Shown here: piece by piece, positions 1-64,000 of the stretch | How the letters are laid out: every line of letters starts with the position of its first letter | Numbering within the stretch: the first letter of the stretch is position 1 | Source of the DNA: Nostocoides sp. Soil756 | Lineage (GTDB): Bacteria; Actinomycetota; Actinomycetes; Actinomycetales; Dermatophilaceae | Assembly (NCBI RefSeq): GCF_001428065.1 | Contig: NZ_LMSE01000002.1 | Location: 1,270,120-1,334,119, forward strand | Direction of reading: 5' to 3' | Length of the DNA: 64,000 nt | Notes under the pieces: generated by a model | What the model saw: only the letters and a program-made list of their open reading frames with translations | What the model was told of the DNA's origin: nothing | Database searches by the model: none | Translations under genes and position numbers: made by a program

Positions 1-2626
<2,626 letters not shown>

Positions 2627-2726
2627 ACCCGCCCCTGCCCGACCCGGGGCCCGGGACCAACGGCACTGGTGGCCAGGTCCTCGGCCCCGTCATCCTGGAC
2701 GTTCCCGACATCGAGGAAGCGAGCAC

Positions 2727-3401
2727 ATGCAGCCCGAGGACAGCACCGCGATCCGGATCTTCCTCGTCGACGACCACGAGATCGTCCGCCGAGGGTTACG
2801 CGAGCTGCTCGAGAGCGTGCCCCGGTTCGAGGTGGTCGGCGAGGCCGGCACGGCCGCCGAGGCGTTGGCGCGGATCCCCGCCACCAGCCCCGACATCGCC
2901 ATCTTCGACGCGCGCCTGCCCGACGGGTCGGGGATCGACGTGTGCCGTGAGATCCGCTCTCGATATCCGGCCACGAAGGCCTTGATCCTCACGTCCTTCG
3001 ACGACGAGCGCGCCCTCTCGAGCGCGGTCCTCGCGGGGGCGGCGGGCTACCTGCTCAAGGACATCAAGGGCAACGGCCTCGTCGACGCGATCCTGGCGGT
3101 CGCGGCCGGGAAGCAGCTGCTGACCCCCGCCGACGTCGAGCGCGCGCGCCGCAGCTGGGCGCGCGAGAGCCAGGTCGACCCGCGCCTGCAGAGCCTCTCG
3201 CCCCAGGAACGCCGGGTGCTCGACCACATCGCCCGGGGCATGACCAACCGCGAGATCGGCCTGACGCTGTCGCTGGCCGAGAAGACGGTGAAGAACTACG
3301 TCACCGCGGTGCTGGGCAAGCTCGGGATGGAGAGCCGCACCCAGGCCGCGGTGTTCGCTGCGACCCACCCCCCGAGCGCGGGTGGCGCCGCATCACCCTG
3401 A
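2727..3401 (+). CDS. devR: DevR/DosR-like response regulator (NarL/LuxR family)
   Basis: 224 aa from ATG 2727. N-terminal receiver domain with the acidic pair in FLVDDHEIVRRG, phospho-acceptor Asp61 (IAIFDARLPDG), switch Thr/Ser in LILTSFDDE and Lys in YLLKDIKG. C-terminal LuxR-type HTH about residues 150-215: LSPQERRVLDHIARGMTNRE, LAEKTVKNYV, then KLGMESRTQAAVFA. The TVKNYV and ESRTQAAVFA segments closely resemble M. tuberculosis DosR, whose dimer binds 20-bp palindromes upstream of dormancy genes. The partner kinase is directly upstream. I saw no convincing DosR box in the 100-bp gap between them. Confidence 0.9.
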   Translation: MQPEDSTAIRIFLVDDHEIVRRGLRELLESVPRFEVVGEAGTAAEALARIPATSPDIAIFDARLPDGSGIDVCREIRSRYPATKALILTSFDDERALSSAVLAGAAGYLLKDIKGNGLVDAILAVAAGKQLLTPADVERARRSWARESQVDPRLQSLSPQERRVLDHIARGMTNREIGLTLSLAEKTVKNYVTAVLGKLGMESRTQAAVFAATHPPSAGGAASP

Positions 3402-3427
3402 GGCCCGAGCTGCTCGTGCTCCGGCCC

Positions 3428-4045
3428 TCAGGTGGTGACCGGCATCCGGCCCTTGGAGGCCCCGGTGAACACCCGGCGGATGCCGGGGCGGTCACGCAGC
3501 CAGCCGGTGACGGCGGTCAGGGGGCCTCGCAGGAGCAGCCAGCCGAGGCCCGACACCGCCGCACCGAGGACGAGGCCGGCGAGGACGTCCTGCGGGTAGT
3601 GCGCTCCGACGTAGACGCGGGCGAACGCGAGCACCAGCGCGGCCCCCACCGCCCAGCGGCCGATCCGCGGCGCCGCGACCAGGAGGCCGACCGCCATCGC
3701 ACCGGCCATGGTGGCGTGGTCCGACGGGAACGACACGTCGCTGGTCCGCGGCACGAGGAGCAGGGCGCCGGGGTGGGTCAGGTACGGCCTCGGCTCACCG
3801 ACCAGCGCCCCCAGCGGCTGGTTCACCGCGACGGCGAGGACGGTGCCGAGCGCTGCCCATCCCGCGGCGGCCAGCGCCCGGTCCGAGCCCCGCCGGGCGG
3901 CGACCAGCGCCCACAGGGCCAGGGCCGCGAACACCACGACGCCGTACACGGCGATGGCGACGCCCGCGCCGTGCAGCCACGGGGTGGCACGAGCGAGCTC
4001 CTGGAGGGCGCGGTACGCGCTCTCGTCGGGGGCGGGGGTGGGCAT
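3428..4045 (-). CDS. PAP2-family membrane phosphatase
   Basis: About 205 aa from ATG 4045; a longer frame up to 4138 has an arginine-rich leader that looks untranslated. Phosphatidic acid phosphatase type 2 motifs are visible: GEPRPYLTHP (motif 1, KX6RP-like), SFPSDHATM (motif 2, PSGH-like, catalytic His) and RVYVGAHYPQDV (motif 3, SRX5HX3D-like). Four to five hydrophobic stretches indicate a polytopic inner-membrane protein acting on lipid phosphates or undecaprenyl pyrophosphate at the outer face. It ends 26 bp from the convergent devR stop. The substrate cannot be told from sequence. Confidence 0.85.
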   Translation of the reverse strand: MPTPAPDESAYRALQELARATPWLHGAGVAIAVYGVVVFAALALWALVAARRGSDRALAAAGWAALGTVLAVAVNQPLGALVGEPRPYLTHPGALLLVPRTSDVSFPSDHATMAGAMAVGLLVAAPRIGRWAVGAALVLAFARVYVGAHYPQDVLAGLVLGAAVSGLGWLLLRGPLTAVTGWLRDRPGIRRVFTGASKGRMPVTT

Positions 4046-4143
4046 GGTGGGGCGGCTCCGTCCGTGGGGGGGTGACGCACCACTGTGTGACACGGACCTG
4101 TGCCGGACCTGTGCGCAGGAGCCCACCGAGCGGGGCATGCGAA

Positions 4144-4176
4144 CGGCCCCCTCCCGCTGGTGCGGGCCGGGGGCCG
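4144..4176 (-). terminator. Hairpin, probably the ancestral tRNA-Val terminator
   Basis: Stem CGGCCCCC/GGGGGCCG with a second inner stem CCCGC-TGGT-GCGGG, 8 bp left of the attL core. Before insertion of the 17-kb element this hairpin would have stood just downstream of the minus-strand tRNA-Val gene, so it probably ended the tRNA transcript. There is no long U tract, as is usual in this GC-rich group. Confidence 0.5.
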
Positions 4177-4184
4177 AGTCGTGC

Positions 4185-4201
4185 TGGTGGGCGATACTGG
4201 G
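4185..4201. other. attL core of the integrative element
   Basis: TGGTGGGCGATACTGGG is identical to 21231-21247, the CCA end plus acceptor and T-arm part of tRNA-Val. Identity continues with two mismatches to 4208 (GAAC) and then stops, so strand exchange most likely occurred within these 17-24 bp. Confidence 0.85.
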
Positions 4202-4327
4202 TTTGAACTAATTCTTCGAGGGCTATCACAGCCTCTCCCACGCGTCGAGTTTGACGGGTAAACTCGCAGGTCAGACGGCGTGCGCCGGCTGGACAGCCGA
4301 GGACATCAGCGGACACGACACGACGCC

Positions 4328-4349
4328 TATGTTCCTCGTATGTTCCTCG
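4328..4349 (+). repeat. Tandem 11-bp repeat, candidate integrase arm site
   Basis: Two perfect copies of TATGTTCCTCG (4328-4338 and 4339-4349) between attL and the integrase start. The 12-mer TTCCTCGTATGT formed here (4332-4343) recurs at 21168-21179 beside attR. Matched short repeats next to both att cores are typical of arm-type binding sites for tyrosine integrases or excisionases. Confidence 0.5.
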
Positions 4350-4374
4350 CGAGGCGACGCTGGGAGGACATTAG

Positions 4375-5541
4375 GTGGCGGCCACATCGAGACGGGCCCG
4401 GCGTGGGTTCGGGCGGGTCGAGCGGGTCCGCTCGGGCCGCTACCGGGCGGCGTACACGGGGCCCGACGGGCACCTGCACCGCGCGCCCGTCACCTTCGAC
4501 GCCAAGGACGACGCCGTCGCGTGGCTGTCGGCCCGTCGGGCGGAGATCGCGATGGAGCTCTGGGCGCCAGACACGGCGGCACGATCGGCCCGCAGCCGCG
4601 AGATGCCCACGTTCCGTGCCTACGCGGAGGACTGGTTCACCACCCGACGGGTCAGGGGGCGAGAGCTGCGGCCGCGGACGAAGGCCATGTACCGGGTGAT
4701 GTTGGACCGGCACATCTACCCGACCTTCGGCGACGTGCCCATCGACCGGATCTCCCCCGAGGACGTGGGCGCCTGGTACGACCAGCTGGCACCGGGCCGC
4801 GAGACGATACGGGCCCACACCTACAGCCTGTTGCGCACGATCTTCGCGAGTGCCGCGGCCACCCGTCCCGCTCCCCTGGTCCCCTACAACCCCGCGACGA
4901 TCCGCGGGGCCGGCACGTCGCGTCGGGTCCACCGAGTCGAGCCGGCGACGCTGGCCGAGCTCGAGGCCATCGTCGCGGCCATGCCGGACCGCTACCGCCT
5001 GATGACCCTGCTGGCCGCGTGGTGTGCGATGCGGTTCGGTGAGCTCACCGAGCTCCGACGGGGTGACATCGACCTGCGCAACCTGCGCGTCAAGGTGCGC
5101 CGGGGAGTCGTGCACGCCGGCGGCGCCTACATCATCGGACCGCCCAAGAGCGAGGCCGGCGTCCGCGACATCGCCATCCCGCCCCACCTGATGCCCGCGC
5201 TCCGGCACCACCTGGCCGAGCACACCGGGTCCGGACGCGAGGCCCTGCTCTTCCCGTCCGCCGCGAACGCCGAGCAGCACCTGGCCCCCTCGACGCTCTA
5301 CAAGGTCTACTACCCCGCCCGCCGCGCCGCTGGTCGTGAGGACCTCCGATGGCACGACCTCCGACACACCGGCGCCGTGCTCGCGGCCCAGACTGGCGCC
5401 ACCCTCGCGGAACTGATGCTGCGCCTCGGTCACTCCACCCCCGGGGCCGCGATGCGCTACCAGCACGCCGCCGCCGACCGCGACGCCGAGATCGCCCGGC
5501 GCCTGTCCGACCTCGCCGGCCGGGCCGATGTCTCCACGTGA
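4375..5541 (+). CDS. int: Tyrosine-family site-specific integrase
   Basis: 388 aa, GTG start at 4375, 174 bp from attL. N-terminal basic region and AP2-like arm-binding part (residues 1-60, FGRVERVRSGRYRAAYTGPD), then a SAM-like core-binding domain (about 75-165), then the catalytic domain. Catalytic residues visible: Arg220 in AMRFGELTELR, His327 and Arg330 in WHDLRHTG, the LGHS motif about 350, and nucleophile Tyr362 in AMRYQHA. The enzyme would cut and rejoin DNA at the tRNA-Val 3' end. Gene position next to attL and the xis at the other end fit a phage/ICE-type int-xis system. All catalytic residues are present, so it is likely active. Confidence 0.93.
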   Translation: MAATSRRARRGFGRVERVRSGRYRAAYTGPDGHLHRAPVTFDAKDDAVAWLSARRAEIAMELWAPDTAARSARSREMPTFRAYAEDWFTTRRVRGRELRPRTKAMYRVMLDRHIYPTFGDVPIDRISPEDVGAWYDQLAPGRETIRAHTYSLLRTIFASAAATRPAPLVPYNPATIRGAGTSRRVHRVEPATLAELEAIVAAMPDRYRLMTLLAAWCAMRFGELTELRRGDIDLRNLRVKVRRGVVHAGGAYIIGPPKSEAGVRDIAIPPHLMPALRHHLAEHTGSGREALLFPSAANAEQHLAPSTLYKVYYPARRAAGREDLRWHDLRHTGAVLAAQTGATLAELMLRLGHSTPGAAMRYQHAAADRDAEIARRLSDLAGRADVST

Positions 5542-5589
5542 CCCCGGGACGTCCTGCGATGAGACCCGTGCGCGGGCCATGCCTTGTGA

Positions 5590-5608
5590 CGTACAGTATT
5601 CCGTACAG
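5590..5608. promoter_or_regulatory. Putative YefM/Phd operator
   Basis: CGTACAG occurs twice, at 5590-5596 and 5602-5608, directly before the antitoxin start; the GTAC cores also form an inverted pair. YefM-type antitoxins are known to bind TGTACA-centred repeats, so this is the likely autorepression site. The second copy overlaps the ribosome binding site (AGGAGG). Confidence 0.5.
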
Positions 5609-5617
5609 GAGGTCGCC

Positions 5618-5875
5618 ATGAAGACGATGAGCTACACCGAGTCCCGCGCACGCTACGCCGAGGTGCTCGACGGAGTCGCGAACGACCGCGAGGAGGTCGT
5701 CATCACCCGGGCGGGGCACGAGCCGGTCGTCATCGTCTCGCTCGAGGACTACGAGTCCCTGCGCGAGACCGCCTACCTCATGCGCTCCCCCGCCAACGCC
5801 CGCCGCCTCCTCGACGCGATGGAGCGACTGGAGGCCGGTCGCGGCACAACCCACGAGACCGTCGAGTCCGACTGA
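5618..5875 (+). CDS. yefM: YefM/Phd-family antitoxin
   Basis: 85 aa from ATG 5618, with AGGAGG 5 bp upstream; the longer reading from 5528 overlaps the integrase end and lacks a ribosome site. The N-terminal half is a Phd/YefM DNA-binding fold: MSYTESRARYAEVLDGVAND, VVITRAGHEPVVIVSLEDYESL. The C-terminal part (about residues 55-85) is the toxin-neutralising tail. It neutralises the YoeB toxin encoded 1 bp downstream, and the complex probably represses the operon through the GTAC repeats upstream. The pair may stabilise the integrative element by post-segregational killing, which is inference from its position next to int. Confidence 0.9.
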   Translation: MKTMSYTESRARYAEVLDGVANDREEVVITRAGHEPVVIVSLEDYESLRETAYLMRSPANARRLLDAMERLEAGRGTTHETVESD

Positions 5876-5876
5876 G

Positions 5877-6134
5877 GTGCTCCTCGTCTGGGACGACAAC
5901 GCCTGGGAGGACTACCTCTGGTGGCAAGCCCAGGACCGCCGCGTCCTGAAGCGGATCAACGTGTTGCTCGCCGATGTGAAACGCAATGGCAACGAGGGCA
6001 TCGGCAAGCCCGAGGCCCTGCGGCACGACTTCGCCGGTTACTGGTCCCGGCGGATCACGGACGAGCACCGCCTCGTCTACAAGATCGTCGGGAACGAGAT
6101 CCGCATCGCGTCGTGCCGCTACCACTACGGGTAA
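5877..6134 (+). CDS. yoeB: YoeB-family mRNA interferase toxin
   Basis: 85 aa from GTG 5877, starting 1 bp after the antitoxin stop. Length and fold match E. coli YoeB (84 aa), a ribosome-dependent endoribonuclease. The four catalytic residues described for E. coli YoeB fall at the same numbers here: Glu46 (KPEAL), Arg65 (DEHRLVY), His83 and Tyr84 (RYHYG at the C terminus). The toxin is therefore expected to be active when the antitoxin is lost. No frameshift or truncation is seen. Confidence 0.92.
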   Translation: MLLVWDDNAWEDYLWWQAQDRRVLKRINVLLADVKRNGNEGIGKPEALRHDFAGYWSRRITDEHRLVYKIVGNEIRIASCRYHYG

Positions 6135-6621
6135 GTCGCGACCGCAGATCTCTCGGCGAGAGCGACGTCACAGAAGTGACCCACTTCGCCCAGAAAGGGC
6201 TACTACAACTGGACACATCGTCAACACCACCGACAGCGAGCGCCGCACCTCGCGCATCGACCGTAGGTCGGGCGCGGAGCGAACAACTCGACCAGCGGGA
6301 TGCGGGCAGACACCATCGTGGGAGGAGATGAGATGACGGCTTGGGCTCCGTGGCAGCGAGAGGAGTGTAGAACCTCAATCCTCACCATCAGCCGAACGCC
6401 CATCGTCAGCACTATGCCGACCCTCGCTCACGTTGTCTCTGGTCAACGCCCTACGGCCGAGTTGTCGAAGCCCTGAGATCCCTCCGGCCACAAACCCATT
6501 TCGCCGCGCGCTTCCGGCAGCCTTGCAGTTCGGGGTTGCTGTCCCTGGATATTTGTGCAATGGTCCGACACTACCGGGGGGGCCACCGGGGCCTCCCTCT
6601 CCAACGGTGAGAGGGCAATCT
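6135..6621. other. 487-bp gap, no supported gene
   Basis: Follows yoeB. Base composition falls compared with the surroundings. Short overlapping frames exist on both strands but none has a ribosome site, family pattern or coherent codon use. The last 100 bp presumably hold the promoter for the secreted protein gene; GAGAGGG at 6609-6615 is its ribosome site. Confidence 0.5.
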
Positions 6622-7194
6622 ATGCGTTTTCTTGCAACACTCGTCGGTATCTTTGCTTTGCTGATCGGAGCTTCCTCTTCGGCTTCGGCGAAGGGTGCGC
6701 CTGACGAGGGTGCGCGCATTTTGATGGGCGTTATGAAGTCCGCCGATCCGCAAGCTGCCATGCAGAAGATCCCTCAAGCGAAGCGTGACCTGGTCGAAGC
6801 CGCGTTGCGCCGGGATCTGACGTTGGAACCAGTTCCCGCAAGCCAGCAGCGAGTGTCAGCGACGACGAGTGGCTGCTGGTATGACTACGAGTACTCGCAG
6901 CCGACCCTTTACGGCATGAAGGTCGGATCCCTTTGGCAGGAGCTGGATTGGTGCGGGAATGGTAGCTCGGTCACCAGCTACAGCACCGGCTCGTACGGCT
7001 GCACTGGCCAGTACGGCTTTTCATGCACGACGAAGGCCGTCAACTGGGCGAACGTCGGGTGGGAGGTTCGGCAGCTGGGTCGCTTTACCTACAAGATCTC
7101 TTGGGCAACCAGTACCTACTGCGGTCAGATTCGTGGCGGCGCGTCTGGCCTGCATTCGACACGATGGAACAACTGCAACCTCTATAGCAGCTGA
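6622..7194 (+). CDS. Secreted cysteine-rich protein, unknown function
   Basis: 190 aa from ATG 6622 with GAGAGGG 6 bp upstream. A clear Sec signal peptide: MRF, hydrophobic core LATLVGIFALLIGA, then SSASA as probable cleavage site at about residue 23. Residues 25-75 are helical and charged (KSADPQAAMQKIPQAKRD). The C-terminal 110 residues are rich in Tyr, Trp, Ser, Gly and Cys (six cysteines), beginning SGCWYDYEYSQPTLYGMKVG, and look like an extracellular beta-rich domain with up to three disulfides. Codon use is less GC-biased than flanking chromosome, consistent with foreign origin. I do not recognise a named family. Confidence 0.75.
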   Translation: MRFLATLVGIFALLIGASSSASAKGAPDEGARILMGVMKSADPQAAMQKIPQAKRDLVEAALRRDLTLEPVPASQQRVSATTSGCWYDYEYSQPTLYGMKVGSLWQELDWCGNGSSVTSYSTGSYGCTGQYGFSCTTKAVNWANVGWEVRQLGRFTYKISWATSTYCGQIRGGASGLHSTRWNNCNLYSS

Positions 7195-7343
7195 CAGTCG
7201 GTAACCTTGGTCCCCTCGCCGGTCCGCAGACGCTGCGACCGGCGTGGAGTCACGCTCTGGACTGAATGCCGTAAAGACGTATCCGGCGCTTCGCAGATGA
7301 GTGTGGGGTGAGCTGATGTGCCCCGGGTCTGACGGAGCCGGGA

Positions 7344-7571
7344 GTGCTGGATACTTGTGCCACCTTAGATCAGGAGGCATGGATGGCCCGTCGTGGGTAC
7401 CCGCCGGAGCTTCGGCGCAACGTGTTGGACTTGTTGGCGTCGGGCCGCAAAGTTGCCGACGCCCACGCCGACTCCCGCGGGACATACGGGGCACGGCGGG
7501 TGCGGGCCGAGATCCTGTTCGCAAGCGGTGCTGGCACGTCAGCCCGAGACATTCTCGGCCGACCTGGTTAA
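7344..7571 (+). pseudogene. IS3-family transposase remnant, internally deleted
   Basis: The translation starts like an IS3 OrfA (MARRGYPPELRRNVLDLLASGRKVAD) and then jumps directly to an OrfB-like segment (DSRGTYGARRVRAE) without the intervening parts, giving a 75-residue relic that cannot be functional. It marks the beginning of a 1.5-kb stretch of scrambled insertion-sequence debris. Confidence 0.7.
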
Positions 7572-7666
7572 GCGCGACCTCCGGTAAAGAACAACTCACC
7601 TAGGAGCCTGACACGCCTTTCCGGACACCCGAGCTGAGGCGATAATCGTCTCGGAGACGAGTCTGG

Positions 7667-7948
7667 ATGCCTGCACCGAAGCCGTTGGCGTTCCGTCGTC
7701 GAGCGGTCGAACTGGCCCGGTTGCCGGGTGCGTCGGTCGCGACGATCGCCAAGGACCTCGGGATCAGTGAGTCGTGCCTGCGTCGCTGGATGGCCGAGGA
7801 CGACGTCGACGCCGGCCGGCGGGAGGGGGTGACCTCGAGCGAGCACGAGGAACTGATCCGGCTGCGGCGGGAGAACCGCCGTCAGGCGATGGAGATCGAG
7901 ATCCTCAAGCGGGCCTCGGCCTACTTCGCGCAGGAGAACGTGCTGCAG
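7667..7948 (+). pseudogene. IS3-family OrfA without its OrfB
   Basis: Reads MPAPKPLAFRRRAVELARLP... with the helix-turn-helix VATIAKDLGISESCLRRWMA and the leucine-zipper end EIEILKRASAYFAQENVL, where IS3 elements normally shift frame into OrfB. Here the sequence passes instead into an ISL3-type transposase fragment in another frame. The DNA-binding part is intact, but there is no DDE catalytic domain, so it is transposition-dead. A short HTH protein could still be made. Confidence 0.75.
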
Positions 7949-7949
7949 C

Positions 7950-8408
7950 CGCAAGAACGACCCGCTGTACCGGGTCCGCAATGTCCTGCGCGCCGGCCAG
8001 GAGAACCTGACCGACCGCCAACGGGCCCGCCTGCAAGCTGCGTTCACCGCACGGCAGGAACACCTCGAGGTCGAGGTCGTCTACCGCTGCGCCCAACAGG
8101 TCCGCGCCGCCGACTACCAGGACAGCCACACCGCCGGACGCGCCATCGCCGAACGGATTGTCGCGATGCTGCCCACCTGCCCAGTCCCCGAGGTCGCCCG
8201 CCTCGGGAAGACCCTGCACCGGTGGCGCAGCGAGTTCTTGGGCTACTTCGAGACCGACGGCGCATCGAACGGCGGCACCGAGGCGATGAACGGCCTCATC
8301 GAGCTGCGCCGCCGCTTCGCCCGCGGCTTCCGCAACCGAAACAACTACCGCCTTCGGATGCTCCTCATTGCCGGCGGACTACCGATCCCGAATCACGCTC
8401 ATCCGTGA
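7950..8408 (+). pseudogene. ISL3-family transposase, C-terminal fragment (copy 1)
   Basis: Open in one frame from about 7950: KNDPLYRVRNVLRAGQENLT..., RCAQQVRAADYQDSHTAGRA, then the characteristic end GYFETDGASNGGTEAMNGLIE and FARGFRNRNNYRLRMLLIAG. This is the last third of an ISL3 transposase, truncated on its 5' side at the junction with the IS3 OrfA relic. Confidence 0.75.
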
Positions 8409-8488
8409 AGAGCCGGGAAACCGGGTCAGGCTCCCCTACGGGTATGTGCGCGGCTTGCCACGGCGTGGGCCGCTGACGAGCGCCATCA

Positions 8489-8856
8489 CGAGGTCGACCC
8501 TCGCTGGGAGGTGCGCCCAACCAGTCCGCTCCGCCTGCCACCAGGACACTCACGCTGCGGGGTGGGCGGTCGCCGAGAAGATCCTCGCCACGTTCACCTC
8601 ATGCCCGATCCCCGAGGTCGCGCGCCTGGGTCGCACCCTGAAGCAGTGGCGCAGCGAGTTTCGCCCCCGCAAGCGGGAGGTACCCCCGGGCTACTTCGAC
8701 ACCGACGGCGCCTCCAACGGCGGCATCGAGGCAGTGAACGGGCTGATCGAGCTCCACCGACGTATCGCCCGCGGCCTGCGCAACCAGGAGAACTACCGCC
8801 ACCGAATGCTCTTCATCGCCGGAGGACTCGGCAATTCACCCCACACTCATCGGTGA
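8489..8856 (+). pseudogene. ISL3-family transposase, C-terminal fragment (copy 2)
   Basis: A second, diverged copy of the same region: CAQPVRSACHQDTHAAGWAV, CPIPEVARLGRTLKQWRSEF, then FDTDGASNGGIEAVNGLIEL and ARGLRNQENYRHRMLFIAGG. Compared with copy 1 it has a ten-residue insert (RPRKREVPPG) before the GYF motif and a one-base frameshift near 8497. The two copies derive from different but related ISL3 elements rather than a recent duplication. Confidence 0.7.
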
Positions 8857-9048
8857 AGAATCAGTGGCCTGTGAAGGATTCGCCCATTGTCTGGTTCACC
8901 TCTGTAGAAAAATTGGCCGGACACCCGCGACGCTTCCGGCGGGCCTCGACCCAGGCGGAACCGCTGGCCTGTGCGAGTTCGCCGGCGGCGTCCGTTCTGT
9001 TGTCATCCCGTGGAGGCACTAGAGAACATTTCCACCAACGGTCGTCTT

Positions 9049-9717
9049 CTATTTCACGCTCGATACCGAGCGAATCGGACGCTGTCGTGCTTGCAGCCAA
9101 AGCCGACCCGGTCCCGCGATTGCCAGTGCTAACGACAAGACAAGAAGTGACCAAGCCGCCCATGCGGGCAAGCCCCCCGCGCTTTCGCAGATGGTCGCAC
9201 CCGTCGCGGATGCCTGCGTACGTGGGCCATTGAGCGACGCGGCCGCCCCAGCCGCGGACTGGTGACAGAAGGTCAGCGTGGCCGGAGCCATGAGGACGCC
9301 GGTGCTTATCACACCCCAAGCCCCGAATGGGTAGAGCAGAGTTCCAATCCATTTGTCACGTGTCCTCCACGTGGGGCTGCTCCACAGAAGGTATACGCCG
9401 TAGGCCCAACCCACGAATGGGATGAGTGAGCCGACAGTCAGCCAAGAGACTACGTTCTGCCATGGCGTGGGCTTCGAACTGACAGCTCCTGCCGCCTCCA
9501 GCGCCTCGTCCTCCACAAGATCCGCCGGATCTCCAAGTTCGCTCAGGAGCCTGACTACGCCAGTTTCCCCTGAATACTCCTGAGAGGCCATCGCGTCCTC
9601 GATGTGGGCTTCAACCGCTCGAATAAGTCGCCAGCGACGCTCCGCAGGGAGATCGACCGTCTCACGTTCTAACTCCCGGATGAACTCGATAAGGGGGTTT
9701 GTAGTGTCTGGTTTCAC
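9049..9717 (-). CDS. HAAS-domain membrane protein paired with PadR
   Basis: 222 aa, GTG start at 9717 overlapping the padR stop by 4 bp (GTGA), so translationally coupled. Residues 1-80 are helical and match the HAAS (DUF1700-like) signalling domain: RELERETVDLPAERRWRLIRAVEAHIEDAM, LLSELGDPADLVEDE. Then three hydrophobic segments about 90-112, 120-142 and 185-210. PadR-HAAS pairs are widespread in Firmicutes and Actinobacteria and are thought to couple envelope signals to transcription. Codon use is less GC-rich than the chromosome. Confidence 0.8.
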   Translation of the reverse strand: MKPDTTNPLIEFIRELERETVDLPAERRWRLIRAVEAHIEDAMASQEYSGETGVVRLLSELGDPADLVEDEALEAAGAVSSKPTPWQNVVSWLTVGSLIPFVGWAYGVYLLWSSPTWRTRDKWIGTLLYPFGAWGVISTGVLMAPATLTFCHQSAAGAAASLNGPRTQASATGATICESAGGLPAWAAWSLLVLSLALAIAGPGRLWLQARQRPIRSVSSVK

Positions 9718-10055
9718 GTCGGCTCCCTAGTTTGAGCGAGCATTCTTTCGACAGCGTTGGAAAAGTCCGGCCAAATGGCACGGAACTCGGCTACCTCGTC
9801 CTGCCCCCGAGCGGTTATGAAGTACTGATTGCGAGGAGGCCCCAAAGGCGACGGAACCGCTACGACGGTCAACATTCCTTCGTCTCGCAAGCGATGCAAC
9901 AGGGGGTAGATGGTGCCCGTACTTAGAGACTTTCCCCCTAGCGAGCGAAGTTCGGCTGCCAGCTCCAAGCCGTACCTCGGCCTCCCGTCAATAAGGACGA
10001 GGGCGCTCGCACGCAATACACCCCTGCGCAACTGGTCGAGAGTCCTCACTGCCAC
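9714..10055 (-). CDS. PadR-family transcriptional regulator
   Basis: 113 aa if started at GTG 10055; the frame stays open to ATG 10091 but that stretch contains a 31-bp operator-like inverted repeat, so the shorter start is preferred. Winged-helix PadR features: LRRGVLRASALVLIDGRPRYGLELAAEL, GTIYPLLHRLRDEGMLT, then the wing and NQYFITARGQDEV. It lacks the long C-terminal helix of PadR-s1, as in PadR-s2 proteins. Downstream HAAS gene overlaps by 4 bp. No Shine-Dalgarno is visible before GTG 10055, so the transcript may be leaderless. Probable autoregulator of the pair. Confidence 0.85.
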   Translation of the reverse strand: MAVRTLDQLRRGVLRASALVLIDGRPRYGLELAAELRSLGGKSLSTGTIYPLLHRLRDEGMLTVVAVPSPLGPPRNQYFITARGQDEVAEFRAIWPDFSNAVERMLAQTREPT

Positions 10056-10059
10056 GCCA

Positions 10060-10090
10060 TGACGGTATGTCGATTCGCGATATACCGTCA
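10060..10090. promoter_or_regulatory. Operator-like inverted repeat before padR
   Basis: TGACGGTAT (10060-10068) and ATACCGTCA (10082-10090) are perfect inverted 9-bp arms separated by 13 bp. The repeat lies directly upstream of the preferred padR start, the normal position for a PadR autorepression site. Confidence 0.65.
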
Positions 10091-10338
10091 AGTCGAACGG
10101 CCCACCCGGACGCCTGCCTGGCGTGGGACTGTCGGGGGGATGTCTCGAGAGCAGTTACCGACGCCGCTGTGGCACGTCACGAGGCTGGAAGTCGCACATG
10201 CCCTTGTCCGCGCCGGACCGTCTGGAAGTCCTTGACGGCCCTGCGCCGCCGATGCCAGCTGTACGTCTCGCCATCACGGAGGTTCTGACGTCTCATGATC
10301 GGCGGTCGGAGCGTCATAGCGCCGCGTAGTGGTGCGTC

Positions 10339-10848
10339 CTACCTCGGAGCGGAGTACTCCACGGCGACGCACAATTCATCACGGGCAACCGAGATATCGA
10401 TGATGTAGGTCCCTGCTGTGGGCGTCGGGATCAGGCCGGGCCAGAACTGTCCGAACTCGTCGGAGGAAGCCGCCCCACCGTCACGTGTCACGACGGTCAC
10501 CTTCCCGTCGGGAGCGGTGACTTGAAGGCGGGCATCGTCGACGCCAGCCTTCTTGGATCCCACCCAGACTTTCATCTGCCGCGGCTGGCTTGAGGGCAGA
10601 ATCGTGGCGTCGAAGGGGCCCGCAGACAGCGGTCCTCGCTGGGCAGAGGCAGAGCCCGTGACGTCCGGACAGTCACCCCCGCCGTCCGTGACAACGTGGG
10701 TGCCCGCCGGAGACGCCGACCGCAGTGGACCGGGTGAGGAGGCGCCGGCAGCATCCTCCGGGTCGACGGTGCCGGTGCAGGCCGAGCAGACGAGAGCGAT
10801 GGCCGACGCGAGGCACGCGCCGACCACTCGCGCCCTTCGAGTGCCCAC
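10339..10848 (-). CDS. Putative lipoprotein, unknown function
   Basis: 169 aa from GTG 10848, which has AGGA 7 bp upstream; an ATG at 10911 is possible but adds a charged leader before the signal. N terminus GTRRARVVGACLASAIALVCSACTG is a signal peptide with a lipobox-like end (cleavage before the last Cys). The mature part has a low-complexity Ser/Pro/Ala linker, then a beta-rich domain with ATILPSSQPRQMKVWVG and TYIIDISVARDELCVAVEY, resembling pre-peptidase C-terminal or carbohydrate-binding-like sandwich folds only in general pattern. No named family recognised. Confidence 0.6.
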   Translation of the reverse strand: MGTRRARVVGACLASAIALVCSACTGTVDPEDAAGASSPGPLRSASPAGTHVVTDGGGDCPDVTGSASAQRGPLSAGPFDATILPSSQPRQMKVWVGSKKAGVDDARLQVTAPDGKVTVVTRDGGAASSDEFGQFWPGLIPTPTAGTYIIDISVARDELCVAVEYSAPR

Positions 10849-11132
10849 CCCAGAATCCTGCCCAACGCGGTCTGACCTGGCTAGAGCACCTTCCTTCGCG
10901 CAGGCACCCAACTGCGTCTAACCGCCGCCTGTCGACCGCTCAAAGTCAGGCTCGTCGTAGCGATCTCGGGAAGTCGGGCACGAAGGGTGCTAGGTCAGGG
11001 CGAAACTCTTGGCGCAGGCGTTCGATGATCCTGTTCACGCCCTGCTCGGCCATGGGCGGGGGCCCAACGGCCGGATCGATTGCGCGCGGGACTGACTCCG
11101 CGGTTTCAACGGCGCCCGGGGGCGGTCCGGCC

Positions 11133-11607
11133 TTAAGCAGCTCCCTCCCAGAGGAAGGACCACTGCTCGGATGTGACGCAGAGCCACACGTCGTGGCCCG
11201 CGCCCAGCGCCTCTGGCTCGAGCATGAGATCGCCGGCTCGTGCGCGGCCGAGCCACATCAAGGTGGCTTCCGCGATGAACGCGCACGCTCGCTGGATGCT
11301 GTCCTGGTATGAGGCTTCCGAGGGTGAACATCTCGTTCGGAAGATCCGGGCAACGGATGTCGTCACTGATCAGATCCGTGAACGACGCGTTGTTGCCCGG
11401 GATCCTGCCGAGTCGCAGTTCCACCGTGACCAGAGCGCCCACCTGAGCCGACCCCTGCATCGTCAGCCAGCGACGCAGACCCACCTTGACGCGAAGGCCC
11501 GTCGGCAAAAGGCAGGCAATCGTCAGCCCGCGCCGCTTGAATCCCTCCCCAGAGAGCCTGGCGCCCAGCGATCGAGCCAACTCATCGACCAGATCGCCGT
11601 CAGCCAT
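11133..11607 (-). pseudogene. Frameshifted cytosolic protein, DUF4304-like
   Basis: The start MADGDLVDELARSLGARLSG at 11607 reads well to PDLPNEMFTLGS (about 11330), after which coherent sequence continues only in another frame (EASYQDSIQRACAFIAEATL ... SEQWSFLWEGAA, stop 11133). One base gained or lost between 11310 and 11345 would restore a protein of roughly 158 aa. The N-terminal pattern (LGARLSGEGFKRRG) resembles DUF4304-type proteins, which often accompany immunity or toxin loci, but this is a weak match. It may be a decayed gene or an assembly error. Confidence 0.5.
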
Positions 11608-11738
11608 TCGGGCTCCGCAGCATGGAGGCAATCTAGGACCTAGGCCACAGGGGCAGTGGGGCAAACTGCGTCTTTGTGCTGCGCGCCGACGTAGTTCCAT
11701 GGGGCGTCCAAGCCTGACCCACGTCTAGTGTTCGGGTC

Positions 11739-12098
11739 ATGAGCGAGCCGTCGCTGGGTCGGGCGGGTGACGTGGTCAGCCGTCACGGGGCCTCGCGCTC
11801 TCCCGTATTGCCGGGCGAGACCCTTGGCATCTCTCGCGAGGTGGGTACTGGGCTCATGCCTATCAACGGCCTTCGGCACCCACCGGCTGGCCGCACGTGC
11901 GGTTGGTACATCTGGGCCGGCGAGGTGCTCTCGGACGACCCCGACTTCTTCCTCTCGAGGCACCTGGACCACCTGGGTCCGATCGTTCAGGATCTGGAGC
12001 GCTACCTCGAGCTGCCACCGGGCTGGAGATTTCTGATTGCGCCCCACTATGAAGACGTGTGGTTCGACGAGAGCCTGCTGAAGATCACGCGCGACTGA
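11739..12098 (+). CDS. Imm33-like (possible immunity) protein
   Basis: 119 aa, ATG at 11739. The C-terminal half is well structured: TCGWYIWAGEVLSDDPDFF, HLDHLGPIVQDLERYLELPP, then GWRFLIAPHYEDVWFDESLL. The GWYIW...LPPGWRFL...DVWFD arrangement recalls Imm33-type immunity proteins of polymorphic toxin systems. No cognate toxin is present nearby, so it could be an orphan immunity gene gathered by the element. The first 40 residues have little family signal, and a later start near 11856 (ATG, MPINGLRH) is possible. Confidence 0.55.
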   Translation: MSEPSLGRAGDVVSRHGASRSPVLPGETLGISREVGTGLMPINGLRHPPAGRTCGWYIWAGEVLSDDPDFFLSRHLDHLGPIVQDLERYLELPPGWRFLIAPHYEDVWFDESLLKITRD

Positions 12099-12348
12099 GA
12101 CGGCAACGTCTTGGGCCCAGGTTGACGGCACATGCGTCTCTTCGCCGCTTGCCGAACTAGTCCGCCGGCGGCTGTGACCACAGGCCTTACCGCCCACGTC
12201 AGGCGTCGTCGCTCGCGCAGATTCGCGCCAGCTGGTCCCACGCGCCGCGTTGACGCCCTCGCGACGTGCTCATCCGGGCAGACTCGTCATCTCGTCGTCG
12301 ATTGCGGCGACACACGGAGCAGTCTCGGGGGATGTACTTGACGTGACC

Positions 12349-12930
12349 ATGGACGCGGACGGCCAAAACTCGGAGCAGCGTGCGGAGGACTTCACGCGTC
12401 TCTTCGAAGACTCGTTCGACGACGTCTTCAGGTTTTGCGCCCGCAGAGCACCGGTTGCACGCGCCGAGGACATCGCTGCCGAGGCGTTGGCAACGGCTTG
12501 GCGCCGATTCGAGACGCTGCCCGTTGCCCGGTCAGATCAGCGCGCTTGGCTCTTCACCACTGCGCGCCACATTCTCCTGCGCGATGAGCGGAACGAGGGG
12601 CGCCGCCGTGCCTTCACTATCGCCCTTGGACCGGGTCATCTCGTCGACGTCCCCGGAGTCGATGGTGAGGCAGCTACCCGTGCAGACCTGGGGCGGGCGT
12701 GGGCGCGGCTCTCCAGCGTGCACCAGGAGGCACTGGCGCTCACCGTGTGGGAGGGGCTATCTGCGGAGGAGGCCGCCTCCGTCCTCGACATCTCTCCCGT
12801 CGCATACCGACTGCGCTTGTCGAGGGCCCGGAAAGTCCTGCGCGCCCAACTCGGCGTTCCTAGCCGCACTAGCCAGCGACCTCGACCGCATCCGACAGCG
12901 CGCAAGCAGGCACCGGAGGCCACGCCATGA
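12349..12930 (+). CDS. ECF RNA polymerase sigma factor
   Basis: 193 aa from ATG 12349 (GTG 12343 is an alternative). Sigma-70 region 2 spans about residues 15-85: DFTRLFEDSFDDVFRFCARR, EDIAAEALATAWRRFETLP, DQRAWLFTTARHILLRDERN. Region 4 spans about 115-165: AWARLSSVHQEALALTVWEG, SAEEAASVLDISPVAYRLRL, RARKVLRAQL. It overlaps the next gene by 4 bp (ATGA), and that gene encodes a membrane protein, the usual arrangement for an ECF sigma with its regulator. The promoters it reads are unknown; cargo lipoproteins nearby are candidates. Confidence 0.9.
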   Translation: MDADGQNSEQRAEDFTRLFEDSFDDVFRFCARRAPVARAEDIAAEALATAWRRFETLPVARSDQRAWLFTTARHILLRDERNEGRRRAFTIALGPGHLVDVPGVDGEAATRADLGRAWARLSSVHQEALALTVWEGLSAEEAASVLDISPVAYRLRLSRARKVLRAQLGVPSRTSQRPRPHPTARKQAPEATP

Positions 12931-13715
12931 CCATTGATGTCATCGACCAGATCCTCGGCGACGCAGACCCGGCGGTGGGCACGGTCCCTCACCGGGACCC
13001 AGAGCTGGTACTCCGCGAGATCCTGAGCAGCGTCGACGGTCCGCCGCGGAGGGTCGCGCACTCGACCCAGGGCAGGCGGTACCGGGTTGCGCGCGTGGCC
13101 TTGATCGGCATGGCTGCTGCGGCGCTTCTCGCGGTCCCCGTCGTGACCAGTCGTGACACCGCGTACGCCGGGTGGACCGCCTACCCGGCCGCGCTCTCCA
13201 CCGGACAGTTCAACGCCGTCACAGAGCAGTGCCAGGAGTGGATTCACGGCTCGATCACGGACCAACCCACACAGGTGGTGCTGTCCGAGCGTCGAGGAAA
13301 CATCGGTCTTGCCTTGGTGGCCGGCACCGACGGGCTCCTCGTCACGTGCGAACAGGACCTGGACGCGCCGCGAGAACCGAGCGGGGGCTCAACCGAGTCG
13401 CATCTGACGCAGGCCCCCAGGGCTGATCAGATCATCTCGAACGGCGGCTCAGCATTCTCGGAGAGTGATGACGACCCGATCTTCTGTGTCGTGTCGGGAC
13501 GCGTCGGGTCCGATGTCACCGGCCTCGTCGTCCACACCGAAGAGCAAGGCGACGTCACCGCAACAGTCCAGGACGGCTACTTCACGGCATGGTGGCCAGG
13601 GCCTTCCGACTCGGCGCGGACCCGGCGCGCGGGGCTCCCCATGAACTTCACCTTCACGGCGAAACTGAATGACGGCACGACGAGATCGTTCTCGCGATCT
13701 CAAACCGAGCAGTGA
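12927..13715 (+). CDS. Membrane protein coupled to ECF sigma (possible anti-sigma)
   Basis: 262 aa, ATG overlapping the sigma gene stop. Residues 1-50 are cytosolic (MTIDVIDQILGDADPAVG, DPELVLREILSS), residues about 53-74 form one membrane helix (VARVALIGMAAAALLAVPVV), and the remaining 190 residues are extracytoplasmic. This is the topology of membrane-anchored anti-sigma factors, but there is no zinc-binding HxxxCxxC motif. Many actinobacterial ECF genes have such partners of unproven function. Its outer domain has no family I recognise. Confidence 0.75.
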   Translation: MTIDVIDQILGDADPAVGTVPHRDPELVLREILSSVDGPPRRVAHSTQGRRYRVARVALIGMAAAALLAVPVVTSRDTAYAGWTAYPAALSTGQFNAVTEQCQEWIHGSITDQPTQVVLSERRGNIGLALVAGTDGLLVTCEQDLDAPREPSGGSTESHLTQAPRADQIISNGGSAFSESDDDPIFCVVSGRVGSDVTGLVVHTEEQGDVTATVQDGYFTAWWPGPSDSARTRRAGLPMNFTFTAKLNDGTTRSFSRSQTEQ

Positions 13716-14072
13716 GAGCACCCCGCGCCTGACAGCCGCGGCAGCGCAGTAGTCCCGATCTGCGGCGGCCGAGTCATGCTGCATACCGCCGCGAAGCGCG
13801 TATTCCGTCGCGAGAGGGTTCATGTGGTTGCAGGCCAGGTTCGGCCACCGGTGCGGATGCAGGTACTTGAACTGGGCTCGAGCAAGGCGCACGGTCGCTC
13901 CAGAGCACCGACAAGCGTCTCGGGAGCGATCGCGTCCAGGCCTCTTCCGGGCGAAGGCAGGATGGTGAGCCGCCGACAGAATGGCAACCGGAGTGCGTTC
14001 GGTCACCGGGACCAGTTGGCGGACGGCGACCTCGGTGGTACCTGTGGAATCTTGGACCTCAGGTGACGTGTT
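13716..14072. other. 357-bp gap, no supported gene
   Basis: A 96-codon frame exists on the plus strand (13776-14066) but its composition is not coding-like and no ribosome site precedes it. AGGTG at 14060-14064 lies 8 bp before the next gene's ATG. Confidence 0.45.
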
Positions 14073-14632
14073 ATGGCCGTGACGGAAATGTCGAAAGTTG
14101 AGCGCGCGACGCTCGCAGGCGTGTGTTCAACCATTCTTCTCACCGCAGGGTGCTCGGCTGCCGAGAGAGATGTCGAAAGTCCGTCCAATACGGCAGCAAC
14201 GTCGGCCGCGAACCCTAAGCCGACATCAGCTGGTTGCAGCGTCACCCGTCCGACGACCGAGGGCATCCCAACCGGAGTGCGCCAGACCTACGATGGTCCC
14301 GCCTTCGGCCAGGAACAACTGTGGGTGGGGGCTTGGTGGTCCGACGAGACCCTGCTCGAAGAGGCCCGCCAGCACGGCGGCATCAAGTACCCGTCGTTCA
14401 CGATCCAGGACGACGACGTCACCGACGAGCTCGGACCGCCTCAGGTGTCGGCCAAACGGCTCGACGGAGGGGCGAAATCGCCGGCGACACCGGGGGATAT
14501 GCCACGGCGAAGGGTGACTCCGGCAAGACGCTTCACTGGTGGCCGACCGGCATCCAATTCTCCGGTCCTGGCTGTTGGCGCATCACGGAGACCGTCGGCA
14601 GCACCAGCATCACCTATGTCGTAGACATCTGA
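14073..14632 (+). pseudogene. Frameshifted lipoprotein gene
   Basis: The N terminus MAVTEMSKVERATLAGVCST followed by ILLTAGCSA is a lipoprotein signal with lipobox LTAGC (Cys about residue 27). Coherent sequence runs to VSAKRLDGG (about 14470); the sensible C-terminal part (GEIAGDTGGYATAKG, TLHWWPTGIQFSGPGCWRIT, ETVGSTSITYVVDI, stop 14632) is in another frame. A single-base indel near 14466 explains it. Restored length is about 186 aa. It resembles small secreted actinobacterial lipoproteins of unknown role and lies downstream of the ECF pair, so may have been part of its regulon. Confidence 0.6.
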
Positions 14633-14837
14633 AGTAGGCAGGTAACCCTCCTGTCTGACCCGCATGGGACACGACCGGCCCGCATCACCAGCCGGGTCAG
14701 TGATCAGAAGACATCGTCGGAACCGCTGCGCTCCCCCGCCATCGCCCACATCGGCAAAGTCGACCTGATGCTCGCAGCCTGCCGAAGGGGTGCACCAGCC
14801 CTCCGGATGACCTCTAGCCCGGTGCCGATGGACAGTC

Positions 14838-15119
14838 CTATCGCTCGCGGGGAGCGCTGCGTTCCCACCAGTCGTCAGGTGGCTCGCGGATGATGGTGGC
14901 CGCGGTGATCTCCGCGCGTCCGAGGCTGCAGAACTTCCACAACTCCTTCGCGGCCCGGTGGAACTGGAAGGCAGCGTGGTCGATGTCGAAGGCGTCCAGC
15001 TCGCCGGCGCGGTACCGGTCGAGGGCGTGGCCGAGGTGGCTCGCGAGGGCCCGCAGCTGTGCTTCGTGGTACTCGGCCACGACAGCGCGGGCGTCACGCC
15101 GCTCGGACTTGGTCGACAC
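14838..15119 (-). CDS. Small helical protein, unknown
   Basis: 93 aa from ATG 15119. Highly charged and helical: MSTKSERRDARAVVAEYHEA, LRALASHLGHALDRYRAGEL, DIDHAAFQFHRAAKELWKFC. I recall similar short proteins in other actinobacteria but know no function. The divergent neighbour (15210) is a pRiA4b ORF-3 protein. Good coding composition and no overlapping better candidate. Confidence 0.65.
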   Translation of the reverse strand: MSTKSERRDARAVVAEYHEAQLRALASHLGHALDRYRAGELDAFDIDHAAFQFHRAAKELWKFCSLGRAEITAATIIREPPDDWWERSAPRER

Positions 15120-15209
15120 CCGGGCGAGGCTACGCCGCCTCGGGTGCAGGAGCCACAGGCCAGCGTGTGGTCGGTTCTTGTGGGACGGGTCGGCTGGTTC
15201 ACTGCTGTC

Positions 15210-16712
15210 ATGAGCGACTCGAGTCCGGTGCCGCGGGATCCCGCCGCCCTCAAGGAGTGGGTCTCCTCGCTGAGCCGTGAGGAGCTCGCCGACCTCGCGG
15301 GGCAGCTGCTCGGGGGGTCGATGACCGGCGGGCTCGCGGGCCTGGCCGTGGAGCGACGGCGTCGTGAGATCCGTCTGACCCCTCCCCCGCCGGAGCCGGG
15401 ACTGCTCACAGTGGCGATCGAGCTGGTCGGCTCAAAGCCCCGGATCTGGCGGCGACTCGCGCTACCCGGGGACCTGACGCTCGACCGGGTCCATCCGCTG
15501 CTGCAGGCCGCGATGGGCTGGACCGACTCCCACCTGCACCATTTCCAGCCCGGGATCGGCCGACGCTACGACGAGCCGTACTTCCTCACCGAGTTCGACG
15601 TCGAGGAGGGTGACGAGGGCGTCCTGGAGACCGAGGCCCGGATCGACCAGGTCCTGCGTGACCCGGGCGACCGGATGCTCTACCTCTACGACTTCGGCGA
15701 CGGCTGGGAGCACCGGCTCACCCTCGAGTCCGTGTCGCCCCTGACCCCCGAGACCCGGCAACCGGCGTGCCTGGCCGGGGCGAGAGCCTGCCCGCCGGAG
15801 GACGTCGGCGGCATCCACGGCCACCACGAGCTCGCGGTCTGGCTGCGGGCCGGCGCATCCGCCGACGCCGTGCCCGCCCCCTTCGAGGACGCGGCCCAGG
15901 CGTGGGACTGGCTCCCGGTCGACTACGACCCCGACGCCTTCGACGTGGAGGAGACCACGGCCGCGATGCGCCGGTGGGCCGCCGGCGAGCACCTGCCCTG
16001 GCACCGGCTCCCGACCCCCGCGGCCGACCTCATGCAGCGGCTCCGAGGCGAGGGGTACGGCGTTCTCGCGGCATGGCTCTCGCAGGTGGGACCGCGCGAG
16101 CCGGTGGCCCTCGAAGAGGCCCAGGCGCGGCAGGCGGCCCGTCCGTGGCGGGCCGTCCTCGACGCGGTCGGCCCCGGCGTCCGGCTGACGAGCGCGGGCT
16201 ACCTGCCGCCGGCCGTGGTCGAGGAGATCGCCCACCGGAGCGAGGTCAGCGACTGGTGGATCGGCAAGGCCAACCGGGAGGACCTGACCCCACCGGTTCT
16301 CGCCCTGCGAGACGCCACCCAGCGGCTCGGGCTGCTGCGGAAGGCCAAGGGATCGCTGGCCCCGACCGCTCGGGCGAGGACCGCGACGGCCACCGATCAC
16401 GCGCTCGTCGCAGCCGTGCTCGAACGACTGCCCCTCGGCAGCGGGTTCGAGGCCGAGGCCGGGTGGTGCGCCATCGTCGCCTTGGCGGCCGGGACCCTCA
16501 AGAGCTCCCTGAGCCACGGCCTAGTCCCAGTCCTCACCGACCTCGGGTGGCGCCACCGGAACGGGTCGCCGCTGTCCGCAACGGAGGCCGTCGAGGGTGC
16601 GCAGCCGACCATCGAGATCCTCGAGCTGATGGCCGGCGGCCAACGGATGCTGGATGCCGACCTGCTCACCACCCTGGCCCGCGCCACGCTCTTCGGGGTC
16701 GCTCCCTCCTGA
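15210..16712 (+). CDS. Plasmid pRiA4b ORF-3 family protein
   Basis: 500 aa from ATG 15210. The pRiA4b ORF-3 domain (PF07929) occupies about residues 65-250: LLTVAIELVGSKPRIWRRLA, LDRVHPLLQAAMGWTDSHLH, FLTEFDVEEGDEG, LYLYDFGDGWEHRLTLES, CLAGARACPPEDVGG. The remainder (about 270-500) is an unassigned helical region rich in Ala and Leu. The domain is common on plasmids and in mobile elements; no biochemical role is established. It ends 46 bp from the convergent relaxase stop. Confidence 0.85.
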   Translation: MSDSSPVPRDPAALKEWVSSLSREELADLAGQLLGGSMTGGLAGLAVERRRREIRLTPPPPEPGLLTVAIELVGSKPRIWRRLALPGDLTLDRVHPLLQAAMGWTDSHLHHFQPGIGRRYDEPYFLTEFDVEEGDEGVLETEARIDQVLRDPGDRMLYLYDFGDGWEHRLTLESVSPLTPETRQPACLAGARACPPEDVGGIHGHHELAVWLRAGASADAVPAPFEDAAQAWDWLPVDYDPDAFDVEETTAAMRRWAAGEHLPWHRLPTPAADLMQRLRGEGYGVLAAWLSQVGPREPVALEEAQARQAARPWRAVLDAVGPGVRLTSAGYLPPAVVEEIAHRSEVSDWWIGKANREDLTPPVLALRDATQRLGLLRKAKGSLAPTARARTATATDHALVAAVLERLPLGSGFEAEAGWCAIVALAAGTLKSSLSHGLVPVLTDLGWRHRNGSPLSATEAVEGAQPTIEILELMAGGQRMLDADLLTTLARATLFGVAPS

Positions 16713-16758
16713 GCACGCCTGGTGTCGCCGGGTCGCACCGTCCGACGCCCCCCTCGAC

Positions 16759-19700
16759 TCACCGACCCATGCTGCGCCCCGGCGCCGCTGGGGTGATGCG
16801 GCGTCCGTCCTGCGGCCGTGGCACCGCGGACCTCTCGGACTGCGGCGCGGCGTGGGCCGACGCGTCGTCGGGGTCGAGGATGCGGTACCAGAGGGTGGCG
16901 CTGGGATGGTCGTCCGGGAGCGGGCCGGCGGCCATGGCGTCGGCGAGCCGGGCGGGGACGTCGGTGCCGCTGCGGCTGATGCGGTCGAGTCGTTCGGCGA
17001 GCTGGGTGGTGAAGCCGTCGCGCCGACCGACGTACTGCACCACGACGTGCTCCCAGTACCGGACCGGCTCGGGGTAGGCGGCGCGGAGGCGCTGCTCGAG
17101 ATTCGCGGCGTGACGCCTAGCCGCTCCCCCACCGACCGGTGGCGGCCCAGTGGGCCGGCGGTCGGCGTCGTCGATGCCGCGGGCCGCCCGCCAGAGGGTG
17201 AGGTCAGCGAGCAGCTCGGCGCCGGCGTTTTCGGGGAGCGAGGAGAGCCAGTCCGCCGTCGCGGGTGGTCCCTGCTGTCGGAGGGTGGTGGCGAGTGTTG
17301 CGACGCGGGTGGACCTGGCCTGGAGGTAGGGCGCCCAGGCGGGGTCGTCGGTGAGGCGTCGCGGGACGGCGGGTAGCCAGGGCAGCGGCCCTGCGGGGCA
17401 GGGTTGTTCGAGGCGGGAGAGGAGGACGGCGGCGGGGTCGATGGCGTCATCGAGGCCGGCCCGGCCTGTCGCCGCGCGCAGGGCCGTGGTGGCGTCGTTG
17501 CCGTCGGCCTCGGTGAGGGCGAGGTGGGCCCGCAGCCCGCTCCAGGCGGCGGCCTCGGTGAGCCCAGGGACGAGCCGGTCGGCCGACTCCTCCAGCCGGC
17601 GGAACCACGCGTCGCCGAGGAGGGTCTCGGCGCCGGCGAGGACGGCGTCGTCGTACCGGGCGGCGGCGCCGCGCAGCTGGACGGCCGGGCTGGTGGCGTG
17701 GGCGTGGGTGCTGGTGGCCGAGATGGCGGACCCGTCGCGGGCGAGGATCGCCTCGAGGGTCTCGGTCGCGGTGGCCGGGGAGAGGGTGTCGATGACCGGT
17801 GGCGGGTGCGGGTCGCCGTCGGCGATGGGGACGTGGACGTGGTTCTCGAGCCGGCCGCGGGTGAGCATCGTGTAGAGCAGCTGCCGGGTCTCATGGCCGG
17901 TGACGATGCCGTGGACGGTGTCGGCGGTGAGGCCTTGGGCGGTGTGGACCGTGGTGGCGTAGCCGAGCTCGACGTGAGAGGCGACGTAGTCGGCGGGCAG
18001 CACGACCCTCGCCCGCGACCCGGCACGGCGGACGGTCAGTGCGCCCCCGCCTGCGTGGGTGACGAGCCAACGGTCGCCGTTCTTGACCCAGTCGGTCCCG
18101 CCGGTGAGCAGACGCCGGTCGTTACGACGAGTGATGACCACGTCGCCGACAGACACACGCGACCCGTCGCCCAGCCTGACCTCGGCGCCGGGGGTCTGTC
18201 CGTCGAGGCGAGCGGCCCGGGCGCGTTCGTTGAGGGCGGCGACGAGGTCCCGTGAGGGGGCGAGCATGAGGCAGTCCCTGCCGGCGGCGCGGTCGGCGTT
18301 CCAGGCATCGAAGACGGCGTCGATGCTCGTGGCGAGGTCGCCGACGTGGACCCGGCCCCGGTCCAGGTAGAACCCCAGGGCGCTCGCGTCGCCCTCACGC
18401 AGAGCAAGGGTGGCGTGGGCCTCGACCGGGTCCCGGAACCGGACCACCTCGTCCAGGCGGACGGCGCCGTCGGTGGCGGCGATGTCGCGCAGCACTCCCC
18501 CGGCCCCGACGGCGGCCAGCTGTTGGTCATCTCCGACCAGCCGGACGGACGCGCCCCGCCCGAGCGCGTGGGCGACGACGCGGTCGAGGGTGAGGGTGTC
18601 GGCCATCCCGGCCTCGTCGACGAGCAGCAACGTGCCGGTCCCGATCGCATCGGCGGCCTCGGACCCGCCGACGCGGTCGAGGTCGTGGACGACCTTGGCG
18701 AGGGTGTCGGCCGGGATGCCGGTCGCCTCTCCGAGAACGCTCGCGGCGGCCGCGGACGGCGCCACCCCGACCACGGGCCCGACGTGGCCGCGCCACAAGT
18801 CCGCCAGGACGGCCAGTGCCGTGGTCTTGCCCGAGCCGGCCGGGGCGAGGACGAGCTGGACCCGGCGGCCACTGGTGGCGAGGGAGACCACGAGGTCACT
18901 CTGGCCGCGGTTGAGCGTCACACCACGCATGGCCGCCTCCAGAGCAGCCAGCTGTGCCTCCTCGGGGTCGACAGCGATCCCGTCGGCGCGGCGTGCCGCG
19001 GCGGTCAGGCGCTGCTCCGCGGCCAGGATCCTGGGGCTGGTGAACCGGTCGCTGCCGGTGTGCCGATACACGCTCGTGCCGTCGGTCCGGCGCAGGACAG
19101 CGAGGTCCGCGACCGGGTCACGCTCCGGGCTCGGGCTGACCGACAGCTCGGCGGCCGCGACCTGCACGACGTGGGCGACGACCTCGGCGACATCACCCGG
19201 TGCGATGTCGAGGTCACGCACCTGACGCTGCGCCTCGGCCGTCAGGTGCCAGATCTGCCAGGTCGCCCGCCGGGACTCGACCTCCGCGACCACCCTGCCC
19301 GCCGCCTCCCGCACCCACGCCGCCGACACCGGGGGCGCCGGGGGCCTGCTCGGTCGCAGCGCGGCCGCCACCATCCGCTCAACGGCGAGATCGGATCCGA
19401 GGATCTCGACGGCCTCCGCCCGCCAGGCCGCCCGCTGCTCCCCGAGGGAGCGGGGCTCGTGCTTCGCCTCCCGGGTCTCCAGGTTGGCCCGCTGGGCCAG
19501 CGCGATCGCCTCGACCGGGGTCGGTGGTCGGCCGTGTGCGCGCCGGAACTCGGCCGACAGCTCGCGCTGCCGGGCGGTGATGTCGGTGCGGCGGCGCGAC
19601 CAGCGTCGGCACAGCCCGGGGTCGACGCCGACGACCTCGCGGACCGGGCGCCGCTCACCTGTCACCTCGGTCCGGTCGGCGAACCCGATCCCGAGGTCGG

Positions 19701-20577
19701 CCCTGAGGTGACGCTCGAGCGCCGTGTTGTAGGTCTCCGACACCGCGACCGCGTGCTGGTGCAGCACCCGCCCGTACACCGAGAGCCACTTCCCCTCCCG
19801 GGTCTGGACCTTGTTCGCCACCGCGACGTGGATGTGCAGGTCCGGGTCACCCGCCCGGGAGTCCCGGTGGGTGAACGCCGCCGCGACCAGCCCCCGGGTC
19901 TCCACCTGCCTCGCGCCGTCCTTGCCCTCCCGGGTGAACAACACCTCGCGCTCGACGTAGGCCAACGCGTCACTCACGGCCGCAGAGTGCGCCCGCGCGA
20001 TCGCCCGGGCCACCTCCGGCGGCGCGACCGCCCACAGCGCGGAGACCGACTTCACCGGGCTGAAGGTCAGATCGAACCCCGCGACCGTGACCCGCTGCGG
20101 ACGCGAGTACCGGACCACGGCGGAGGCCAACTCGCGCTCATCCCGCGGCGCCCTCCCCCGATCCCGATGGAACAGCTCACGGGCGACCTCGGTGCGCACC
20201 GCCGCGGCCGACACCGAGGGGTCGGTGTCGCCGGGTTCCATGGTTCTTCTCGCCGCGAGGCGTCGTGCGACCTCGCGGTTGAAGCCGGCGTACCCGTCGG
20301 CGCCCTGCACCCGGTACCGCGCGCCGAGCGCGACCCCCGTCACCGGGTGCAGCCCGCTGCCGAACAGATGACGCATCTGCTCCGCGGTCACCACGTCCCC
20401 GACCTCGGGGCCGTCCATCCCGACCAGCCCGGAACCGACCCACCGTCCCGGCGCCTCGCCCCTCTCCGAGTAGTACGCCTCGAGCCCACTCCGCCCAAGC
20501 CCGGTCGCGTCATGTGCCGCCACTTGCCGGGTCAGGTACTCGTAGCCCGAGCCGGCCGACAGCTTGTGCAGCGTCAT
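16759..20577 (-). CDS. MobF-family conjugative relaxase with RecD-like helicase
   Basis: 1272 aa from ATG 20577 (GTG 20583 possible), preceded by a G-rich ribosome-site-like run. N-terminal TrwC relaxase domain (1-330) with tyrosines in SGYEYLTRQV near residue 15 and the HUH metal motif HIHVAVANK (His248, His250) after AAFTHRDSRAGDPDL. Central and C-terminal parts form a superfamily 1 helicase: Walker A APAGSGKTTA (about 580), Walker B LLLVDEAGMADT (about 650), and the UvrD_C_2-like VHTAQGLTAD (about 876). Such proteins nick oriT, attach to the 5' end and unwind the transferred strand. It is full length, so the element is probably mobilizable. No coupling protein or mating pore genes accompany it. 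Confidence 0.92.
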   Translation of the reverse strand: MTLHKLSAGSGYEYLTRQVAAHDATGLGRSGLEAYYSERGEAPGRWVGSGLVGMDGPEVGDVVTAEQMRHLFGSGLHPVTGVALGARYRVQGADGYAGFNREVARRLAARRTMEPGDTDPSVSAAAVRTEVARELFHRDRGRAPRDERELASAVVRYSRPQRVTVAGFDLTFSPVKSVSALWAVAPPEVARAIARAHSAAVSDALAYVEREVLFTREGKDGARQVETRGLVAAAFTHRDSRAGDPDLHIHVAVANKVQTREGKWLSVYGRVLHQHAVAVSETYNTALERHLRADLGIGFADRTEVTGERRPVREVVGVDPGLCRRWSRRRTDITARQRELSAEFRRAHGRPPTPVEAIALAQRANLETREAKHEPRSLGEQRAAWRAEAVEILGSDLAVERMVAAALRPSRPPAPPVSAAWVREAAGRVVAEVESRRATWQIWHLTAEAQRQVRDLDIAPGDVAEVVAHVVQVAAAELSVSPSPERDPVADLAVLRRTDGTSVYRHTGSDRFTSPRILAAEQRLTAAARRADGIAVDPEEAQLAALEAAMRGVTLNRGQSDLVVSLATSGRRVQLVLAPAGSGKTTALAVLADLWRGHVGPVVGVAPSAAAASVLGEATGIPADTLAKVVHDLDRVGGSEAADAIGTGTLLLVDEAGMADTLTLDRVVAHALGRGASVRLVGDDQQLAAVGAGGVLRDIAATDGAVRLDEVVRFRDPVEAHATLALREGDASALGFYLDRGRVHVGDLATSIDAVFDAWNADRAAGRDCLMLAPSRDLVAALNERARAARLDGQTPGAEVRLGDGSRVSVGDVVITRRNDRRLLTGGTDWVKNGDRWLVTHAGGGALTVRRAGSRARVVLPADYVASHVELGYATTVHTAQGLTADTVHGIVTGHETRQLLYTMLTRGRLENHVHVPIADGDPHPPPVIDTLSPATATETLEAILARDGSAISATSTHAHATSPAVQLRGAAARYDDAVLAGAETLLGDAWFRRLEESADRLVPGLTEAAAWSGLRAHLALTEADGNDATTALRAATGRAGLDDAIDPAAVLLSRLEQPCPAGPLPWLPAVPRRLTDDPAWAPYLQARSTRVATLATTLRQQGPPATADWLSSLPENAGAELLADLTLWRAARGIDDADRRPTGPPPVGGGAARRHAANLEQRLRAAYPEPVRYWEHVVVQYVGRRDGFTTQLAERLDRISRSGTDVPARLADAMAAGPLPDDHPSATLWYRILDPDDASAHAAPQSERSAVPRPQDGRRITPAAPGRSMGR

Positions 20578-20890
20578 AGTCACACCCCCCAAGGACCCGG
20601 ACAGGTCGCTGGGTGGACACGAAACCGACCTGGATGAAAGAGGTGTGTCTCCAGCTGGGGTTCTCGGGTTCAGCCCAGAAGGGAAGTCCGGGGGTCTGGG
20701 CAAGGAGGTCGGGCGAAGTCCGCGCCTCGGCTCGGCGGTGGTGGGCGTGGTGTCGAAGCGGGTCGTCCTGCCGTGGCGGTCCATGAAGCTCCGGTCGGTA
20801 TCTGCCCGAGCGTGTCCACCGGCGTCCGGAATCCGGCCTTTGGGGACGTGGAGGTCCGACGGTCGGGCCCGCCCAGCCCAGGAGGTCACC
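20578..20890. other. 313-bp gap, candidate oriT region
   Basis: Non-coding region between the divergent relaxase and excisionase genes. MobF relaxases usually act at an oriT close to their own gene, so the nic site may lie here. It contains inverted repeats such as CCCAGA (20667 region) with TCTGGG about 20 bp on. I cannot identify the nic site itself. Confidence 0.35.
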
Positions 20891-21097
20891 GTGGCCACGA
20901 TCAACCACCAGCTCGTCTCGCTCGCGGACGCCGCCGACGCCCTCGCGGTGTCGACGCGCACTGTGCGCAGGTACATCGCGGACGGCCAGCTCGACGCCGT
21001 CCGCCTCGGGCGCCGCACGCTCCGGATCCGGGTCGAGTCCATCGACCGGTTTGTGACGGCCCGCCCGGTCGGAAGACCCCGCCGCGGCGCCGCCTGA
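20891..21097 (+). CDS. xis: Excisionase, HTH (MerR/AlpA-like)
   Basis: 68 aa, GTG at 20891 with GGAGG 5 bp upstream. A winged helix-turn-helix of the excisionase/AlpA type: HQLVSLADAADALAVSTRTV, RRYIADGQLDAVRLG, RTLRIRVESIDRFV. The C terminus is basic (RPVGRPRRGAA). It is 134 bp from attR; in the excised circle it would be upstream of int with attP between. It probably binds the short repeats beside the att sites to favour excision. Confidence 0.88.
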   Translation: MATINHQLVSLADAADALAVSTRTVRRYIADGQLDAVRLGRRTLRIRVESIDRFVTARPVGRPRRGAA

Positions 21098-21164
21098 CGA
21101 CCAGCCCGGGAGGGTCGCCCAAACGGCCATCCGTGACCAAAACGTGACACGCAACGCACAGCCA

Positions 21165-21190
21165 CTATTCCTCGTATGTCCCGAGGAATA
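21165..21190. repeat. Inverted repeat, candidate xis/int arm site at attR
   Basis: TATTCCTCG and CGAGGAATA form inverted arms around TATGTCC. The contained TTCCTCGTATGT (21168-21179) is identical to 4332-4343 near attL. No other copies were noticed between. Confidence 0.5.
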
Positions 21191-21221
21191 GGTCAGGCCC
21201 CCTCGAAAGGGGGCCTGACCT
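21190..21221 (+). terminator. Perfect hairpin between xis and tRNA-Val
   Basis: A 14-bp perfect stem (GGTCAGGCCCCCT with its complement) closed by a CGAA tetraloop, followed on the plus strand by GCGGTTTTA. It would terminate xis and, read on the minus strand, also the tRNA-Val transcript, replacing the hairpin now left behind at 4144-4176. Confidence 0.75.
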
Positions 21222-21230
21222 GCGGTTTTA

Positions 21231-21247
21231 TGGTGGGCGATACTGGG
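21231..21247. other. attR core of the integrative element
   Basis: TGGTGGGCGATACTGGG, identical to the attL core. It is the CCA tail, discriminator, 3' acceptor strand and part of the T arm of tRNA-Val, so the tRNA gene remains intact after integration. Confidence 0.85.
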
Positions 21248-21305
21248 ATCGAACCAGTGACCTCTTCCGTGTCAGGGAAGCGCGCTACCGCTGCGCCAAT
21301 CGCCC
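21231..21305 (-). tRNA. tRNA-Val(GAC)
   Basis: 75 nt with encoded CCA. Acceptor stem GGGCGAT pairs with ATCGCCC; anticodon stem CTTCC/GGAAG encloses the loop CTGACAC with anticodon GAC; T loop GGTTCGATCC. The 3' end is the integration target of the 17-kb element. Confidence 0.95.
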
Positions 21306-21322
21306 GTGAGGGGTACTACTCG

Positions 21323-21393
21323 AGGTGGAGACGGGATTTGAACCCGTGTACGCGGCTTTGCAGGCCGCTGCCTCGCCTCTCGGCCACTCCACC
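21323..21393 (-). tRNA. tRNA-Cys(GCA)
   Basis: 71 nt, CCA not encoded. Acceptor stem GGTGGAG/CTCCACC; anticodon stem CGGCC region encloses loop CTGCAAA with anticodon GCA; T arm ACGGGTTCAAATCCCGT. Discriminator base is U, as expected for tRNA-Cys. Confidence 0.95.
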
Positions 21394-21416
21394 GTTGGGG
21401 GGCGGCTAACCCTCCG

Positions 21417-21489
21417 AGCGGATGACCGGGTTCGAACCGGCGACCTCAACCTTGGCAAGGTTGCGCTCTACCAACTGAGCTACATCCGC
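21417..21489 (-). tRNA. tRNA-Gly(GCC)
   Basis: 73 nt, CCA not encoded. Acceptor GCGGATG/CATCCGC; anticodon stem CAACC/GGTTG with loop TTGCCAA, anticodon GCC; T arm CCGGTTCGAACCCGG. First of three minus-strand tRNA genes (Gly, Cys, Val in transcription order), probably one transcript. Confidence 0.95.
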
Positions 21490-21599
21490 GCGCGTCGAGC
21501 GGGGATTTCCCATCGGAGAACCCCGCTTCGCGTGCTCCGAGACAGTATCCGATCCGCGCGGTGAACTCCAAACCGGCACACCCCGGCCGCGGGCCGTGC

Positions 21600-22739
21600 T
21601 CAGCGGTCGGACTCGGTGGTGCCGACCGCCTTGCGCTCGGTGCCCGGGTGGCGGCTCGCCCCCGCGTTCGCCAAGGGGGTCAGCGGGCGGTTGGCCGCGT
21701 CCCGCAGCGAGCGCAGGTCGAGCTCCTCGCGCAGGGTCTCGGACTGGGCGTAGCCCTCGAACGGGTCCTGCCAGCCGGGCTCGGGCAGCACCGGGCGCCG
21801 GCGCTCGCGCACGTCGCCGACCCAGGCGGCGAAGCGGGTGTGCAGCGCCCGGCGCTCCTCGTGCGGCCACATCTCGCGCACCGCGGCGTTGAGGGCGGCC
21901 CCGATGAGCACGGCGATGGCCAGGGCGTACAGCCAGATCATCAGCACGATCGGCGCCGAGAGCGGGCCGTAGATCGAGGTCCCGCCCAGCGAGGCGGCGA
22001 TGCTGCCGCGGACGAAGAACGAGGCCAGCGCCCAGATGACCAGGGTCAGCACCGCCCCCGGGACGTCGCGGGTCCAGGGCGAACGGCGCGGGGTCGACAC
22101 GTGGTAGAGGCTGGTGAGGCCGCCGACGCTCAGCAGGGTGACCAGGGGCCAGTACAGCGCGACCAGCCAGTCCCACGGGTCGGGCAGGAAGCCGCGGATG
22201 AGGGTGGGCCCGAGCAGCACCAGGGGGATGGTGACGATCCCGAGCAGCAGCGCGAGCACGTAGAGCGAGAACGACAGGGCGCGCGTCTGCACGATGCCGC
22301 GTACCCCCGACTGCCCGTACATGATCGAGATGGTGTCGACCACGACGTTCAGCGCCCGCGAGCCCGACCACAGGGAGAGCAGGAAGCCGATCGAGAGCAG
22401 GTCGGCGCGCCCGCCCCGGAACACGTCGTCGACGGTAGGGCCGAGGACGGTCTCGATGACCTGGGTGGTCAGGAACCGCGAGGCGTACTCGAGGATGGCG
22501 TCACGCACGTCGACGACGTTCTCGCGCCCGACCATGTTGCCGAGGTAGCCGAGGCCGCCGAAGAGCCCCAGGACCAGCGGGGGTAGCGAGAGCAGGGCGA
22601 AGAAGCCCGCTTCGGACGCGAGCCCCGTGACGCGGTAGCGCAGGCAGATCCGGGTGGTCACGACGGTCAGGCGGGCGACGGTGATCGCCCCCGGAACCTT
22701 CGCGACGACCCGGCGCACCCGCCGTTTCGCGTCCGTCAT
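21600..22739 (-). CDS. YihY/BrkB-family membrane protein
   Basis: 379 aa from ATG 22739; the longer frame upstream overlaps the divergent aidB-like gene. Six hydrophobic segments between about residues 35 and 285 and the BrkB pattern: RYRVTGLASEAGFFALLSLP, SRALNVVVDTISIMYG, TSLYHVSTPRRSPWTRDVPG, GTSIYGPLSAPIVLMIWLYA, GAALNAAVRE. The C-terminal 80 residues are cytosolic and charged. The family was once called ribonuclease BN by mistake; its function is unclear, possibly transport. The gene starts 33 bp from the divergent acyl-CoA dehydrogenase. Confidence 0.88.
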   Translation of the reverse strand: MTDAKRRVRRVVAKVPGAITVARLTVVTTRICLRYRVTGLASEAGFFALLSLPPLVLGLFGGLGYLGNMVGRENVVDVRDAILEYASRFLTTQVIETVLGPTVDDVFRGGRADLLSIGFLLSLWSGSRALNVVVDTISIMYGQSGVRGIVQTRALSFSLYVLALLLGIVTIPLVLLGPTLIRGFLPDPWDWLVALYWPLVTLLSVGGLTSLYHVSTPRRSPWTRDVPGAVLTLVIWALASFFVRGSIAASLGGTSIYGPLSAPIVLMIWLYALAIAVLIGAALNAAVREMWPHEERRALHTRFAAWVGDVRERRRPVLPEPGWQDPFEGYAQSETLREELDLRSLRDAANRPLTPLANAGASRHPGTERKAVGTTESDR

Positions 22740-22771
22740 GCGCCCCACGGTATCCGCCGTAGCCTGGGCCG

Positions 22772-24424
22772 ATGCGCACCCACGACGTGACGAACCAGGT
22801 TCCGCCGCTGGGCGAGCGCGACCTTCTCGCGTCCGACCCAGGGCTGGCACGGGCCGTCGCACGCTGGGTCACGCCGCAGGACGCGGCCGGAGCCACGGAA
22901 CTGGCGGCCCTCGGCGAGCGGGCCGGGCGCGCCGAGAGCCGGCAGTGGGCCGACCAGGCCGACGGCGCACCGCCGGTGCTCCGCACCCACGCCCCCACCG
23001 GCGAGCGGCTCGACGAAGTCGAGTACCACCCCGCCTACCACCGGCTGATGGAGGTGGCCGTGGGCGCCGGCCTCACCGCCGAGCCCTGGACCCGCCCGGC
23101 GGGTACCGGGGCCCACGCCCGCCGCGCCGCCGGGTTCGTGCTGTGGTCGCAGGTCGAGGCGGGGCACCTGTGCCCGGTGTCGATGACCTACGCCGCCGCC
23201 CCGGCGCTGGCCGCCGAGCCCGACGTGGCCGCCCGCTGGCTGCCCGGCCTGGCGTCGCGCACCTACGAGCCGGGGCTGCGCCCGGCGGCCGGCAAGGCCG
23301 GGCTCATGCTCGGGATGGGGATGACCGAGAAGCAGGGCGGCTCCGACGTGCGGGCCAACACCACGACGGCGCAGCGGGTGCCCGGGGGGCCGCTCGCGGG
23401 CGACACCCACCGGCTCACCGGCCACAAGTGGTTCTGCTCGGCCCCGATGAGCGACGGCTTCCTCGTCCTGGCCCAGGCCGAAGGGGGCCTCACCTGCTTC
23501 CTGCTCCCCCGCGTCCTCGACGACGGCGCCCGCAACGACATCCGCCTCCAGCGGCTCAAGGACAAGCTCGGCAACCGCTCGAACGCCTCGTCCGAGATCG
23601 AGCTCGACGGCGCCTGGGCCGTGCGCGTCGGGGACGAGGGGCGCGGTGTGCGCACCATCCTCGACATGGTCGCCGCCACCCGGCTCGACTGCGTCCTGGG
23701 GTCGGCGGCCACGATGCGCGCCGCCCTGGTGCGCGCCGTGCACCACGCCCGGCACCGGCGCGCCTTCGGGGCGCTGCTGGTCGACCAGGCGCTGATGCGC
23801 AACGTGCTCAGCGACCTGGCGCTGGAGTCGGAGGCGGCCACACTGCTCGGGATGCGGCTGGCGCACGCGGTCGACGCGGGCGAGCGCGACCTGGTGCGGC
23901 TGGGCGTCGCGCTGGGCAAGTTCTGGGTGTGCAAACGGACGGCACCGATGGTGGCCGAGGCGCTGGAGTGCCTCGGCGGCAACGGCTACGTCGAGGAGAA
24001 CGGGCTGGCCCGGCTCTACCGCGAGGCACCGCTGAACTCGGTGTGGGAGGGCTCGGGGAACGTCGTGGCCCTCGACGTGCTGCGGGCGGTCGGCCGCGAG
24101 CCCGGCTCCCTCGACGCCCTCCTGGCCGAGCTGGCTCCGGCCCGAGGGCACTCCGCCGCCTACGACGCGGCCGCCGACGCCTGCCGCACCGTGGGCGACG
24201 CAGCCCGGGCCGAGGACGCGCCGTGGGCCGCCCGCCGGATGGTCGAGCAGCTGGCGGTCACGTTCCAGGCGGCCCTGCTGGTGCGGCACTCCCCGGGCCC
24301 GATGGCCGACGCCTTCGTGGCCTCCCGGCTCGGGGGCGAGCACGGCGCGAGCTTCGGCACCCTCGGTGGGTCGCTGCCTCCGGCGACAGCGGGCCCGGTG
24401 CTGGCCGAGGTCACCCCGGCCTGA
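22772..24424 (+). CDS. aidB: AidB-like acyl-CoA dehydrogenase
   Basis: 550 aa from ATG 22772. The acyl-CoA dehydrogenase fold is complete: N-terminal helical domain (to about 180), beta domain with MGMTEKQGGSDVRANTT, THRLTGHKWFCSAPMSDGF and LGNRSNASSEIELDGAWA, and C-terminal helices with HRRAFGALLVDQALMRNVLS and EALECLGGNGYVEENGLARL. Length, the TEKQGGSDVR motif and the YREAPLNSVWEGSGNV segment match the E. coli AidB group, a flavoprotein of the adaptive response to alkylation with weak isovaleryl-CoA dehydrogenase activity and DNA binding. Whether this one protects DNA is not shown by sequence. Confidence 0.87.
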   Translation: MRTHDVTNQVPPLGERDLLASDPGLARAVARWVTPQDAAGATELAALGERAGRAESRQWADQADGAPPVLRTHAPTGERLDEVEYHPAYHRLMEVAVGAGLTAEPWTRPAGTGAHARRAAGFVLWSQVEAGHLCPVSMTYAAAPALAAEPDVAARWLPGLASRTYEPGLRPAAGKAGLMLGMGMTEKQGGSDVRANTTTAQRVPGGPLAGDTHRLTGHKWFCSAPMSDGFLVLAQAEGGLTCFLLPRVLDDGARNDIRLQRLKDKLGNRSNASSEIELDGAWAVRVGDEGRGVRTILDMVAATRLDCVLGSAATMRAALVRAVHHARHRRAFGALLVDQALMRNVLSDLALESEAATLLGMRLAHAVDAGERDLVRLGVALGKFWVCKRTAPMVAEALECLGGNGYVEENGLARLYREAPLNSVWEGSGNVVALDVLRAVGREPGSLDALLAELAPARGHSAAYDAAADACRTVGDAARAEDAPWAARRMVEQLAVTFQAALLVRHSPGPMADAFVASRLGGEHGASFGTLGGSLPPATAGPVLAEVTPA

Positions 24425-24446
24425 CCACCGGCCCCCCGGGGTCAGG
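24420..24446. terminator. Bidirectional hairpin between aidB and ppk2
   Basis: CCTGACC (24420-24426) and GGTCAGG (24440-24446) form a stem that contains both stop codons of the convergent genes. GC-rich loop, no U tract. Confidence 0.5.
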
Positions 24447-25491
24447 GCGTCAGGGCGAGCCGCTCGCGCTCGGCCTCCACGTCGAAGTCGGCCGCGGGCC
24501 ACTGCGGGTCCATCGTCTCGAGGGCCTCCAGCAGTAGGTTGGTGACGGCCAGGCGGGCGTACCACTTGCGGTCGGCCGGCACCACGTGCCACGGCGCGGC
24601 GTCGGTCGAGCACCGCTCGAGCGCCACCTGGTAGGCCTCCATGTAGTCGGCCCAGTAGCCGCGCTCGTCGACGTCGCCGGGGTTGTACTTCCAGAACTTG
24701 TCCCCGCGCTCGAGGCGCTCGGTGAGTCGCGCCTTCTGCTCCTCGCTCGAGAGGTGCAGCATCACCTTCACCACCGTCGTGCCCGCGTCGACCACGCTCT
24801 GCTCGAAGCGGTTGATCTGGTTGTAGCGGCGCCCCCACGTCGCGGGCGGCACCAGGTCGTGGACCCGCACGATGAGGACGTCCTCGTAGTGGGAGCGGTC
24901 GAAGACGCCGAGCTGCCCGGCGCGCGGCAGCGCCCGGCGGATGCGCCACAGGAAGGGGTGGGCCCGCTCCTCCGCGCTCGGCGCCTTGAACGAGGTGATG
25001 TCGACGCCCTGGGGGTCCACGGAGCCGACGACGTGGCGCATGATGCCGCCCTTGCCGGAGGTGTCCATCCCCTGGATGACCAGCAGCACCGAGCGTCGGC
25101 CACCGCCCTTGGACTCGGCGAACAGTCGCTCCTGCAGGTCACCGAGGCGCTCCTGGAGGCCGGCCATGACCTCCTTGCCCTCGGCCTTCTTGCCGTCGAA
25201 GCCCGGGGTCGAGGACGGGTCCAGGTCGGCGAGACGGAAGCCGGGACGCACCCGGAGCAGGTCCGACCACGATGCCGCCTCGACCGCGTCGTCGTTGCGC
25301 GCCTGGGCCGCCTCCTCCTTGGCAGCCCGCGCCTTCTCGGCCGCCTTGCCGCGCAGGGGCGCGGCCTTCACGGTGCTCGCGCCCTTCGCGGGGGACGCCG
25401 CCTTGCCCCTCCCCTTGCCCTTGCCCTTGCCCTTGCCCGCGGTGCTCCCGCTGTCGCCGGACGTCGTCGTCTTCTTCGCACCCTTGCCCAT
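24442..25491 (-). CDS. ppk2: Polyphosphate kinase 2 family protein
   Basis: 349 aa from ATG 25491. Residues 75-345 are a PPK2 domain: Walker A-like GMDTSGKGGIMRHV (about 145), VFDRSHYEDVLIVRVHDLVP with the Walker B Asp, RRYNQINRFEQ, then KVMLHLSSEEQKARLTERLE and DKFWKYNPGDVDERGYWADY. PPK2 enzymes transfer phosphate between polyphosphate and nucleotides. The unusual part is the 70-residue N terminus, a lysine/glycine/alanine-rich basic tail with KGKGKGKGRGK, which could bind polyphosphate or nucleic acid. Nucleotide preference cannot be told. Confidence 0.88.
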   Translation of the reverse strand: MGKGAKKTTTSGDSGSTAGKGKGKGKGRGKAASPAKGASTVKAAPLRGKAAEKARAAKEEAAQARNDDAVEAASWSDLLRVRPGFRLADLDPSSTPGFDGKKAEGKEVMAGLQERLGDLQERLFAESKGGGRRSVLLVIQGMDTSGKGGIMRHVVGSVDPQGVDITSFKAPSAEERAHPFLWRIRRALPRAGQLGVFDRSHYEDVLIVRVHDLVPPATWGRRYNQINRFEQSVVDAGTTVVKVMLHLSSEEQKARLTERLERGDKFWKYNPGDVDERGYWADYMEAYQVALERCSTDAAPWHVVPADRKWYARLAVTNLLLEALETMDPQWPAADFDVEAERERLALTP

Positions 25492-25530
25492 GTCCGCATC
25501 CTGTCAGAGAGGCACTGCGAGGATGCTCGC

Positions 25531-26274
25531 GTGCGCATCCTCCTCGACCCCCGCCGGCCGGCCTCCCCCGGCGCCACCCTCTCGGCCACCGAGCTCGTCG
25601 ACCTCTACGCCCCCCCGGGGCGCGCTCGCTGGGTGCGCGCCAACATGGTGAGCACGGTCGACGGCTCGGCGGTCGGCGCCGACGGCCGCAGCGGGTCGGT
25701 CAACACCGCGGCCGACCACCGGGTCTTCGCAATCCTGCGCGACCACGCCGACGCCGTCCTGGCCGGGGCGGGCACCATGCGCGACGAGGGCTACCGGCGG
25801 GTGGCACCGACCCGGCGCTCCCCGGTGCCGGCCACGCTGGTGGCCGTCACCCGCAGCGGCCGGGTCCCGGAGGGGCTGCGCACCCCCACGGAGGGGCGGG
25901 GGGACGCGCTGCTCGTCACGTGTGCCGCGGCCGGCGAGCAGGCGCTGCGGCGGGCGCGGTCGGTGCTGGGCGAGGAGTCGGTGCTGGTCTGCGGTGAGGA
26001 CGAGGTCGACCTGGTGGTCGCGCTCGACCGGCTGGCGGAGCGCGGGCTGCGGCACGTCCTCGTCGAGGGCGGACCCTCCCTGCTGGGCAGTGCCCTGGCG
26101 GCCGGCGTCATCGACGAGATGGCGGTGACGCTCGCCCCCCTGGTCGTGGGCGGTGACGGCCCGCGCATCGTCGGGGGCGCCCCGCTGGGTGCGCCCGAGG
26201 GTGTGGCGGCCACCCCGCGGCTGCTGCTCACCGAGGCCGGGACACTGCTGGGTCTCTGGCGCATCGAGCGCTGA
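25531..26274 (+). CDS. RibD C-terminal-domain pyrimidine reductase family protein
   Basis: 247 aa, GTG at 25531; the start follows the divergent ppk2 start by 40 bp. RibD_C fold: VRANMVSTVDGSAVGADGRS, FAILRDHADAVLAGAGTMRD, PATLVAVTRSGRVP, then GLRHVLVEGGPSLLGSALA and IDEMAVTLAPLVVGGDGPRI. These reduce the ribosyl group of pyrimidine intermediates with NADPH in riboflavin synthesis, but many actinobacterial stand-alone copies have unproven substrates. There is no deaminase domain and no other riboflavin gene in the window. Confidence 0.85.
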   Translation: MRILLDPRRPASPGATLSATELVDLYAPPGRARWVRANMVSTVDGSAVGADGRSGSVNTAADHRVFAILRDHADAVLAGAGTMRDEGYRRVAPTRRSPVPATLVAVTRSGRVPEGLRTPTEGRGDALLVTCAAAGEQALRRARSVLGEESVLVCGEDEVDLVVALDRLAERGLRHVLVEGGPSLLGSALAAGVIDEMAVTLAPLVVGGDGPRIVGGAPLGAPEGVAATPRLLLTEAGTLLGLWRIER

Positions 26275-26375
26275 CCTCGAGCCGGTCCCGTCCGTCCGTG
26301 GGGTCGCGCCCGGTGACGCAGCCCGGCCGAACCCGACGCCGCGTCAGCCGAGACCTGGTGCTCCCCATGAGGTCC

Positions 26376-26629
26376 GGATGCTCCCGCTCCTGAGCCATCG
26401 CGACCTCCCCCTCCTGCCCACCTCCCGGCGCACACAGATGGATGCTCCCGATCCTGGGCCATCGCGACCTTCCTCCTCGCCCACCTCCCGGAGCACACAG
26501 ATGGATGCTCCAAGTAGCGGACCACGGCGCCGGCGCCCCCTCCCTGGCTCGCATCTCGGAGCACCTGTATGGATGCTCCGGGAGGCGGGCGGGGACGTTG
26601 ACCCGTGTGGCCCACATCCGGGAGCATCC
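26376..26629. repeat. Degenerate 63-68-bp tandem repeat with hairpin junctions
   Basis: GGATGCTCC occurs at 26376, 26440, 26503 and 26571, and its complement GGAGCATCC at 26621. Between copies the text is also repeated (GCCATCGCGACCT, CCCACCTCCCGG, GCACACAGAT). At each junction GGAGCA...TGCTCC arms can pair. The copies diverge from left to right. Fills the 418-bp gap between the RibD-like gene and the hydrolase; no gene is supported here. Confidence 0.75.
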
Positions 26630-26692
26630 GGACCTCCGCACGCACCACCCCTTCCGCGGCCCGGTCAGAGGGCACGCCGGCCCACCGACCCC

Positions 26693-27892
26693 TCAGCCGG
26701 CGGCGAAGTCGCCGACCAGGCTCTCCCAGCGCTGCGGGTCGGTGTTCCACTCCTTGCAGTGCCGCGCCACCCGCCACTCCTCGAACGTCACGAGGTCGGG
26801 CCGGGCCTGGGCCAGCGCGAGCGAGGGCCCGAACGGCACGAACTCGTCGTCGGCGCTGTGGATGAGCAGCACGGGGTGCCTCAGCTCGTCGGCGCGGCGC
26901 ACCCAGTCGGTGAGGGCGAGGTCGACCCCCTCGTGCACGCCCACCAGCCGGTGCCCCCACCGCTGGCGCATCATCGTGCGCGCCAGCGTCCCGACCGGCT
27001 GCGGCACGTGGTGCTGGCGGCCGTGGTGGGCCAGCACGTCGCCCCAGTCGACCACGGGCCCGTCGAGCACCACCCGGCTCACCAGGGAGGCCCGCTCCGA
27101 GCGGTCCAGGAGCTGCAGGGCGATCGCCCCGCCCATCGACCAGCCCCCCAGCAGCACCTCGCGGGCCCCACGCCCGACGGCGTACCCGATGGCCGCGTCG
27201 ACGTCGCGCCACTCCGACAGCCCCAGCGCGTACCGCCCGTCGCCGCCCGCCGGCACGCCCTCGTCGTTGCGGTAGCTCGGCACCAGGCAGGTCCAGCCCT
27301 GCGCCAGCAGCGGCGGCAGCGCGCGCACCGCCTCCTCGCGCCGGGCGCCGCGACCGTGCACCAGCACCGCCCACCGCTCGCCCGCGCCGCCCTCGGGGGC
27401 GACGACCCAGGCCGGCATCGCGCCCAGCTCACCCTCGTACGTGACGTACTCCATCGCCAGCCCCAGGCTGACGTCGGGCGCGGCGCCGTAGTAATAGCCG
27501 TTCCAGCGGGCCGGCCCGGGCCCGAGCGAGCCCGCGTCGACGCCCAGCAGCTCACGGCGGACCAGCCCGGCCGCGGCGTCGAGCTCGAGGACGTCGCCGA
27601 CGCGGCAGTGGCCGTACCCCTCGTCGGTCCAGAGCCCGTAGCGCCCGGGCACCACCGTCTCGGCGTTGGTCTCGAGGGTGACCGAGCGCCCGTCGGTGGC
27701 GCGCACGACGACGTCGTCGGGGCGGCGCCGGTCGGGGGTGAGCACCTTGCGCGCGAAGTAGGCGGCCCCGGCGAGGGAGCCCGCCGCCGTCCCGACCAGC
27801 GCGGTGGCACCGACCGAGGCGGCTGCCACCGCAGCCGTCCTCGCCCGGCTGGGCGCCCGTTCGTCACTCACGCCGCGCGGCCCGTCACTCAT
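26693..27892 (-). CDS. Alpha/beta hydrolase, membrane-anchored
   Basis: 399 aa from ATG 27892, overlapping the end of ligD by 8 bp. Residues 18-45 form a hydrophobic Ala-rich N-terminal anchor (TAAVAAASVGATALVGTAAG). The hydrolase core has WAVLVHGRGARREEAVRALP, YALGLSEWRDVDAAIGYAVG, nucleophile elbow LLGGWSMGGAIALQLL (Ser), and the acid/His region PVLLIHSADDEFVPFGPSLA and RVARHCKEWNTD. The family is broad, so substrate is unknown. The overlap suggests co-transcription after ligD, but a link to end joining is not evident. Confidence 0.83.
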   Translation of the reverse strand: MSDGPRGVSDERAPSRARTAAVAAASVGATALVGTAAGSLAGAAYFARKVLTPDRRRPDDVVVRATDGRSVTLETNAETVVPGRYGLWTDEGYGHCRVGDVLELDAAAGLVRRELLGVDAGSLGPGPARWNGYYYGAAPDVSLGLAMEYVTYEGELGAMPAWVVAPEGGAGERWAVLVHGRGARREEAVRALPPLLAQGWTCLVPSYRNDEGVPAGGDGRYALGLSEWRDVDAAIGYAVGRGAREVLLGGWSMGGAIALQLLDRSERASLVSRVVLDGPVVDWGDVLAHHGRQHHVPQPVGTLARTMMRQRWGHRLVGVHEGVDLALTDWVRRADELRHPVLLIHSADDEFVPFGPSLALAQARPDLVTFEEWRVARHCKEWNTDPQRWESLVGDFAAG

Positions 27893-30053
27893 GGCCACCG
27901 TCGAGCACGGCCGACAGGTCGTACCCCACCGGCTCGTCGAGCTGCTCGTAGGTGCACTCGGCCGGGTCCTTGTCGGGGCGCCAGCGCACGAACTGCGCGG
28001 TGTGCCGGAACCGCACGCCCTCGAGGTGGTCGTAGCGCACCTCGACCACCCGCTCGGGCCGCAGCGGCGTGAACGACAGGTCCTTGCCGGCCGCCCACCG
28101 GCTGCCCGCGGCGTTCTGCGGGGTGCGGTTGCCCTCCTCCTGCTTCGCCCAGGCCCAGGGATGGTGGTCGAACTCGGTGACCAGCGGCTGCAGCTCCTCG
28201 AACAGCTCGCGCCGCCGCGCCATCGGGAAGGCCCCGATGACCCCGACCGACACCAGCGTCCCGTCGCGGTCGTGGATGCCGAGCAGCAGGCTGCCGATGG
28301 CGTCGGGGCCGCTCTTGTGGGTGCGGTAGCCCGCCACCACGCAGTCGGCGGTGCGCTCGTGCTTGATCTTCAGCATCGTGCGCTTGTCCGGCTCGTAGGT
28401 GCCGTCGACCGGCTTGGCGACCAGGCCGTCGAGCCCGGCCCCCTCGAACTCGGTGAACCACTCCGCGGCGACAGCGCGGTCAGCCGTCGCCGGCGTCAGG
28501 TGCACCGGCGACTGCGCGACGGCCAAAGCCTCCTCGAGCAGCCGGCGCCGTTCGGCGAACGGTCGGCCCATCAGGTCGTCGTCGCCCAGGGCCAGCAGGT
28601 CGAACGCCACGAACCGGGCCGGCGTCTCGGCCGCCAGCTTGGCGACCCGGCTGGCCGCGGGATGGATGCGCTGGCTCAGCAGGTCGAAGTCGAGCCGGTC
28701 CTCGCCGGGGCGCACGACGATGATCTCGCCGTCGACCACGCAGCGCTCGGGCAGGTGGGCCAGGGCCGCCTCGACGATCTCGGGGAAGTAGCGCGTCATC
28801 GGCTTCTCGTTGCGGCTGCCGATCTCGACCCGCTCGCCCGAGCGGAACACGATGGAGCGGAACCCGTCCCACTTCGGCTCGTAGACGACCTCCACGTCGG
28901 TGAGGGCCTTGGCGTCCAGGCCCTTGACGGGCTTGGCCAGCATCGGGGCCACCGGCGGGACCACCGGCATCCCCCACTCGTCGCGGGCGGCGGCGTCGCG
29001 CTCGGCCTTGGGTGCCATGTACTCGTCGTCGCCCTTGTCCTGGCGGCGCTTCGAGGGCTGCACCCGCGGCGGCTCGCCGGGCATCTTGGGGTAGTCGGGC
29101 GGGAAGCTGAGCTCGCCCAGCCCGCGCTCGCGCACGTCGCGGTCCCACAGCGCGAGGGCGGTCGCGACATCGCCCACGGCGTCGTCGATGCCGGCCCAGG
29201 CGTCCGGGCGGTCCTCGAGCACGTCGGGCACGGTCAGCACGGTGAAGTCGCCGGGCGAGACGGTGGCGAGCTCGGCCCAGGTGACCGGCATCGACACCGG
29301 GGCCCCGGGAAGGGGGCGGGGGCTGTAGGCCGAGGCGATGGTGCGGTCGCGGCAGGCCTGGTTGAAGTCGACGAAGACCCGTTCGCCGCGCTCCTCCTTC
29401 CACCACGCCGCCGTGACGAGGTCGGGCAGGCGGCGCTCGAGCTCGCGGGCGATGCCGATGACGCCGTGGCGCACGTCGAGGAACTCGTGCGTGGGCGCGA
29501 TGCGGGTGAAGACATGGACGCCGCGGTTGCCGCTGGTCTTGGCCCACGCGGTCAGGCCCAGCTCGGCCATCAGCTCACGCAGCGCCTGGGCCGCCTCGAC
29601 CGCGTCGGCGAACGTGCGGCCCGGCTGGGGGTCGAGGTCGATGCGGAGCTCGTCGGGGTTGTCGTTGCTCCCCGTGCGCACCGGCCAGGGGTGGAAGGTG
29701 ACGGTGTTCATCTGCACCGCCCACACGGCGGTGGCGACCTCGTCGACGACGATCTGGTCGTGACGACGCCCGCTGGGGTAGCGGCAGCGGGTGGTGCGCA
29801 CCCAGTCGGGCATCCCCTTGGGCGGGTTCTTCTGGTAGAACTCCTCGCCGTCGATGCCGTCGGGGAAGCGCTGCAGGGTGACCGGACGGTCGCCGATGTG
29901 GCGCACCAGCACGTCGCCGACCGCCATCACGTACCCCGCGAGGTCACCCTTGGTGATGCCGGCGCCGGGCCACATCAGCCGGTCGGGGCTGCTGAGGCGC
30001 ACCTCCCGGACCCCGCCCGGACCCTCGACCTCGACGATCTGCGCATCGGCCAT
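27885..30053 (-). CDS. ligD: LigD: NHEJ polymerase-ligase, no nuclease domain
   Basis: 722 aa from ATG 30053; a start at 30101 would add 16 poorly supported residues. The N-terminal primase-like polymerase domain (1-300) shows RIDLDPQPG (metal-binding Asp pair) and TSGNRGVHVFTRI. A charged linker (about 340-375, KRRQDKGDDEYMAPK) leads to the ATP-dependent ligase with nucleophile Lys394 in YEPKWDGFRS, DGEIIVV and LDGLVAKPVDGTYEPDKRTM, and the OB-fold end. Mycobacterial LigD is POL-PE-LIG; the phosphoesterase (PE) part is absent here. It repairs double-strand breaks with Ku, which is not encoded in this window. Confidence 0.92.
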   Translation of the reverse strand: MADAQIVEVEGPGGVREVRLSSPDRLMWPGAGITKGDLAGYVMAVGDVLVRHIGDRPVTLQRFPDGIDGEEFYQKNPPKGMPDWVRTTRCRYPSGRRHDQIVVDEVATAVWAVQMNTVTFHPWPVRTGSNDNPDELRIDLDPQPGRTFADAVEAAQALRELMAELGLTAWAKTSGNRGVHVFTRIAPTHEFLDVRHGVIGIARELERRLPDLVTAAWWKEERGERVFVDFNQACRDRTIASAYSPRPLPGAPVSMPVTWAELATVSPGDFTVLTVPDVLEDRPDAWAGIDDAVGDVATALALWDRDVRERGLGELSFPPDYPKMPGEPPRVQPSKRRQDKGDDEYMAPKAERDAAARDEWGMPVVPPVAPMLAKPVKGLDAKALTDVEVVYEPKWDGFRSIVFRSGERVEIGSRNEKPMTRYFPEIVEAALAHLPERCVVDGEIIVVRPGEDRLDFDLLSQRIHPAASRVAKLAAETPARFVAFDLLALGDDDLMGRPFAERRRLLEEALAVAQSPVHLTPATADRAVAAEWFTEFEGAGLDGLVAKPVDGTYEPDKRTMLKIKHERTADCVVAGYRTHKSGPDAIGSLLLGIHDRDGTLVSVGVIGAFPMARRRELFEELQPLVTEFDHHPWAWAKQEEGNRTPQNAAGSRWAAGKDLSFTPLRPERVVEVRYDHLEGVRFRHTAQFVRWRPDKDPAECTYEQLDEPVGYDLSAVLDGGHE

Positions 30054-30190
30054 GGCGCCGAGCGTAGCCAGCGGCGCCGACGGGCGGGTGCGGCGCGTCA
30101 TCGGCTGGGGTCGAACCCGGCACCGGAGCCGGGGCGCGACCTCCGGTCGAGAGCGGGAACCATCCGCCGGTTCGCGGTGTTGGCACCGGT

Positions 30191-30628
30191 ATGACGATGA
30201 AGCCGACCAGCCGCGAGTACCCCGTCACCAAGTCCGAGACCGAGTGGCGCGAAGCCCTCTCGCCCGCCGAGTACGACGTGCTGCGCCAGGCCGGCACGGA
30301 GCGCCCCTTCGTCGGCGAGTACACCGACACCACGACCGAGGGCGTCTACTCGTGCCGGGCCTGCGGCGCCGAGCTCTTCCGCTCCGACACCAAGTTCGAG
30401 AGCCACTGCGGGTGGCCGTCGTTCTTCAGCCCGCTGGCGGGTGACGCGGTCGAGCTCATCGAGGACCGCTCGATGTTCATGAAGCGCATCGAGGTGCGGT
30501 GCTCGAGCTGCGGCAGCCACCTGGGCCACGTCTTCGAGGGCGAGGGCTACGACACGCCCACCGACCAGCGGTACTGCATCAACTCCATCAGCCTGCGCCT
30601 GGAGCCCGCCTCCGACCCGACGGACTGA
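30191..30628 (+). CDS. msrB: Peptide-methionine (R)-S-oxide reductase
   Basis: 145 aa from ATG 30191. Full Msr[21 protein letters not shown], zinc-binding pairs in [11 protein letters not shown] and [25 protein letters not shown], and catalytic Cys in [12 protein letters not shown]. Reduces methionine-R-sulfoxide in proteins. Convergent with hemQ, 19 bp apart, so not co-regulated with heme genes. Confidence 0.95.
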
Positions 30629-30647
30629 ACGCAGCGGGTCGGGCCGC

Positions 30648-31376
30648 TCAGCGCAGCCGCGCGAGCAGGTCGGCGACGGCCACCCGCGGACCGGTGTAGA
30701 ACGGCACCTCCTCGCGCACGTGCAGCCGCGCCTGGGCAGCGCGCAGCTCGCGCATGAGGTCGACGATACGGTGCAGCTCCTCGGCCTCGAAGGCCAGGAT
30801 CCACTCGTAGTCGCCGAGCGCGAACGCGGCGATGGTGTTGGCCCGGACGTCGGGGTACTGGCGCGCCTGCATCCCGTGCTCCACGAGCATGTCGCGGCGC
30901 TCCTTGTCGTCGAGCAGGTACCAGTCGTAGGAGCGCACGAACGGGTAGACGCACACGTACGCCCCGGGCTCCTCGGACGCCATGAAGGCCGGGATGTGGC
31001 TCTTGTTGAACTCGGCCGGCCGGTGCAGCGCGGCCACCGACCACACCGGGTCGAGGTGCTGGCCGAACTCGGTGCGCAGCAGCGCGTGGTAGCCCGCCTG
31101 CAGGGCCTCGATGGTCGGCGCGTGCCACCACACCATGAGGTCGGCGTCGGCCCGCAGCCCCGCGACGTCGTAGGTGCCGCGCACCACCACCTCCTGCGCG
31201 CCCAGCGACCTGAACAGCTCCTCGACCTCGGCGGCCATCGTCTCGCGGTCGCCGTCGGCCAGCGGCTCGGCCAGCGCGAACACCGACCACATCGCGTAGC
31301 GGATGGTGTCGTTGATCTCGCGGATGCGGGCCGCTCCCGGCTTGGCGGGGGCGGGGCGCTCGGTGGGGGTGGTCAT
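30648..31376 (-). CDS. hemQ: Coproheme decarboxylase HemQ (chlorite dismutase family)
   Basis: 242 aa from ATG 31376, overlapping the hemY stop by 4 bp. Actinobacterial HemQ features: [40 protein letters not shown], proximal-His region [20 protein letters not shown], catalytic-Tyr region [20 protein letters not shown], and [20 protein letters not shown]. It converts coproheme to heme b with hydrogen peroxide, the last step of the coproporphyrin-dependent pathway used by Actinobacteria and Firmicutes. The hemE and hemY genes nearby supply earlier steps. Confidence 0.94.
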
Positions 31377-32842
31377 CGGTTCTCTCCTCGGAGTGCAGCG
31401 GAACGGCTCAGGTGGTCGGTGACGGCACGGGCGGCGCGCAGCGCGGACGCGACGACGGCCGGGATGCCGACACCGTCGTAGGTGGCCCCCGTGACCTCGA
31501 GACCCGACACGCCCGCGAGGTCCTCGCGGATGGCGGCCACGCGCTCGACGTGCCCGACGGCGTACTGCGGCAGCGCCCCGCCCCAGCGCTGCACGTGGTG
31601 GTCGGCCACCGGTGGCAGCGGGCGCCCGAGGGCCTCCCCCACCTCGGCCACGGCCAGGGCGACGAGGTCGGCGTCGTCGCGCTGCAGCACCGCCTCCTCC
31701 CCCGCCCGGCCGAGGGAGGCGCGCAGGTGCACGACGTCCCCCGAGAGCACGCCCACCCACGTCCACTTGGTGAAGCTGAAGGTGGCGGCCTTGATCGCGC
31801 GCCCGTCGACCGGCGGCACCAGGAAGCCCGAGCCCCGCGCCGCATCGGGTGCCGTGGGGCCGTCGAGGGCCTCGGCCACATCGCGCCGGACGGCCAGCGT
31901 CACGACGGCCATCGAGGCCGTCTCGACCCCCGCCAGCGCGGCGGCCGCGCCGGGCGCCACCCCGGCCAGCAGGCGCGCCGCGGGTGCCGGGGGGACGGCC
32001 AGCACGACGGCGTCGGCGTCGACCGCCACCGGGTCGGCCGCGGAGCCCACGACGACCCGCCAGCGCGCGCCCACGCGCTCGACGCCCCGCACCACGGCAC
32101 CGGTGCGCAGCAGTGCTCCGCGGGCCCGCAGCGCCTCGGCCGCCGCCTCGGGGATGCGCCCCAGGCCGCCCCGGACGCCGGCGAACGGAGGGCGGGGGGC
32201 GCCGTCGGGGCCGAGTGCGCGCGCCGGCGGCGCCTCCAGGAGCGAGGTGCCGTCGACGGCCCGTTGCCAGAGCGCGGGCATGGTGGCCTGCAGCGAGAGC
32301 CGGTGGGCGTGCCCGGCGTAGACCCCGCCCAGCAGCGGCTCGACCAGCCGGTCGACCACGGCGGGGCCGAGGCGGGCGGCCACGTACTCGCCCACCGACA
32401 CATCGGCGGTCAGCCGGCCGCCGGGCCAGGGCTGCTCGTCGGCCGCGCGGGCCACCTCGTCGTCGGTGAGGACGCCGCGGGCCCGCTCGGGGTCGGACGG
32501 CACGCCCATCAGGGTCGCGGTCGGCAGCGGATGCAGCGCCCCGCGGGTCCACACCCGGGCGGAGGTCGTCGAGGGGGTGACCAGGTCCTCGCCCAGGCCG
32601 AGGCGGTGCACCAGGTCGAGGGCCTCGGGCCGGGTGGCCAGCATGGCCTCCGCGCCGACGTCGATCCGCAGGCCGGCCACGGGCTCCATCCGGAGCTTGC
32701 CGCCGAAGCGGTCACCGGCCTCCAGCACGGTCACGTGGGCGTCGGGACGCGTCTCGAGCACCTCGAGGGCGGCCACCAGCCCGGCCAGGCCGCCACCGAC
32801 GACGACGACGTGCGGTCGCGTCGCGACGGGGGCATCGGACAT
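31373..32842 (-). CDS. hemY: Coproporphyrinogen III / protoporphyrinogen oxidase
   Basis: 489 aa from ATG 32842. FAD-binding N terminus [20 protein letters not shown], then [20 protein letters not shown], the substrate domain [20 protein letters not shown] and [20 protein letters not shown], and C-terminal [20 protein letters not shown]. HemY-type oxidases in HemQ-containing bacteria act mainly on coproporphyrinogen III (also called cgoX). Coupled to hemQ by an ATGA overlap. Divergent from the DUF4349 lipoprotein gene. Confidence 0.93.
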
Positions 32843-33026
32843 GCCCCCAGCGTCTCACGCGCTCCTCGCCCGCCCGACGCCGGGACGGCCGCCGGCCGTG
32901 ACCGGATCGGTGCCGCACCGTGACCCGCGCGGCGCCGACCCGTGACCCGATCGAGACCGCCGACCGGGAACCTTTGGCCCGTGGGCGGACTCACACCGGC
33001 GTCCAGCCACTGACGAAGGAGTCACC

Positions 33027-34067
33027 GTGCGACCGCTCACCCGTCACCCGTCCCGCCCGTCCCGGCTCGTGGGCGTCGCGCTCGCCGGTTCCCTCGCCCT
33101 CGTGGCCGCCACCGCCTGCGGCGCCGGCGGGGACTCCTCGAGTGCGTCGGGCGGCCAGGCGGCACCGCCGGCGCAGTCCCGCGCCGACCTGGCCGACACC
33201 GGCGCGGCGGCCGCGCCGGATGCGGTCGACAAGGCCGCCGGCACCGCGAAGGGCGCCACCGCGGAACGCGCGAGCGTCCTCCCGGACGTCGCCGACCGCA
33301 AGCTGGCCCGCCGGGCCGACATCGGGCTGCGCGTGAAGGACGTGTCGGCCGCCGCCGCCCGCCTGCGCGACATCGCCGCGGCCGCCGGCGGCATCGTGGT
33401 CGCCGAGCAGGTCTCGAGCGACCCCGAGGCCCCGGTCGAGCCGGGGCCGTCCGTCGACCCCGCGCCCACCGACCTCCCGAAGGAGCCGGCGACCCCGGTC
33501 CCCGCCCCGGGCTACGGCACCGTCACCATCTCGGTGCCGGCCGAGCGGCTCGACGCGACCCTCGACCAGGTGGCGACGATCGGCTCCGTGCTCTCGCGCC
33601 GCACCAGCACCGACGACGTCACCGCCCGCTACGTCGACACCGCCAGCCGCGTGGCGACGATGAAGGCCAGCGTCGAGCGGGTGCGGGCCCTGATGAGCCG
33701 GGCCGACAAGCTCGCCGACGTCGTCACCCTCGAGGCCGAGCTCTCGCGCCGCCAGGCCGACCTCGAGGCGATGGAGCAGCAGCTGGCCGCGCTCGACGAC
33801 CAGGTCGCGCTGGCCCCGATCTCGGTGTCGCTCAGCACCGCCGCCACGCCGGTGACCACCGAGGACACCACCGGCTTCCTCGCGGGCCTGGCCGCCGGCT
33901 GGTCGGCCTTCACGACCTCGGTGCGCGTGCTGCTGACCCTCCTCGGCGCCCTGCTCCCGTTCGCCGTCGCCCTCGCGCTGGTGCTCGTGCCGGTCGGCTA
34001 CTGGTGGCGGCGACGCCGGAGCGGCGTCGTCCCCGTGGCCGTTCCCCCCACGACGCCCGCCGGCTGA
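33027..34067 (+). CDS. DUF4349 lipoprotein
   Basis: 346 aa from GTG 33027 (GGAG about 10 bp upstream). Lipoprotein signal GVALAGSLALVAATACGAGG with lipobox ending at Cys about 31. A disordered Ala/Ser/Pro linker follows, then the DUF4349 domain (about 90-330): RKLARRADIGLRVKDVSAAA, GYGTVTISVPAERLDATLDQ, RRTSTDDVTARYVDTASRVA, coiled coil SRRQADLEAMEQQLAALDDQ, and a C-terminal membrane helix VLLTLLGALLPFAVALALVL before a basic tail. So it is anchored at both ends, N-terminally by lipid. Function of the family is unknown. It commonly sits near hemE in actinobacteria. Confidence 0.87.
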   Translation: MRPLTRHPSRPSRLVGVALAGSLALVAATACGAGGDSSSASGGQAAPPAQSRADLADTGAAAAPDAVDKAAGTAKGATAERASVLPDVADRKLARRADIGLRVKDVSAAAARLRDIAAAAGGIVVAEQVSSDPEAPVEPGPSVDPAPTDLPKEPATPVPAPGYGTVTISVPAERLDATLDQVATIGSVLSRRTSTDDVTARYVDTASRVATMKASVERVRALMSRADKLADVVTLEAELSRRQADLEAMEQQLAALDDQVALAPISVSLSTAATPVTTEDTTGFLAGLAAGWSAFTTSVRVLLTLLGALLPFAVALALVLVPVGYWWRRRRSGVVPVAVPPTTPAG

Positions 34068-34093
34068 CGGGTCGCCGCCCGGGGGCGCCCGTC
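34066..34093. terminator. Hairpin between DUF4349 gene and hemE
   Basis: GACGGG (34066-34071) and CCCGTC (34088-34093) with inner GC pairs form a stem-loop between two convergent genes, able to work in both directions. Confidence 0.45.
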
Positions 34094-34095
34094 GC

Positions 34096-35160
34096 TCAGC
34101 GCTGCGACACCTCGTGCACCAGGTCGACGACCCGCGTCACGACGTCGGGGTCGGTGTCGGGCAGGACGCCGTGGCCGAGGTTGAACACGTGCCCCGGCGC
34201 CGCCCGGCCCTCCTCGACGATCTCGCGGACCCGGCGCTCGAGGGCGTTCCACGGCGCGAAGAGCAGCGCCGGGTCGAGGTTGCCCTGCAGGGGCCAGCGA
34301 GCGCCGGTGCGCTCGAGGGCGTCGGTGAGCGAGACCCGGTAGTCGACGCCGACGACGTCGGCGCCGGCCTCCCCCATCAGGGTCAGCAGCTCGCCGGTGC
34401 CCACCCCGAAGTGGATGCGCGGCACGCCGAGGTCGGCGACGGCGCCGAGGGCGGTGGCCGAGTGCTCCTGCACGAACCGCACGTAGTCGCGCCGGCTGAG
34501 GACCCCGGCCCACGAGTCGAACAGCTGCACCACCGAGGCGCCGGCCTCGGCCTGGACCCGCAGGAAGGCCCCCGCGATCTGCGCGAGCCGGCGGCACAGC
34601 TCGTGCCACAGCTCGGGGTCCCCGTGCATCAGGGCCTTGGTGTGCTCGTGGTTCTTCGACGGGCCGCCCTCGACGAGGTAGGACGCGAGCGTGAAGGGCG
34701 CCCCGGCGAAACCGATCAGCGGGGTCGGGCCCAGCTCGGCCACCAGCATCCGCACCGACTCGGTGATGTCGGGCACGTCGGAGGGGTCGAGGGCGCGGAG
34801 GCGCTCGACGTCGGCGCGGGTGCGCACCGGGTGGGCCACGACGGGGCCGACGCCGGGCACGATGTCGAGGTCGACGCCGACGGCGGCCAGCGGGACCACG
34901 ATGTCGGAGAAGAAGATCGCGGCGTCGACGCCGTGCCGGCGCACCGGCTGGAGGGTGATCTCGGTGACGAGGTCGGGGCGGCGGCAGGACTCGAGCATCC
35001 CCACGCCCTCGCGGACCTTCCGGTACTCCGGCAGGGATCGCCCCGCCTGGCGCATGAACCACACCGGGGTGTGCGGCACGGGCAGGCCGCGGGTGGCCCG
35101 TACCAGCGGGGAGTCGGCGGCCGGCGTCGTGGGGGCGGCCGGGGTCGGCGAGGTCGTCAC
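34096..35160 (-). CDS. hemE: Uroporphyrinogen decarboxylase
   Basis: 354 aa from GTG 35160. Signature [80 protein letters not shown] and [20 protein letters not shown]. The enzyme decarboxylates uroporphyrinogen III to coproporphyrinogen III, the substrate of HemY in this pathway. An alternative longer start would run into the EamA gene. Length matches the family (about 350 aa). Confidence 0.96.
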
Positions 35161-35213
35161 GCCTCCATCCTTCCATCCGGCCGCGCTCGCCCCGACCCCC
35201 CGGGAACCGGACG

Positions 35214-36038
35214 TCAGAGGGCGGTGAGGACCGCGCCGCCCACCGCCATCACGACGCCCACCTGCTGGATGCGCCGCAGCCGCTCGTCGAGGACGAGGCG
35301 GGCCAGCACGGCCGTGACCACCGGGTAGAGCGACGCCAGCACCGAGGCGATGCTCACCGCGCCCCGCGACGAGGCGAGCGCGAACAGCGCGTTGGCCGCG
35401 AGATCGCCGCATCCGATGGCGAGCAGCGCCGGGGTCTCGCGTGCCCGCACACCCCCGGCCGACCGCACGGCCAGGGCCACGACCAGCAGCACGGTGACGG
35501 ACGTGACGCGCATCCCCCACAGCGTCATCAGGGTCGAGACCCGGGCCCCGCGGTCGAGCAGGTACAGGGTGAGCCCGAAGCCCACCGCCGCGACGACGGC
35601 CAGCAGCACCGGGCGCGCCGACAGCCCGCCCGCGATCTCGGGGCCGGAGGCCAGCACCACGCCGAGCACGGCCACCGTCATCCCGGCCCAGGCGATCGCC
35701 GACGGGCGCTCGCCCGCGATCACGCCGAGCGCCACCGGCACCACCACCCCGAGCCCGGCGATGGGGGCGACCACGCCCATCGTCCCGCTGGAGAGGGCGG
35801 TGTAGAAGCAGACCAGCCCCACCAGCCCGGACGCGCCGGCGGCCGCCGCCCAGGGCGCCCAGCCGGCCCAGCCGAGCGCGTCGTGACGGACCAGGACCAG
35901 GACGGAGAGGGCGGCCAGGGCCAGGCCCTGGGTCCATCCCACGACGGCCACCGGATGCCGCCGACGCGAGGCGAGGCCGGCGAAGAAGTCGGAGGTGCCC
36001 CAGGCCAGGGACGACCCGAAGGCCAGGATGCTGAGCAC
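35214..36038 (-). CDS. EamA-family (DMT superfamily) transporter
   Basis: 274 aa from ATG 36038. About ten hydrophobic helices arranged as two EamA halves (1-135 and 145-274): [40 protein letters not shown], and the second half with [20 protein letters not shown] and [20 protein letters not shown]. These are drug/metabolite-type exporters of unassigned substrate. The last helix [15 protein letters not shown] ends the protein without a tail. 53 bp upstream of hemE, same strand. Confidence 0.85.
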
Positions 36039-36116
36039 CCGCGGAGCGTAGTCCGCTCGGTCACGATCGGCGTGGCCTCACCCACGGGGCGGGCGGCGCG
36101 GCTTACATTTCCCCCC

Positions 36117-36701
36117 GTGGCACGCACGACGCTCACGGGACGCGAGTCCCCCGAGTTCACCCAGGCGCTCGACGAGCTGCACCGTGCCCGGGTGCGGCCC
36201 GAGGTGCGCCTCACCGAGGTCCCGGCCCCCCAGCGCATCGCCCCCCACGCCGTCGCGCTCACCGCCGAGGTCCTGGACCCGCGCGACCCCGACGACGAGC
36301 TGGCCAGTGGCCGCTTCGTGCTGCTGCACGACCCGTCGGCCCCCGAGCCGTGGGGCGGGCAGTGGCGCGCCGTCACCTTCGCGCGGGCCGAGCTCGAGCC
36401 CGAGTTCGCCATCGAGCCGCTGCTCGGCGAGGTCGGCTGGAGCTGGCTCACCGACGCTCTCCAGGCCCGCGGTGTCGAGTTCGCGGCCGGGGCCGGCACG
36501 GTCACCCGGGTGGTGTCCGAGAGCTTCGGCGGGCTGGCCGACCGGCCCGCGAGCATCGAGATGGAGCTGCGCGCCTCGTGGACCCCGCTCGGGCCCGAGG
36601 TCGGCGAGCACCTGCTGGCGTGGTCAGACCTGCTCTGCACCATCGCGGGGCTGCCGCCGCTGCCCGAGGGTGTCGTCGCGCTGCCCGGCCCGCGCCGATG
36701 A
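36117..36701 (+). CDS. DUF3000 domain protein
   Basis: 194 aa from GTG 36117. Conserved actinobacterial family: PEFTQALDELHRARVRPEVR, RIAPHAVALTAEVLDPRDPD, RFVLLHDPSAPEPWGGQWRA, GVVALPGPRR at the end. Function is unknown, but the gene is regularly found directly before rnd in Actinobacteria; here it overlaps rnd by 4 bp (ATGA), so the two are translationally coupled. Confidence 0.88.
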   Translation: MARTTLTGRESPEFTQALDELHRARVRPEVRLTEVPAPQRIAPHAVALTAEVLDPRDPDDELASGRFVLLHDPSAPEPWGGQWRAVTFARAELEPEFAIEPLLGEVGWSWLTDALQARGVEFAAGAGTVTRVVSESFGGLADRPASIEMELRASWTPLGPEVGEHLLAWSDLLCTIAGLPPLPEGVVALPGPRR

Positions 36702-37939
36702 GCTCGGCATCCGAGACCGCCCCCGCTGACCAGCAGGAGCCGCAGGCTCCGGAACCGGTGCTGCTCCAGGAGCCGGCCGAGGGTGTCCCCGACGTCGTCG
36801 AGTCCGAACGCGAGCTCGACGACGTCGCCCGTGCGGTGGCCGCCGGCCAGGGCCCTGTCGCGATCGACGCCGAACGGGCCTCGGGCTACCGCTACGGCCA
36901 GCGCGCCTACCTGGTGCAGCTGCGCCGCGAGGGCTCCGGCACCTTCCTCATCGACCCCATCGGCGTCCCCGACCTGACCCCGGTGGCCGAAGCCATCGGG
37001 GGCGCCGAGTGGATCCTGCACGCCGCCACCCAGGACCTGGTCTGCCTGGCCGAGGTGGGGCTGCGCCCCCGGCAGCTGTTCGACACCGAGCTCGCCGCCC
37101 GCATCCTGGGCCTGCCCCGCGTCGGGCTGGCCGCCGTGGTCGAGCACTACCTGGGGCTGCGGCTGGCCAAGGAGCACTCCGCGGTCGACTGGTCCACCCG
37201 ACCGCTGCCCGACCCGTGGCTGCGCTACGCCGCCCTCGACGTCGAGGTTCTCGGCGAGCTGCGCAACCTCATGGGCGTCGACCTCGCGAGCCAGGGCAAG
37301 GACGAGTGGGCCCGCCAGGAGTTCGCGGCCCTGCTCACCTGGTCGCCGACCGAGCGGGTCGACCCGTGGCGGCGCACCTCCGGCATCAACACCCTGCGCT
37401 CGCGCCAGGCGGTCGGCATCGTGCGCGAGCTCTGGTACGCCCGCGACGCCATCGCCCGCGAGCGCGACACCAGTGTCGGCCGGGTGCTGCCCGACGCTGC
37501 GCTGGTCGACATCGCCAAGGCGACCCCACGCACCACGGCCGACCTGCCGTCGGGGCACCGGGCCATCGCCCGCTACGGCCGCCAGTGGGTCGAGGCCGTG
37601 CAGCGCGCCATGGCCTTGCCCGAGACCGAGCTGCCGCCGCGCAGCCTGCCGTCCGACGGTCCGCCCCCGGCCCGCTCCTGGCCCGACAAGGACCCGGTCG
37701 CCGCCGAGCGCCTGGCCGCCACCCGGGCCGCCCTGACCGCGTTCTCGCAGGAGCGCAGCATCCCGGTCGAGAACGTGTGCTCCCCCGACCCGCTGAGGCG
37801 CGTCGTCTGGAGCCCGCCGGCCCAGCGCGACGTCGAGGGCTTCACCGCTGCGCTCGCGGCGCTGGGGGTACGGCGCTGGCAGGCCGACATCGTCGCGCCG
37901 CTGCTGGTGGGCGCCTTCGACGCCCACCCGGACGCCTGA
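36698..37939 (+). CDS. rnd: Ribonuclease D with HRDC domain
   Basis: 413 aa from ATG 36698. DEDD-type 3'-5' exonuclease domain (about 35-215): VAIDAERASGYRYGQRAYLV (first Asp/Glu pair), WILHAATQDLVCLAEVGL (third Asp), LFDTELAARILGLPRVGLAA, and LRYAALDVEVLGEL (Tyr and last Asp). An HRDC domain follows at about 235-310 (WRRTSGINTLRSRQAVGIVR, RVLPDAALVDIAKATPRTTA). It trims 3' ends of tRNA and other stable RNAs. Coupled to the DUF3000 gene. The N-terminal 30 residues are Pro/Glu/Ala-rich and disordered. Confidence 0.92.
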   Translation: MSSASETAPADQQEPQAPEPVLLQEPAEGVPDVVESERELDDVARAVAAGQGPVAIDAERASGYRYGQRAYLVQLRREGSGTFLIDPIGVPDLTPVAEAIGGAEWILHAATQDLVCLAEVGLRPRQLFDTELAARILGLPRVGLAAVVEHYLGLRLAKEHSAVDWSTRPLPDPWLRYAALDVEVLGELRNLMGVDLASQGKDEWARQEFAALLTWSPTERVDPWRRTSGINTLRSRQAVGIVRELWYARDAIARERDTSVGRVLPDAALVDIAKATPRTTADLPSGHRAIARYGRQWVEAVQRAMALPETELPPRSLPSDGPPPARSWPDKDPVAAERLAATRAALTAFSQERSIPVENVCSPDPLRRVVWSPPAQRDVEGFTAALAALGVRRWQADIVAPLLVGAFDAHPDA

Positions 37940-38043
37940 GCCTCCCTTCCCCCTTCCGCCGGCCGCCCCGAACGGCTGGAGTCGAGACTCGGCGACCCCG
38001 TCGACGACCCGGGTGACGGCTCTCACGCGGGGCGCTCTCGACC

Positions 38044-38061
38044 ACTAAGCGACCGCTTAGT
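38044..38061. promoter_or_regulatory. Perfect palindrome, putative TetR-type operator of fadAB
   Basis: ACTAAGCG-AC-CGCTTAGT, 8-bp arms with 2-bp spacer, 63 bp before the fadA start. The form is typical of TetR-family fatty-acid degradation repressors in Actinobacteria. The repressor gene is not in the window. Confidence 0.7.
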
Positions 38062-38123
38062 AGTCTCGCGGGGTGAGCCCGGCGCACCCGGGCCGACCCC
38101 GTACCCGACCAGGGAGGCCACCC

Positions 38124-39344
38124 GTGCCCCGTGAGCTCCAGGAGGTCGTCTTCGTCGACGGCGTCCGCACCCCCTTCGGCAAGGCCGGCGAGAAGGGCAT
38201 GTACGCCCAGACCCGCGCCGACGACCTCGTCATCAAGTGCATCCGCGAGCTGCTGCGGCGCCACCCCGAGCTCCCGAAGGAGCGCGTCGAGGAGGTCGCG
38301 ATCGCCGCGACGACCCAGATCGGCGACCAGGGCCTGACCCTCGGGCGCCTGGCCGCGCTGCTGTCGGGCCTGCCGAAGTCGACCCCCGGCTACTCGGTCG
38401 ACCGGATGTGCGCGGGCGCGATGACGGCCGTCACCAACGTCGCCTCCGCCATCGGCGTCGGGGCCATCGACGTGGCCGTGGCCGGCGGGGTGGAGCACAT
38501 GGGTCGGCACCCGATGGGCGAGGGCATCGACCCCAACCCGCGCATCGTGGCCGAGCGCGTCGTCGACGAGTCGGCCCTGGTGATGGGCAAGACCGCCGAG
38601 AACCTGCACGACCGCTTCCCGCAGCTCACCAAGGCCCGCAGCGACGCCTTCGCCGTGGCCAGCCAGCGCAAGCTCGCGGCCGCCTACGAGGCAGGCAAGG
38701 TCCAGCCCGACTTGGTGCCCGTCGCGACGCGCCACGTCGAGAAGGGCTGGGGGCTCGCCGCCGCCGACGAGCCGCCCCGCCCCGGCACCACGCTCGAGGA
38801 GCTCGGGGCCCTCAAGACCCCGTTCCGCCCGCACGGCAACGTCACCGCCGGGAACGCCGCGGGTCTCAACGACGGTGCCACCGCCTGCATCCTGGCCTCA
38901 GAGTCCGCCGCGGCCGAGCTGGGCCTGCCGGTGCGGATGCGGATGACCTCCTACGCGTTCGTCGGGGTGGAGCCCGAGGTCATGGGCATCGGGCCGGTGC
39001 CGGCCACCGAGAAGGCCCTGGCCAAGGCCGGGCTGACCATCGGCGACATCGGGCTGTTCGAGCTCAACGAGGCCTTCGCCGTCCAGGTGCTGGCCTTCCT
39101 CGACCACTTCGGCATCGCCGACGACGACGAGCGGGTCAACCCCTGGGGCGGCGCCATCGCCACCGGGCACCCGCTGGCGTCCTCCGGCGTGCGGCTGATG
39201 ACCCAGCTGGCCCGGCACTTCGAGGACCACCCCGAGGTGCGCTACGGCCTCACCGCGATGTGCATCGGCATCGGGATGGGCGGCGCCGTCATCTGGGAGA
39301 ACCCCCACCACGCGGACCACGGCACGGAAGGCGCACGCGCATGA
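38124..39344 (+). CDS. fadA: Acetyl-CoA acyltransferase (thiolase)
   Basis: 406 aa, GTG at 38124 with AGGGAGG 7 bp upstream. Thiolase fold: VFVDGVRTPFGKAGEKG, nucleophile Cys in GYSVDRMCAGAMTAVTNVAS (Cys about 94), GGVEHMGRHPMGEG, NAAGLNDGATACILASE, LFELNEAFAVQVLAFLDHFG, NPWGGAIATGHPLASSGVRL (His) and second Cys in TAMCIGIGMGGAVI. It cleaves 3-ketoacyl-CoA in beta-oxidation. Overlaps fadB by 4 bp. The operon is probably controlled through the palindrome upstream. Confidence 0.95.
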   Translation: MPRELQEVVFVDGVRTPFGKAGEKGMYAQTRADDLVIKCIRELLRRHPELPKERVEEVAIAATTQIGDQGLTLGRLAALLSGLPKSTPGYSVDRMCAGAMTAVTNVASAIGVGAIDVAVAGGVEHMGRHPMGEGIDPNPRIVAERVVDESALVMGKTAENLHDRFPQLTKARSDAFAVASQRKLAAAYEAGKVQPDLVPVATRHVEKGWGLAAADEPPRPGTTLEELGALKTPFRPHGNVTAGNAAGLNDGATACILASESAAAELGLPVRMRMTSYAFVGVEPEVMGIGPVPATEKALAKAGLTIGDIGLFELNEAFAVQVLAFLDHFGIADDDERVNPWGGAIATGHPLASSGVRLMTQLARHFEDHPEVRYGLTAMCIGIGMGGAVIWENPHHADHGTEGARA

Positions 39345-41461
39345 GCACCACCACCGAGGCCCCCCGGATGCCGGCCGAGGTCGTCACCCACGCCCCGGCC
39401 CAGGACGTCACCCTCCCCGGCGGGGCGGGTGTCCTGGCCCTGGTCACCCTCGACAACGGGCACGACCACACCCGCCCGAGCACCTTCGGGCCGGCGTCGG
39501 TCGCGGCGCTGCAGGCCACGCTCGACACCCTGCGGGCCCGGGCCGAGGCGGGCGAGATCCAGGCCGTCGCGGTCACCGGCAAGCCGTTCGTCTTCGCCGT
39601 CGGCGCCGACCTCTCCGGCGTCCCGTACGTCACCGACCGCTCGCAGGCCCTCGAGATCGCCCGCGCCGGTCACGCGGCGTTCGCGACGCTGGCCGACCTG
39701 CCGGTGCCGACCTTCGCGTTCGTCAACGGCGCGGCGATGGGCGGCGGGGTCGAGCTGGCCCTCTCGGCCGACTTCCGCACCGTGTCCGGCGGCGTGGGGG
39801 CGTTCGCGCTCCCCGAGGCCTTCCTCGGGCTGGTGCCCGGCTGGGGCGGCTGCTGGCTGCTCCCCCGGCTGGTCGGGCCCGAGGCCGCGCTGAAAGTCAT
39901 CATCGAGAACCCGCTGTCGCAGAACCGGATGCTCAAGGCCCGCGAGGTCGTCGAGCTCGGCATCGGCGACGTGCTGCTCCAGCCCGCCGACTTCCTCGAG
40001 GACTCGCTGCGCTGGGCCGCCGCCGTGCTGACCGGCGCGGTCACGCCCGAGCGCCGCCCCGTCGGCGACGACGCCGACGCCTGGGACGCCGCGTGCGACC
40101 GGGCCCGCACGGTCGTCCTGGCCCGGACCGGCGGCCGCTCCCCCGGCCCGCTGCGCGCGGTCGAGCTGGTCCGCGCGGCGCGCACGGCCGGCCGCGCCGA
40201 GGCCTTCGCCGCGGAGGACGAGGCGCTCGGCGACCTCATCATGGGCGACGAGCTGCGGGCAGGCCTCTACGCGTTCGACCTCGTACAGAAGCGCGCCAAG
40301 CGCCCCGCCGGCGCGCCCGACAAGGCGCTGGCCCGCCCCGTCACCAAGGTCGGCGTCGTGGGCGCGGGCCTGATGGCAAGCCAGCTGGCGCTGCTCTTCG
40401 CGCGCCGGCTCGGGGTGCCGGTCGTGATGACCGACCTCGACGAGCAGCGCGTCGCCAAGGGCGTCGGCTACGTGCACCAGGAGGTCGACACCCTGCTGGC
40501 CAAGCGCCGCGTCTCCCCGGACAAGGCCTCGTTCCTCAAGCGCCTGGTCACCGGCTCGACCAGCAAGGAGGGCTTCGCCGACGCCGACCTGGTCATCGAG
40601 GCGGTCTTCGAGGAGATGTCGGTCAAGCAACAGGTCTTCGCCGAGGTCGAGGCCGTCGTCGCGCCCGAGGCCGTCCTGCTCACCAACACCTCGTCGCTGT
40701 CCATCACCGAGATGGCGAGCGGGCTGGCGCATCCCGAACGGGTCGTGGGTTTCCACTTCTTCAACCCGGTGGCGGTCATGCCGCTGCTCGAGATCATCCC
40801 CGGCGAGCACACCGACGAGGCGTCCCTGGCCACCGCGTTCGCGACCGGACGCGCGCTCGGCAAGACGTGCATCCGGGTCACCGACTCGGCCTCGTTCGTG
40901 GTCAACCGGCTGCTGGGCCGCTTCATGGGCGAGTACTCGCGCATCGTCGACGCCGGCACGCCGGTGGAGGTCGCCGACCGCGCGGTGGCGGGGATGGCCC
41001 CGATGCCGCCGTTCGTCCTGGTCGGCCTCGTGGGCCCGGCGATCGCGCTGCACAACAGCGAGACGCTGGTGCGGGCCTTCGGTGACCGCTTCTACCTCTC
41101 GCCCACGCTGGCCCGCATCGTGGCGGCCGGCAAGCGCGGGTACTACCTGACCGACGAGCGCGGCCGGCCCGTGCCCGACCCGGAGGTGGAGGCGCTGCGC
41201 GAGCAGCCGGCCGAGCCGGTCGCACTGTCGGACCAGGAGGTGCGCGTCCGGGTGCTCGACGCCATCGCCGACGAGGTCGGCCGGATGCTGGCCGAGGGCG
41301 TCGTGGAGGCGCCGATGGACATCGACCTGGCCATGATCACCGGCGCCGGCTTCTCGTTCTGGAACGGCGGCATCATCCCGCTGCTCGACCGCGAGGGCGC
41401 CAGCGAGCGCGTCCTGGGGCGGCGGCTGCTGCCCCACGGCGTCGCCAGCGTGGCCCGCTGA
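39341..41461 (+). CDS. fadB: Beta-oxidation multifunctional enzyme (FadB type)
   Basis: 706 aa from ATG 39341. Enoyl-CoA hydratase domain (about 20-280): PFVFAVGADLSGVPYV and PTFAFVNGAAMGGGVELALS (oxyanion hole). 3-Hydroxyacyl-CoA dehydrogenase domain (about 330-690): NAD-binding KVGVVGAGLMASQLALLFAR, DLVIEAVFEEMSVKQQVFAE, TNTSSLSITEMASGLAHPER and VVGFHFFNPVAVMPLLEIIP (catalytic His). A note: the usual GxGxMG reads GAGLMA here. Forms a trifunctional beta-oxidation complex with FadA, translationally coupled upstream. Confidence 0.94.
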   Translation: MSTTTEAPRMPAEVVTHAPAQDVTLPGGAGVLALVTLDNGHDHTRPSTFGPASVAALQATLDTLRARAEAGEIQAVAVTGKPFVFAVGADLSGVPYVTDRSQALEIARAGHAAFATLADLPVPTFAFVNGAAMGGGVELALSADFRTVSGGVGAFALPEAFLGLVPGWGGCWLLPRLVGPEAALKVIIENPLSQNRMLKAREVVELGIGDVLLQPADFLEDSLRWAAAVLTGAVTPERRPVGDDADAWDAACDRARTVVLARTGGRSPGPLRAVELVRAARTAGRAEAFAAEDEALGDLIMGDELRAGLYAFDLVQKRAKRPAGAPDKALARPVTKVGVVGAGLMASQLALLFARRLGVPVVMTDLDEQRVAKGVGYVHQEVDTLLAKRRVSPDKASFLKRLVTGSTSKEGFADADLVIEAVFEEMSVKQQVFAEVEAVVAPEAVLLTNTSSLSITEMASGLAHPERVVGFHFFNPVAVMPLLEIIPGEHTDEASLATAFATGRALGKTCIRVTDSASFVVNRLLGRFMGEYSRIVDAGTPVEVADRAVAGMAPMPPFVLVGLVGPAIALHNSETLVRAFGDRFYLSPTLARIVAAGKRGYYLTDERGRPVPDPEVEALREQPAEPVALSDQEVRVRVLDAIADEVGRMLAEGVVEAPMDIDLAMITGAGFSFWNGGIIPLLDREGASERVLGRRLLPHGVASVAR

Positions 41462-41470
41462 CCCTCCCCA

Positions 41471-41526
41471 CCGCGAACGTGTGTGAAGAGCGTCGGCATG
41501 CCGATGTTCTTCACACACGTTCGCGG
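41471..41526. repeat. 56-bp near-perfect palindrome
   Basis: CCGCGAACGTGTGTGAAGA and its exact complement flank a TCGGCATGCCGA core, with only a 3-bp imperfect step (GCG/TGT) on each side. Located between fadB stop and the HTH-MurA gene. It could end fadAB transcription, but has no U tract and is far longer than a normal terminator. Confidence 0.8.
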
Positions 41527-41542
41527 GGAGGGGTCGGGCGCA

Positions 41543-41565
41543 ATATCTCACAGGTGATATATGCT
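41543..41565 (+). promoter_or_regulatory. Operator/promoter of the HTH-MurA gene
   Basis: ATATCTCAC-AG-GTGATATAT is an inverted repeat with one mismatch per arm (41543-41562). Its right arm runs into TATGCT (41560-41565), a good -10 hexamer placed 6 bp before the GTG start, which suggests a leaderless transcript repressed by a protein bound to the repeat, plausibly the encoded HTH domain itself. Confidence 0.6.
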
Positions 41566-41571
41566 GGTCCC

Positions 41572-43113
41572 GTGACGACCACCAGCGACACCTACCTGAC
41601 CCGCATCGGCACCCTCATCCGGGACGCGCGGCGCCATCAGGGCCTCACCCAGAACGAGCTCGCCGACCTGCTCGGCACCAGCCAGAGCGCCGTGGCGCGC
41701 ATCGAGCAGGGGAAGCAGAACCTCTCGCTCGAGATGCTGGCCCGCGTCGGCGAGAAGCTCGACAGCGAGTTCGTCTCCCTCGGCCACAGCGGCCCCCAGC
41801 ACCTGCGCATCGTCGGAGGCCGCAAGCTCTCCGGCTCGATCCCGGTCAAGACCAGCAAGAACGCCGCGGTCGCCCTGCTGTGCGCCAGCCTGCTCAACAA
41901 GGGCAGGACCACGCTGCGCAACCTGGCGCGCATCGAGGAGGTCAACCGCATCATCGAGGTGCTGACCTCCATCGGGGTCAAGGTCCGCTGGCTGCCCGAC
42001 AGCAACGACCTCGAGGTCGTGCCGCCGGCCCACCTCGACCTCGCGGGCATCGACGTCGACGCCGCGCGGCGCACCCGCACCGTCATCATGTTCCTCGGCC
42101 CGCTGCTGGCCGACTACGACCACTTCAAGCTGCCCTACGCCGGCGGCTGCGACCTCGGCACCCGCACCGTCGAGCCGCACCTGTCGGCCCTGCGCCACTT
42201 CGGCCTCGACGTCACCGCGACGCACGGCTTCTACGACTCGGTCGTCGACCCCACCCGCCACCCCAAGCGCGCCATCGTGCTCACCGAGCGCGGCGACACC
42301 GTCACCGAGAACGTGCTGATGGCCGCGGCCCGCTACGAGGGCACCACCGTCATCCGCAACGCCTCCCCCAACTACATGGTCCAGGACCTGTGCTTCTTCC
42401 TGCAGGGCCTCGGCGTGGGCATCGAGGGCATCGGCACCACCACCCTCACCGTCACCGGCGTCGGCCGGGTCGACATGGACATCGAGTACTCCCCGTCGGA
42501 GGACCCGATCGAGGCCATGAGCCTGATCGCGGCCGCGGTCGTCACCGAGTCGACGATCACCATCGAGCGGGTGCCGATCGAGTTCCTCGAGATCGAGCTC
42601 GCCACCCTCGAGGAGATGGGTCTGCGCTTCGACCTCACCGAGGAGTACCTGGCCCAGAACGGCCGGACCCGCCTGGTCGACCTCACCATCCACCCGGGCC
42701 CGCTGACCGCTCCGGTCGACAAGATCGCGCCGATGCCGTTCCCGGGGCTCAACATCGACAACCTGCCGTTCTTCGCACTCATCGCGGCCTGCGCCGAGGG
42801 CACGACGATGATCCACGACTGGGTCTACGAGAACCGCGCCATCTACCTCACCGAGCTGACCAAGATCGGCGGCCAGGTGCAGCTGCTCGACCCGCACCGC
42901 GTGATGATCACCGGCCCCACCCCGAAGTGGCGGGCCGCCGAGGTCATGTGCCCTCCGGCGCTGCGCCCGGGCGTGGTCGTGCTGCTCGCGATGCTGGCCG
43001 CGCCCGGCACCTCGGTGCTGCGCAACGTCTACGTCATCAACCGCGGCTACGAGGACCTCGCCGAGCGCCTCAACGCCCTCGGCGCGACCATCGAGACCTT
43101 CCGCGACATCTGA
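41572..43113 (+). CDS. XRE-type HTH fused to MurA-like enolpyruvyl transferase
   Basis: 513 aa from GTG 41572. Residues 8-65 are an XRE helix-turn-helix (LIRDARRHQGLTQNELADLL, GTSQSAVARIEQGKQNLSLE). Residues about 80-505 are a MurA/EPSP-synthase fold: GGRKLSGSIPVKTSKNAAVA (Lys of the KN motif), TVIMFLGPLLADYDHFKLPY, GGCDLGTRTVEPHL with the fosfomycin-target Cys at about 193, and IRNVYVINRGYEDL-like end (LRNVYVINRGYEDLAERLNA). MurA starts peptidoglycan synthesis by adding enolpyruvyl to UDP-GlcNAc. The HTH suggests a trigger enzyme that senses cell-wall precursors and controls its own gene. A separate housekeeping MurA is expected elsewhere. Confidence 0.88.
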   Translation: MTTTSDTYLTRIGTLIRDARRHQGLTQNELADLLGTSQSAVARIEQGKQNLSLEMLARVGEKLDSEFVSLGHSGPQHLRIVGGRKLSGSIPVKTSKNAAVALLCASLLNKGRTTLRNLARIEEVNRIIEVLTSIGVKVRWLPDSNDLEVVPPAHLDLAGIDVDAARRTRTVIMFLGPLLADYDHFKLPYAGGCDLGTRTVEPHLSALRHFGLDVTATHGFYDSVVDPTRHPKRAIVLTERGDTVTENVLMAAARYEGTTVIRNASPNYMVQDLCFFLQGLGVGIEGIGTTTLTVTGVGRVDMDIEYSPSEDPIEAMSLIAAAVVTESTITIERVPIEFLEIELATLEEMGLRFDLTEEYLAQNGRTRLVDLTIHPGPLTAPVDKIAPMPFPGLNIDNLPFFALIAACAEGTTMIHDWVYENRAIYLTELTKIGGQVQLLDPHRVMITGPTPKWRAAEVMCPPALRPGVVVLLAMLAAPGTSVLRNVYVINRGYEDLAERLNALGATIETFRDI

Positions 43114-43139
43114 GCCGCGCCGCGCGACGAACCACACCC

Positions 43140-43832
43140 ATGGCGACCCGACGGCTGCTGCTGCCCGCTGCCCCTCTGGCGGTCCTCGTGGCCCGCGCCC
43201 TGCGGGTGCGGCTGTCGGTCGCGCCGTGGGGTCGGTACTGGGGGCGGCGCGCGCTCCCGGGCGCCCCGCTGGTGGTGGCCCTCGGTGACTCGCTGACAGT
43301 CGGCACCGGCACCACGCGGGCCTCACGCTCGTGGCTGGCCCTGTTCGTCGGCCACGTCGAGGCGACCTGGGGCACGACGGTGGCCGTCGACAACCGCGCG
43401 GTCTACGGGGCGCGGGTGGCCGACGTGCTGCGGGACCAGCTCCCGCTGCCCGCCGACGCCATCCTGGTCACCCTCTGCATCGGCTCCAACGACGCGGGGC
43501 GTAGCGACCCCGAGCGCTTCCGGGCCGACCTGCGCACGCTCGTCGCGCAGCTGCCGCCCGGATCGGTCGTGGGCGACGTCCCGGAGTTCCGTTGGGGGCC
43601 GCGGGTGCCCGCGGCCGCGGAGCTCTCACGGGTCGTGTGCGAGGTGGTGGCCGAGCGCCCCGACCTGCTGCTCGCGCCCGTCGAGGAGCACACGACCGGG
43701 GTGCGGATCCTCACCGGCCTGGCCGGCGACTTCTTCCACCCCAACGACCGCACCCACCGCCGCATCGCCGACGCCTTCGTCACCGGTTGGTCGCAGCGCC
43801 GAGTGCTGGACGGGCCCGACCCCCGCCGGTAG
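43140..43832 (+). CDS. SGNH/GDSL-type hydrolase
   Basis: 230 aa from ATG 43140. SGNH blocks: VVALGDSLTVGTGTTRASRS (Ser), Gly region DNRAVYGARVADVLRDQ, LVTLCIGSNDAGR (Asn), and FFHPNDRTHRRIADAF (Asp/His). A hydrophobic N terminus (LLLPAAPLAVLVARALRVRL) may be an anchor or signal. Such lipases/esterases act on lipids or acylated sugars; substrate unknown. It begins 26 bp after the HTH-MurA gene and may be co-transcribed with it. Confidence 0.85.
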   Translation: MATRRLLLPAAPLAVLVARALRVRLSVAPWGRYWGRRALPGAPLVVALGDSLTVGTGTTRASRSWLALFVGHVEATWGTTVAVDNRAVYGARVADVLRDQLPLPADAILVTLCIGSNDAGRSDPERFRADLRTLVAQLPPGSVVGDVPEFRWGPRVPAAAELSRVVCEVVAERPDLLLAPVEEHTTGVRILTGLAGDFFHPNDRTHRRIADAFVTGWSQRRVLDGPDPRR

Positions 43833-43890
43833 CGTCCGCAGGGCGTCGCCGACCGGGCAACGCCGTTCCGCGACAGCCGAGCAGGAGGGA

Positions 43891-44256
43891 GTGCCCGTGG
43901 GTGAGGTCGAGCGGCCGCTGGTCGGCCAGGTGGTCACGGTCTTCCGCAACCGGCTGCGGGCCGAGCACGAGGGCGCCTACCGCGACGAGCTCGCCGTGGT
44001 GGCCGAGCTCGCGCGGTCGATGCCGGGTTTCCTCGAGACCAAGACCTTCGTCGCCGATGACGGGGAGCGCGCGACCATCGTCACCTTCGCCGACCCGCAG
44101 TCCCACCGGGGCTGGCGCGACCACCCGCGCCACCGCGAGGCGCAGCGCCGCGGCATCAGCGACTACTACTCCGAGTACTCCATCGCGGTGGGCGAGACGT
44201 CGTACGCCTCGGCGTTCGTGCACGACCCGCAGGGCTCGGGCGGGACCGCACCGTAG
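43891..44256 (+). CDS. Antibiotic biosynthesis monooxygenase-like (ABM) protein
   Basis: 121 aa, GTG at 43891 with AGGAGG just upstream. Dimeric alpha-beta barrel pattern: VVTVFRNRLRAEHEGAYRDE, ELARSMPGFLETKTFVADDG, ATIVTFADPQSHRGWRDHPR, HREAQRRGISDYYSEYSIAV. ABM proteins include quinone-forming monooxygenases and heme-degrading enzymes as well as many of unknown role. No partner gene indicates the substrate. Confidence 0.8.
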   Translation: MPVGEVERPLVGQVVTVFRNRLRAEHEGAYRDELAVVAELARSMPGFLETKTFVADDGERATIVTFADPQSHRGWRDHPRHREAQRRGISDYYSEYSIAVGETSYASAFVHDPQGSGGTAP

Positions 44257-44300
44257 GGCCGGCGCTCGACAGCCGGCGCACGACGGAGGCACACTCGGGT

Positions 44301-44555
44301 ATGGCGCGAACCGTCCCCGTGGGTCGCACCGCCGTCGTCCCCGACGTCCGCGGTGAGGGCCGGGCGTTGCGCGCCACGTGGCACCACGAGGCGGGCGTGG
44401 TGGTGCTGTCGGTCTGGCGCGACAACCTCTGTGTCGCCACCACCCGGGTCGATCCCGACGAGGTGCCGGCCCTCGTCGACGTCCTCGTGGCCGGCCTGGG
44501 CGAGGGCCACCGCGCCCCCATCACGACACCGATCCCCCACGGCGAGACCGGCTGA
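44301..44555 (+). CDS. Small conserved actinobacterial protein
   Basis: 84 aa from ATG 44301. Sequence RALRATWHHEAGVVVLSVWR and DNLCVATTRVDPDEVPALVD indicates a compact beta-alpha fold; similar short proteins occur widely in Actinobacteria without known function. Located 45 bp after the ABM-like gene and 34 bp before map, so possibly one transcript. Confidence 0.7.
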   Translation: MARTVPVGRTAVVPDVRGEGRALRATWHHEAGVVVLSVWRDNLCVATTRVDPDEVPALVDVLVAGLGEGHRAPITTPIPHGETG

Positions 44556-44589
44556 GGTCAGCGCACCGGCGCCGTGAGATGGTGCCTGC

Positions 44590-45372
44590 ATGATCGAGAT
44601 CCTCAGCCCGGCCGAGGTCGAGCGTGGCCGCCGGACGGGTGCCCTCGTGGCCGACATCCTCCAGGACCTGCGCGGGCGGGCGGTCGCCGGCACCGACCTG
44701 CTCGAGATCGACCGCTGGGCGCGGGAGATGATCCTGGATGCCGGCGCGGTGTCCTGCTACGTCGACTACGCGCCGTCGTTCGGGCGCGGTCCCTTCGGTC
44801 ACTACATCTGCACCTCGGTCAACGACGCCGTGCTGCACGGGCTCCCCCACGCGCGCCGCCTGCTGGACGGTGACCTGCTGAGCCTCGACCTGGCCGTCTC
44901 GTTGAACGGCGTGGTGGCCGACTCGGCCATCAGCTTCGTCGTGGGTGGCTCGCCGAGCCCGCAGGATGCCGCCCTCATCGACGCCACCGAGCGGGCGCTG
45001 ACCGCCGGCATCGCGGCGGCCGGCCCCGGCGCGTACCTCGGCGACGTGTCGCATGCCATCGGGACGACGCTGACGGCGGCGGGGTACCGGGTCAACACCC
45101 AGTTCGGTGGCCACGGGGTCGGCTCGACGATGCACCAGGACCCGCACGTGGCCAACAGCGGCCGGCCCGGGCGCGGCTACCGGCTGCGGCCGGGGCTGCT
45201 GCTGGCCCTCGAGCCCTGGGTGATGGCCGACACCGACCGCCTCGTCACCGACGACGACGGCTGGACGCTGCGCAGCGCCACCGGCGGGCGCACCGCCCAC
45301 AGCGAGCACACGGTCGCCATCACGGAGGACGGCGTCGAGATCCTCACCCGGCCGAGCCCTCGTCGCGGCTGA
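44590..45372 (+). CDS. map: Type I methionine aminopeptidase
   Basis: 260 aa from ATG 44590. Metal ligands lie in LLSLDLAVSLNGVVADSAIS (two Asp), FGGHGVGSTMHQDPHVANSG (His), LLALEPWVMADT (Glu) and TAHSEHTVAITEDG (last Glu). There is no N-terminal zinc-finger or SH3 extension. It removes the initiator Met. The conserved THNVCVN-like segment reads YICTSVNDAVLHGLP. As actinobacteria often carry several map genes, this may be an accessory copy. Its 3' end overlaps the convergent epimerase gene by 29 bp. Confidence 0.9.
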   Translation: MIEILSPAEVERGRRTGALVADILQDLRGRAVAGTDLLEIDRWAREMILDAGAVSCYVDYAPSFGRGPFGHYICTSVNDAVLHGLPHARRLLDGDLLSLDLAVSLNGVVADSAISFVVGGSPSPQDAALIDATERALTAGIAAAGPGAYLGDVSHAIGTTLTAAGYRVNTQFGGHGVGSTMHQDPHVANSGRPGRGYRLRPGLLLALEPWVMADTDRLVTDDDGWTLRSATGGRTAHSEHTVAITEDGVEILTRPSPRRG

Positions 45373-46333
45373 GGGCGTCGAGGACCCGACGCTCCTCGTC
45401 GTCGGTGAGCCCGGCCCGGCGCGGCGAGCTGCGGCTCCCCTCCTCCCAGGCGAGGGCGTCGTGCAAGGTCTCCTTGAGGGGACGGGTCACCAGCCCCGCA
45501 GCCCGGGCCCGCGTGGTGTCGAGGGTGGCGAAGCCCCGCCAGCCGGGGTCGTCGATCCACAGCGGCAGGGACGCCGGCCCCATCCAGGCGCCGACCCCGA
45601 GCTCGCGCAGCCGCTGGGCGGCGACGGGCAGCGGCCGGGCGGCCGACCCGGCCACGCGGGCGGCGGCGTCGAGCACCTCGCCCAGTCGCACGGTCGGACC
45701 GGTCACGTTGACGACCCCGTCGAGACGGCGCTCGGCCGCGGTGACCAGGAAGGCGGCGAGGTCGCGCACGTCGACCAGGGCGCACGGGAAGTCGAGGTCG
45801 CCCGGCACGACGACCCGCTCTCCCACCGGATGCGCGAAGCGCCAGGGCCAGTAGCCGGTGCGGCCCGAGTCGTCGCCCGGGCCGCCGATGAGGCCCGAGC
45901 GTGCCACCGTGGCGGTCGCGGGGGCCGCCAGCACGGCGTCCTCACAGGCGACCTTGGCCTCGCCGTAACGCTCCATGTCGGGCAGGACGTCGCCGGCGAG
46001 CGGGGCGCGGCGGGGGGCCTCCTCGGTCTGCTCGAGCGCGCCGAAGGTGGCGTAGACGTTGGCGGTCGAGACGAACATCCAGTGGCCGGTGTCGAGGTCA
46101 CGGACCGCGCGACGTACCTGGCCGGGCTGGCGCGACACGTCGACGACGGCGTCCCACCGGGTGCCGGCCACCGGCGCCAGCCCGTCGTCCAGGTCGCGGT
46201 CGGCCGCGACGAAGCTCGCGCGCGCGGGCGCCGCTGCCGACCCGCGGGCGAGGCACGTGACCTCGTGCCCCCGGCGCAGGGCCTCCTCGGCCACCACCCC
46301 ACCGAGCCACGCCGTCCCGCCGAGCACCAGCAT
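45344..46333 (-). CDS. NAD-dependent epimerase/dehydratase family protein
   Basis: 329 aa from ATG 46333, 7 bp after GGAGG; GTG 46339 is a weaker choice. Extended SDR with Rossmann motif MLVLGGTAWLGGVVAEEALR, VDVSRQPGQVRRAVRDLDTG, FVSTANVYATFG and the active-site region MERYGEAKVACEDAVL (Tyr/Lys). Related actinobacterial proteins are annotated as NAD-epimerases or reductases of uncertain substrate. The 29-bp tail-to-tail overlap with map puts the last ten residues of each in opposite strands. Confidence 0.85.
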   Translation of the reverse strand: MLVLGGTAWLGGVVAEEALRRGHEVTCLARGSAAAPARASFVAADRDLDDGLAPVAGTRWDAVVDVSRQPGQVRRAVRDLDTGHWMFVSTANVYATFGALEQTEEAPRRAPLAGDVLPDMERYGEAKVACEDAVLAAPATATVARSGLIGGPGDDSGRTGYWPWRFAHPVGERVVVPGDLDFPCALVDVRDLAAFLVTAAERRLDGVVNVTGPTVRLGEVLDAAARVAGSAARPLPVAAQRLRELGVGAWMGPASLPLWIDDPGWRGFATLDTTRARAAGLVTRPLKETLHDALAWEEGSRSSPRRAGLTDDEERRVLDALSRDEGSAG

Positions 46334-46511
46334 CCGCACCCCTCCACCCAACCGGCCGCCGCCCCACCGAGTCCAGTGTGTTCGCCGTCGGCGCACCCCG
46401 TCGCCGGTACCGACGCCGGGCCCCTCGACCCTGGACAGCACCGTCGCGCCCGCAGGACACTCGGCGTGGGCGCACCGCCGCGCCCACCCCGTCCGGCGAA
46501 GGAGCCGAGCC

Positions 46512-47303
46512 ATGACGTCGTACGACCTGTCCGGGCGCACCGCCCTCGTCACCGGAGGAGCCCAGGGGCTCGGGGAGGGCATGGCCAAGGCCCTGGCCGC
46601 CGCGGGCGCCCGCGTCATGGTCGGGGACCTGCAGGACGCAGGGGCCGACACCGCCGCCGCGCTCGGCGAGGGCCACGGCTTCGTCCGCCTGGACGTCACC
46701 GACGAGTCCTCGTGGGAGGCCGCGGTGGCCGCCACCGTCGAGCGGCTGGGCGGCCTCGACATCCTGGTCAACAACGCCGGCATCGAGATCACCAGCCTGG
46801 TCACCGAGGTCGAGGTGGCCGACATCGAGCGGATGCTGCGGGTGAACATCCTCGGCACGACCCTGGGGCTCAAGCACGGGCTGCGCACGATGCGCCCGGG
46901 CGGGGCCGCGGGCCGGGGCGGCAGCATCATCAGCGTCTCGTCGGTGGCCGCCACCATCGCCTTCCCCGGGATCGCGGTCTACTCGGCCACCAAGTCGGCC
47001 GTCGACCGGCTCACCCGCGTCGCGGCCACCGAGGCGGGCAAGCTCGGCTACGGCGTGCGCGTCAACTGCATCTACCCCGGGCTCGTCCCGACGGCGATGG
47101 GTGCGGGCCTGGCGAACGACGTGGCCGAGCTGGGGCTGTTCGCCTCGCCCGAGGCCGCCGTCGGCGCGGTCGTCGACCTCACGCCGGCCGGACGGCTCGG
47201 GACGGTGGAGGACATGGCCGACGCGGTGGTGTTCCTCGCGTCCGACGCCTCGCGCTTCGTCACCGGCATCGGGCTCCCGGTCGACGGCGGCATGGGGATG
47301 TGA
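46512..47303 (+). CDS. Short-chain dehydrogenase/reductase
   Basis: 263 aa from ATG 46512 with AAGGAGC upstream. Classical SDR: cofactor motif TALVTGGAQGLGEGMAKALA, NAG motif GLDILVNNAGIEITSL, catalytic SIISVSSVAATIAFPGIAVY and YSATKSAVDRLTRVAA (YxxxK), PG motif NCIYPGLVPTAMG, and GLPVDGGMGM end. The D-x residue pattern after strand 2 (VMVGDLQDAG) suggests NAD rather than NADP. Closest style is 3-alpha/20-beta-hydroxysteroid dehydrogenase-like SDRs, but substrate is unproven. Confidence 0.88.
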   Translation: MTSYDLSGRTALVTGGAQGLGEGMAKALAAAGARVMVGDLQDAGADTAAALGEGHGFVRLDVTDESSWEAAVAATVERLGGLDILVNNAGIEITSLVTEVEVADIERMLRVNILGTTLGLKHGLRTMRPGGAAGRGGSIISVSSVAATIAFPGIAVYSATKSAVDRLTRVAATEAGKLGYGVRVNCIYPGLVPTAMGAGLANDVAELGLFASPEAAVGAVVDLTPAGRLGTVEDMADAVVFLASDASRFVTGIGLPVDGGMGM

Positions 47304-47336
47304 GGCGTCGGCCGGCCACCCCCGTAGACTCGCGCC

Positions 47337-48251
47337 GTGAGCGAACCCCCCGCGTACCCCACGATGGAGGACGTCATCGGCGACACGCCGCTCGTCCGTC
47401 TGCAGCGCCTGCCGGGTTCGGAGAACGACCGCCGCGGCAACGTGCTCCTCGCCAAGCTCGAGGGGAACAACCCGGCCGGCTCGGTCAAGGACCGCCCGGC
47501 CATCAGCATGATCCGCGGCGCGGAGGCGCGCGGGGAGATCGCGCCCGGCGACACCCTGCTGGAGGCCACGTCGGGCAACACCGGGATCGGCCTGGCGATG
47601 GCGGCGGCCATCAGCGGCTACCGGCTGGTCATCGTGATGCCCGAGGACGCGTCCATCGAGCGGATCCAGACCATGAAGGCGTACGGCGCCGAGCTGGTGC
47701 TGACCCCGTCCGGCGGCGGCATGGAGGAGGCCCGCGACGTCGTGACGCGGATGGAGCAGGAGGGCCGCGGCCGGGTCCTGGACCAGTTCGGCAACCCGGA
47801 CAACCCGCGCGCCCACGAGACCGGGACCGGCCCGGAGCTGTGGCGCCAGACCGACGGGCGCATCACGCACTTCGTGTCCGCGATGGGCACCACCGGCACG
47901 ATCACCGGGGTCTCGCACTTCCTGAAGTCGCGCAACCCCGGCATCCAGGTCGTCGGCGCGCAGCCCGCCGAGGGTTCCAAGATCTCCGGGATCCGCGCCT
48001 GGCCACCGGAGTACGTGCCGAGGATCTTCGACCCCTCGGCGGTGGACCGGACCGTGGAGGTCACCCAGGCCGACGCCGAGGAGACCGCCCGCCGGCTGGC
48101 CCGCGAGGAGGGCATCTTCGGGGGGATCTCCGCGGCCGGCGCCTGCTGGACCGCCCTGCAGGTGGCCCAGGAGGTCGAGGGGGCGACGATCGTCTTCATC
48201 GTCTGCGACCGCGGCGACCGCTACCTCTCCAGCGGCGTCTTCCCCGCCTGA
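47337..48251 (+). CDS. cysM: Cysteine synthase B (CysM, E. coli type)
   Basis: 304 aa, GTG at 47337. PLP-dependent O-acetylserine sulfhydrylase: DVIGDTPLVRLQRLPGS, PLP Lys in KLEGNNPAGSVKDRPAISMI, EATSGNTGIGLAMAAAISGY, TPSGGGMEEARDVV, FVSAMGTTGTITGVSHFL and FIVCDRGDRYLSSGVF. The QLVR-like IRAWPPEYVPRIFD and end pattern follow the enterobacterial CysM form (about 303 aa) more than the CysO-dependent mycobacterial CysM. It makes cysteine from O-acetylserine (or phosphoserine) and sulfide or thiosulfate, complementing the sulfite reductase and CysH at 58-60 kb. Confidence 0.92.
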   Translation: MSEPPAYPTMEDVIGDTPLVRLQRLPGSENDRRGNVLLAKLEGNNPAGSVKDRPAISMIRGAEARGEIAPGDTLLEATSGNTGIGLAMAAAISGYRLVIVMPEDASIERIQTMKAYGAELVLTPSGGGMEEARDVVTRMEQEGRGRVLDQFGNPDNPRAHETGTGPELWRQTDGRITHFVSAMGTTGTITGVSHFLKSRNPGIQVVGAQPAEGSKISGIRAWPPEYVPRIFDPSAVDRTVEVTQADAEETARRLAREEGIFGGISAAGACWTALQVAQEVEGATIVFIVCDRGDRYLSSGVFPA

Positions 48252-48301
48252 GCGGTTCGCCGGACGCCCGGAGACATCCGGGTCTCGTGATGAGCGCGAG
48301 C

Positions 48302-48330
48302 TTCCGCGTCGTCACAGTGAGGACGCGGAA
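48302..48330. repeat. 29-bp palindrome between cysM and hemerythrin gene
   Basis: TTCCGCGTC-g-TCAC-a-GTGA-g-GACGCGGAA: arms perfect apart from one facing G-G pair. Imperfect extension on both sides (AGCG...CGCT), and a third partial TTCCGCG copy at 48371. It lies within the 320-bp gap 48252-48571, which holds no supported gene; a weak hairpin at 48267-48282 (CCCGGA/TCCGGG) may end cysM. Confidence 0.7.
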
Positions 48331-48571
48331 ACTTGTCGCTGGCGGGGATACATCTCGATCACGAGCGGACTTCCGCGCCATCAGCGTGACCCGGGTCCCC
48401 GCGGAGGGCGGAGTTGGTGCCGCGCCCAGCGCAGGAGTATTTTCCACAGTATTGCTGGAGAAGAGTACCGGCGCCGAGGGCGCGGGTGCGGTGACGGTCA
48501 CCTCCCTCACGGAGGCGCCCGCGGCGTGGCGCCTGCGGAACACTCGCGCCCGAACCGGACGGAGGACGTCG

Positions 48572-49024
48572 ATGTGCTCGTACTGCGGATGCGAGAGCGT
48601 GACGGTGGTCGGCCGGTTCATGGCCGAACACGTCGACATCATCAACGCCTGCGGTGACCTCCGGCGAGCCTGCGCCGGTGCCGATGCCCAGGTGACCTCG
48701 CGCGCGGTCGGGCGGTTGCAGCACCTCCTGCAGCCGCACACCTCCGCCGAGGAGGCCGGGATGTTCACCGTCCTGGCCGAGGACCCCGAGTTCACCGAGC
48801 ACGTGCGCTCCCTGTGCGCCGAGCACGAGACGCTCGACGCGATGCTCGCCGAGATCGGGCAGGGCCGGACGGCGACGATGCCGGCCTTCGAGCGAGCCCT
48901 GCGGGTGCACATCGACCGTGAGGAGAACGGGCTCTTCCCCGCCGCGGCGATCGCGTTCGCCGGCTCGGAGTGGGACCGCGTCGTCGCCCTCACTCCGCCG
49001 GCCACCCACCCGGCGCCTGCCTGA
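48572..49024 (+). CDS. Hemerythrin HHE-domain protein
   Basis: 150 aa from ATG 48572 with GGAGGA 6 bp upstream. Four-helix bundle with the expected di-iron ligands: RFMAEHVDIINACG (His), LLQPHTSAEEAGMF (His, Glu), LCAEHETLDAML (His), LRVHIDREENGLFP (His, Glu). The N terminus MCSYCGCESV has three cysteines in a CxxCxC arrangement, unusual for hemerythrin and possibly metal- or redox-active. Likely role is oxygen, NO or iron handling, but not specific. Confidence 0.85.
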   Translation: MCSYCGCESVTVVGRFMAEHVDIINACGDLRRACAGADAQVTSRAVGRLQHLLQPHTSAEEAGMFTVLAEDPEFTEHVRSLCAEHETLDAMLAEIGQGRTATMPAFERALRVHIDREENGLFPAAAIAFAGSEWDRVVALTPPATHPAPA

Positions 49025-49054
49025 GCGGCGTCCTCGCGGGTTCGCGTCGCTCGG

Positions 49055-49720
49055 TCAGGCGCGGCGGGCGAGGACGACGACCTGCCCCTCCTGCTCCCGC
49101 CCGACGGCCTCGCGGATCATCCGGGCCCGGCGCCCGAGCCCGACCGCGGCCAGCGCCGTCATCAGGTCGCGGGGCCCACGGTGGTAGCGGGTCAGCACCA
49201 CGTCGTGCCCGCGCTCGCGCAGACGGGCGCCGACGTCGACCGGACCGTCGCCCTTCTGCGACGCCACCAGCACGTGACCGCCGGGCCGCACCACGCGGGC
49301 GACCTCGGCCAGGGCGAGCCCCAGCTCGTGGTCGGGCAGATGGATGACGGAGTACCAGAGCAGCACCCCGTCGAAGGACGCGTCGGCGAAGGGCAGGGCG
49401 GTCAGCGACGCCTCGTGCACCTCGAGGTCCGGATGGTCGCGCCGGGCCATCGCCAGCATCCCGGGCGAGATGTCGACGCCGACGACCGAGCAGCCGCGGT
49501 CGGCCAGGAAGCGCGCCATCCGGCCGGTGCCGCAGCCGGCGTCGAGCACCCGGGCGCCGCCGCCCTCGAGCACGCGGTCGGCGAAGTCCTCGACCATGGC
49601 GAGGTCGAGGCGCGCCTCGGGCTCGGTGCCGGGGTAGGTCGCCGCGTAGTCCTCGGCGATGGCGTCGTAGGCCGCACGTACCTCCGCACGCACCTCGTCG
49701 GGACCGTCGGAAGGCTCCAT
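49055..49720 (-). CDS. Class I SAM-dependent methyltransferase
   Basis: 221 aa from ATG 49720, 4 bp after the dxs stop, so the tail gene of a dxs transcript. SAM-binding motif I VLDAGCGTGRMARFLADRG, motif II VVGVDISPGMLAMARRDHPD, LTALPFADASFDGVLLWYSV (motif post II) and VVRPGGHVLVASQKGDG. Methyltransf_11/25 type acting on a small molecule; substrate unknown. Confidence 0.87.
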   Translation of the reverse strand: MEPSDGPDEVRAEVRAAYDAIAEDYAATYPGTEPEARLDLAMVEDFADRVLEGGGARVLDAGCGTGRMARFLADRGCSVVGVDISPGMLAMARRDHPDLEVHEASLTALPFADASFDGVLLWYSVIHLPDHELGLALAEVARVVRPGGHVLVASQKGDGPVDVGARLRERGHDVVLTRYHRGPRDLMTALAAVGLGRRARMIREAVGREQEGQVVVLARRA

Positions 49721-49724
49721 GGCG

Positions 49725-51593
49725 TCAGGCGAGGCGCTCGCGCAGCCGGGTCGCGACGGCGTCGGGGGTGAGCTCGACCGCGTCGAGCACCTGCCCCCGC
49801 GAGGCGTGCTCGAGGAAGCGCTTGGGCAGCCCGAAGACGTCGACGGGCTGGTCGAGCCCGGCGTCACGCAACGCCTGGGTCACCTGCGAGCCGATGCCGC
49901 CGACCACGACGTTGTCCTCGACCACGGCGACCCGGCCGGCCGCCCGGGCCAGCGTGACGACCTCGTCGGGCACCGGCAGCGCCCACACCGGGTCGACGAC
50001 ACGGACGCGGTGCCCCTCGGCGGCCAGCTTCTCGGCGGCGGTCAGTGCGGTGGCCGCCATCGAGCCGACCCCGACCAGCAGGACGTCGACGGCGTCGGCA
50101 TCGGGCTCGGCGAGCACGTCGACCCCGCCGACGGTGCGCACGGCCTCGATGGGCTCGGCGACGGTGCCCTTGGGGAAGCGGACGACCGAGGGAGCGTCAT
50201 CGATGGCGACGGCGGCACGCACCGCCCGCGCCACCTGCTGGCCGTCGCGCGGCGCGGCCAGGTGCAGCCCGGGCACGACCCCGCTGATGGTCATGTCCCA
50301 CATGCCGTGGTGCGACGCGCCGTCAGGGCCGGTGACCCCGGAGCGGTCGAGCACGACGGTGACGCCCGCCCGGTGCAGTGCGCAGTCCATGAGCAGCTGG
50401 TCGAAGGCCCGGTTGAGGAAGGTGGCGTAGACCGCGACCACCGGGTGCAGGCCCGAGAACGCCAGGCCGGCGGCCATCGTCATCGCGTGCTGTTCGGCGA
50501 TGCCGACGTCGAAGGTGCGCTCGGGGAAGCGGTCGCAGAACGGCTGGAGCCCGACCGGCATCATCATCGCGGCGGTGATGGCGACGACGTCGCGGCGCTC
50601 CTCGCCGAGCTCGACCATGGTGTCGGCGAACTCGTCGGTCCAGCTGCGCCCGGCGATCTCGAGCGGCAGGCCGGTCTCGGGGTTGATGACCCCGACGGCA
50701 TGGAACTGGTCGGCCTCGTCGGTGATGGCCGGGTCGTAGCCGCGGCCCTTCTGGGTGATGACGTGCACCAGCACCGGGCCGCCGAAAGCGCGCGCCTTGC
50801 GCAGCGCGGCCTCGAGGGCGGGCTCGTCGTGGCCGTCGACCGGGCCGATGTACTTCAGCCCGAGGTCCTCGAACATCCCCTGCGGGGCGACGATGTCCTT
50901 GATGCCCTTCTTGACCCCGTGCAGCGTCTCGTACATGGCGCCGCCGACGACGGGCGTGCGCGAGACGTTGCGCTTGCCCCAGTCGAGGAAGCGCTCGTAG
51001 CCGCGGGTGGTGCGCAAGGTGGCGAGGTGGTCGGCCAGGCCCCCGCGGGTGGGGGCGTAGGAACGCTCGTTGTCGTTGACCACGAGCACCAGCGGCAGGT
51101 CGTCCTCGGCGGCGATGTTGTTGATGGCCTCCCACGCCATCCCGCCGGTGAGGGCACCGTCGCCGATGACCGCGACGGTGTGCCGGTTGCGTTCGCCGCG
51201 CACGACCCGGCCGGCGGCGATGCCGTGGGCCCAGGACAGGGACGTGGAGGCGTGCGAGTTCTCGACGACGTCGTGGGGCGACTCGGCGCGGCTGGGGTAG
51301 CCCGACATCCCGCCCTGCTTGCGCAGCGCCGAGAAGTCGCGGCGGCCGGTGAGGAGCTTGTGCACGTAGGACTGGTGGCCGGTGTCGAAGACCACGGTGT
51401 CGGTGGGGCTGTCGAAGACCCGGTGCAGGGCGATGGTGAGCTCGACGACGCCGAGGTTGGGCCCGAGGTGGCCTCCGGTGCGGGAGACCTGGTCGACCAG
51501 GAAGGCACGGATCTCGTCGGCGAGGGCGGGCAGCTGCGCCGCCGGGAGGGCCTTGAGGTCGCGGGGACCTTCGATCCGTTCCAGCAGGCTCAC
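49725..51593 (-). CDS. dxs: 1-Deoxy-D-xylulose-5-phosphate synthase
   Basis: 622 aa from ATG 51593. Thiamine-diphosphate enzyme: [60 protein letters not shown] (GDG-type TPP/Mg motif), [18 protein letters not shown]-type segment ([20 protein letters not shown]), [20 protein letters not shown] and the transketolase C domain. Condenses pyruvate and glyceraldehyde-3-phosphate, first step of the MEP isoprenoid pathway. Complete, usual length. Followed by a methyltransferase gene on the same strand. Confidence 0.97.
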
Positions 51594-51790
51594 CGCGGCC
51601 TACCTCCTCGTTCTCGGGTCCGGTCGAACCCCACGAGTCTAGGTGCTCGGCCCGGGTGCACCCGCAGGGACGAAGGTGCCCTCCACCACGTCCTCACCGG
51701 ATGCCCACGCCGCCGCTACCCGGCGGCCCCGGTGGTGGGACGCCCCGCACCGAGCCCGCCCGCCCCTAGGCTGGCGCGCGAGGAGGCGGT

Positions 51791-52663
51791 GTGCGGGTCG
51801 GGACGACGCCGGTGGCGGCGGGGCGGAGGCACTCGGTCGGTCTGCGGGCCGACGGGACGGTGCTGGTCGCCGGGGCCGTCGCGGCCGGTGAGGGACGGGT
51901 CGGCGGATGGTCGGGGGTCACCGCGGTGGCGGCCGGGGACGTGCACGTGGCCGCCAACACCGGTCGCTCCCACACGGTCGGGCTGCGCTCCGGCGGAACG
52001 GTGCTCGCCACCGGGTGGGACGGCGACGGCCAGTGCGACGTCGCCGGCTGGCACGACGTGGTGGCCGTGGCGGCGGGCTGGCGGCGGACCCTCGGGCTGC
52101 GGTCCGACGGCACCGTCGTGGCGGCCGGCCGCGCGGCGGAGGGGGCCTGCGACGTCGGTGCCTGGCGGGAGGTGGTGGCGGTGGCGTGCGGCGACTGGCA
52201 CTCGGTGGCGGTGCTGGCCGACGGGACGGCCCGGGCCGTCGGTGTCGACCGCCGCGGCCAGGGCCGGGTCGCGGGCTGGCGCGGCCTGCGCGACGTCGCC
52301 GCCGGCTCCGTGCACACCGTCGGGCTGCGCGCCGACGGCACCGTCCTGGCCACCGGCCCGCGGCGCCCGGGGCCGGCGGCCGTCGCGGATGCCTGCGCGG
52401 TCGGCGGATGGCGCGAGGTGGTGGCCGTGGCCGCCGGCAGCCACCACACCGTGGGGCTGACGGCCGCCGGGCGGGTGCTGGCGGTGGGTGACGACACCCA
52501 CGGCCAGTGCGCGGTGGCGGGATGGCGCGACGTCGTGGCGGTCGCGGCCGGCGCCACCCACACCCTCGGGGTGCGCGCCGACGGCACCGTGCTCGCGGCC
52601 GGGGGCGACGGCCACGGCCAGGCCGACGTGGGGTCGTGGCGCGACCTCCGGGTGGCCGGCTGA
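51791..52663 (+). CDS. RCC1-repeat beta-propeller protein
   Basis: 290 aa from GTG 51791. Made almost entirely of RCC1/BLIP-II-like repeats of about 38-42 residues: each has HTVGLRADGTVLATG, a Gly-rich turn (GDGQCDVAGW) and DVVAVAAG. At least seven repeats are visible (for example HSVGLRADGTVLVAG, RTLGLRSDGTVVAAG, HTLGVRADGTVLAAG), enough for one closed propeller. There is no signal peptide, so it is probably cytosolic. The family binds proteins; BLIP-II inhibits beta-lactamases. The high repeat identity at DNA level makes it prone to expansion. It ends 11 bp before the left repeat of the 52.7-57.4 kb island. Confidence 0.85.
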   Translation: MRVGTTPVAAGRRHSVGLRADGTVLVAGAVAAGEGRVGGWSGVTAVAAGDVHVAANTGRSHTVGLRSGGTVLATGWDGDGQCDVAGWHDVVAVAAGWRRTLGLRSDGTVVAAGRAAEGACDVGAWREVVAVACGDWHSVAVLADGTARAVGVDRRGQGRVAGWRGLRDVAAGSVHTVGLRADGTVLATGPRRPGPAAVADACAVGGWREVVAVAAGSHHTVGLTAAGRVLAVGDDTHGQCAVAGWRDVVAVAAGATHTLGVRADGTVLAAGGDGHGQADVGSWRDLRVAG

Positions 52664-52673
52664 CCCGGCCGGC

Positions 52674-52767
52674 CCCTCAGAGCCGCGGCACGAACTCCAG
52701 CCCGCGCAGGGCGTCGAGCAGCAACCCGGCCGCGCGGCGAGCCGCCACGAGGCGCACGCCCTCGCAC
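52674..52767 (-). repeat. Left direct repeat of the 4.6-kb island
   Basis: Encodes, on the minus strand, the last 29 codons plus stop of the SOS-box gene (ending LLLDALRGLEFVPRL). Protein sequence identical to the right copy, DNA differing at four synonymous positions. Confidence 0.85.
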
Positions 52768-52813
52768 GTCGCGCCGGAGAGCGAGGGTTGCCACGTCGAG
52801 ATTCTCCTAGCAT

Positions 52814-53407
52814 GTGGGCGTGACCTATGACGCGCTCGCCGAGAGCGTCCGGTTGATCCAGTGCGAGCACCTGGAGCCCGTGGTGCGCCTGAGCCGGCGG
52901 CGTCGGTTCGCTGCGATGGCCGTCGACGTCGCGGGCGACGTAGCGGTCACCCGGTTCGCCAGACGAGGGGTGGGTTGCGTCCTGTCCGAGACCTGGGTCC
53001 TGGCCAGGCGGCGCACGAGCTGGCATCTGCTCGGCGGCGGCAGTGACTCTGCTGACGATGACCTGCTCACCCCTCGCCCCGCCCGGCTACCGGGCCACCT
53101 CGGTCTGCCCTGGGCCAAGGGTTCCGGCATTGATCCCGGGCTGGTCCTCATCGAGGACAGCGGCGGAGTCCATGACAGTCGGGGCAGGTCGGACCCGTGT
53201 CCGTGGAGCGGTCGCTGGATACGCCACGTCGGCCTGCGGACCAGCGCCGACGTCGAGTCCGTCACCGTCGATGACCGGACGGTCCGGGTGCCTTGGCATG
53301 GCCGGGTCGTCCTCGTCTCGAGCGGACGTCGATCACCACGAGTGGTCGTCAATGGCGAGCGAGGCGCTGTTCTCGGCGAGATCCACCCCTTCGAGGGCGC
53401 CAGGTGA
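52814..53407 (+). CDS. Hypothetical protein inside the island
   Basis: 197 aa from GTG 52814 (GTG 52820 equally possible). Begins VTYDALAESVRLIQCEHLEP, then a basic stretch (RLSRRRRFAAMAVDVAG) and a beta-rich second half with DVESVTVDDRTVRVPWHGRV and RSPRVVVNGERGAVLGEIHP. No signal peptide or membrane helix and no family recognised. Coding composition is good, and the start is 47 bp from the island's left repeat. Confidence 0.65.
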   Translation: MGVTYDALAESVRLIQCEHLEPVVRLSRRRRFAAMAVDVAGDVAVTRFARRGVGCVLSETWVLARRRTSWHLLGGGSDSADDDLLTPRPARLPGHLGLPWAKGSGIDPGLVLIEDSGGVHDSRGRSDPCPWSGRWIRHVGLRTSADVESVTVDDRTVRVPWHGRVVLVSSGRRSPRVVVNGERGAVLGEIHPFEGAR

Positions 53408-53492
53408 ACGCGCTGCCACCGTGAGAGAACCCAGCGCCGACACCGACATGAGCGGACGCTCCCCTGCGTCATTCGCGGCCGACAGGGCTACG

Positions 53493-53660
53493 TCAGGCGG
53501 GGCGTTCGCGGTCGAGTCGTTCGAGGATCCAGGAGCGGACGAGGGTTGAGGCGGGGAGGGGCGTGGTGGCGGCGACGCGCTGGACTGCGGCTTTTCTTCT
53601 GCGCTGAGGCGCACGGAGTACAGCTTCTTCCGGTTCGGTCTTGGTCCGGTGATGCCGGCG
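53493..53660 (-). pseudogene. Frameshifted antitoxin-like gene
   Basis: KKLYSVRLSAEEK reads in one frame and continues as AAVQRVAATTPLPASTLVRS, WILERLDRERPA, stop 53493, in another; the break is in the A-rich run opposite 53590-53600. Together they look like the end of a ribbon-helix-helix-type antitoxin. No clear start codon remains, and the nucleotidyltransferase gene starts on the other strand upstream. Confidence 0.5.
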
Positions 53661-53695
53661 AGTAGCTCTGCGGTGGGCAGGACTCCACCGACACC

Positions 53696-54043
53696 GTGCA
53701 GTTCGGCCCGTACGCTGGTTGCACGAGGACCGCGACCAGGCAGAGCGAGTCGTTGCGTGCAGCGATCGCCAGTCATCGTCGCGCGCTCGAGGAGATCCTT
53801 GGTCGGTACGGAGCGACGAACGCTCGCCTGTTCGGTTCTGTTGCCCGCGGCGACGCCACGCCGGAGAGCGACATTGACCTGCTGGTCGATCTGACACCTG
53901 GTGGCGGCAACGAACTCCTGCGCGTGTCCGGCATTGCCGAGGAACTGACCGAGCTCCTCCGGAACCGGGTCGATGTCGTAGCGAGCTCGCTGCTGCGTGA
54001 TGAGGTCTCCGCCAGCGCCCTTGCCGACGCGGTGGCGGTGTGA
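53696..54043 (+). CDS. mntA: MNT-type nucleotidyltransferase (MntA-like antitoxin)
   Basis: 115 aa if started at GTG 53696; a TTG near 53752 (SLRAAIASHRRALEEILGRY) would give the more usual length of about 96. The minimal nucleotidyltransferase signature is intact: ARLFGSVARGDATPESDIDL with GS-x10-DxD. MntA antitoxins AMPylate the HepT RNase toxin encoded just downstream, and here a HepT start overlaps by 4 bp. Because that HepT is broken, the antitoxin is now an orphan. Confidence 0.8.
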   Translation: MQFGPYAGCTRTATRQSESLRAAIASHRRALEEILGRYGATNARLFGSVARGDATPESDIDLLVDLTPGGGNELLRVSGIAEELTELLRNRVDVVASSLLRDEVSASALADAVAV

Positions 54044-54179
54044 GCCGCTCCGAGGACGAGCGGTTCGCCGACGTCCTGGGCGCCATCGAGCGCTGTCTGG
54101 ACTACGCGCCGCACCTGCATTCCGGGACATCGTGGATCATCAGCTCACCGACTTGGCCACCGCCATACGCAACCGCTGA
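54040..54179 (+). pseudogene. HepT toxin remnant, internally deleted
   Basis: Starts correctly as SRSEDERFADVLGAIERCLD, YAPHL, overlapping the mntA-like stop (GTGA), then jumps with a frame change to the HepT C terminus FRDIVDHQLTDLATAIRNR, stop 54179. About 50-60 residues, including the RNase Rx4-6H region, are missing. The toxin cannot be functional. Confidence 0.75.
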
Positions 54180-54457
54180 CACCGGCAGCGTCATGTGGTG
54201 CCGGAGCAGGGTCGACTGGCGGCGGACGGACGCATCTCGGCGCTTGGTCAGGTCTTGCGAGCCGGCCGAACTCAGTTGAGAGCCCCGCATAGTGGTGCAG
54301 CGTGATCGCTGGGTTCGTCGCTGTCACGTGTGTCGGTGGTGGACGGGGTGCGGCCACCGCGTGATCCTTCTCGTGAACCCTCACCAGCGCTGCGCACCCT
54401 GGCCCGGCAGGGGGCACGCGTACGTTCGGCACCAGTCCCGATCAAAGGAGATCCACG

Positions 54458-55714
54458 ATGGCCCAGGTCGAACCGCGGCTCACGTCCCCCGATTCGGTGG
54501 GGATGAGCGCCGACCGCCTCGAGCTCATCGCGCCCGCGCTGCAGAAGTACGTCGACCAGGGCGGCTACGCCGGCTTCACGACGTTGGTGTCGCGCCGCGG
54601 TCGGCTCGTCCACTCCGAGTGCCTCGGTTGGCAGGACCGCGAGGCCGGCGTGCCCGTGGCGGAGGACACGATCTACCGCCTCTACTCGATGACCAAGCCG
54701 ATCATCTGCACCGCCCTGATGACCCTGTTCGAAGAGGGGAAGTTCCAGCTCGTCGACCCGGTCGCCAAGTGGATCCCGGCCTTCGCGGCGACGAAGATCG
54801 CCGGCCCGGACGGGACGCTCGAGGACCAGTCGCTGCTACGCCCGATGCAGGTCCGCGACCTGATGAGCCACACCAGTGGGCTCACCTACGACTTCCTCGA
54901 GGACTTCCCGGTCGCGGAGCAATACCGCCAGAAGCGGATCGGCAACGACCCGACGCGTACCCTCGAGCAGTTCGTCGACGAGGTCGCCACGCTTCCGCTG
55001 GCCTTCGCGCCCGGGACACGTTGGCACTACAGCGTGGGCATCGACGTCGCAGCCCGTCTGATCGAGGTGATCTCGGGCCAGAAGCTCGGGGAGTTCCTCT
55101 CGGAGCGCCTGTTCGGGCCGCTCGGTATGACGGACACGGGTTTCGGCGTGCCGGAGTCGGAGCGTGGCCGTCTTGCCGCCATGTACGGCCTCCCGGACAT
55201 CGTCGGCCAGGACATGACGTTCACCAAGCTCGCGATCGCCTTCGCCACCGGCGACCTCGGCCGCCGGGACGTGGACGCGACGTACCCGAGCGACACCCCG
55301 GACGTCTTCCAGCGCGGTGGCCACGGCCTGTTCGGCACCGGTCCGGACTACCTGCGGTTCGCGAACATGCTGCTCACGGGCAAGGCCGAGGACGGCACCC
55401 GCATCCTCGGCCGCAAGACGCTCGAGCTGATGCACACGAACCACCTCGCGCCGACGCTGCTGCCGTACACCCTCGGCGGCGTTGCAGCGCCCGGGTACGG
55501 GTTCGGCCTCGGCTCCCGCGTCGCCATGGACATCGGCCAGACCGCACTGGCGGGCTCTGTCGGCGAGTTCGGCTGGTCCGGTGCGGCCAAGACCTACTTC
55601 TGGGTCGATCCGGTGGAGGAGATCGTCGGGGTGCTCATGACGCAGCACATGGTCGGCTTCGACCTGCCCGAGGCCGACTTCCGCGCGGTCGTCTACCAAG
55701 CCATCGAGGACTGA
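54458..55714 (+). CDS. Beta-lactamase-fold serine hydrolase (class C/EstB-like)
   Basis: 418 aa from ATG 54458 with AAAGGAG 8 bp upstream. Beta-lactamase (PF00144) domain: nucleophile motif S77-M-T-K80 in YRLYSMTKPII, Y191-S-V in TRWHYSVGIDV replacing the usual YxN, VRDLMSHTSGLTYDF, EFLSERLFGPLGMTDTGFG, and HGLFGTGPDYLRFANML. No signal peptide, so cytosolic; this and the YSV motif favour an esterase or transesterase (EstB/LovD group) over an antibiotic resistance enzyme. It is flanked by two HepT remnants, suggesting the gene was placed inside a toxin-antitoxin region. Confidence 0.88.
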   Translation: MAQVEPRLTSPDSVGMSADRLELIAPALQKYVDQGGYAGFTTLVSRRGRLVHSECLGWQDREAGVPVAEDTIYRLYSMTKPIICTALMTLFEEGKFQLVDPVAKWIPAFAATKIAGPDGTLEDQSLLRPMQVRDLMSHTSGLTYDFLEDFPVAEQYRQKRIGNDPTRTLEQFVDEVATLPLAFAPGTRWHYSVGIDVAARLIEVISGQKLGEFLSERLFGPLGMTDTGFGVPESERGRLAAMYGLPDIVGQDMTFTKLAIAFATGDLGRRDVDATYPSDTPDVFQRGGHGLFGTGPDYLRFANMLLTGKAEDGTRILGRKTLELMHTNHLAPTLLPYTLGGVAAPGYGFGLGSRVAMDIGQTALAGSVGEFGWSGAAKTYFWVDPVEEIVGVLMTQHMVGFDLPEADFRAVVYQAIED

Positions 55715-56007
55715 CGCCCTGGCCGGCAGTCGGTTCGCCGAGGTGCGTGGCGACGGACTCGTGACGTCGGGAGGCCCCCGCCCCGGTGGCTGCTGCCCGG
55801 GCACCATTGCCGACGGGGCCACGTCGGCCGAGCATGCACCTCCGAAAGTGCGGTCCCCGGCAGTGACTCCCTGACCCAAGCGGACGAGGTCGGCGCACGT
55901 CCGCGGCGCCGCTAGCTTACGGTGCAGACCAGTCCGAGGGTCCTCGCTCAGCTGGTGACCCACCGTATGTCGACGACGCTTGAAGACTGGATGGTCGCGA
56001 CGCCCGA

Positions 56008-56153
56008 GATTGCATGTCTGAGGTTCCGTGGGCATCCATCGCCGTCTACGCAACGTCGTCGTGCACGCGTACTTCCGCCTGAAACCAGACGTGATCCGCG
56101 ACATCGTCGGCCACGAGCCGGCGGACCTGGCTCACGCAATCCACAACCGCTGA
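56008..56153 (+). pseudogene. Second HepT/DUF86 remnant (C-terminal part)
   Basis: DCMSEVPWASIA (frame 1) followed after a one-base shift by HRRLRNVVVHAYFRLKPDVI, RDIVGHEPADLAHAIHNR, stop 56153. The E-x-PW, RNxxVHxY and C-terminal DIV...L..AI patterns are those of DUF86/HepT, and the RNVVVHAY part is the Rx4-6H catalytic motif missing from the first remnant. No N-terminal half is found upstream. The 293-bp gap before it (55715-56007) holds nothing else I can support. Confidence 0.7.
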
Positions 56154-56498
56154 GCCCAGCCGCCTGGCTCTCGTCCATCCGAGCCGACTCCGCGCCTGAG
56201 CGCGGGGATGCACTCTCACGCAAGAACAGCCGCGTCGCGGCGGAGTGCTGCACGTCCGGCCGGCGACCGTCTGGCGGCGAAGTGGGGCAGTCCGTCGCGA
56301 GGGTCCATAGCGGTGCTCGTGTCGACGGCCCTGTGTCACGCTCATCCCATGAGATCGGGGCGGTCGGGCTTCTGCGGCGGTTGGGAGACTCCCGTTACTG
56401 CATTCTGGCTGAGCCCCGATCGGGCATTCGGGTCCCCGCCGCGGAGGATGCTGGCGTCCCGCGACCCCCGCATCGCGCCGTCATCAGGCGGCCGAGGG
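56154..56498. other. 345-bp gap, no supported gene
   Basis: Between the second HepT remnant and vapC. Short frames on both strands lack ribosome sites and family patterns. Probably decayed sequence. Confidence 0.45.
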
Positions 56499-56900
56499 CT
56501 AGGTCCGCTCCGTCCGCGTACTGGTCACGAGGACCGTGGCGAGGTGGCCGGACGTTGCGAGCTTGGCGTCGCAGGTGACCAGCGGGATCTGGAGGGCCTC
56601 GGCGAGCGCCAGGTAGGCCGCGTCGTAGCTGGTGAACTGATGCCGCAACGTCCAGATCCGCTCCGCGAGAGGTGACGCCTCGTGCCGGCTGAGCGTGAAG
56701 GAGAAGTAGTCATCACGAGCCTGCTCTGCCATGGTCGGGGTCAGCTTCCTCCCGCGTTCCAGCCCGCGCAGGACCGAGAGCACTTCGATGTCGAGCAGGT
56801 GTGGTGCGGCGAGGTCGCCGCCGAGCAGGTCCAGGAGGTGGGAATCGACATCTGTTCCGACCAGGGCCTCGACCATGGCCGAGGCGTCGACGACGATCAT
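56499..56900 (-). CDS. vapC: VapC-family PIN-domain RNase toxin
   Basis: 133 aa from ATG 56900, overlapping vapB by 4 bp. Four acidic PIN residues are visible: Asp5 (MIVVDASAMVE), Glu39 (LLDIEVLSVL), Asp93 (TSYDAAYLALAEAL) and Asp111 (LVTCDAKLA). Length matches VapC. It should cleave RNA (often tRNA or rRNA) when not bound by VapB. Intact and probably the functional stabiliser of this island. Confidence 0.92.
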   Translation of the reverse strand: MIVVDASAMVEALVGTDVDSHLLDLLGGDLAAPHLLDIEVLSVLRGLERGRKLTPTMAEQARDDYFSFTLSRHEASPLAERIWTLRHQFTSYDAAYLALAEALQIPLVTCDAKLATSGHLATVLVTSTRTERT

Positions 56901-57124
56901 CGGCGTTCAGCCGCGACCGCCTCGAGGACCTCTTGTGCGGTGGGGCCGGCGGTACGGTCCCGCTGACGCAACCGGGCCGTGATCTGGTCGTTGGTCGGGC
57001 GCAAGGCGATCTTGGTCAGCTCCTTGGCGACGTACGCGGACAACGAGGTGCCCTCCTGGGCCGCGCGTTGCTTCAGGATGCGCGCCACATCGTCGGAGAC
57101 ATCCCGGATGTAGAGAGTGCTCAT
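56897..57124 (-). CDS. vapB: VapB/FitA-type ribbon-helix-helix antitoxin
   Basis: 75 aa from ATG 57124. RHH DNA-binding N terminus: STLYIRDVSDDVARILKQRA, AQEGTSLSAYVAKELTKIAL; C-terminal toxin-binding tail TAGPTAQEVLEAVAAERR. FitA/StbC-like family. The promoter should lie in the 190-bp gap to 57314; a TGCTAGCA-type element (57131 region, GCATGCTAGC on one strand) could be part of the operator. Confidence 0.9.
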   Translation of the reverse strand: MSTLYIRDVSDDVARILKQRAAQEGTSLSAYVAKELTKIALRPTNDQITARLRQRDRTAGPTAQEVLEAVAAERR

Positions 57125-57311
57125 GCCGTCATGCTAGCATTGTGCAAGCACCGCGGCCGATGGCGAACCATCCGCATGGTGCCTGCGATTGGGTGCGAAC
57201 GAGGGGTAGCCCTGTCCGAACGATGCGACGCGGCCTCGAGGCCTGTCGCACCTCTGCTCCAGGTCCGGACGGTCTGGTCGAGTGCCCTCGGTGGTCGAAC
57301 AGGGACACCCT

Positions 57312-57405
57312 CCCTCAGAGTCGGGGGACGAACTCGAGCCCGCGCAGGGCGTCGAGCAGCAACCCGGCCGCGCGGCGAGCCGCCACGAGGCGCACGCCCT
57401 CGCAC
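57312..57405 (-). repeat. Right direct repeat of the 4.6-kb island
   Basis: Native 3' end of the SOS-box gene; partner of 52674-52767. 69 bp identical (57337-57405), remaining 25 bp with four mismatches. Confidence 0.85.
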
Positions 57406-57773
57406 TCGAGGTCGGCCAACACCTGGGTGACACCCTCGGGCCCGATGTCGTCGACCAACGCCACCCGCACCTCACGGTAGGACGAGCGCATCGCCTCGAG
57501 CTGGGCGTCGAGGTGGTTCACCGCCAGCCAGGCCAGGGCCACCGGATGCCGGCGCCAGGACGGGTAGAGCCGGTAGTCGGGTGGGCAGTGGTCGAGCAGC
57601 CACGCCACCGCCCGGTGCTGCCAGCCCCGCTCGCCCGGCGGCGGCACGCCCTGCGGCCACCCCGGGGGCCCGCCCGCTCCGGTGGCCCCGGCCCCCGACC
57701 GCTGCCGGACCGGGGCCGCCGGGGTGGGGGCGCGCAGGGGCGGCTCGCCGGCCGCTCCCGCATCATCGAACAT
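57315..57773 (-). CDS. Conserved Micrococcales-type protein with LexA box at its start
   Basis: 152 aa from ATG 57773. N-terminal 50 residues are Pro/Gly/Ala-rich and disordered; the conserved part is RAVAWLLDHCPPDYRLYPSW, RRHPVALAWLAVNHLDAQLE, ALVDDIGPEGVTQVLADLEC, and LLDALRGLEFVPRL. The helical LRGLEFVPRL end resembles similar actinobacterial proteins I know only as uncharacterised. Its start codon is inside a perfect LexA-box palindrome, so it is probably induced by DNA damage. Its 3' end is the apparent target of the island inserted to the left. Confidence 0.75.
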   Translation of the reverse strand: MFDDAGAAGEPPLRAPTPAAPVRQRSGAGATGAGGPPGWPQGVPPPGERGWQHRAVAWLLDHCPPDYRLYPSWRRHPVALAWLAVNHLDAQLEAMRSSYREVRVALVDDIGPEGVTQVLADLECEGVRLVAARRAAGLLLDALRGLEFVPRL

Positions 57774-57785
57774 GTGTTCGATGAT
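57762..57785. promoter_or_regulatory. LexA (SOS) box overlapping a start codon
   Basis: TCGAAC-ATGT-GTTCGA (57766-57781) within a 24-bp perfect palindrome (ATCATCGAACA and complement, 2-bp spacer). This matches the actinobacterial LexA consensus TCGAAC-N4-GTTCGA. The ATG of the minus-strand gene is 57773-57771, inside the box, so the transcript is either leaderless or starts within the operator. Confidence 0.85.
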
Positions 57786-57950
57786 AGGCCCTCGGCGGGG
57801 ATGCCGTCAGCCGTGCAGCGATCACGCGAGGACGGCCGGACCCCCTTCGCCCGACGCCGTTCCACCTACTGGACCGCCGCGACTGAAATAACCGTGCGTT
57901 ATACATTGCATGACGCAACGTAACTCTTTCCGAGCCCTGAGGAACCCCCG

Positions 57951-59657
57951 ATGACGATGACCGACTCCACGACGCGAGCCCTGCGGCCCCCGCGCGCCGG
58001 CCGGTCCAACGGTCAGTGGGCCGTCGACGGCACCGCCCCCCTCAACGCCAACGAGGAGTGGAAGCAGGAGGAGGGCGGCCTCTCCGTCCGCGCCCGCATC
58101 GAGCAGGTGTACTCCAAGGAAGGTTTCGGATCCATCCCGCCCCAGGACCTCAGCGGCCGGTTCCGCTGGTGGGGCCTGTACACCCAGCGCCGGCCCGGCA
58201 TCGACGGCGGCCGCACCGCCCAGCTCGACGACACCGAGCTCGCCGACGAGTACTTCATGCTGCGGGCGCGCATCGACGGGGGTGCCCTGACCCTGGAGCA
58301 GCTGCGCGTCCTGGCGCAGATCTCCACCGAGTTCGCGCGCGGCACCGCCGACATCAGCGACCGCCAGAACCTGCAGTACCACTGGATCCGCATCGAGGAC
58401 GTGCCCGAGATCTGGCGTCGCCTGGAGGCCGTCGGCCTCCAGACCACCGAGGCCTGCGGCGACACCCCGCGGGTGGTCATGGGCAGCCCGCTCGCCGGCA
58501 TCGCCGCCGACGAGATCGTCGACCCCACCCCCGTCGTCGACGAGATCGTCGAGCGGTTCATCGGTGACCCCGAGCTGGCGAACCTCCCCCGCAAGTTCAA
58601 GACGGCCGTCACCGGCCACCCCAGCCTCGACGTCGTGCACGAGATCAACGACGTCTCCCTGGTCGGTGTCGTGCACCCGACGCTCGGGCCCGGCTACGAC
58701 CTGTGGGTCGGCGGTGGTCTCTCGACCGCCCCGCGCCTCGCCGAGCGGCTGGGCACCTTCGTCCCCGAGGAGCACGCGGCCGAGGTCTGGCACGGGGTCG
58801 TGCGCATCTTCCGCGACTACGGCTACCGGCGGCTGCGCGCCAAGGCCCGCCTGAAGTTCCTCCTCGCCGAGTGGGGCCCGGCCGAGTTCCGGCGGGTGCT
58901 CGAGGAGGAGTACCTGGGCTTCGCCCTGCCCGACGGACCGGCCCCGGCCCGCGCCACCACCCCGGGCGACCACGTCGGCGTGCACCTCCAGAAGGACGGC
59001 AACCACTACGTCGGCGCCGCACCGACCGTGGGGCGCGTCAGCGGTGAGCTGCTCGCCGGCCTGGCCGACCTGATGGAGACCGCGGGCAGTGGTCGCGTGC
59101 GCTTCACACCGCATCAGAAGCTGGTCGTTCTCGACGTCGCGCCCGACCGGCTCGACGCGCTGGTCAGCGGCCTCGAGACCCTGGGGCTCTCCGTCTCCCC
59201 CAGCCCGTTCCGGCGCAACACCATCGCCTGCACCGGGATCGAGTTCTGCAAGCTCGCCATCGTCGAGACCAAGGCGGCCGCGGCCACCGCCATCACCGAG
59301 CTCGAGCAGCGGCTCGCCGACGTCACACCGGCGCTGGACACCCCGATCAGCCTGCACGTCAACGGCTGCCCCAACTCGTGCGCCCGCGTCCAGGTCGCCG
59401 ACATCGGGCTCAAGGGCCAGCTGCTCACCGTCGACGGCGAGCAGGTGCCCGGCTTCCAGGTCCACCTCGGCGGCGGCCTCGCCTCCCCCGAGCGCGACGA
59501 GGCCGGCCTCGGGCGCACCGTGCGCGGGCTCAAGGTCACCGCCGACGAGCTGCCCGACCTCGTCGAACGCCTCGTGCGCCGCTTCCTCGACCAGCGTGAG
59601 GGCGGCGAGAGCTTCTCGGCCTGGGCCCACCGTGCCGACGAGGACGAGCTGCGATGA
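57951..59657 (+). CDS. sir: Ferredoxin-dependent assimilatory sulfite (nitrite) reductase
   Basis: 568 aa from ATG 57951. Two ferrodoxin-like/nitrite reductase repeats: GRFRWWGLYTQRRPGIDGGR, FARGTADISDRQNLQYHWIR (siroheme-binding Arg region) and the [4Fe-4S]-siroheme cysteines in ACTGIEFCKLAIVET and HVNGCPNSCARVQVADIG. Reduces sulfite to sulfide (or nitrite to ammonia). The cysH gene overlapping by 4 bp makes sulfite the likely substrate. AT-richer upstream DNA (57885-57925) contains TTGC-ATGAC-GCAA, a possible operator. Confidence 0.93.
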   Translation: MTMTDSTTRALRPPRAGRSNGQWAVDGTAPLNANEEWKQEEGGLSVRARIEQVYSKEGFGSIPPQDLSGRFRWWGLYTQRRPGIDGGRTAQLDDTELADEYFMLRARIDGGALTLEQLRVLAQISTEFARGTADISDRQNLQYHWIRIEDVPEIWRRLEAVGLQTTEACGDTPRVVMGSPLAGIAADEIVDPTPVVDEIVERFIGDPELANLPRKFKTAVTGHPSLDVVHEINDVSLVGVVHPTLGPGYDLWVGGGLSTAPRLAERLGTFVPEEHAAEVWHGVVRIFRDYGYRRLRAKARLKFLLAEWGPAEFRRVLEEEYLGFALPDGPAPARATTPGDHVGVHLQKDGNHYVGAAPTVGRVSGELLAGLADLMETAGSGRVRFTPHQKLVVLDVAPDRLDALVSGLETLGLSVSPSPFRRNTIACTGIEFCKLAIVETKAAAATAITELEQRLADVTPALDTPISLHVNGCPNSCARVQVADIGLKGQLLTVDGEQVPGFQVHLGGGLASPERDEAGLGRTVRGLKVTADELPDLVERLVRRFLDQREGGESFSAWAHRADEDELR

Positions 59658-60370
59658 CCGCCGTCGCCACCCGCACCCGCCGGTCCACCGAGCAGCTGCG
59701 CGCGCTCGCCCACGACGGGCAGCGCCTCGTCGGCGAGGCCTCCGCCGACGAGGTCGTCGCCTGGGCCGCCCGCACCTTCCCCGGCACCCTGGCCGTCGCC
59801 AGCAGCATGGAGACCGGGGTGCTGCCCCACCTGGTCTCGCAGCACGCGCCCGGTATCGACGTGCTCTTCCTCGACACTGGGTACCACTTCGCCGAGACCC
59901 TGGGCGCCCGCGACGAGGTCGACCTCACCCTCGACGTCACGGTGGTCGACGTGCGCGCCCGCCTCACCGTCGCCGAGCAGGACGCCCGCTTCGGCCCGCG
60001 CCTGCACGACCGCGACCCCGCCGCCTGCTGCCGGATGCGCAAGGTCGAGCCGCTGCGCGAGGCCCTCGCCGGCTACGAGTGCTGGATGTCCGGCGTCCGC
60101 CGTGACGAGTCCGCCGCCCGGGCCGACACCCCGCTGGTGACCTTCGACGAGACCAACGGCATCGTCAAGGTCAACCCGCTGGCGGCCTGGACCCATGACC
60201 GGATGCTGGGCTACGGCCTGATGCACCGCGTCCCGGTGAACCTGCTGCTCTCCGACGAGTACCCCTCGATCGGGTGCGCCCCGTGCACCGCGCGCGTCGA
60301 GCCGGGCGCCGACCCGCGCTCGGGGCGCTGGGCCGGCCTCGACAAGACGGAGTGCGGCATCCACCAGTGA
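59654..60370 (+). CDS. cysH: APS/PAPS reductase CysH
   Basis: 238 aa from ATG 59654, overlapping sir (ATGA). PAPS-reductase fold: LAVASSMETGVLPHLVSQHA, VLFLDTGYHFAETLGARDEV, then the iron-sulfur cysteines of the APS-reducing type: CC in AACCRMRKVEPL and CxxC in GCAPCTARVEPG, and the end TECGIHQ with the catalytic Cys. The extra cysteines predict a [4Fe-4S] adenylylsulfate reductase as in other Actinobacteria. Supplies sulfite to the upstream reductase. Confidence 0.94.
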   Translation: MTAVATRTRRSTEQLRALAHDGQRLVGEASADEVVAWAARTFPGTLAVASSMETGVLPHLVSQHAPGIDVLFLDTGYHFAETLGARDEVDLTLDVTVVDVRARLTVAEQDARFGPRLHDRDPAACCRMRKVEPLREALAGYECWMSGVRRDESAARADTPLVTFDETNGIVKVNPLAAWTHDRMLGYGLMHRVPVNLLLSDEYPSIGCAPCTARVEPGADPRSGRWAGLDKTECGIHQ

Positions 60371-60415
60371 CCGGGCGGGGCCACCGGTCTCCCGGGGTCC
60401 TGCGAGGGGAACAGC

Positions 60416-60448
60416 ACGCCGCCCCGGACCGATGGTCCGGGGCGGCGT
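60416..60448. terminator. Strong hairpin between cysH and acnA
   Basis: ACGCCGCCCCGGAC and its complement form a 14-bp perfect stem with a CGATG loop, between convergent genes; short TCTCG follows. Bidirectional terminator. Confidence 0.8.
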
Positions 60449-60473
60449 CTCGTGGTGGTGCGCGGTGCGGGCG

Positions 60474-63263
60474 TCAGCGCACGAGGCTGCGCAGCACGTA
60501 CTGCAGGATGCCGCCGTTGCGGTAGTAGTCGGCCTCGCCGGGGGTGTCGATGCGCACCACGGCGTCGAACTCGACCGGGTCGGCACCCTCGCGGGTCGCG
60601 GTGACGTGCACCGTGGCCGGGCTCGGCCCGTCGTTGAGCGCGGTCAGGCCCGAGATCGAGAACGTCTCGGTGCCGTCGAGCCCGAGCGAGTCGGCGGTCT
60701 CACCGGCCGGGTACTGCAGCGGGGCCACGCCCATCCCGATGAGGTTGGAGCGGTGGATGCGCTCGTAGGACTCGGCGATGACGGCCTTGACCCCCAGCAG
60801 GGCGGTGCCCTTGGCGGCCCAGTCGCGTGAGGAGCCCGAGCCGTACTCCTTGCCCGCGAGGATGACCAGCGGGACGCCGGCCTCCTGGTAGGCGGCGGAG
60901 GCGTCGAAGATGGTCGTCTGCTCGCCGCCCGCGAGGAAGTTGCGGGTGAAGCCGCCCTCGACGTCGTCGAGCAGCAGGTTCCGCAGCCGGATGTTGGCGA
61001 AGGTGCCGCGGATCATCACCTCGTGGTTGCCGCGGCGCGAGCCGTAGGAGTTGAAGTTCTTGCGCTCGACACCGTGCTCGGCCAGGTAGTGACCGGCCGG
61101 GCTGTCGGCCTTGATCGAGCCGGCCGGGCTGATGTGGTCGGTCGTGACCGAGTCGCCCAGCTTCGCGAGGACCCGGGCGCCGTCGATGTCGGCCACCGGC
61201 GTGGTGTCCATCGACATGCCGTCGAAGTACGGGGGCTTGCGCACGTACGTGGAGTCGGCGTCCCAGTCGAAGGTCTTGCCCTCGGGCGTCGGCAGTGACC
61301 GCCAGCGCTCGTCGCCGGCGAAGACGTCGGCGTAGTCCTCGGTGAACATCTCCTGGCTGATGCTCGCCGCGATGGTCCGCTCGACGTCGGCCGGCGCCGG
61401 CCACAGGTCCTTGAGGAACACGTCGTTGCCGTCGTGGTCCTGGCCCAGGGGCTCGGTGTCGAAGTCGAAGTCCATCGTCCCCGCGAGGGCGTAGGCGATG
61501 ACCAGCGGCGGGGAGGCCAGGTAGTTCATCTTCACGTCGGGGTTGATCCGGCCCTCGAAGTTGCGGTTGCCCGAGAGGACCGAGACCACGGCGAGGTCGT
61601 TGTCGTTGATGGCCTTGCTGATCTCGTCGCTGAGCGGGCCCGAGTTGCCGATGCACGTGGTGCAGCCGTAGCCGACGAGGTAGAACCCGAGCTTCTCGAG
61701 GTAGGGCCACATGCCGGCCTTCTCGTAGTAGCCGGTGACGACCTTGGAGCCCGGCGCCATCGAGGTCTTGACCCACGGGGCGACGGTCAGGCCGCGCTCG
61801 ACCGCGTTCTTGGCGAGCATGGCCGCGGCCATCATCACCGACGGGTTCGAGGTGTTGGTGCACGAGGTGATCGAGGCGATCGACACGATGCCGTGGTCGA
61901 TCTCGAACGAGGCGCCCTCGGGGGTGGTGACGGTGACCTTCTTCGAGGGCCGGCCCGCGCCGTCGCCCTCGTCGGCGGGCCGGGACCCACCGTTGCTGCC
62001 GTCGCTGGTGCCCTGCGGCGTGGGGTCGCTGGCCGGGAAGCTGCTGGCGGCGCCGGCATCGCCCTCGTCGTGTGAGACGTAGGTGGGCAGCACCTTGCGG
62101 AACGCGGCCTTGGCGTCGGCCAGGACGATACGGTCCTGCGGGCGCTTCGGGCCGGCGATGGAGGGGACCACGGTCGACAGGTCGAGCTCGAGGTACTCGC
62201 TGTAGCGCGCCTCGGGCTGGTCGGGGCCGGCCTGCAGCCACATCCCCTGCTCCTTGGCGTAGGCCTCGACCAGCGCGACCGACTCGGCCGAGCGCCCGGT
62301 GAGCCGCAGGTACTCGAGGGTGACGTCGTCGATCGGGAAGATCGCACAGGTGGAGCCGAACTCGGGGCTCATGTTGCCGATGGTGGCGCGGTTGGCCAGC
62401 GGCACGGCCGAGACACCGTCGCCGTAGAACTCGACGAACTTGCCGACGACGCCGTGCTTGCGCAGCATCTCGGTGATCGTCAGGACGACGTCGGTGGCGG
62501 TGGCGCCGGCCGGGATGGCGCCGGAGAGCTTGAAGCCGACGACGCGCGGGATGAGCATCGACACCGGCTGGCCCAGCATGGCCGCCTCGGCCTCGATGCC
62601 ACCGACCCCCCAGCCGAGCACGCCGAGGCCGTTGACCATCGTGGTGTGGCTGTCGGTACCGACGCAGGTGTCGGGGTAGGCCACGCCGTCGCGGACCATC
62701 ACGGTGCGGGCCAGGTGCTCGATGTTGACCTGGTGCACGATGCCGGTGCCCGGGGGGACGACCTTGAAGTCGTCGAAGGCGGTCTGGCCCCAGCGCAGGA
62801 ACTTGTAGCGCTCCTCGTTGCGCTCGTACTCGATGGCGACGTTGCGCTCGAAGGCGTCGGCGCGGCCGAAGACGTCGATGATCACCGAGTGGTCGATGAC
62901 CAGCTCGGCCGGGGCGAGCGGGTTGATCTTGGTCGGGTCGCCCCCGAGGTCGGCGACGGCCTCGCGCATGGTGGCGAGGTCGACGACGCACGGGACGCCG
63001 GTGAAGTCCTGCATGATCACCCGCGCCGGGGTGAACTGGATCTCGGTGTCGGGCTGGGCGTCGGCGTCCCAGGAGGCGACCGCGCGGATGTGGTCGGCGG
63101 TGATGTTGGCGCCGTCCTCGGTCCGCAGCAGGTTCTCGAGCAGGACCTTCAGGCTGTACGGGAGGGTCTCACTGCCCTCGACCGCCGACAGCCGGTAGAT
63201 CTCGTAGGACTGCTCCCCCACCTCGAGCGTGCCGTGGGCGTCGAAACTGTTCGTGCTGGCCAC
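60474..63263 (-). CDS. acnA: Aconitate hydratase A
   Basis: 929 aa from ATG 63263. Full AcnA/IRP type: [58 protein letters not shown], Fe-S cysteines in [20 protein letters not shown] and [13 protein letters not shown], swivel domain [19 protein letters not shown] and [16 protein letters not shown] Ser/Gly-rich insert (residues about 405-440, [15 protein letters not shown]) typical of actinobacterial aconitases is present. Isomerises citrate to isocitrate. Promoter carries a perfect 18-bp palindrome. Confidence 0.97.
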
Positions 63264-63309
63264 CGGGTCTCCCTTCCGAGTCGTGCGTCGTCGCGACGGA
63301 CCCGTGATT

Positions 63310-63327
63310 TATCTTGACGTCAAGATA
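63310..63327. promoter_or_regulatory. Perfect 18-bp palindrome upstream of acnA
   Basis: TATCTTGAC-GTCAAGATA, centred 55 bp before the acnA start. Streptomyces TamR, a MarR-family citrate/aconitate-responsive regulator, is known to bind 18-bp palindromes at aconitase genes; this site is a plausible counterpart. No marR gene is in the window. Confidence 0.7.
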
Positions 63328-63465
63328 TCTAACCACACGGGCCGGACGACGTCGAGCCTATGCCCGCTCCCGGCGCGCCGGGAGGGTCGCCCCTCGGTCT
63401 TCTTGCGCGCGCACACGGCGGGCCGAGAGGATGGCCCGGCACACGGCGAACCGGGAGGGCTGGGA

Positions 63466-64000
63466 GTGGACGAGATCCGCGTGTTCCTGGTCGACGACCA
63501 CCGCGTCGTGCGGACCGGGCTGGCCGCCTACCTGGGGCTCGAGCCCGGCATGCGCGTCGTGGGCCAGGCGCCGGACGGCCGGGCGGCCCTGGACGGGATC
63601 GCCGTCCTGGACCGGGCCGGAGAGCGGCCCGACGTCATCCTGATGGACCTGAAGATGCCGCGGATGGACGGGATCGCGACGACGACCGAGGTGAAGCGGC
63701 GGTGGCCGGAGACCGAGGTGGTCGCGGTGACGAGCTTCGTCGAGGAGGAGCAGATCCGCGCGGCGCTGGCGGCCGGCGCGGCGGGCTACCTGCTCAAGGA
63801 TGCCGATGCCCCGGACGTGACGGCGGCGATCCGGGCCGCCGTCGCCGGCGAGGTGCACCTGGATCCGGTCGCCGCCCGCGCCCTCACGGCGTCGCTGCGC
63901 GCACCCCGGCAGGACCAGGCGTCACTGACCCCCCGCGAACGCGAGGTCGTCGTGGCGATCGCCACCGGCGCGACCAACCGCCAGATCGCCCGGGACCTGG
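63466..64000 (+). CDS. NarL/LuxR response regulator (cut by window end)
   Basis: 178 residues visible from GTG 63466; the stop lies beyond the window. Receiver domain: RVFLVDDHRVVRTGLAAYLG, phospho-acceptor Asp in DVILMDLKMPRMDGIATTTE, VVAVTSFVEEEQIRAALAAG, AAGYLLKDADAPDVTAAIRA. LuxR HTH begins LTPREREVVVAIATGATNRQ, IARDL. Nearest relatives are LiaR/DegU-like regulators of cell-envelope stress; the cognate kinase would be outside the window. About 20 residues are missing at the C terminus. Confidence 0.9.
   Translation, partial: MDEIRVFLVDDHRVVRTGLAAYLGLEPGMRVVGQAPDGRAALDGIAVLDRAGERPDVILMDLKMPRMDGIATTTEVKRRWPETEVVAVTSFVEEEQIRAALAAGAAGYLLKDADAPDVTAAIRAAVAGEVHLDPVAARALTASLRAPRQDQASLTPREREVVVAIATGATNRQIARDL

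Follow-up and report, generated by a model that had tools for sequence, protein, structure and literature searches.

PafBC is an activator of the response to DNA damage that acts independently of LexA. For M. tuberculosis, the available text of PMC8151990 gives the PafBC motif as TGTCGG, TGTCAG or TGTCAC-N10-TANNNT and describes a dual control of recA exerted via two promoters; dual control by LexA and PafBC is likewise known for recA, uvrA and uvrC (PMC8223512, available portion). In the LexA/RecA SOS regulon of actinomycetes, as studied in M. tuberculosis and S. venezuelae, the LexA box of 16 bp lies at the promoter, and in S. venezuelae boxes of the TCGAAC type are located at −14 to −200 of start codons, in a work where the gene family considered here was not recognised in the accessible text, supplements aside (PMC9380542). 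The lexA gene of M. tuberculosis is leaderless, its translation and transcription starts having been found by experiment to coincide (PMC2897130, available portion).

The gene under study lies in a window of 64,000 nucleotides (the whole stretch of DNA analysed) from Nostocoides sp. Soil756, and carries the same 16-bp box at its promoter as the members of the SOS regulon, from which it differs in that the box overlaps the start codon and in that none of the ten putative Streptomyces orthologues, so assigned by guess, is boxed. It also resembles the RecA-independent PafBC (RecA-NDp) regulon, since orthologues in other lineages carry TGTCRS-N10-NANNNT at a presumably leaderless promoter, whereas the gene in the window is devoid of this motif and LexA would hold the same promoter place. 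Furthermore, two orthologues have both signals on one −10, unlike the two promoters of M. tuberculosis recA, and the coincidence of starts established for M. tuberculosis lexA is, for the window's gene, suggested by spacing and conservation. In the open-access literature, subscription papers and supplements aside, we recognised no paper dealing with this family or with a swap between LexA and PafBC at one promoter.

A LexA box across a probably leaderless start

Features of the gene and its surroundings (positions in the window)
Feature	Position	Strand	Remarks
Gene of a family without Pfam or NCBIfam model	57315..57773	minus	152 aa; start codon within the box
Conserved core	57318..57671	minus	118 residues, gap-free, helical model
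LexA (SOS) box	57766..57781	.	12/12 to TCGAAC-N4-GTTCGA; invariant in 12/12 same-genus genomes
−10 hexamer TATCAT	57781..57786	minus	ends on the box's first minus-strand base; ATG follows after 7 nt
Gene's 3′ end, right copy of a 94-bp direct repeat	57312..57405	minus	
Other copy of the gene's 3′ end, detached from it	52674..52767	minus	96% identical; absent from G006
dxs	49725..51593	minus	usual downstream neighbour in many lineages; here 5.7 kb away

A pattern scan of the window found TCGAACATGTGTTCGA with 0 mismatches against TCGAACNNNNGTTCGA, in agreement with the original prediction, which had described a perfect actinobacterial SOS box over the ATG at 57773. The box forms the centre of a palindrome of 24 bp (57762-57785) whose pairs are symmetrical in 11 of 12 cases, and the minus-strand ATG (57773-57771) coincides with box letters 9-11. 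Read on the minus strand, the order is TATCAT-CGAACAC-ATG, which leaves no room for a leader after the −10, so that the gene is most likely leaderless; the −10 hexamer 6-7 nt ahead of the start that is expected of leaderless genes is present here (TATCAT, 7 nt, ATG) and likewise in the relatives. The ATG at 57773 is the sole start codon that retains the whole conserved core, with the next in-frame start 42 codons deeper inside the gene and no further start codon upstream in that frame. The operator would thus most likely span the −10 edge, the transcription start and the start codon in a leaderless layout, and its predicted position, overlapping the −10 edge and the start codon, is as such suited to a promoter block. 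The recA boxes of relatives also have GTG, ATG or CTG at letters 9-11, indicating that an NTG at this place is partly intrinsic to LexA sites and that the overlap of box and start is less odd than it seems.

A chance origin of the gene's box was rejected on the counts in the window, in the genome and in control tiles. With up to 2 mismatches to the box pattern, the window contains 5 matches against 2.2 expected, so that its weak matches mean nothing, while the box of the gene is perfect. The genome (3.47 Mb) holds 3 perfect matches, and 25 places with at most 1 mismatch; the pattern in reverse, used as a control, gives 5. Of the other two perfect boxes, one precedes lexA, and recA is preceded by a box of 11/12, so the box of the gene fits the consensus of its own genome, as expected for a member of the LexA regulon (gene 12/12; lexA 12/12; recA 11/12). 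The third perfect box (genome G000, C2:1372671-1372686; L032) is located about 110 nt upstream of a gene for an aminoacyl-tRNA editing domain. Genome G000 also contains one identical 11/12 LexA box in five copies (C1:415398, C2:965742, C2:1442936, C4:136856 and C6:415), two of which (L241 and L244) lie beside ORFs with a common stretch; Pfam gave no match for these ORFs, which presumably resemble 13E12-repeat proteins.

The box, its layout and conservation, the translation of the N-terminus and the PafBC-type motif of the relatives are visible at the level of the sequence, and from them we infer LexA binding, induction and a leaderless transcript for the window's gene. With considerable confidence, we regard it as a LexA-repressed, leaderless gene of the DNA-damage response. 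In the undamaged cell, a LexA dimer on the box would lie over the final −10 base and over both the transcription start and the start codon, and would keep RNA polymerase from initiating; upon DNA damage, activated RecA would lead to the self-cleavage of LexA and the strong TATCAT promoter would fire, giving a transcript that begins at or adjoining the ATG. The proposal that LexA blocks both transcription and the coding start may thus be kept in the form of a leaderless promoter under the operator, which makes it unnecessary to postulate a block of translation as well.

A small, putatively helical protein family

In agreement with the description of the gene product as uncharacterised, no model of Pfam, NCBIfam, PADLOC or PHROGs reached its cut-off for the protein, and identity with a known family was rejected, the sub-threshold Pfam matches being scattered and none above cut-off. 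Among 58 relatives, 36 carry an orthologue, a count that includes the window's own genome, and so do 152 in a sample of 394 genomes from the class. The core has 17 invariant positions among 68 sequences, with W, D, C, R and H represented among the invariant residues, and one locus (L024) has a stop codon within the family match. In the 24 codons that precede the core, the 12 same-genus genomes have 5, 6 and 24 variable columns at codon positions 1, 2 and 3, respectively, a pattern that identifies the stretch between the ATG and the core as real protein.

The core is modelled as helical with a mean pLDDT of 95. Five weak matches were obtained against the sequences of solved structures (best E 0.056), and Foldseek comparison of the core model with PDB and BFVD gave no match at E ≤ 0.001; VIA-align of the same model gave Z values of at most 7.5, ordinary for helical hairpins, and a new fold is therefore not claimed. 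The search of a phage collection gave no match to the protein, on which ground a phage origin was rejected. A plasmid collection gave four partial matches, two in Nonomuraea and two in Embleya; three of these loci were fetched, of which L246 (Nonomuraea gerenzanensis) has an 11/12 box and L247 and L248 have 10/12. The product is a small, probably soluble helical protein of an actinomycete family. As a tentative guess, prompted by the small size and the helical model, it may act by contact as an adaptor or inhibitor during damage rather than as an enzyme, with dxs co-induced where the gene lies just upstream of it. The gene had been put forward as a candidate new SOS effector; its candidacy for the SOS regulon stands on strong comparative evidence, but the effector role found neither a domain nor a fold match on which to build.

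LexA boxes and PafBC-type motifs at orthologous promoters

Upstream regions were collected from 30 of the 36 matching genomes, from the best 80 of 165 relatives and from 110 matches of the class sample (the first 30, then 60 in listing order plus 20 picked by hand, including the ten f37 loci), these sets overlapping one another. After regions identical in their last 60 nt, shorter than 150 nt or containing Ns were dropped, the 220 loci were reduced to 192 distinct upstream regions, among which near-identical species still occur, and 11,989 tiles taken from the same loci served as controls. A LexA box of at least 11/12 is present in 76 of the 192 regions, compared with 2 of 11,989 control tiles. 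By grade, 55 regions are at 12/12, 21 at 11/12 and 14 at 10/12, this last group being weak since 10/12 is frequent by chance (127 of 11,989 tiles). Within the genus, the box and the −10 hexamer are found in all 12 genomes, the window's own included, and the majority letter is carried by 11.6 of the 12 genomes in the box and by 11.3 in the −10, against 7.3 in the upstream and 8.2 in the downstream flank. Conservation of the box before orthologues, suggested earlier as a check, is therefore complete in the genus and partial beyond it. In the class sample, a box of at least 10/12 occurs in 23 of 23 loci of f35 and 16 of 16 of f45, and in none of the 10 loci of f37; by guess, these groups are Streptosporangiaceae-like, Nocardioides-like and Streptomyces-like, respectively.

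The layout described for the window recurs mainly among its closer relatives. Of the 90 boxed regions, 42 have a TANNNT that ends on the first base of the box, among them those from each of the 12 same-genus genomes, and 40 of these 42 derive from genomes of the window's family or from named loci of the relatives set; in 35 of the 42 boxed regions with RTG and an adjoining TANNNT, an in-frame start codon lies inside the box. LexA-type promoters of the window's family have good −10 hexamers (TATCAT, TAGAAT), and outside this family the box is mostly placed differently relative to the start. In six loci of a Pedococcus-type clade (L061, L068, L079, L086, L094 and L127), the box and the −10 are retained and the ATG of the box is out of frame with the core; the short upstream reading frame that this ATG begins terminates ahead of the core, whose own start must consequently be an internal codon.

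A second signal occupies the same place in other orthologues. The relaxed motif TGTCRS-N10-NANNNT was found in 28 of the 192 upstream regions (24 of the 28 unboxed) against 77 of 11,989 tiles, and the published TGTCxx variants in 25 of 192 against 38 of 11,989. Arsenicicoccus and Kineosphaera are among the genera with a PafBC-type motif. That these matches are chance or ordinary promoter sequence, and that only gain and loss of LexA control took place, is in our judgement unlikely, although several features speak in its favour: the motif is short, the −10s of PafBC-type regions are mostly poor (CACACT, CAGACT) with the first base relaxed in 23 of 28 and TANNNT in 5 of 28, and a published variant together with the full TANNNT occurs in only 3 of 192 regions (3 of 11,989 tiles). 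Nevertheless, the enrichment over the tiles is about 23-fold for the relaxed motif and 41-fold for the published variants, and an in-frame start lies at a fixed 6-7 nt behind the hexamer in 27 of the 28 regions, any ATG or GTG at this distance being present in 4 of the 77 control matches. Moreover, in the recA genes that served as a control of the motif, 26 of 26 genomes of both kinds carry TGTCRG-N10-TANNNT upstream together with a LexA-like site (9/12 to 11/12). In the window's genome, two WYL genes adjoin each other next to two genes of the Pup-ligase family, the layout expected of pafBC, and the 220-nt upstream region of the window's gene (L001) contains no PafBC motif.

The distribution of both labels was also followed on a tree of the family (192 rows and 117 columns), which is poorly resolved and on which changes were counted irrespective of their direction. 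Parsimony requires at least 12 changes for the LexA label and 22 for the PafBC label, or 15 and 18, respectively, when the loci with both signals are set apart; counted by the better supported branches, at least 5 and at least 6 changes are needed. The 18 changes of the PafBC label are not far below the mean of 23 obtained after shuffling, a point in favour of an accidental motif, but none of 500 label shuffles was as low as 18. Both signals share one −10 in L074 (Nostocoides jenkinsii) and L105 (Ornithinimicrobium), and likewise on one −10 in two Janibacter loci (L089 and L100), but there with TGTCGC, which is not among the three published variants, so that up to four of the 192 promoters carry dual signals. 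A further 78 of the 192 regions have neither signal, and their promoter has lost both or never had them. The 17 loci where aconitase ends at most 120 nt upstream of the core all belong to this group, a part of which may therefore be read from the aconitase promoter.

A good −10 under an operator and a poor −10 with an upstream motif have the look of a repressor-held and an activator-dependent promoter, respectively, and PafBC would bind at the orthologous promoters of the second kind. The preferred reading is then that control of one leaderless promoter has apparently changed hands several times between a repressor and an activator, both responsive to the same stress, the family being kept under damage control by a LexA box in many orthologues and by a PafBC motif at the same leaderless promoter in others. 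In its widest form, to which we give about even chances, the family would be a core component of the damage response whose promoter passed between LexA and PafBC via dual intermediates (Nostocoides, Ornithinimicrobium and perhaps Janibacter), the damage signal in many lineages also reaching dxs, which encodes the enzyme at the entry to isoprenoid synthesis.

Genomic neighbours and the variable 3′ side

A search for a conserved functional partner was not successful, as only dxs and aconitase recur beside the gene. Among 162 loci, 58 have a co-oriented aconitase gene upstream, as far as the flank compared reaches; one further aconitase match, in L138, is not upstream. A co-oriented dxs whose start is no more than 200 nt away occurs in 80 of 188 loci, and by type in 15 of 24 PafBC-type and 22 of 85 LexA-type loci. 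These counts could point to a role of the protein in isoprenoid metabolism or in the control of Dxs, with damage induction raising or tuning Dxs under stress; nevertheless, most LexA-type loci, the window included, lack a nearby dxs, and the listed neighbour clusters of f35 and f45 (flanks of about 1.5 kb) show no recurrent dxs, which makes such a role doubtful. Within the genus, the gap between the gene and dxs measures about 0.15 kb at the shortest and 5.7 kb at the longest, and the ORFs that it contains differ in two relatives.

The possibility that the box serves the divergent sulfite/nitrite-reductase-like gene (57951-59657, plus strand), its overlap with the minus-strand start being incidental, was considered because the box lies between the two divergent genes and the same reductase-like neighbour is present in 10 of 13 other loci compared in detail. 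However, the box is 170 nt away from the ATG of that gene, yet fixed to the −10 and start codon of the other, and it persists where the reductase-like neighbour was not found (L120) as well as in f35 and f45, whose listed neighbour clusters include no recurrent gene of this type. This explanation is accordingly very improbable, and the box is better assigned to the minus-strand gene.

On the opposite side, a direct repeat of the gene's 3′ end (94 bp, 96%) marks both ends of a 4.6-kb segment. The ORFs examined in it correspond to two unknowns, a nucleotidyltransferase, a beta-lactamase-fold protein, an antitoxin and a PIN toxin, and no recombinase was recognised among them. The toxin-antitoxin-like pair (56499-57124), composed of a PIN-domain toxin and a FitA-like ribbon-helix-helix antitoxin, adjoins the 3′ end of the gene, and the nucleotidyltransferase (NTP_transf_2; 53696-54279) matches the PADLOC candidate defence models PDC-S09; after it comes a 79-aa frame for which Pfam gave no match. 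An RCC1-like repeat protein (51701-52663; label given by eye) occupies the space from dxs to the detached copy and has no counterpart in the G006 region compared. The G006 protein is 99% identical to that of the window, and this genome is without the RCC1-like stretch and the detached copy but retains some of the segment, from which it appears that the repeats do not act as simple attL/attR ends; G008 contains a second, shorter partial 3′ end. The 3′ end had also been proposed as an insertion target linking SOS induction with excision of an element, of which the duplication is real and the link with excision weak: that the 3′ end is an attachment site and that SOS induction of the gene drives the excision of 52674-57405 would agree with the direct repeat, the partial 3′ end in G008 and the varying cargo between the gene and dxs in the genus, but it is hardly credible given the lack of a recognised recombinase among the ORFs examined, the part of the segment kept in G006 without the detached copy, and the gene's own lack of resemblance to a recombinase. 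The data support a variable spot between the gene and dxs, and not an excision linked to SOS.

In summary, the gene is very probably part of the damage response, and as a candidate new SOS gene it is well supported, by comparative sequence data, as to its regulation. Actinomycete damage regulons hold many genes of unassigned role, and the 118-residue core now offers a well-bounded family for assay. Control of one gene by damage via LexA in some lineages and via the unrelated PafBC in others would be more telling than one box on its own, since it would imply selection for damage induction itself, and the genera named above are those where the re-wiring of one promoter from LexA to PafBC would be directly testable.
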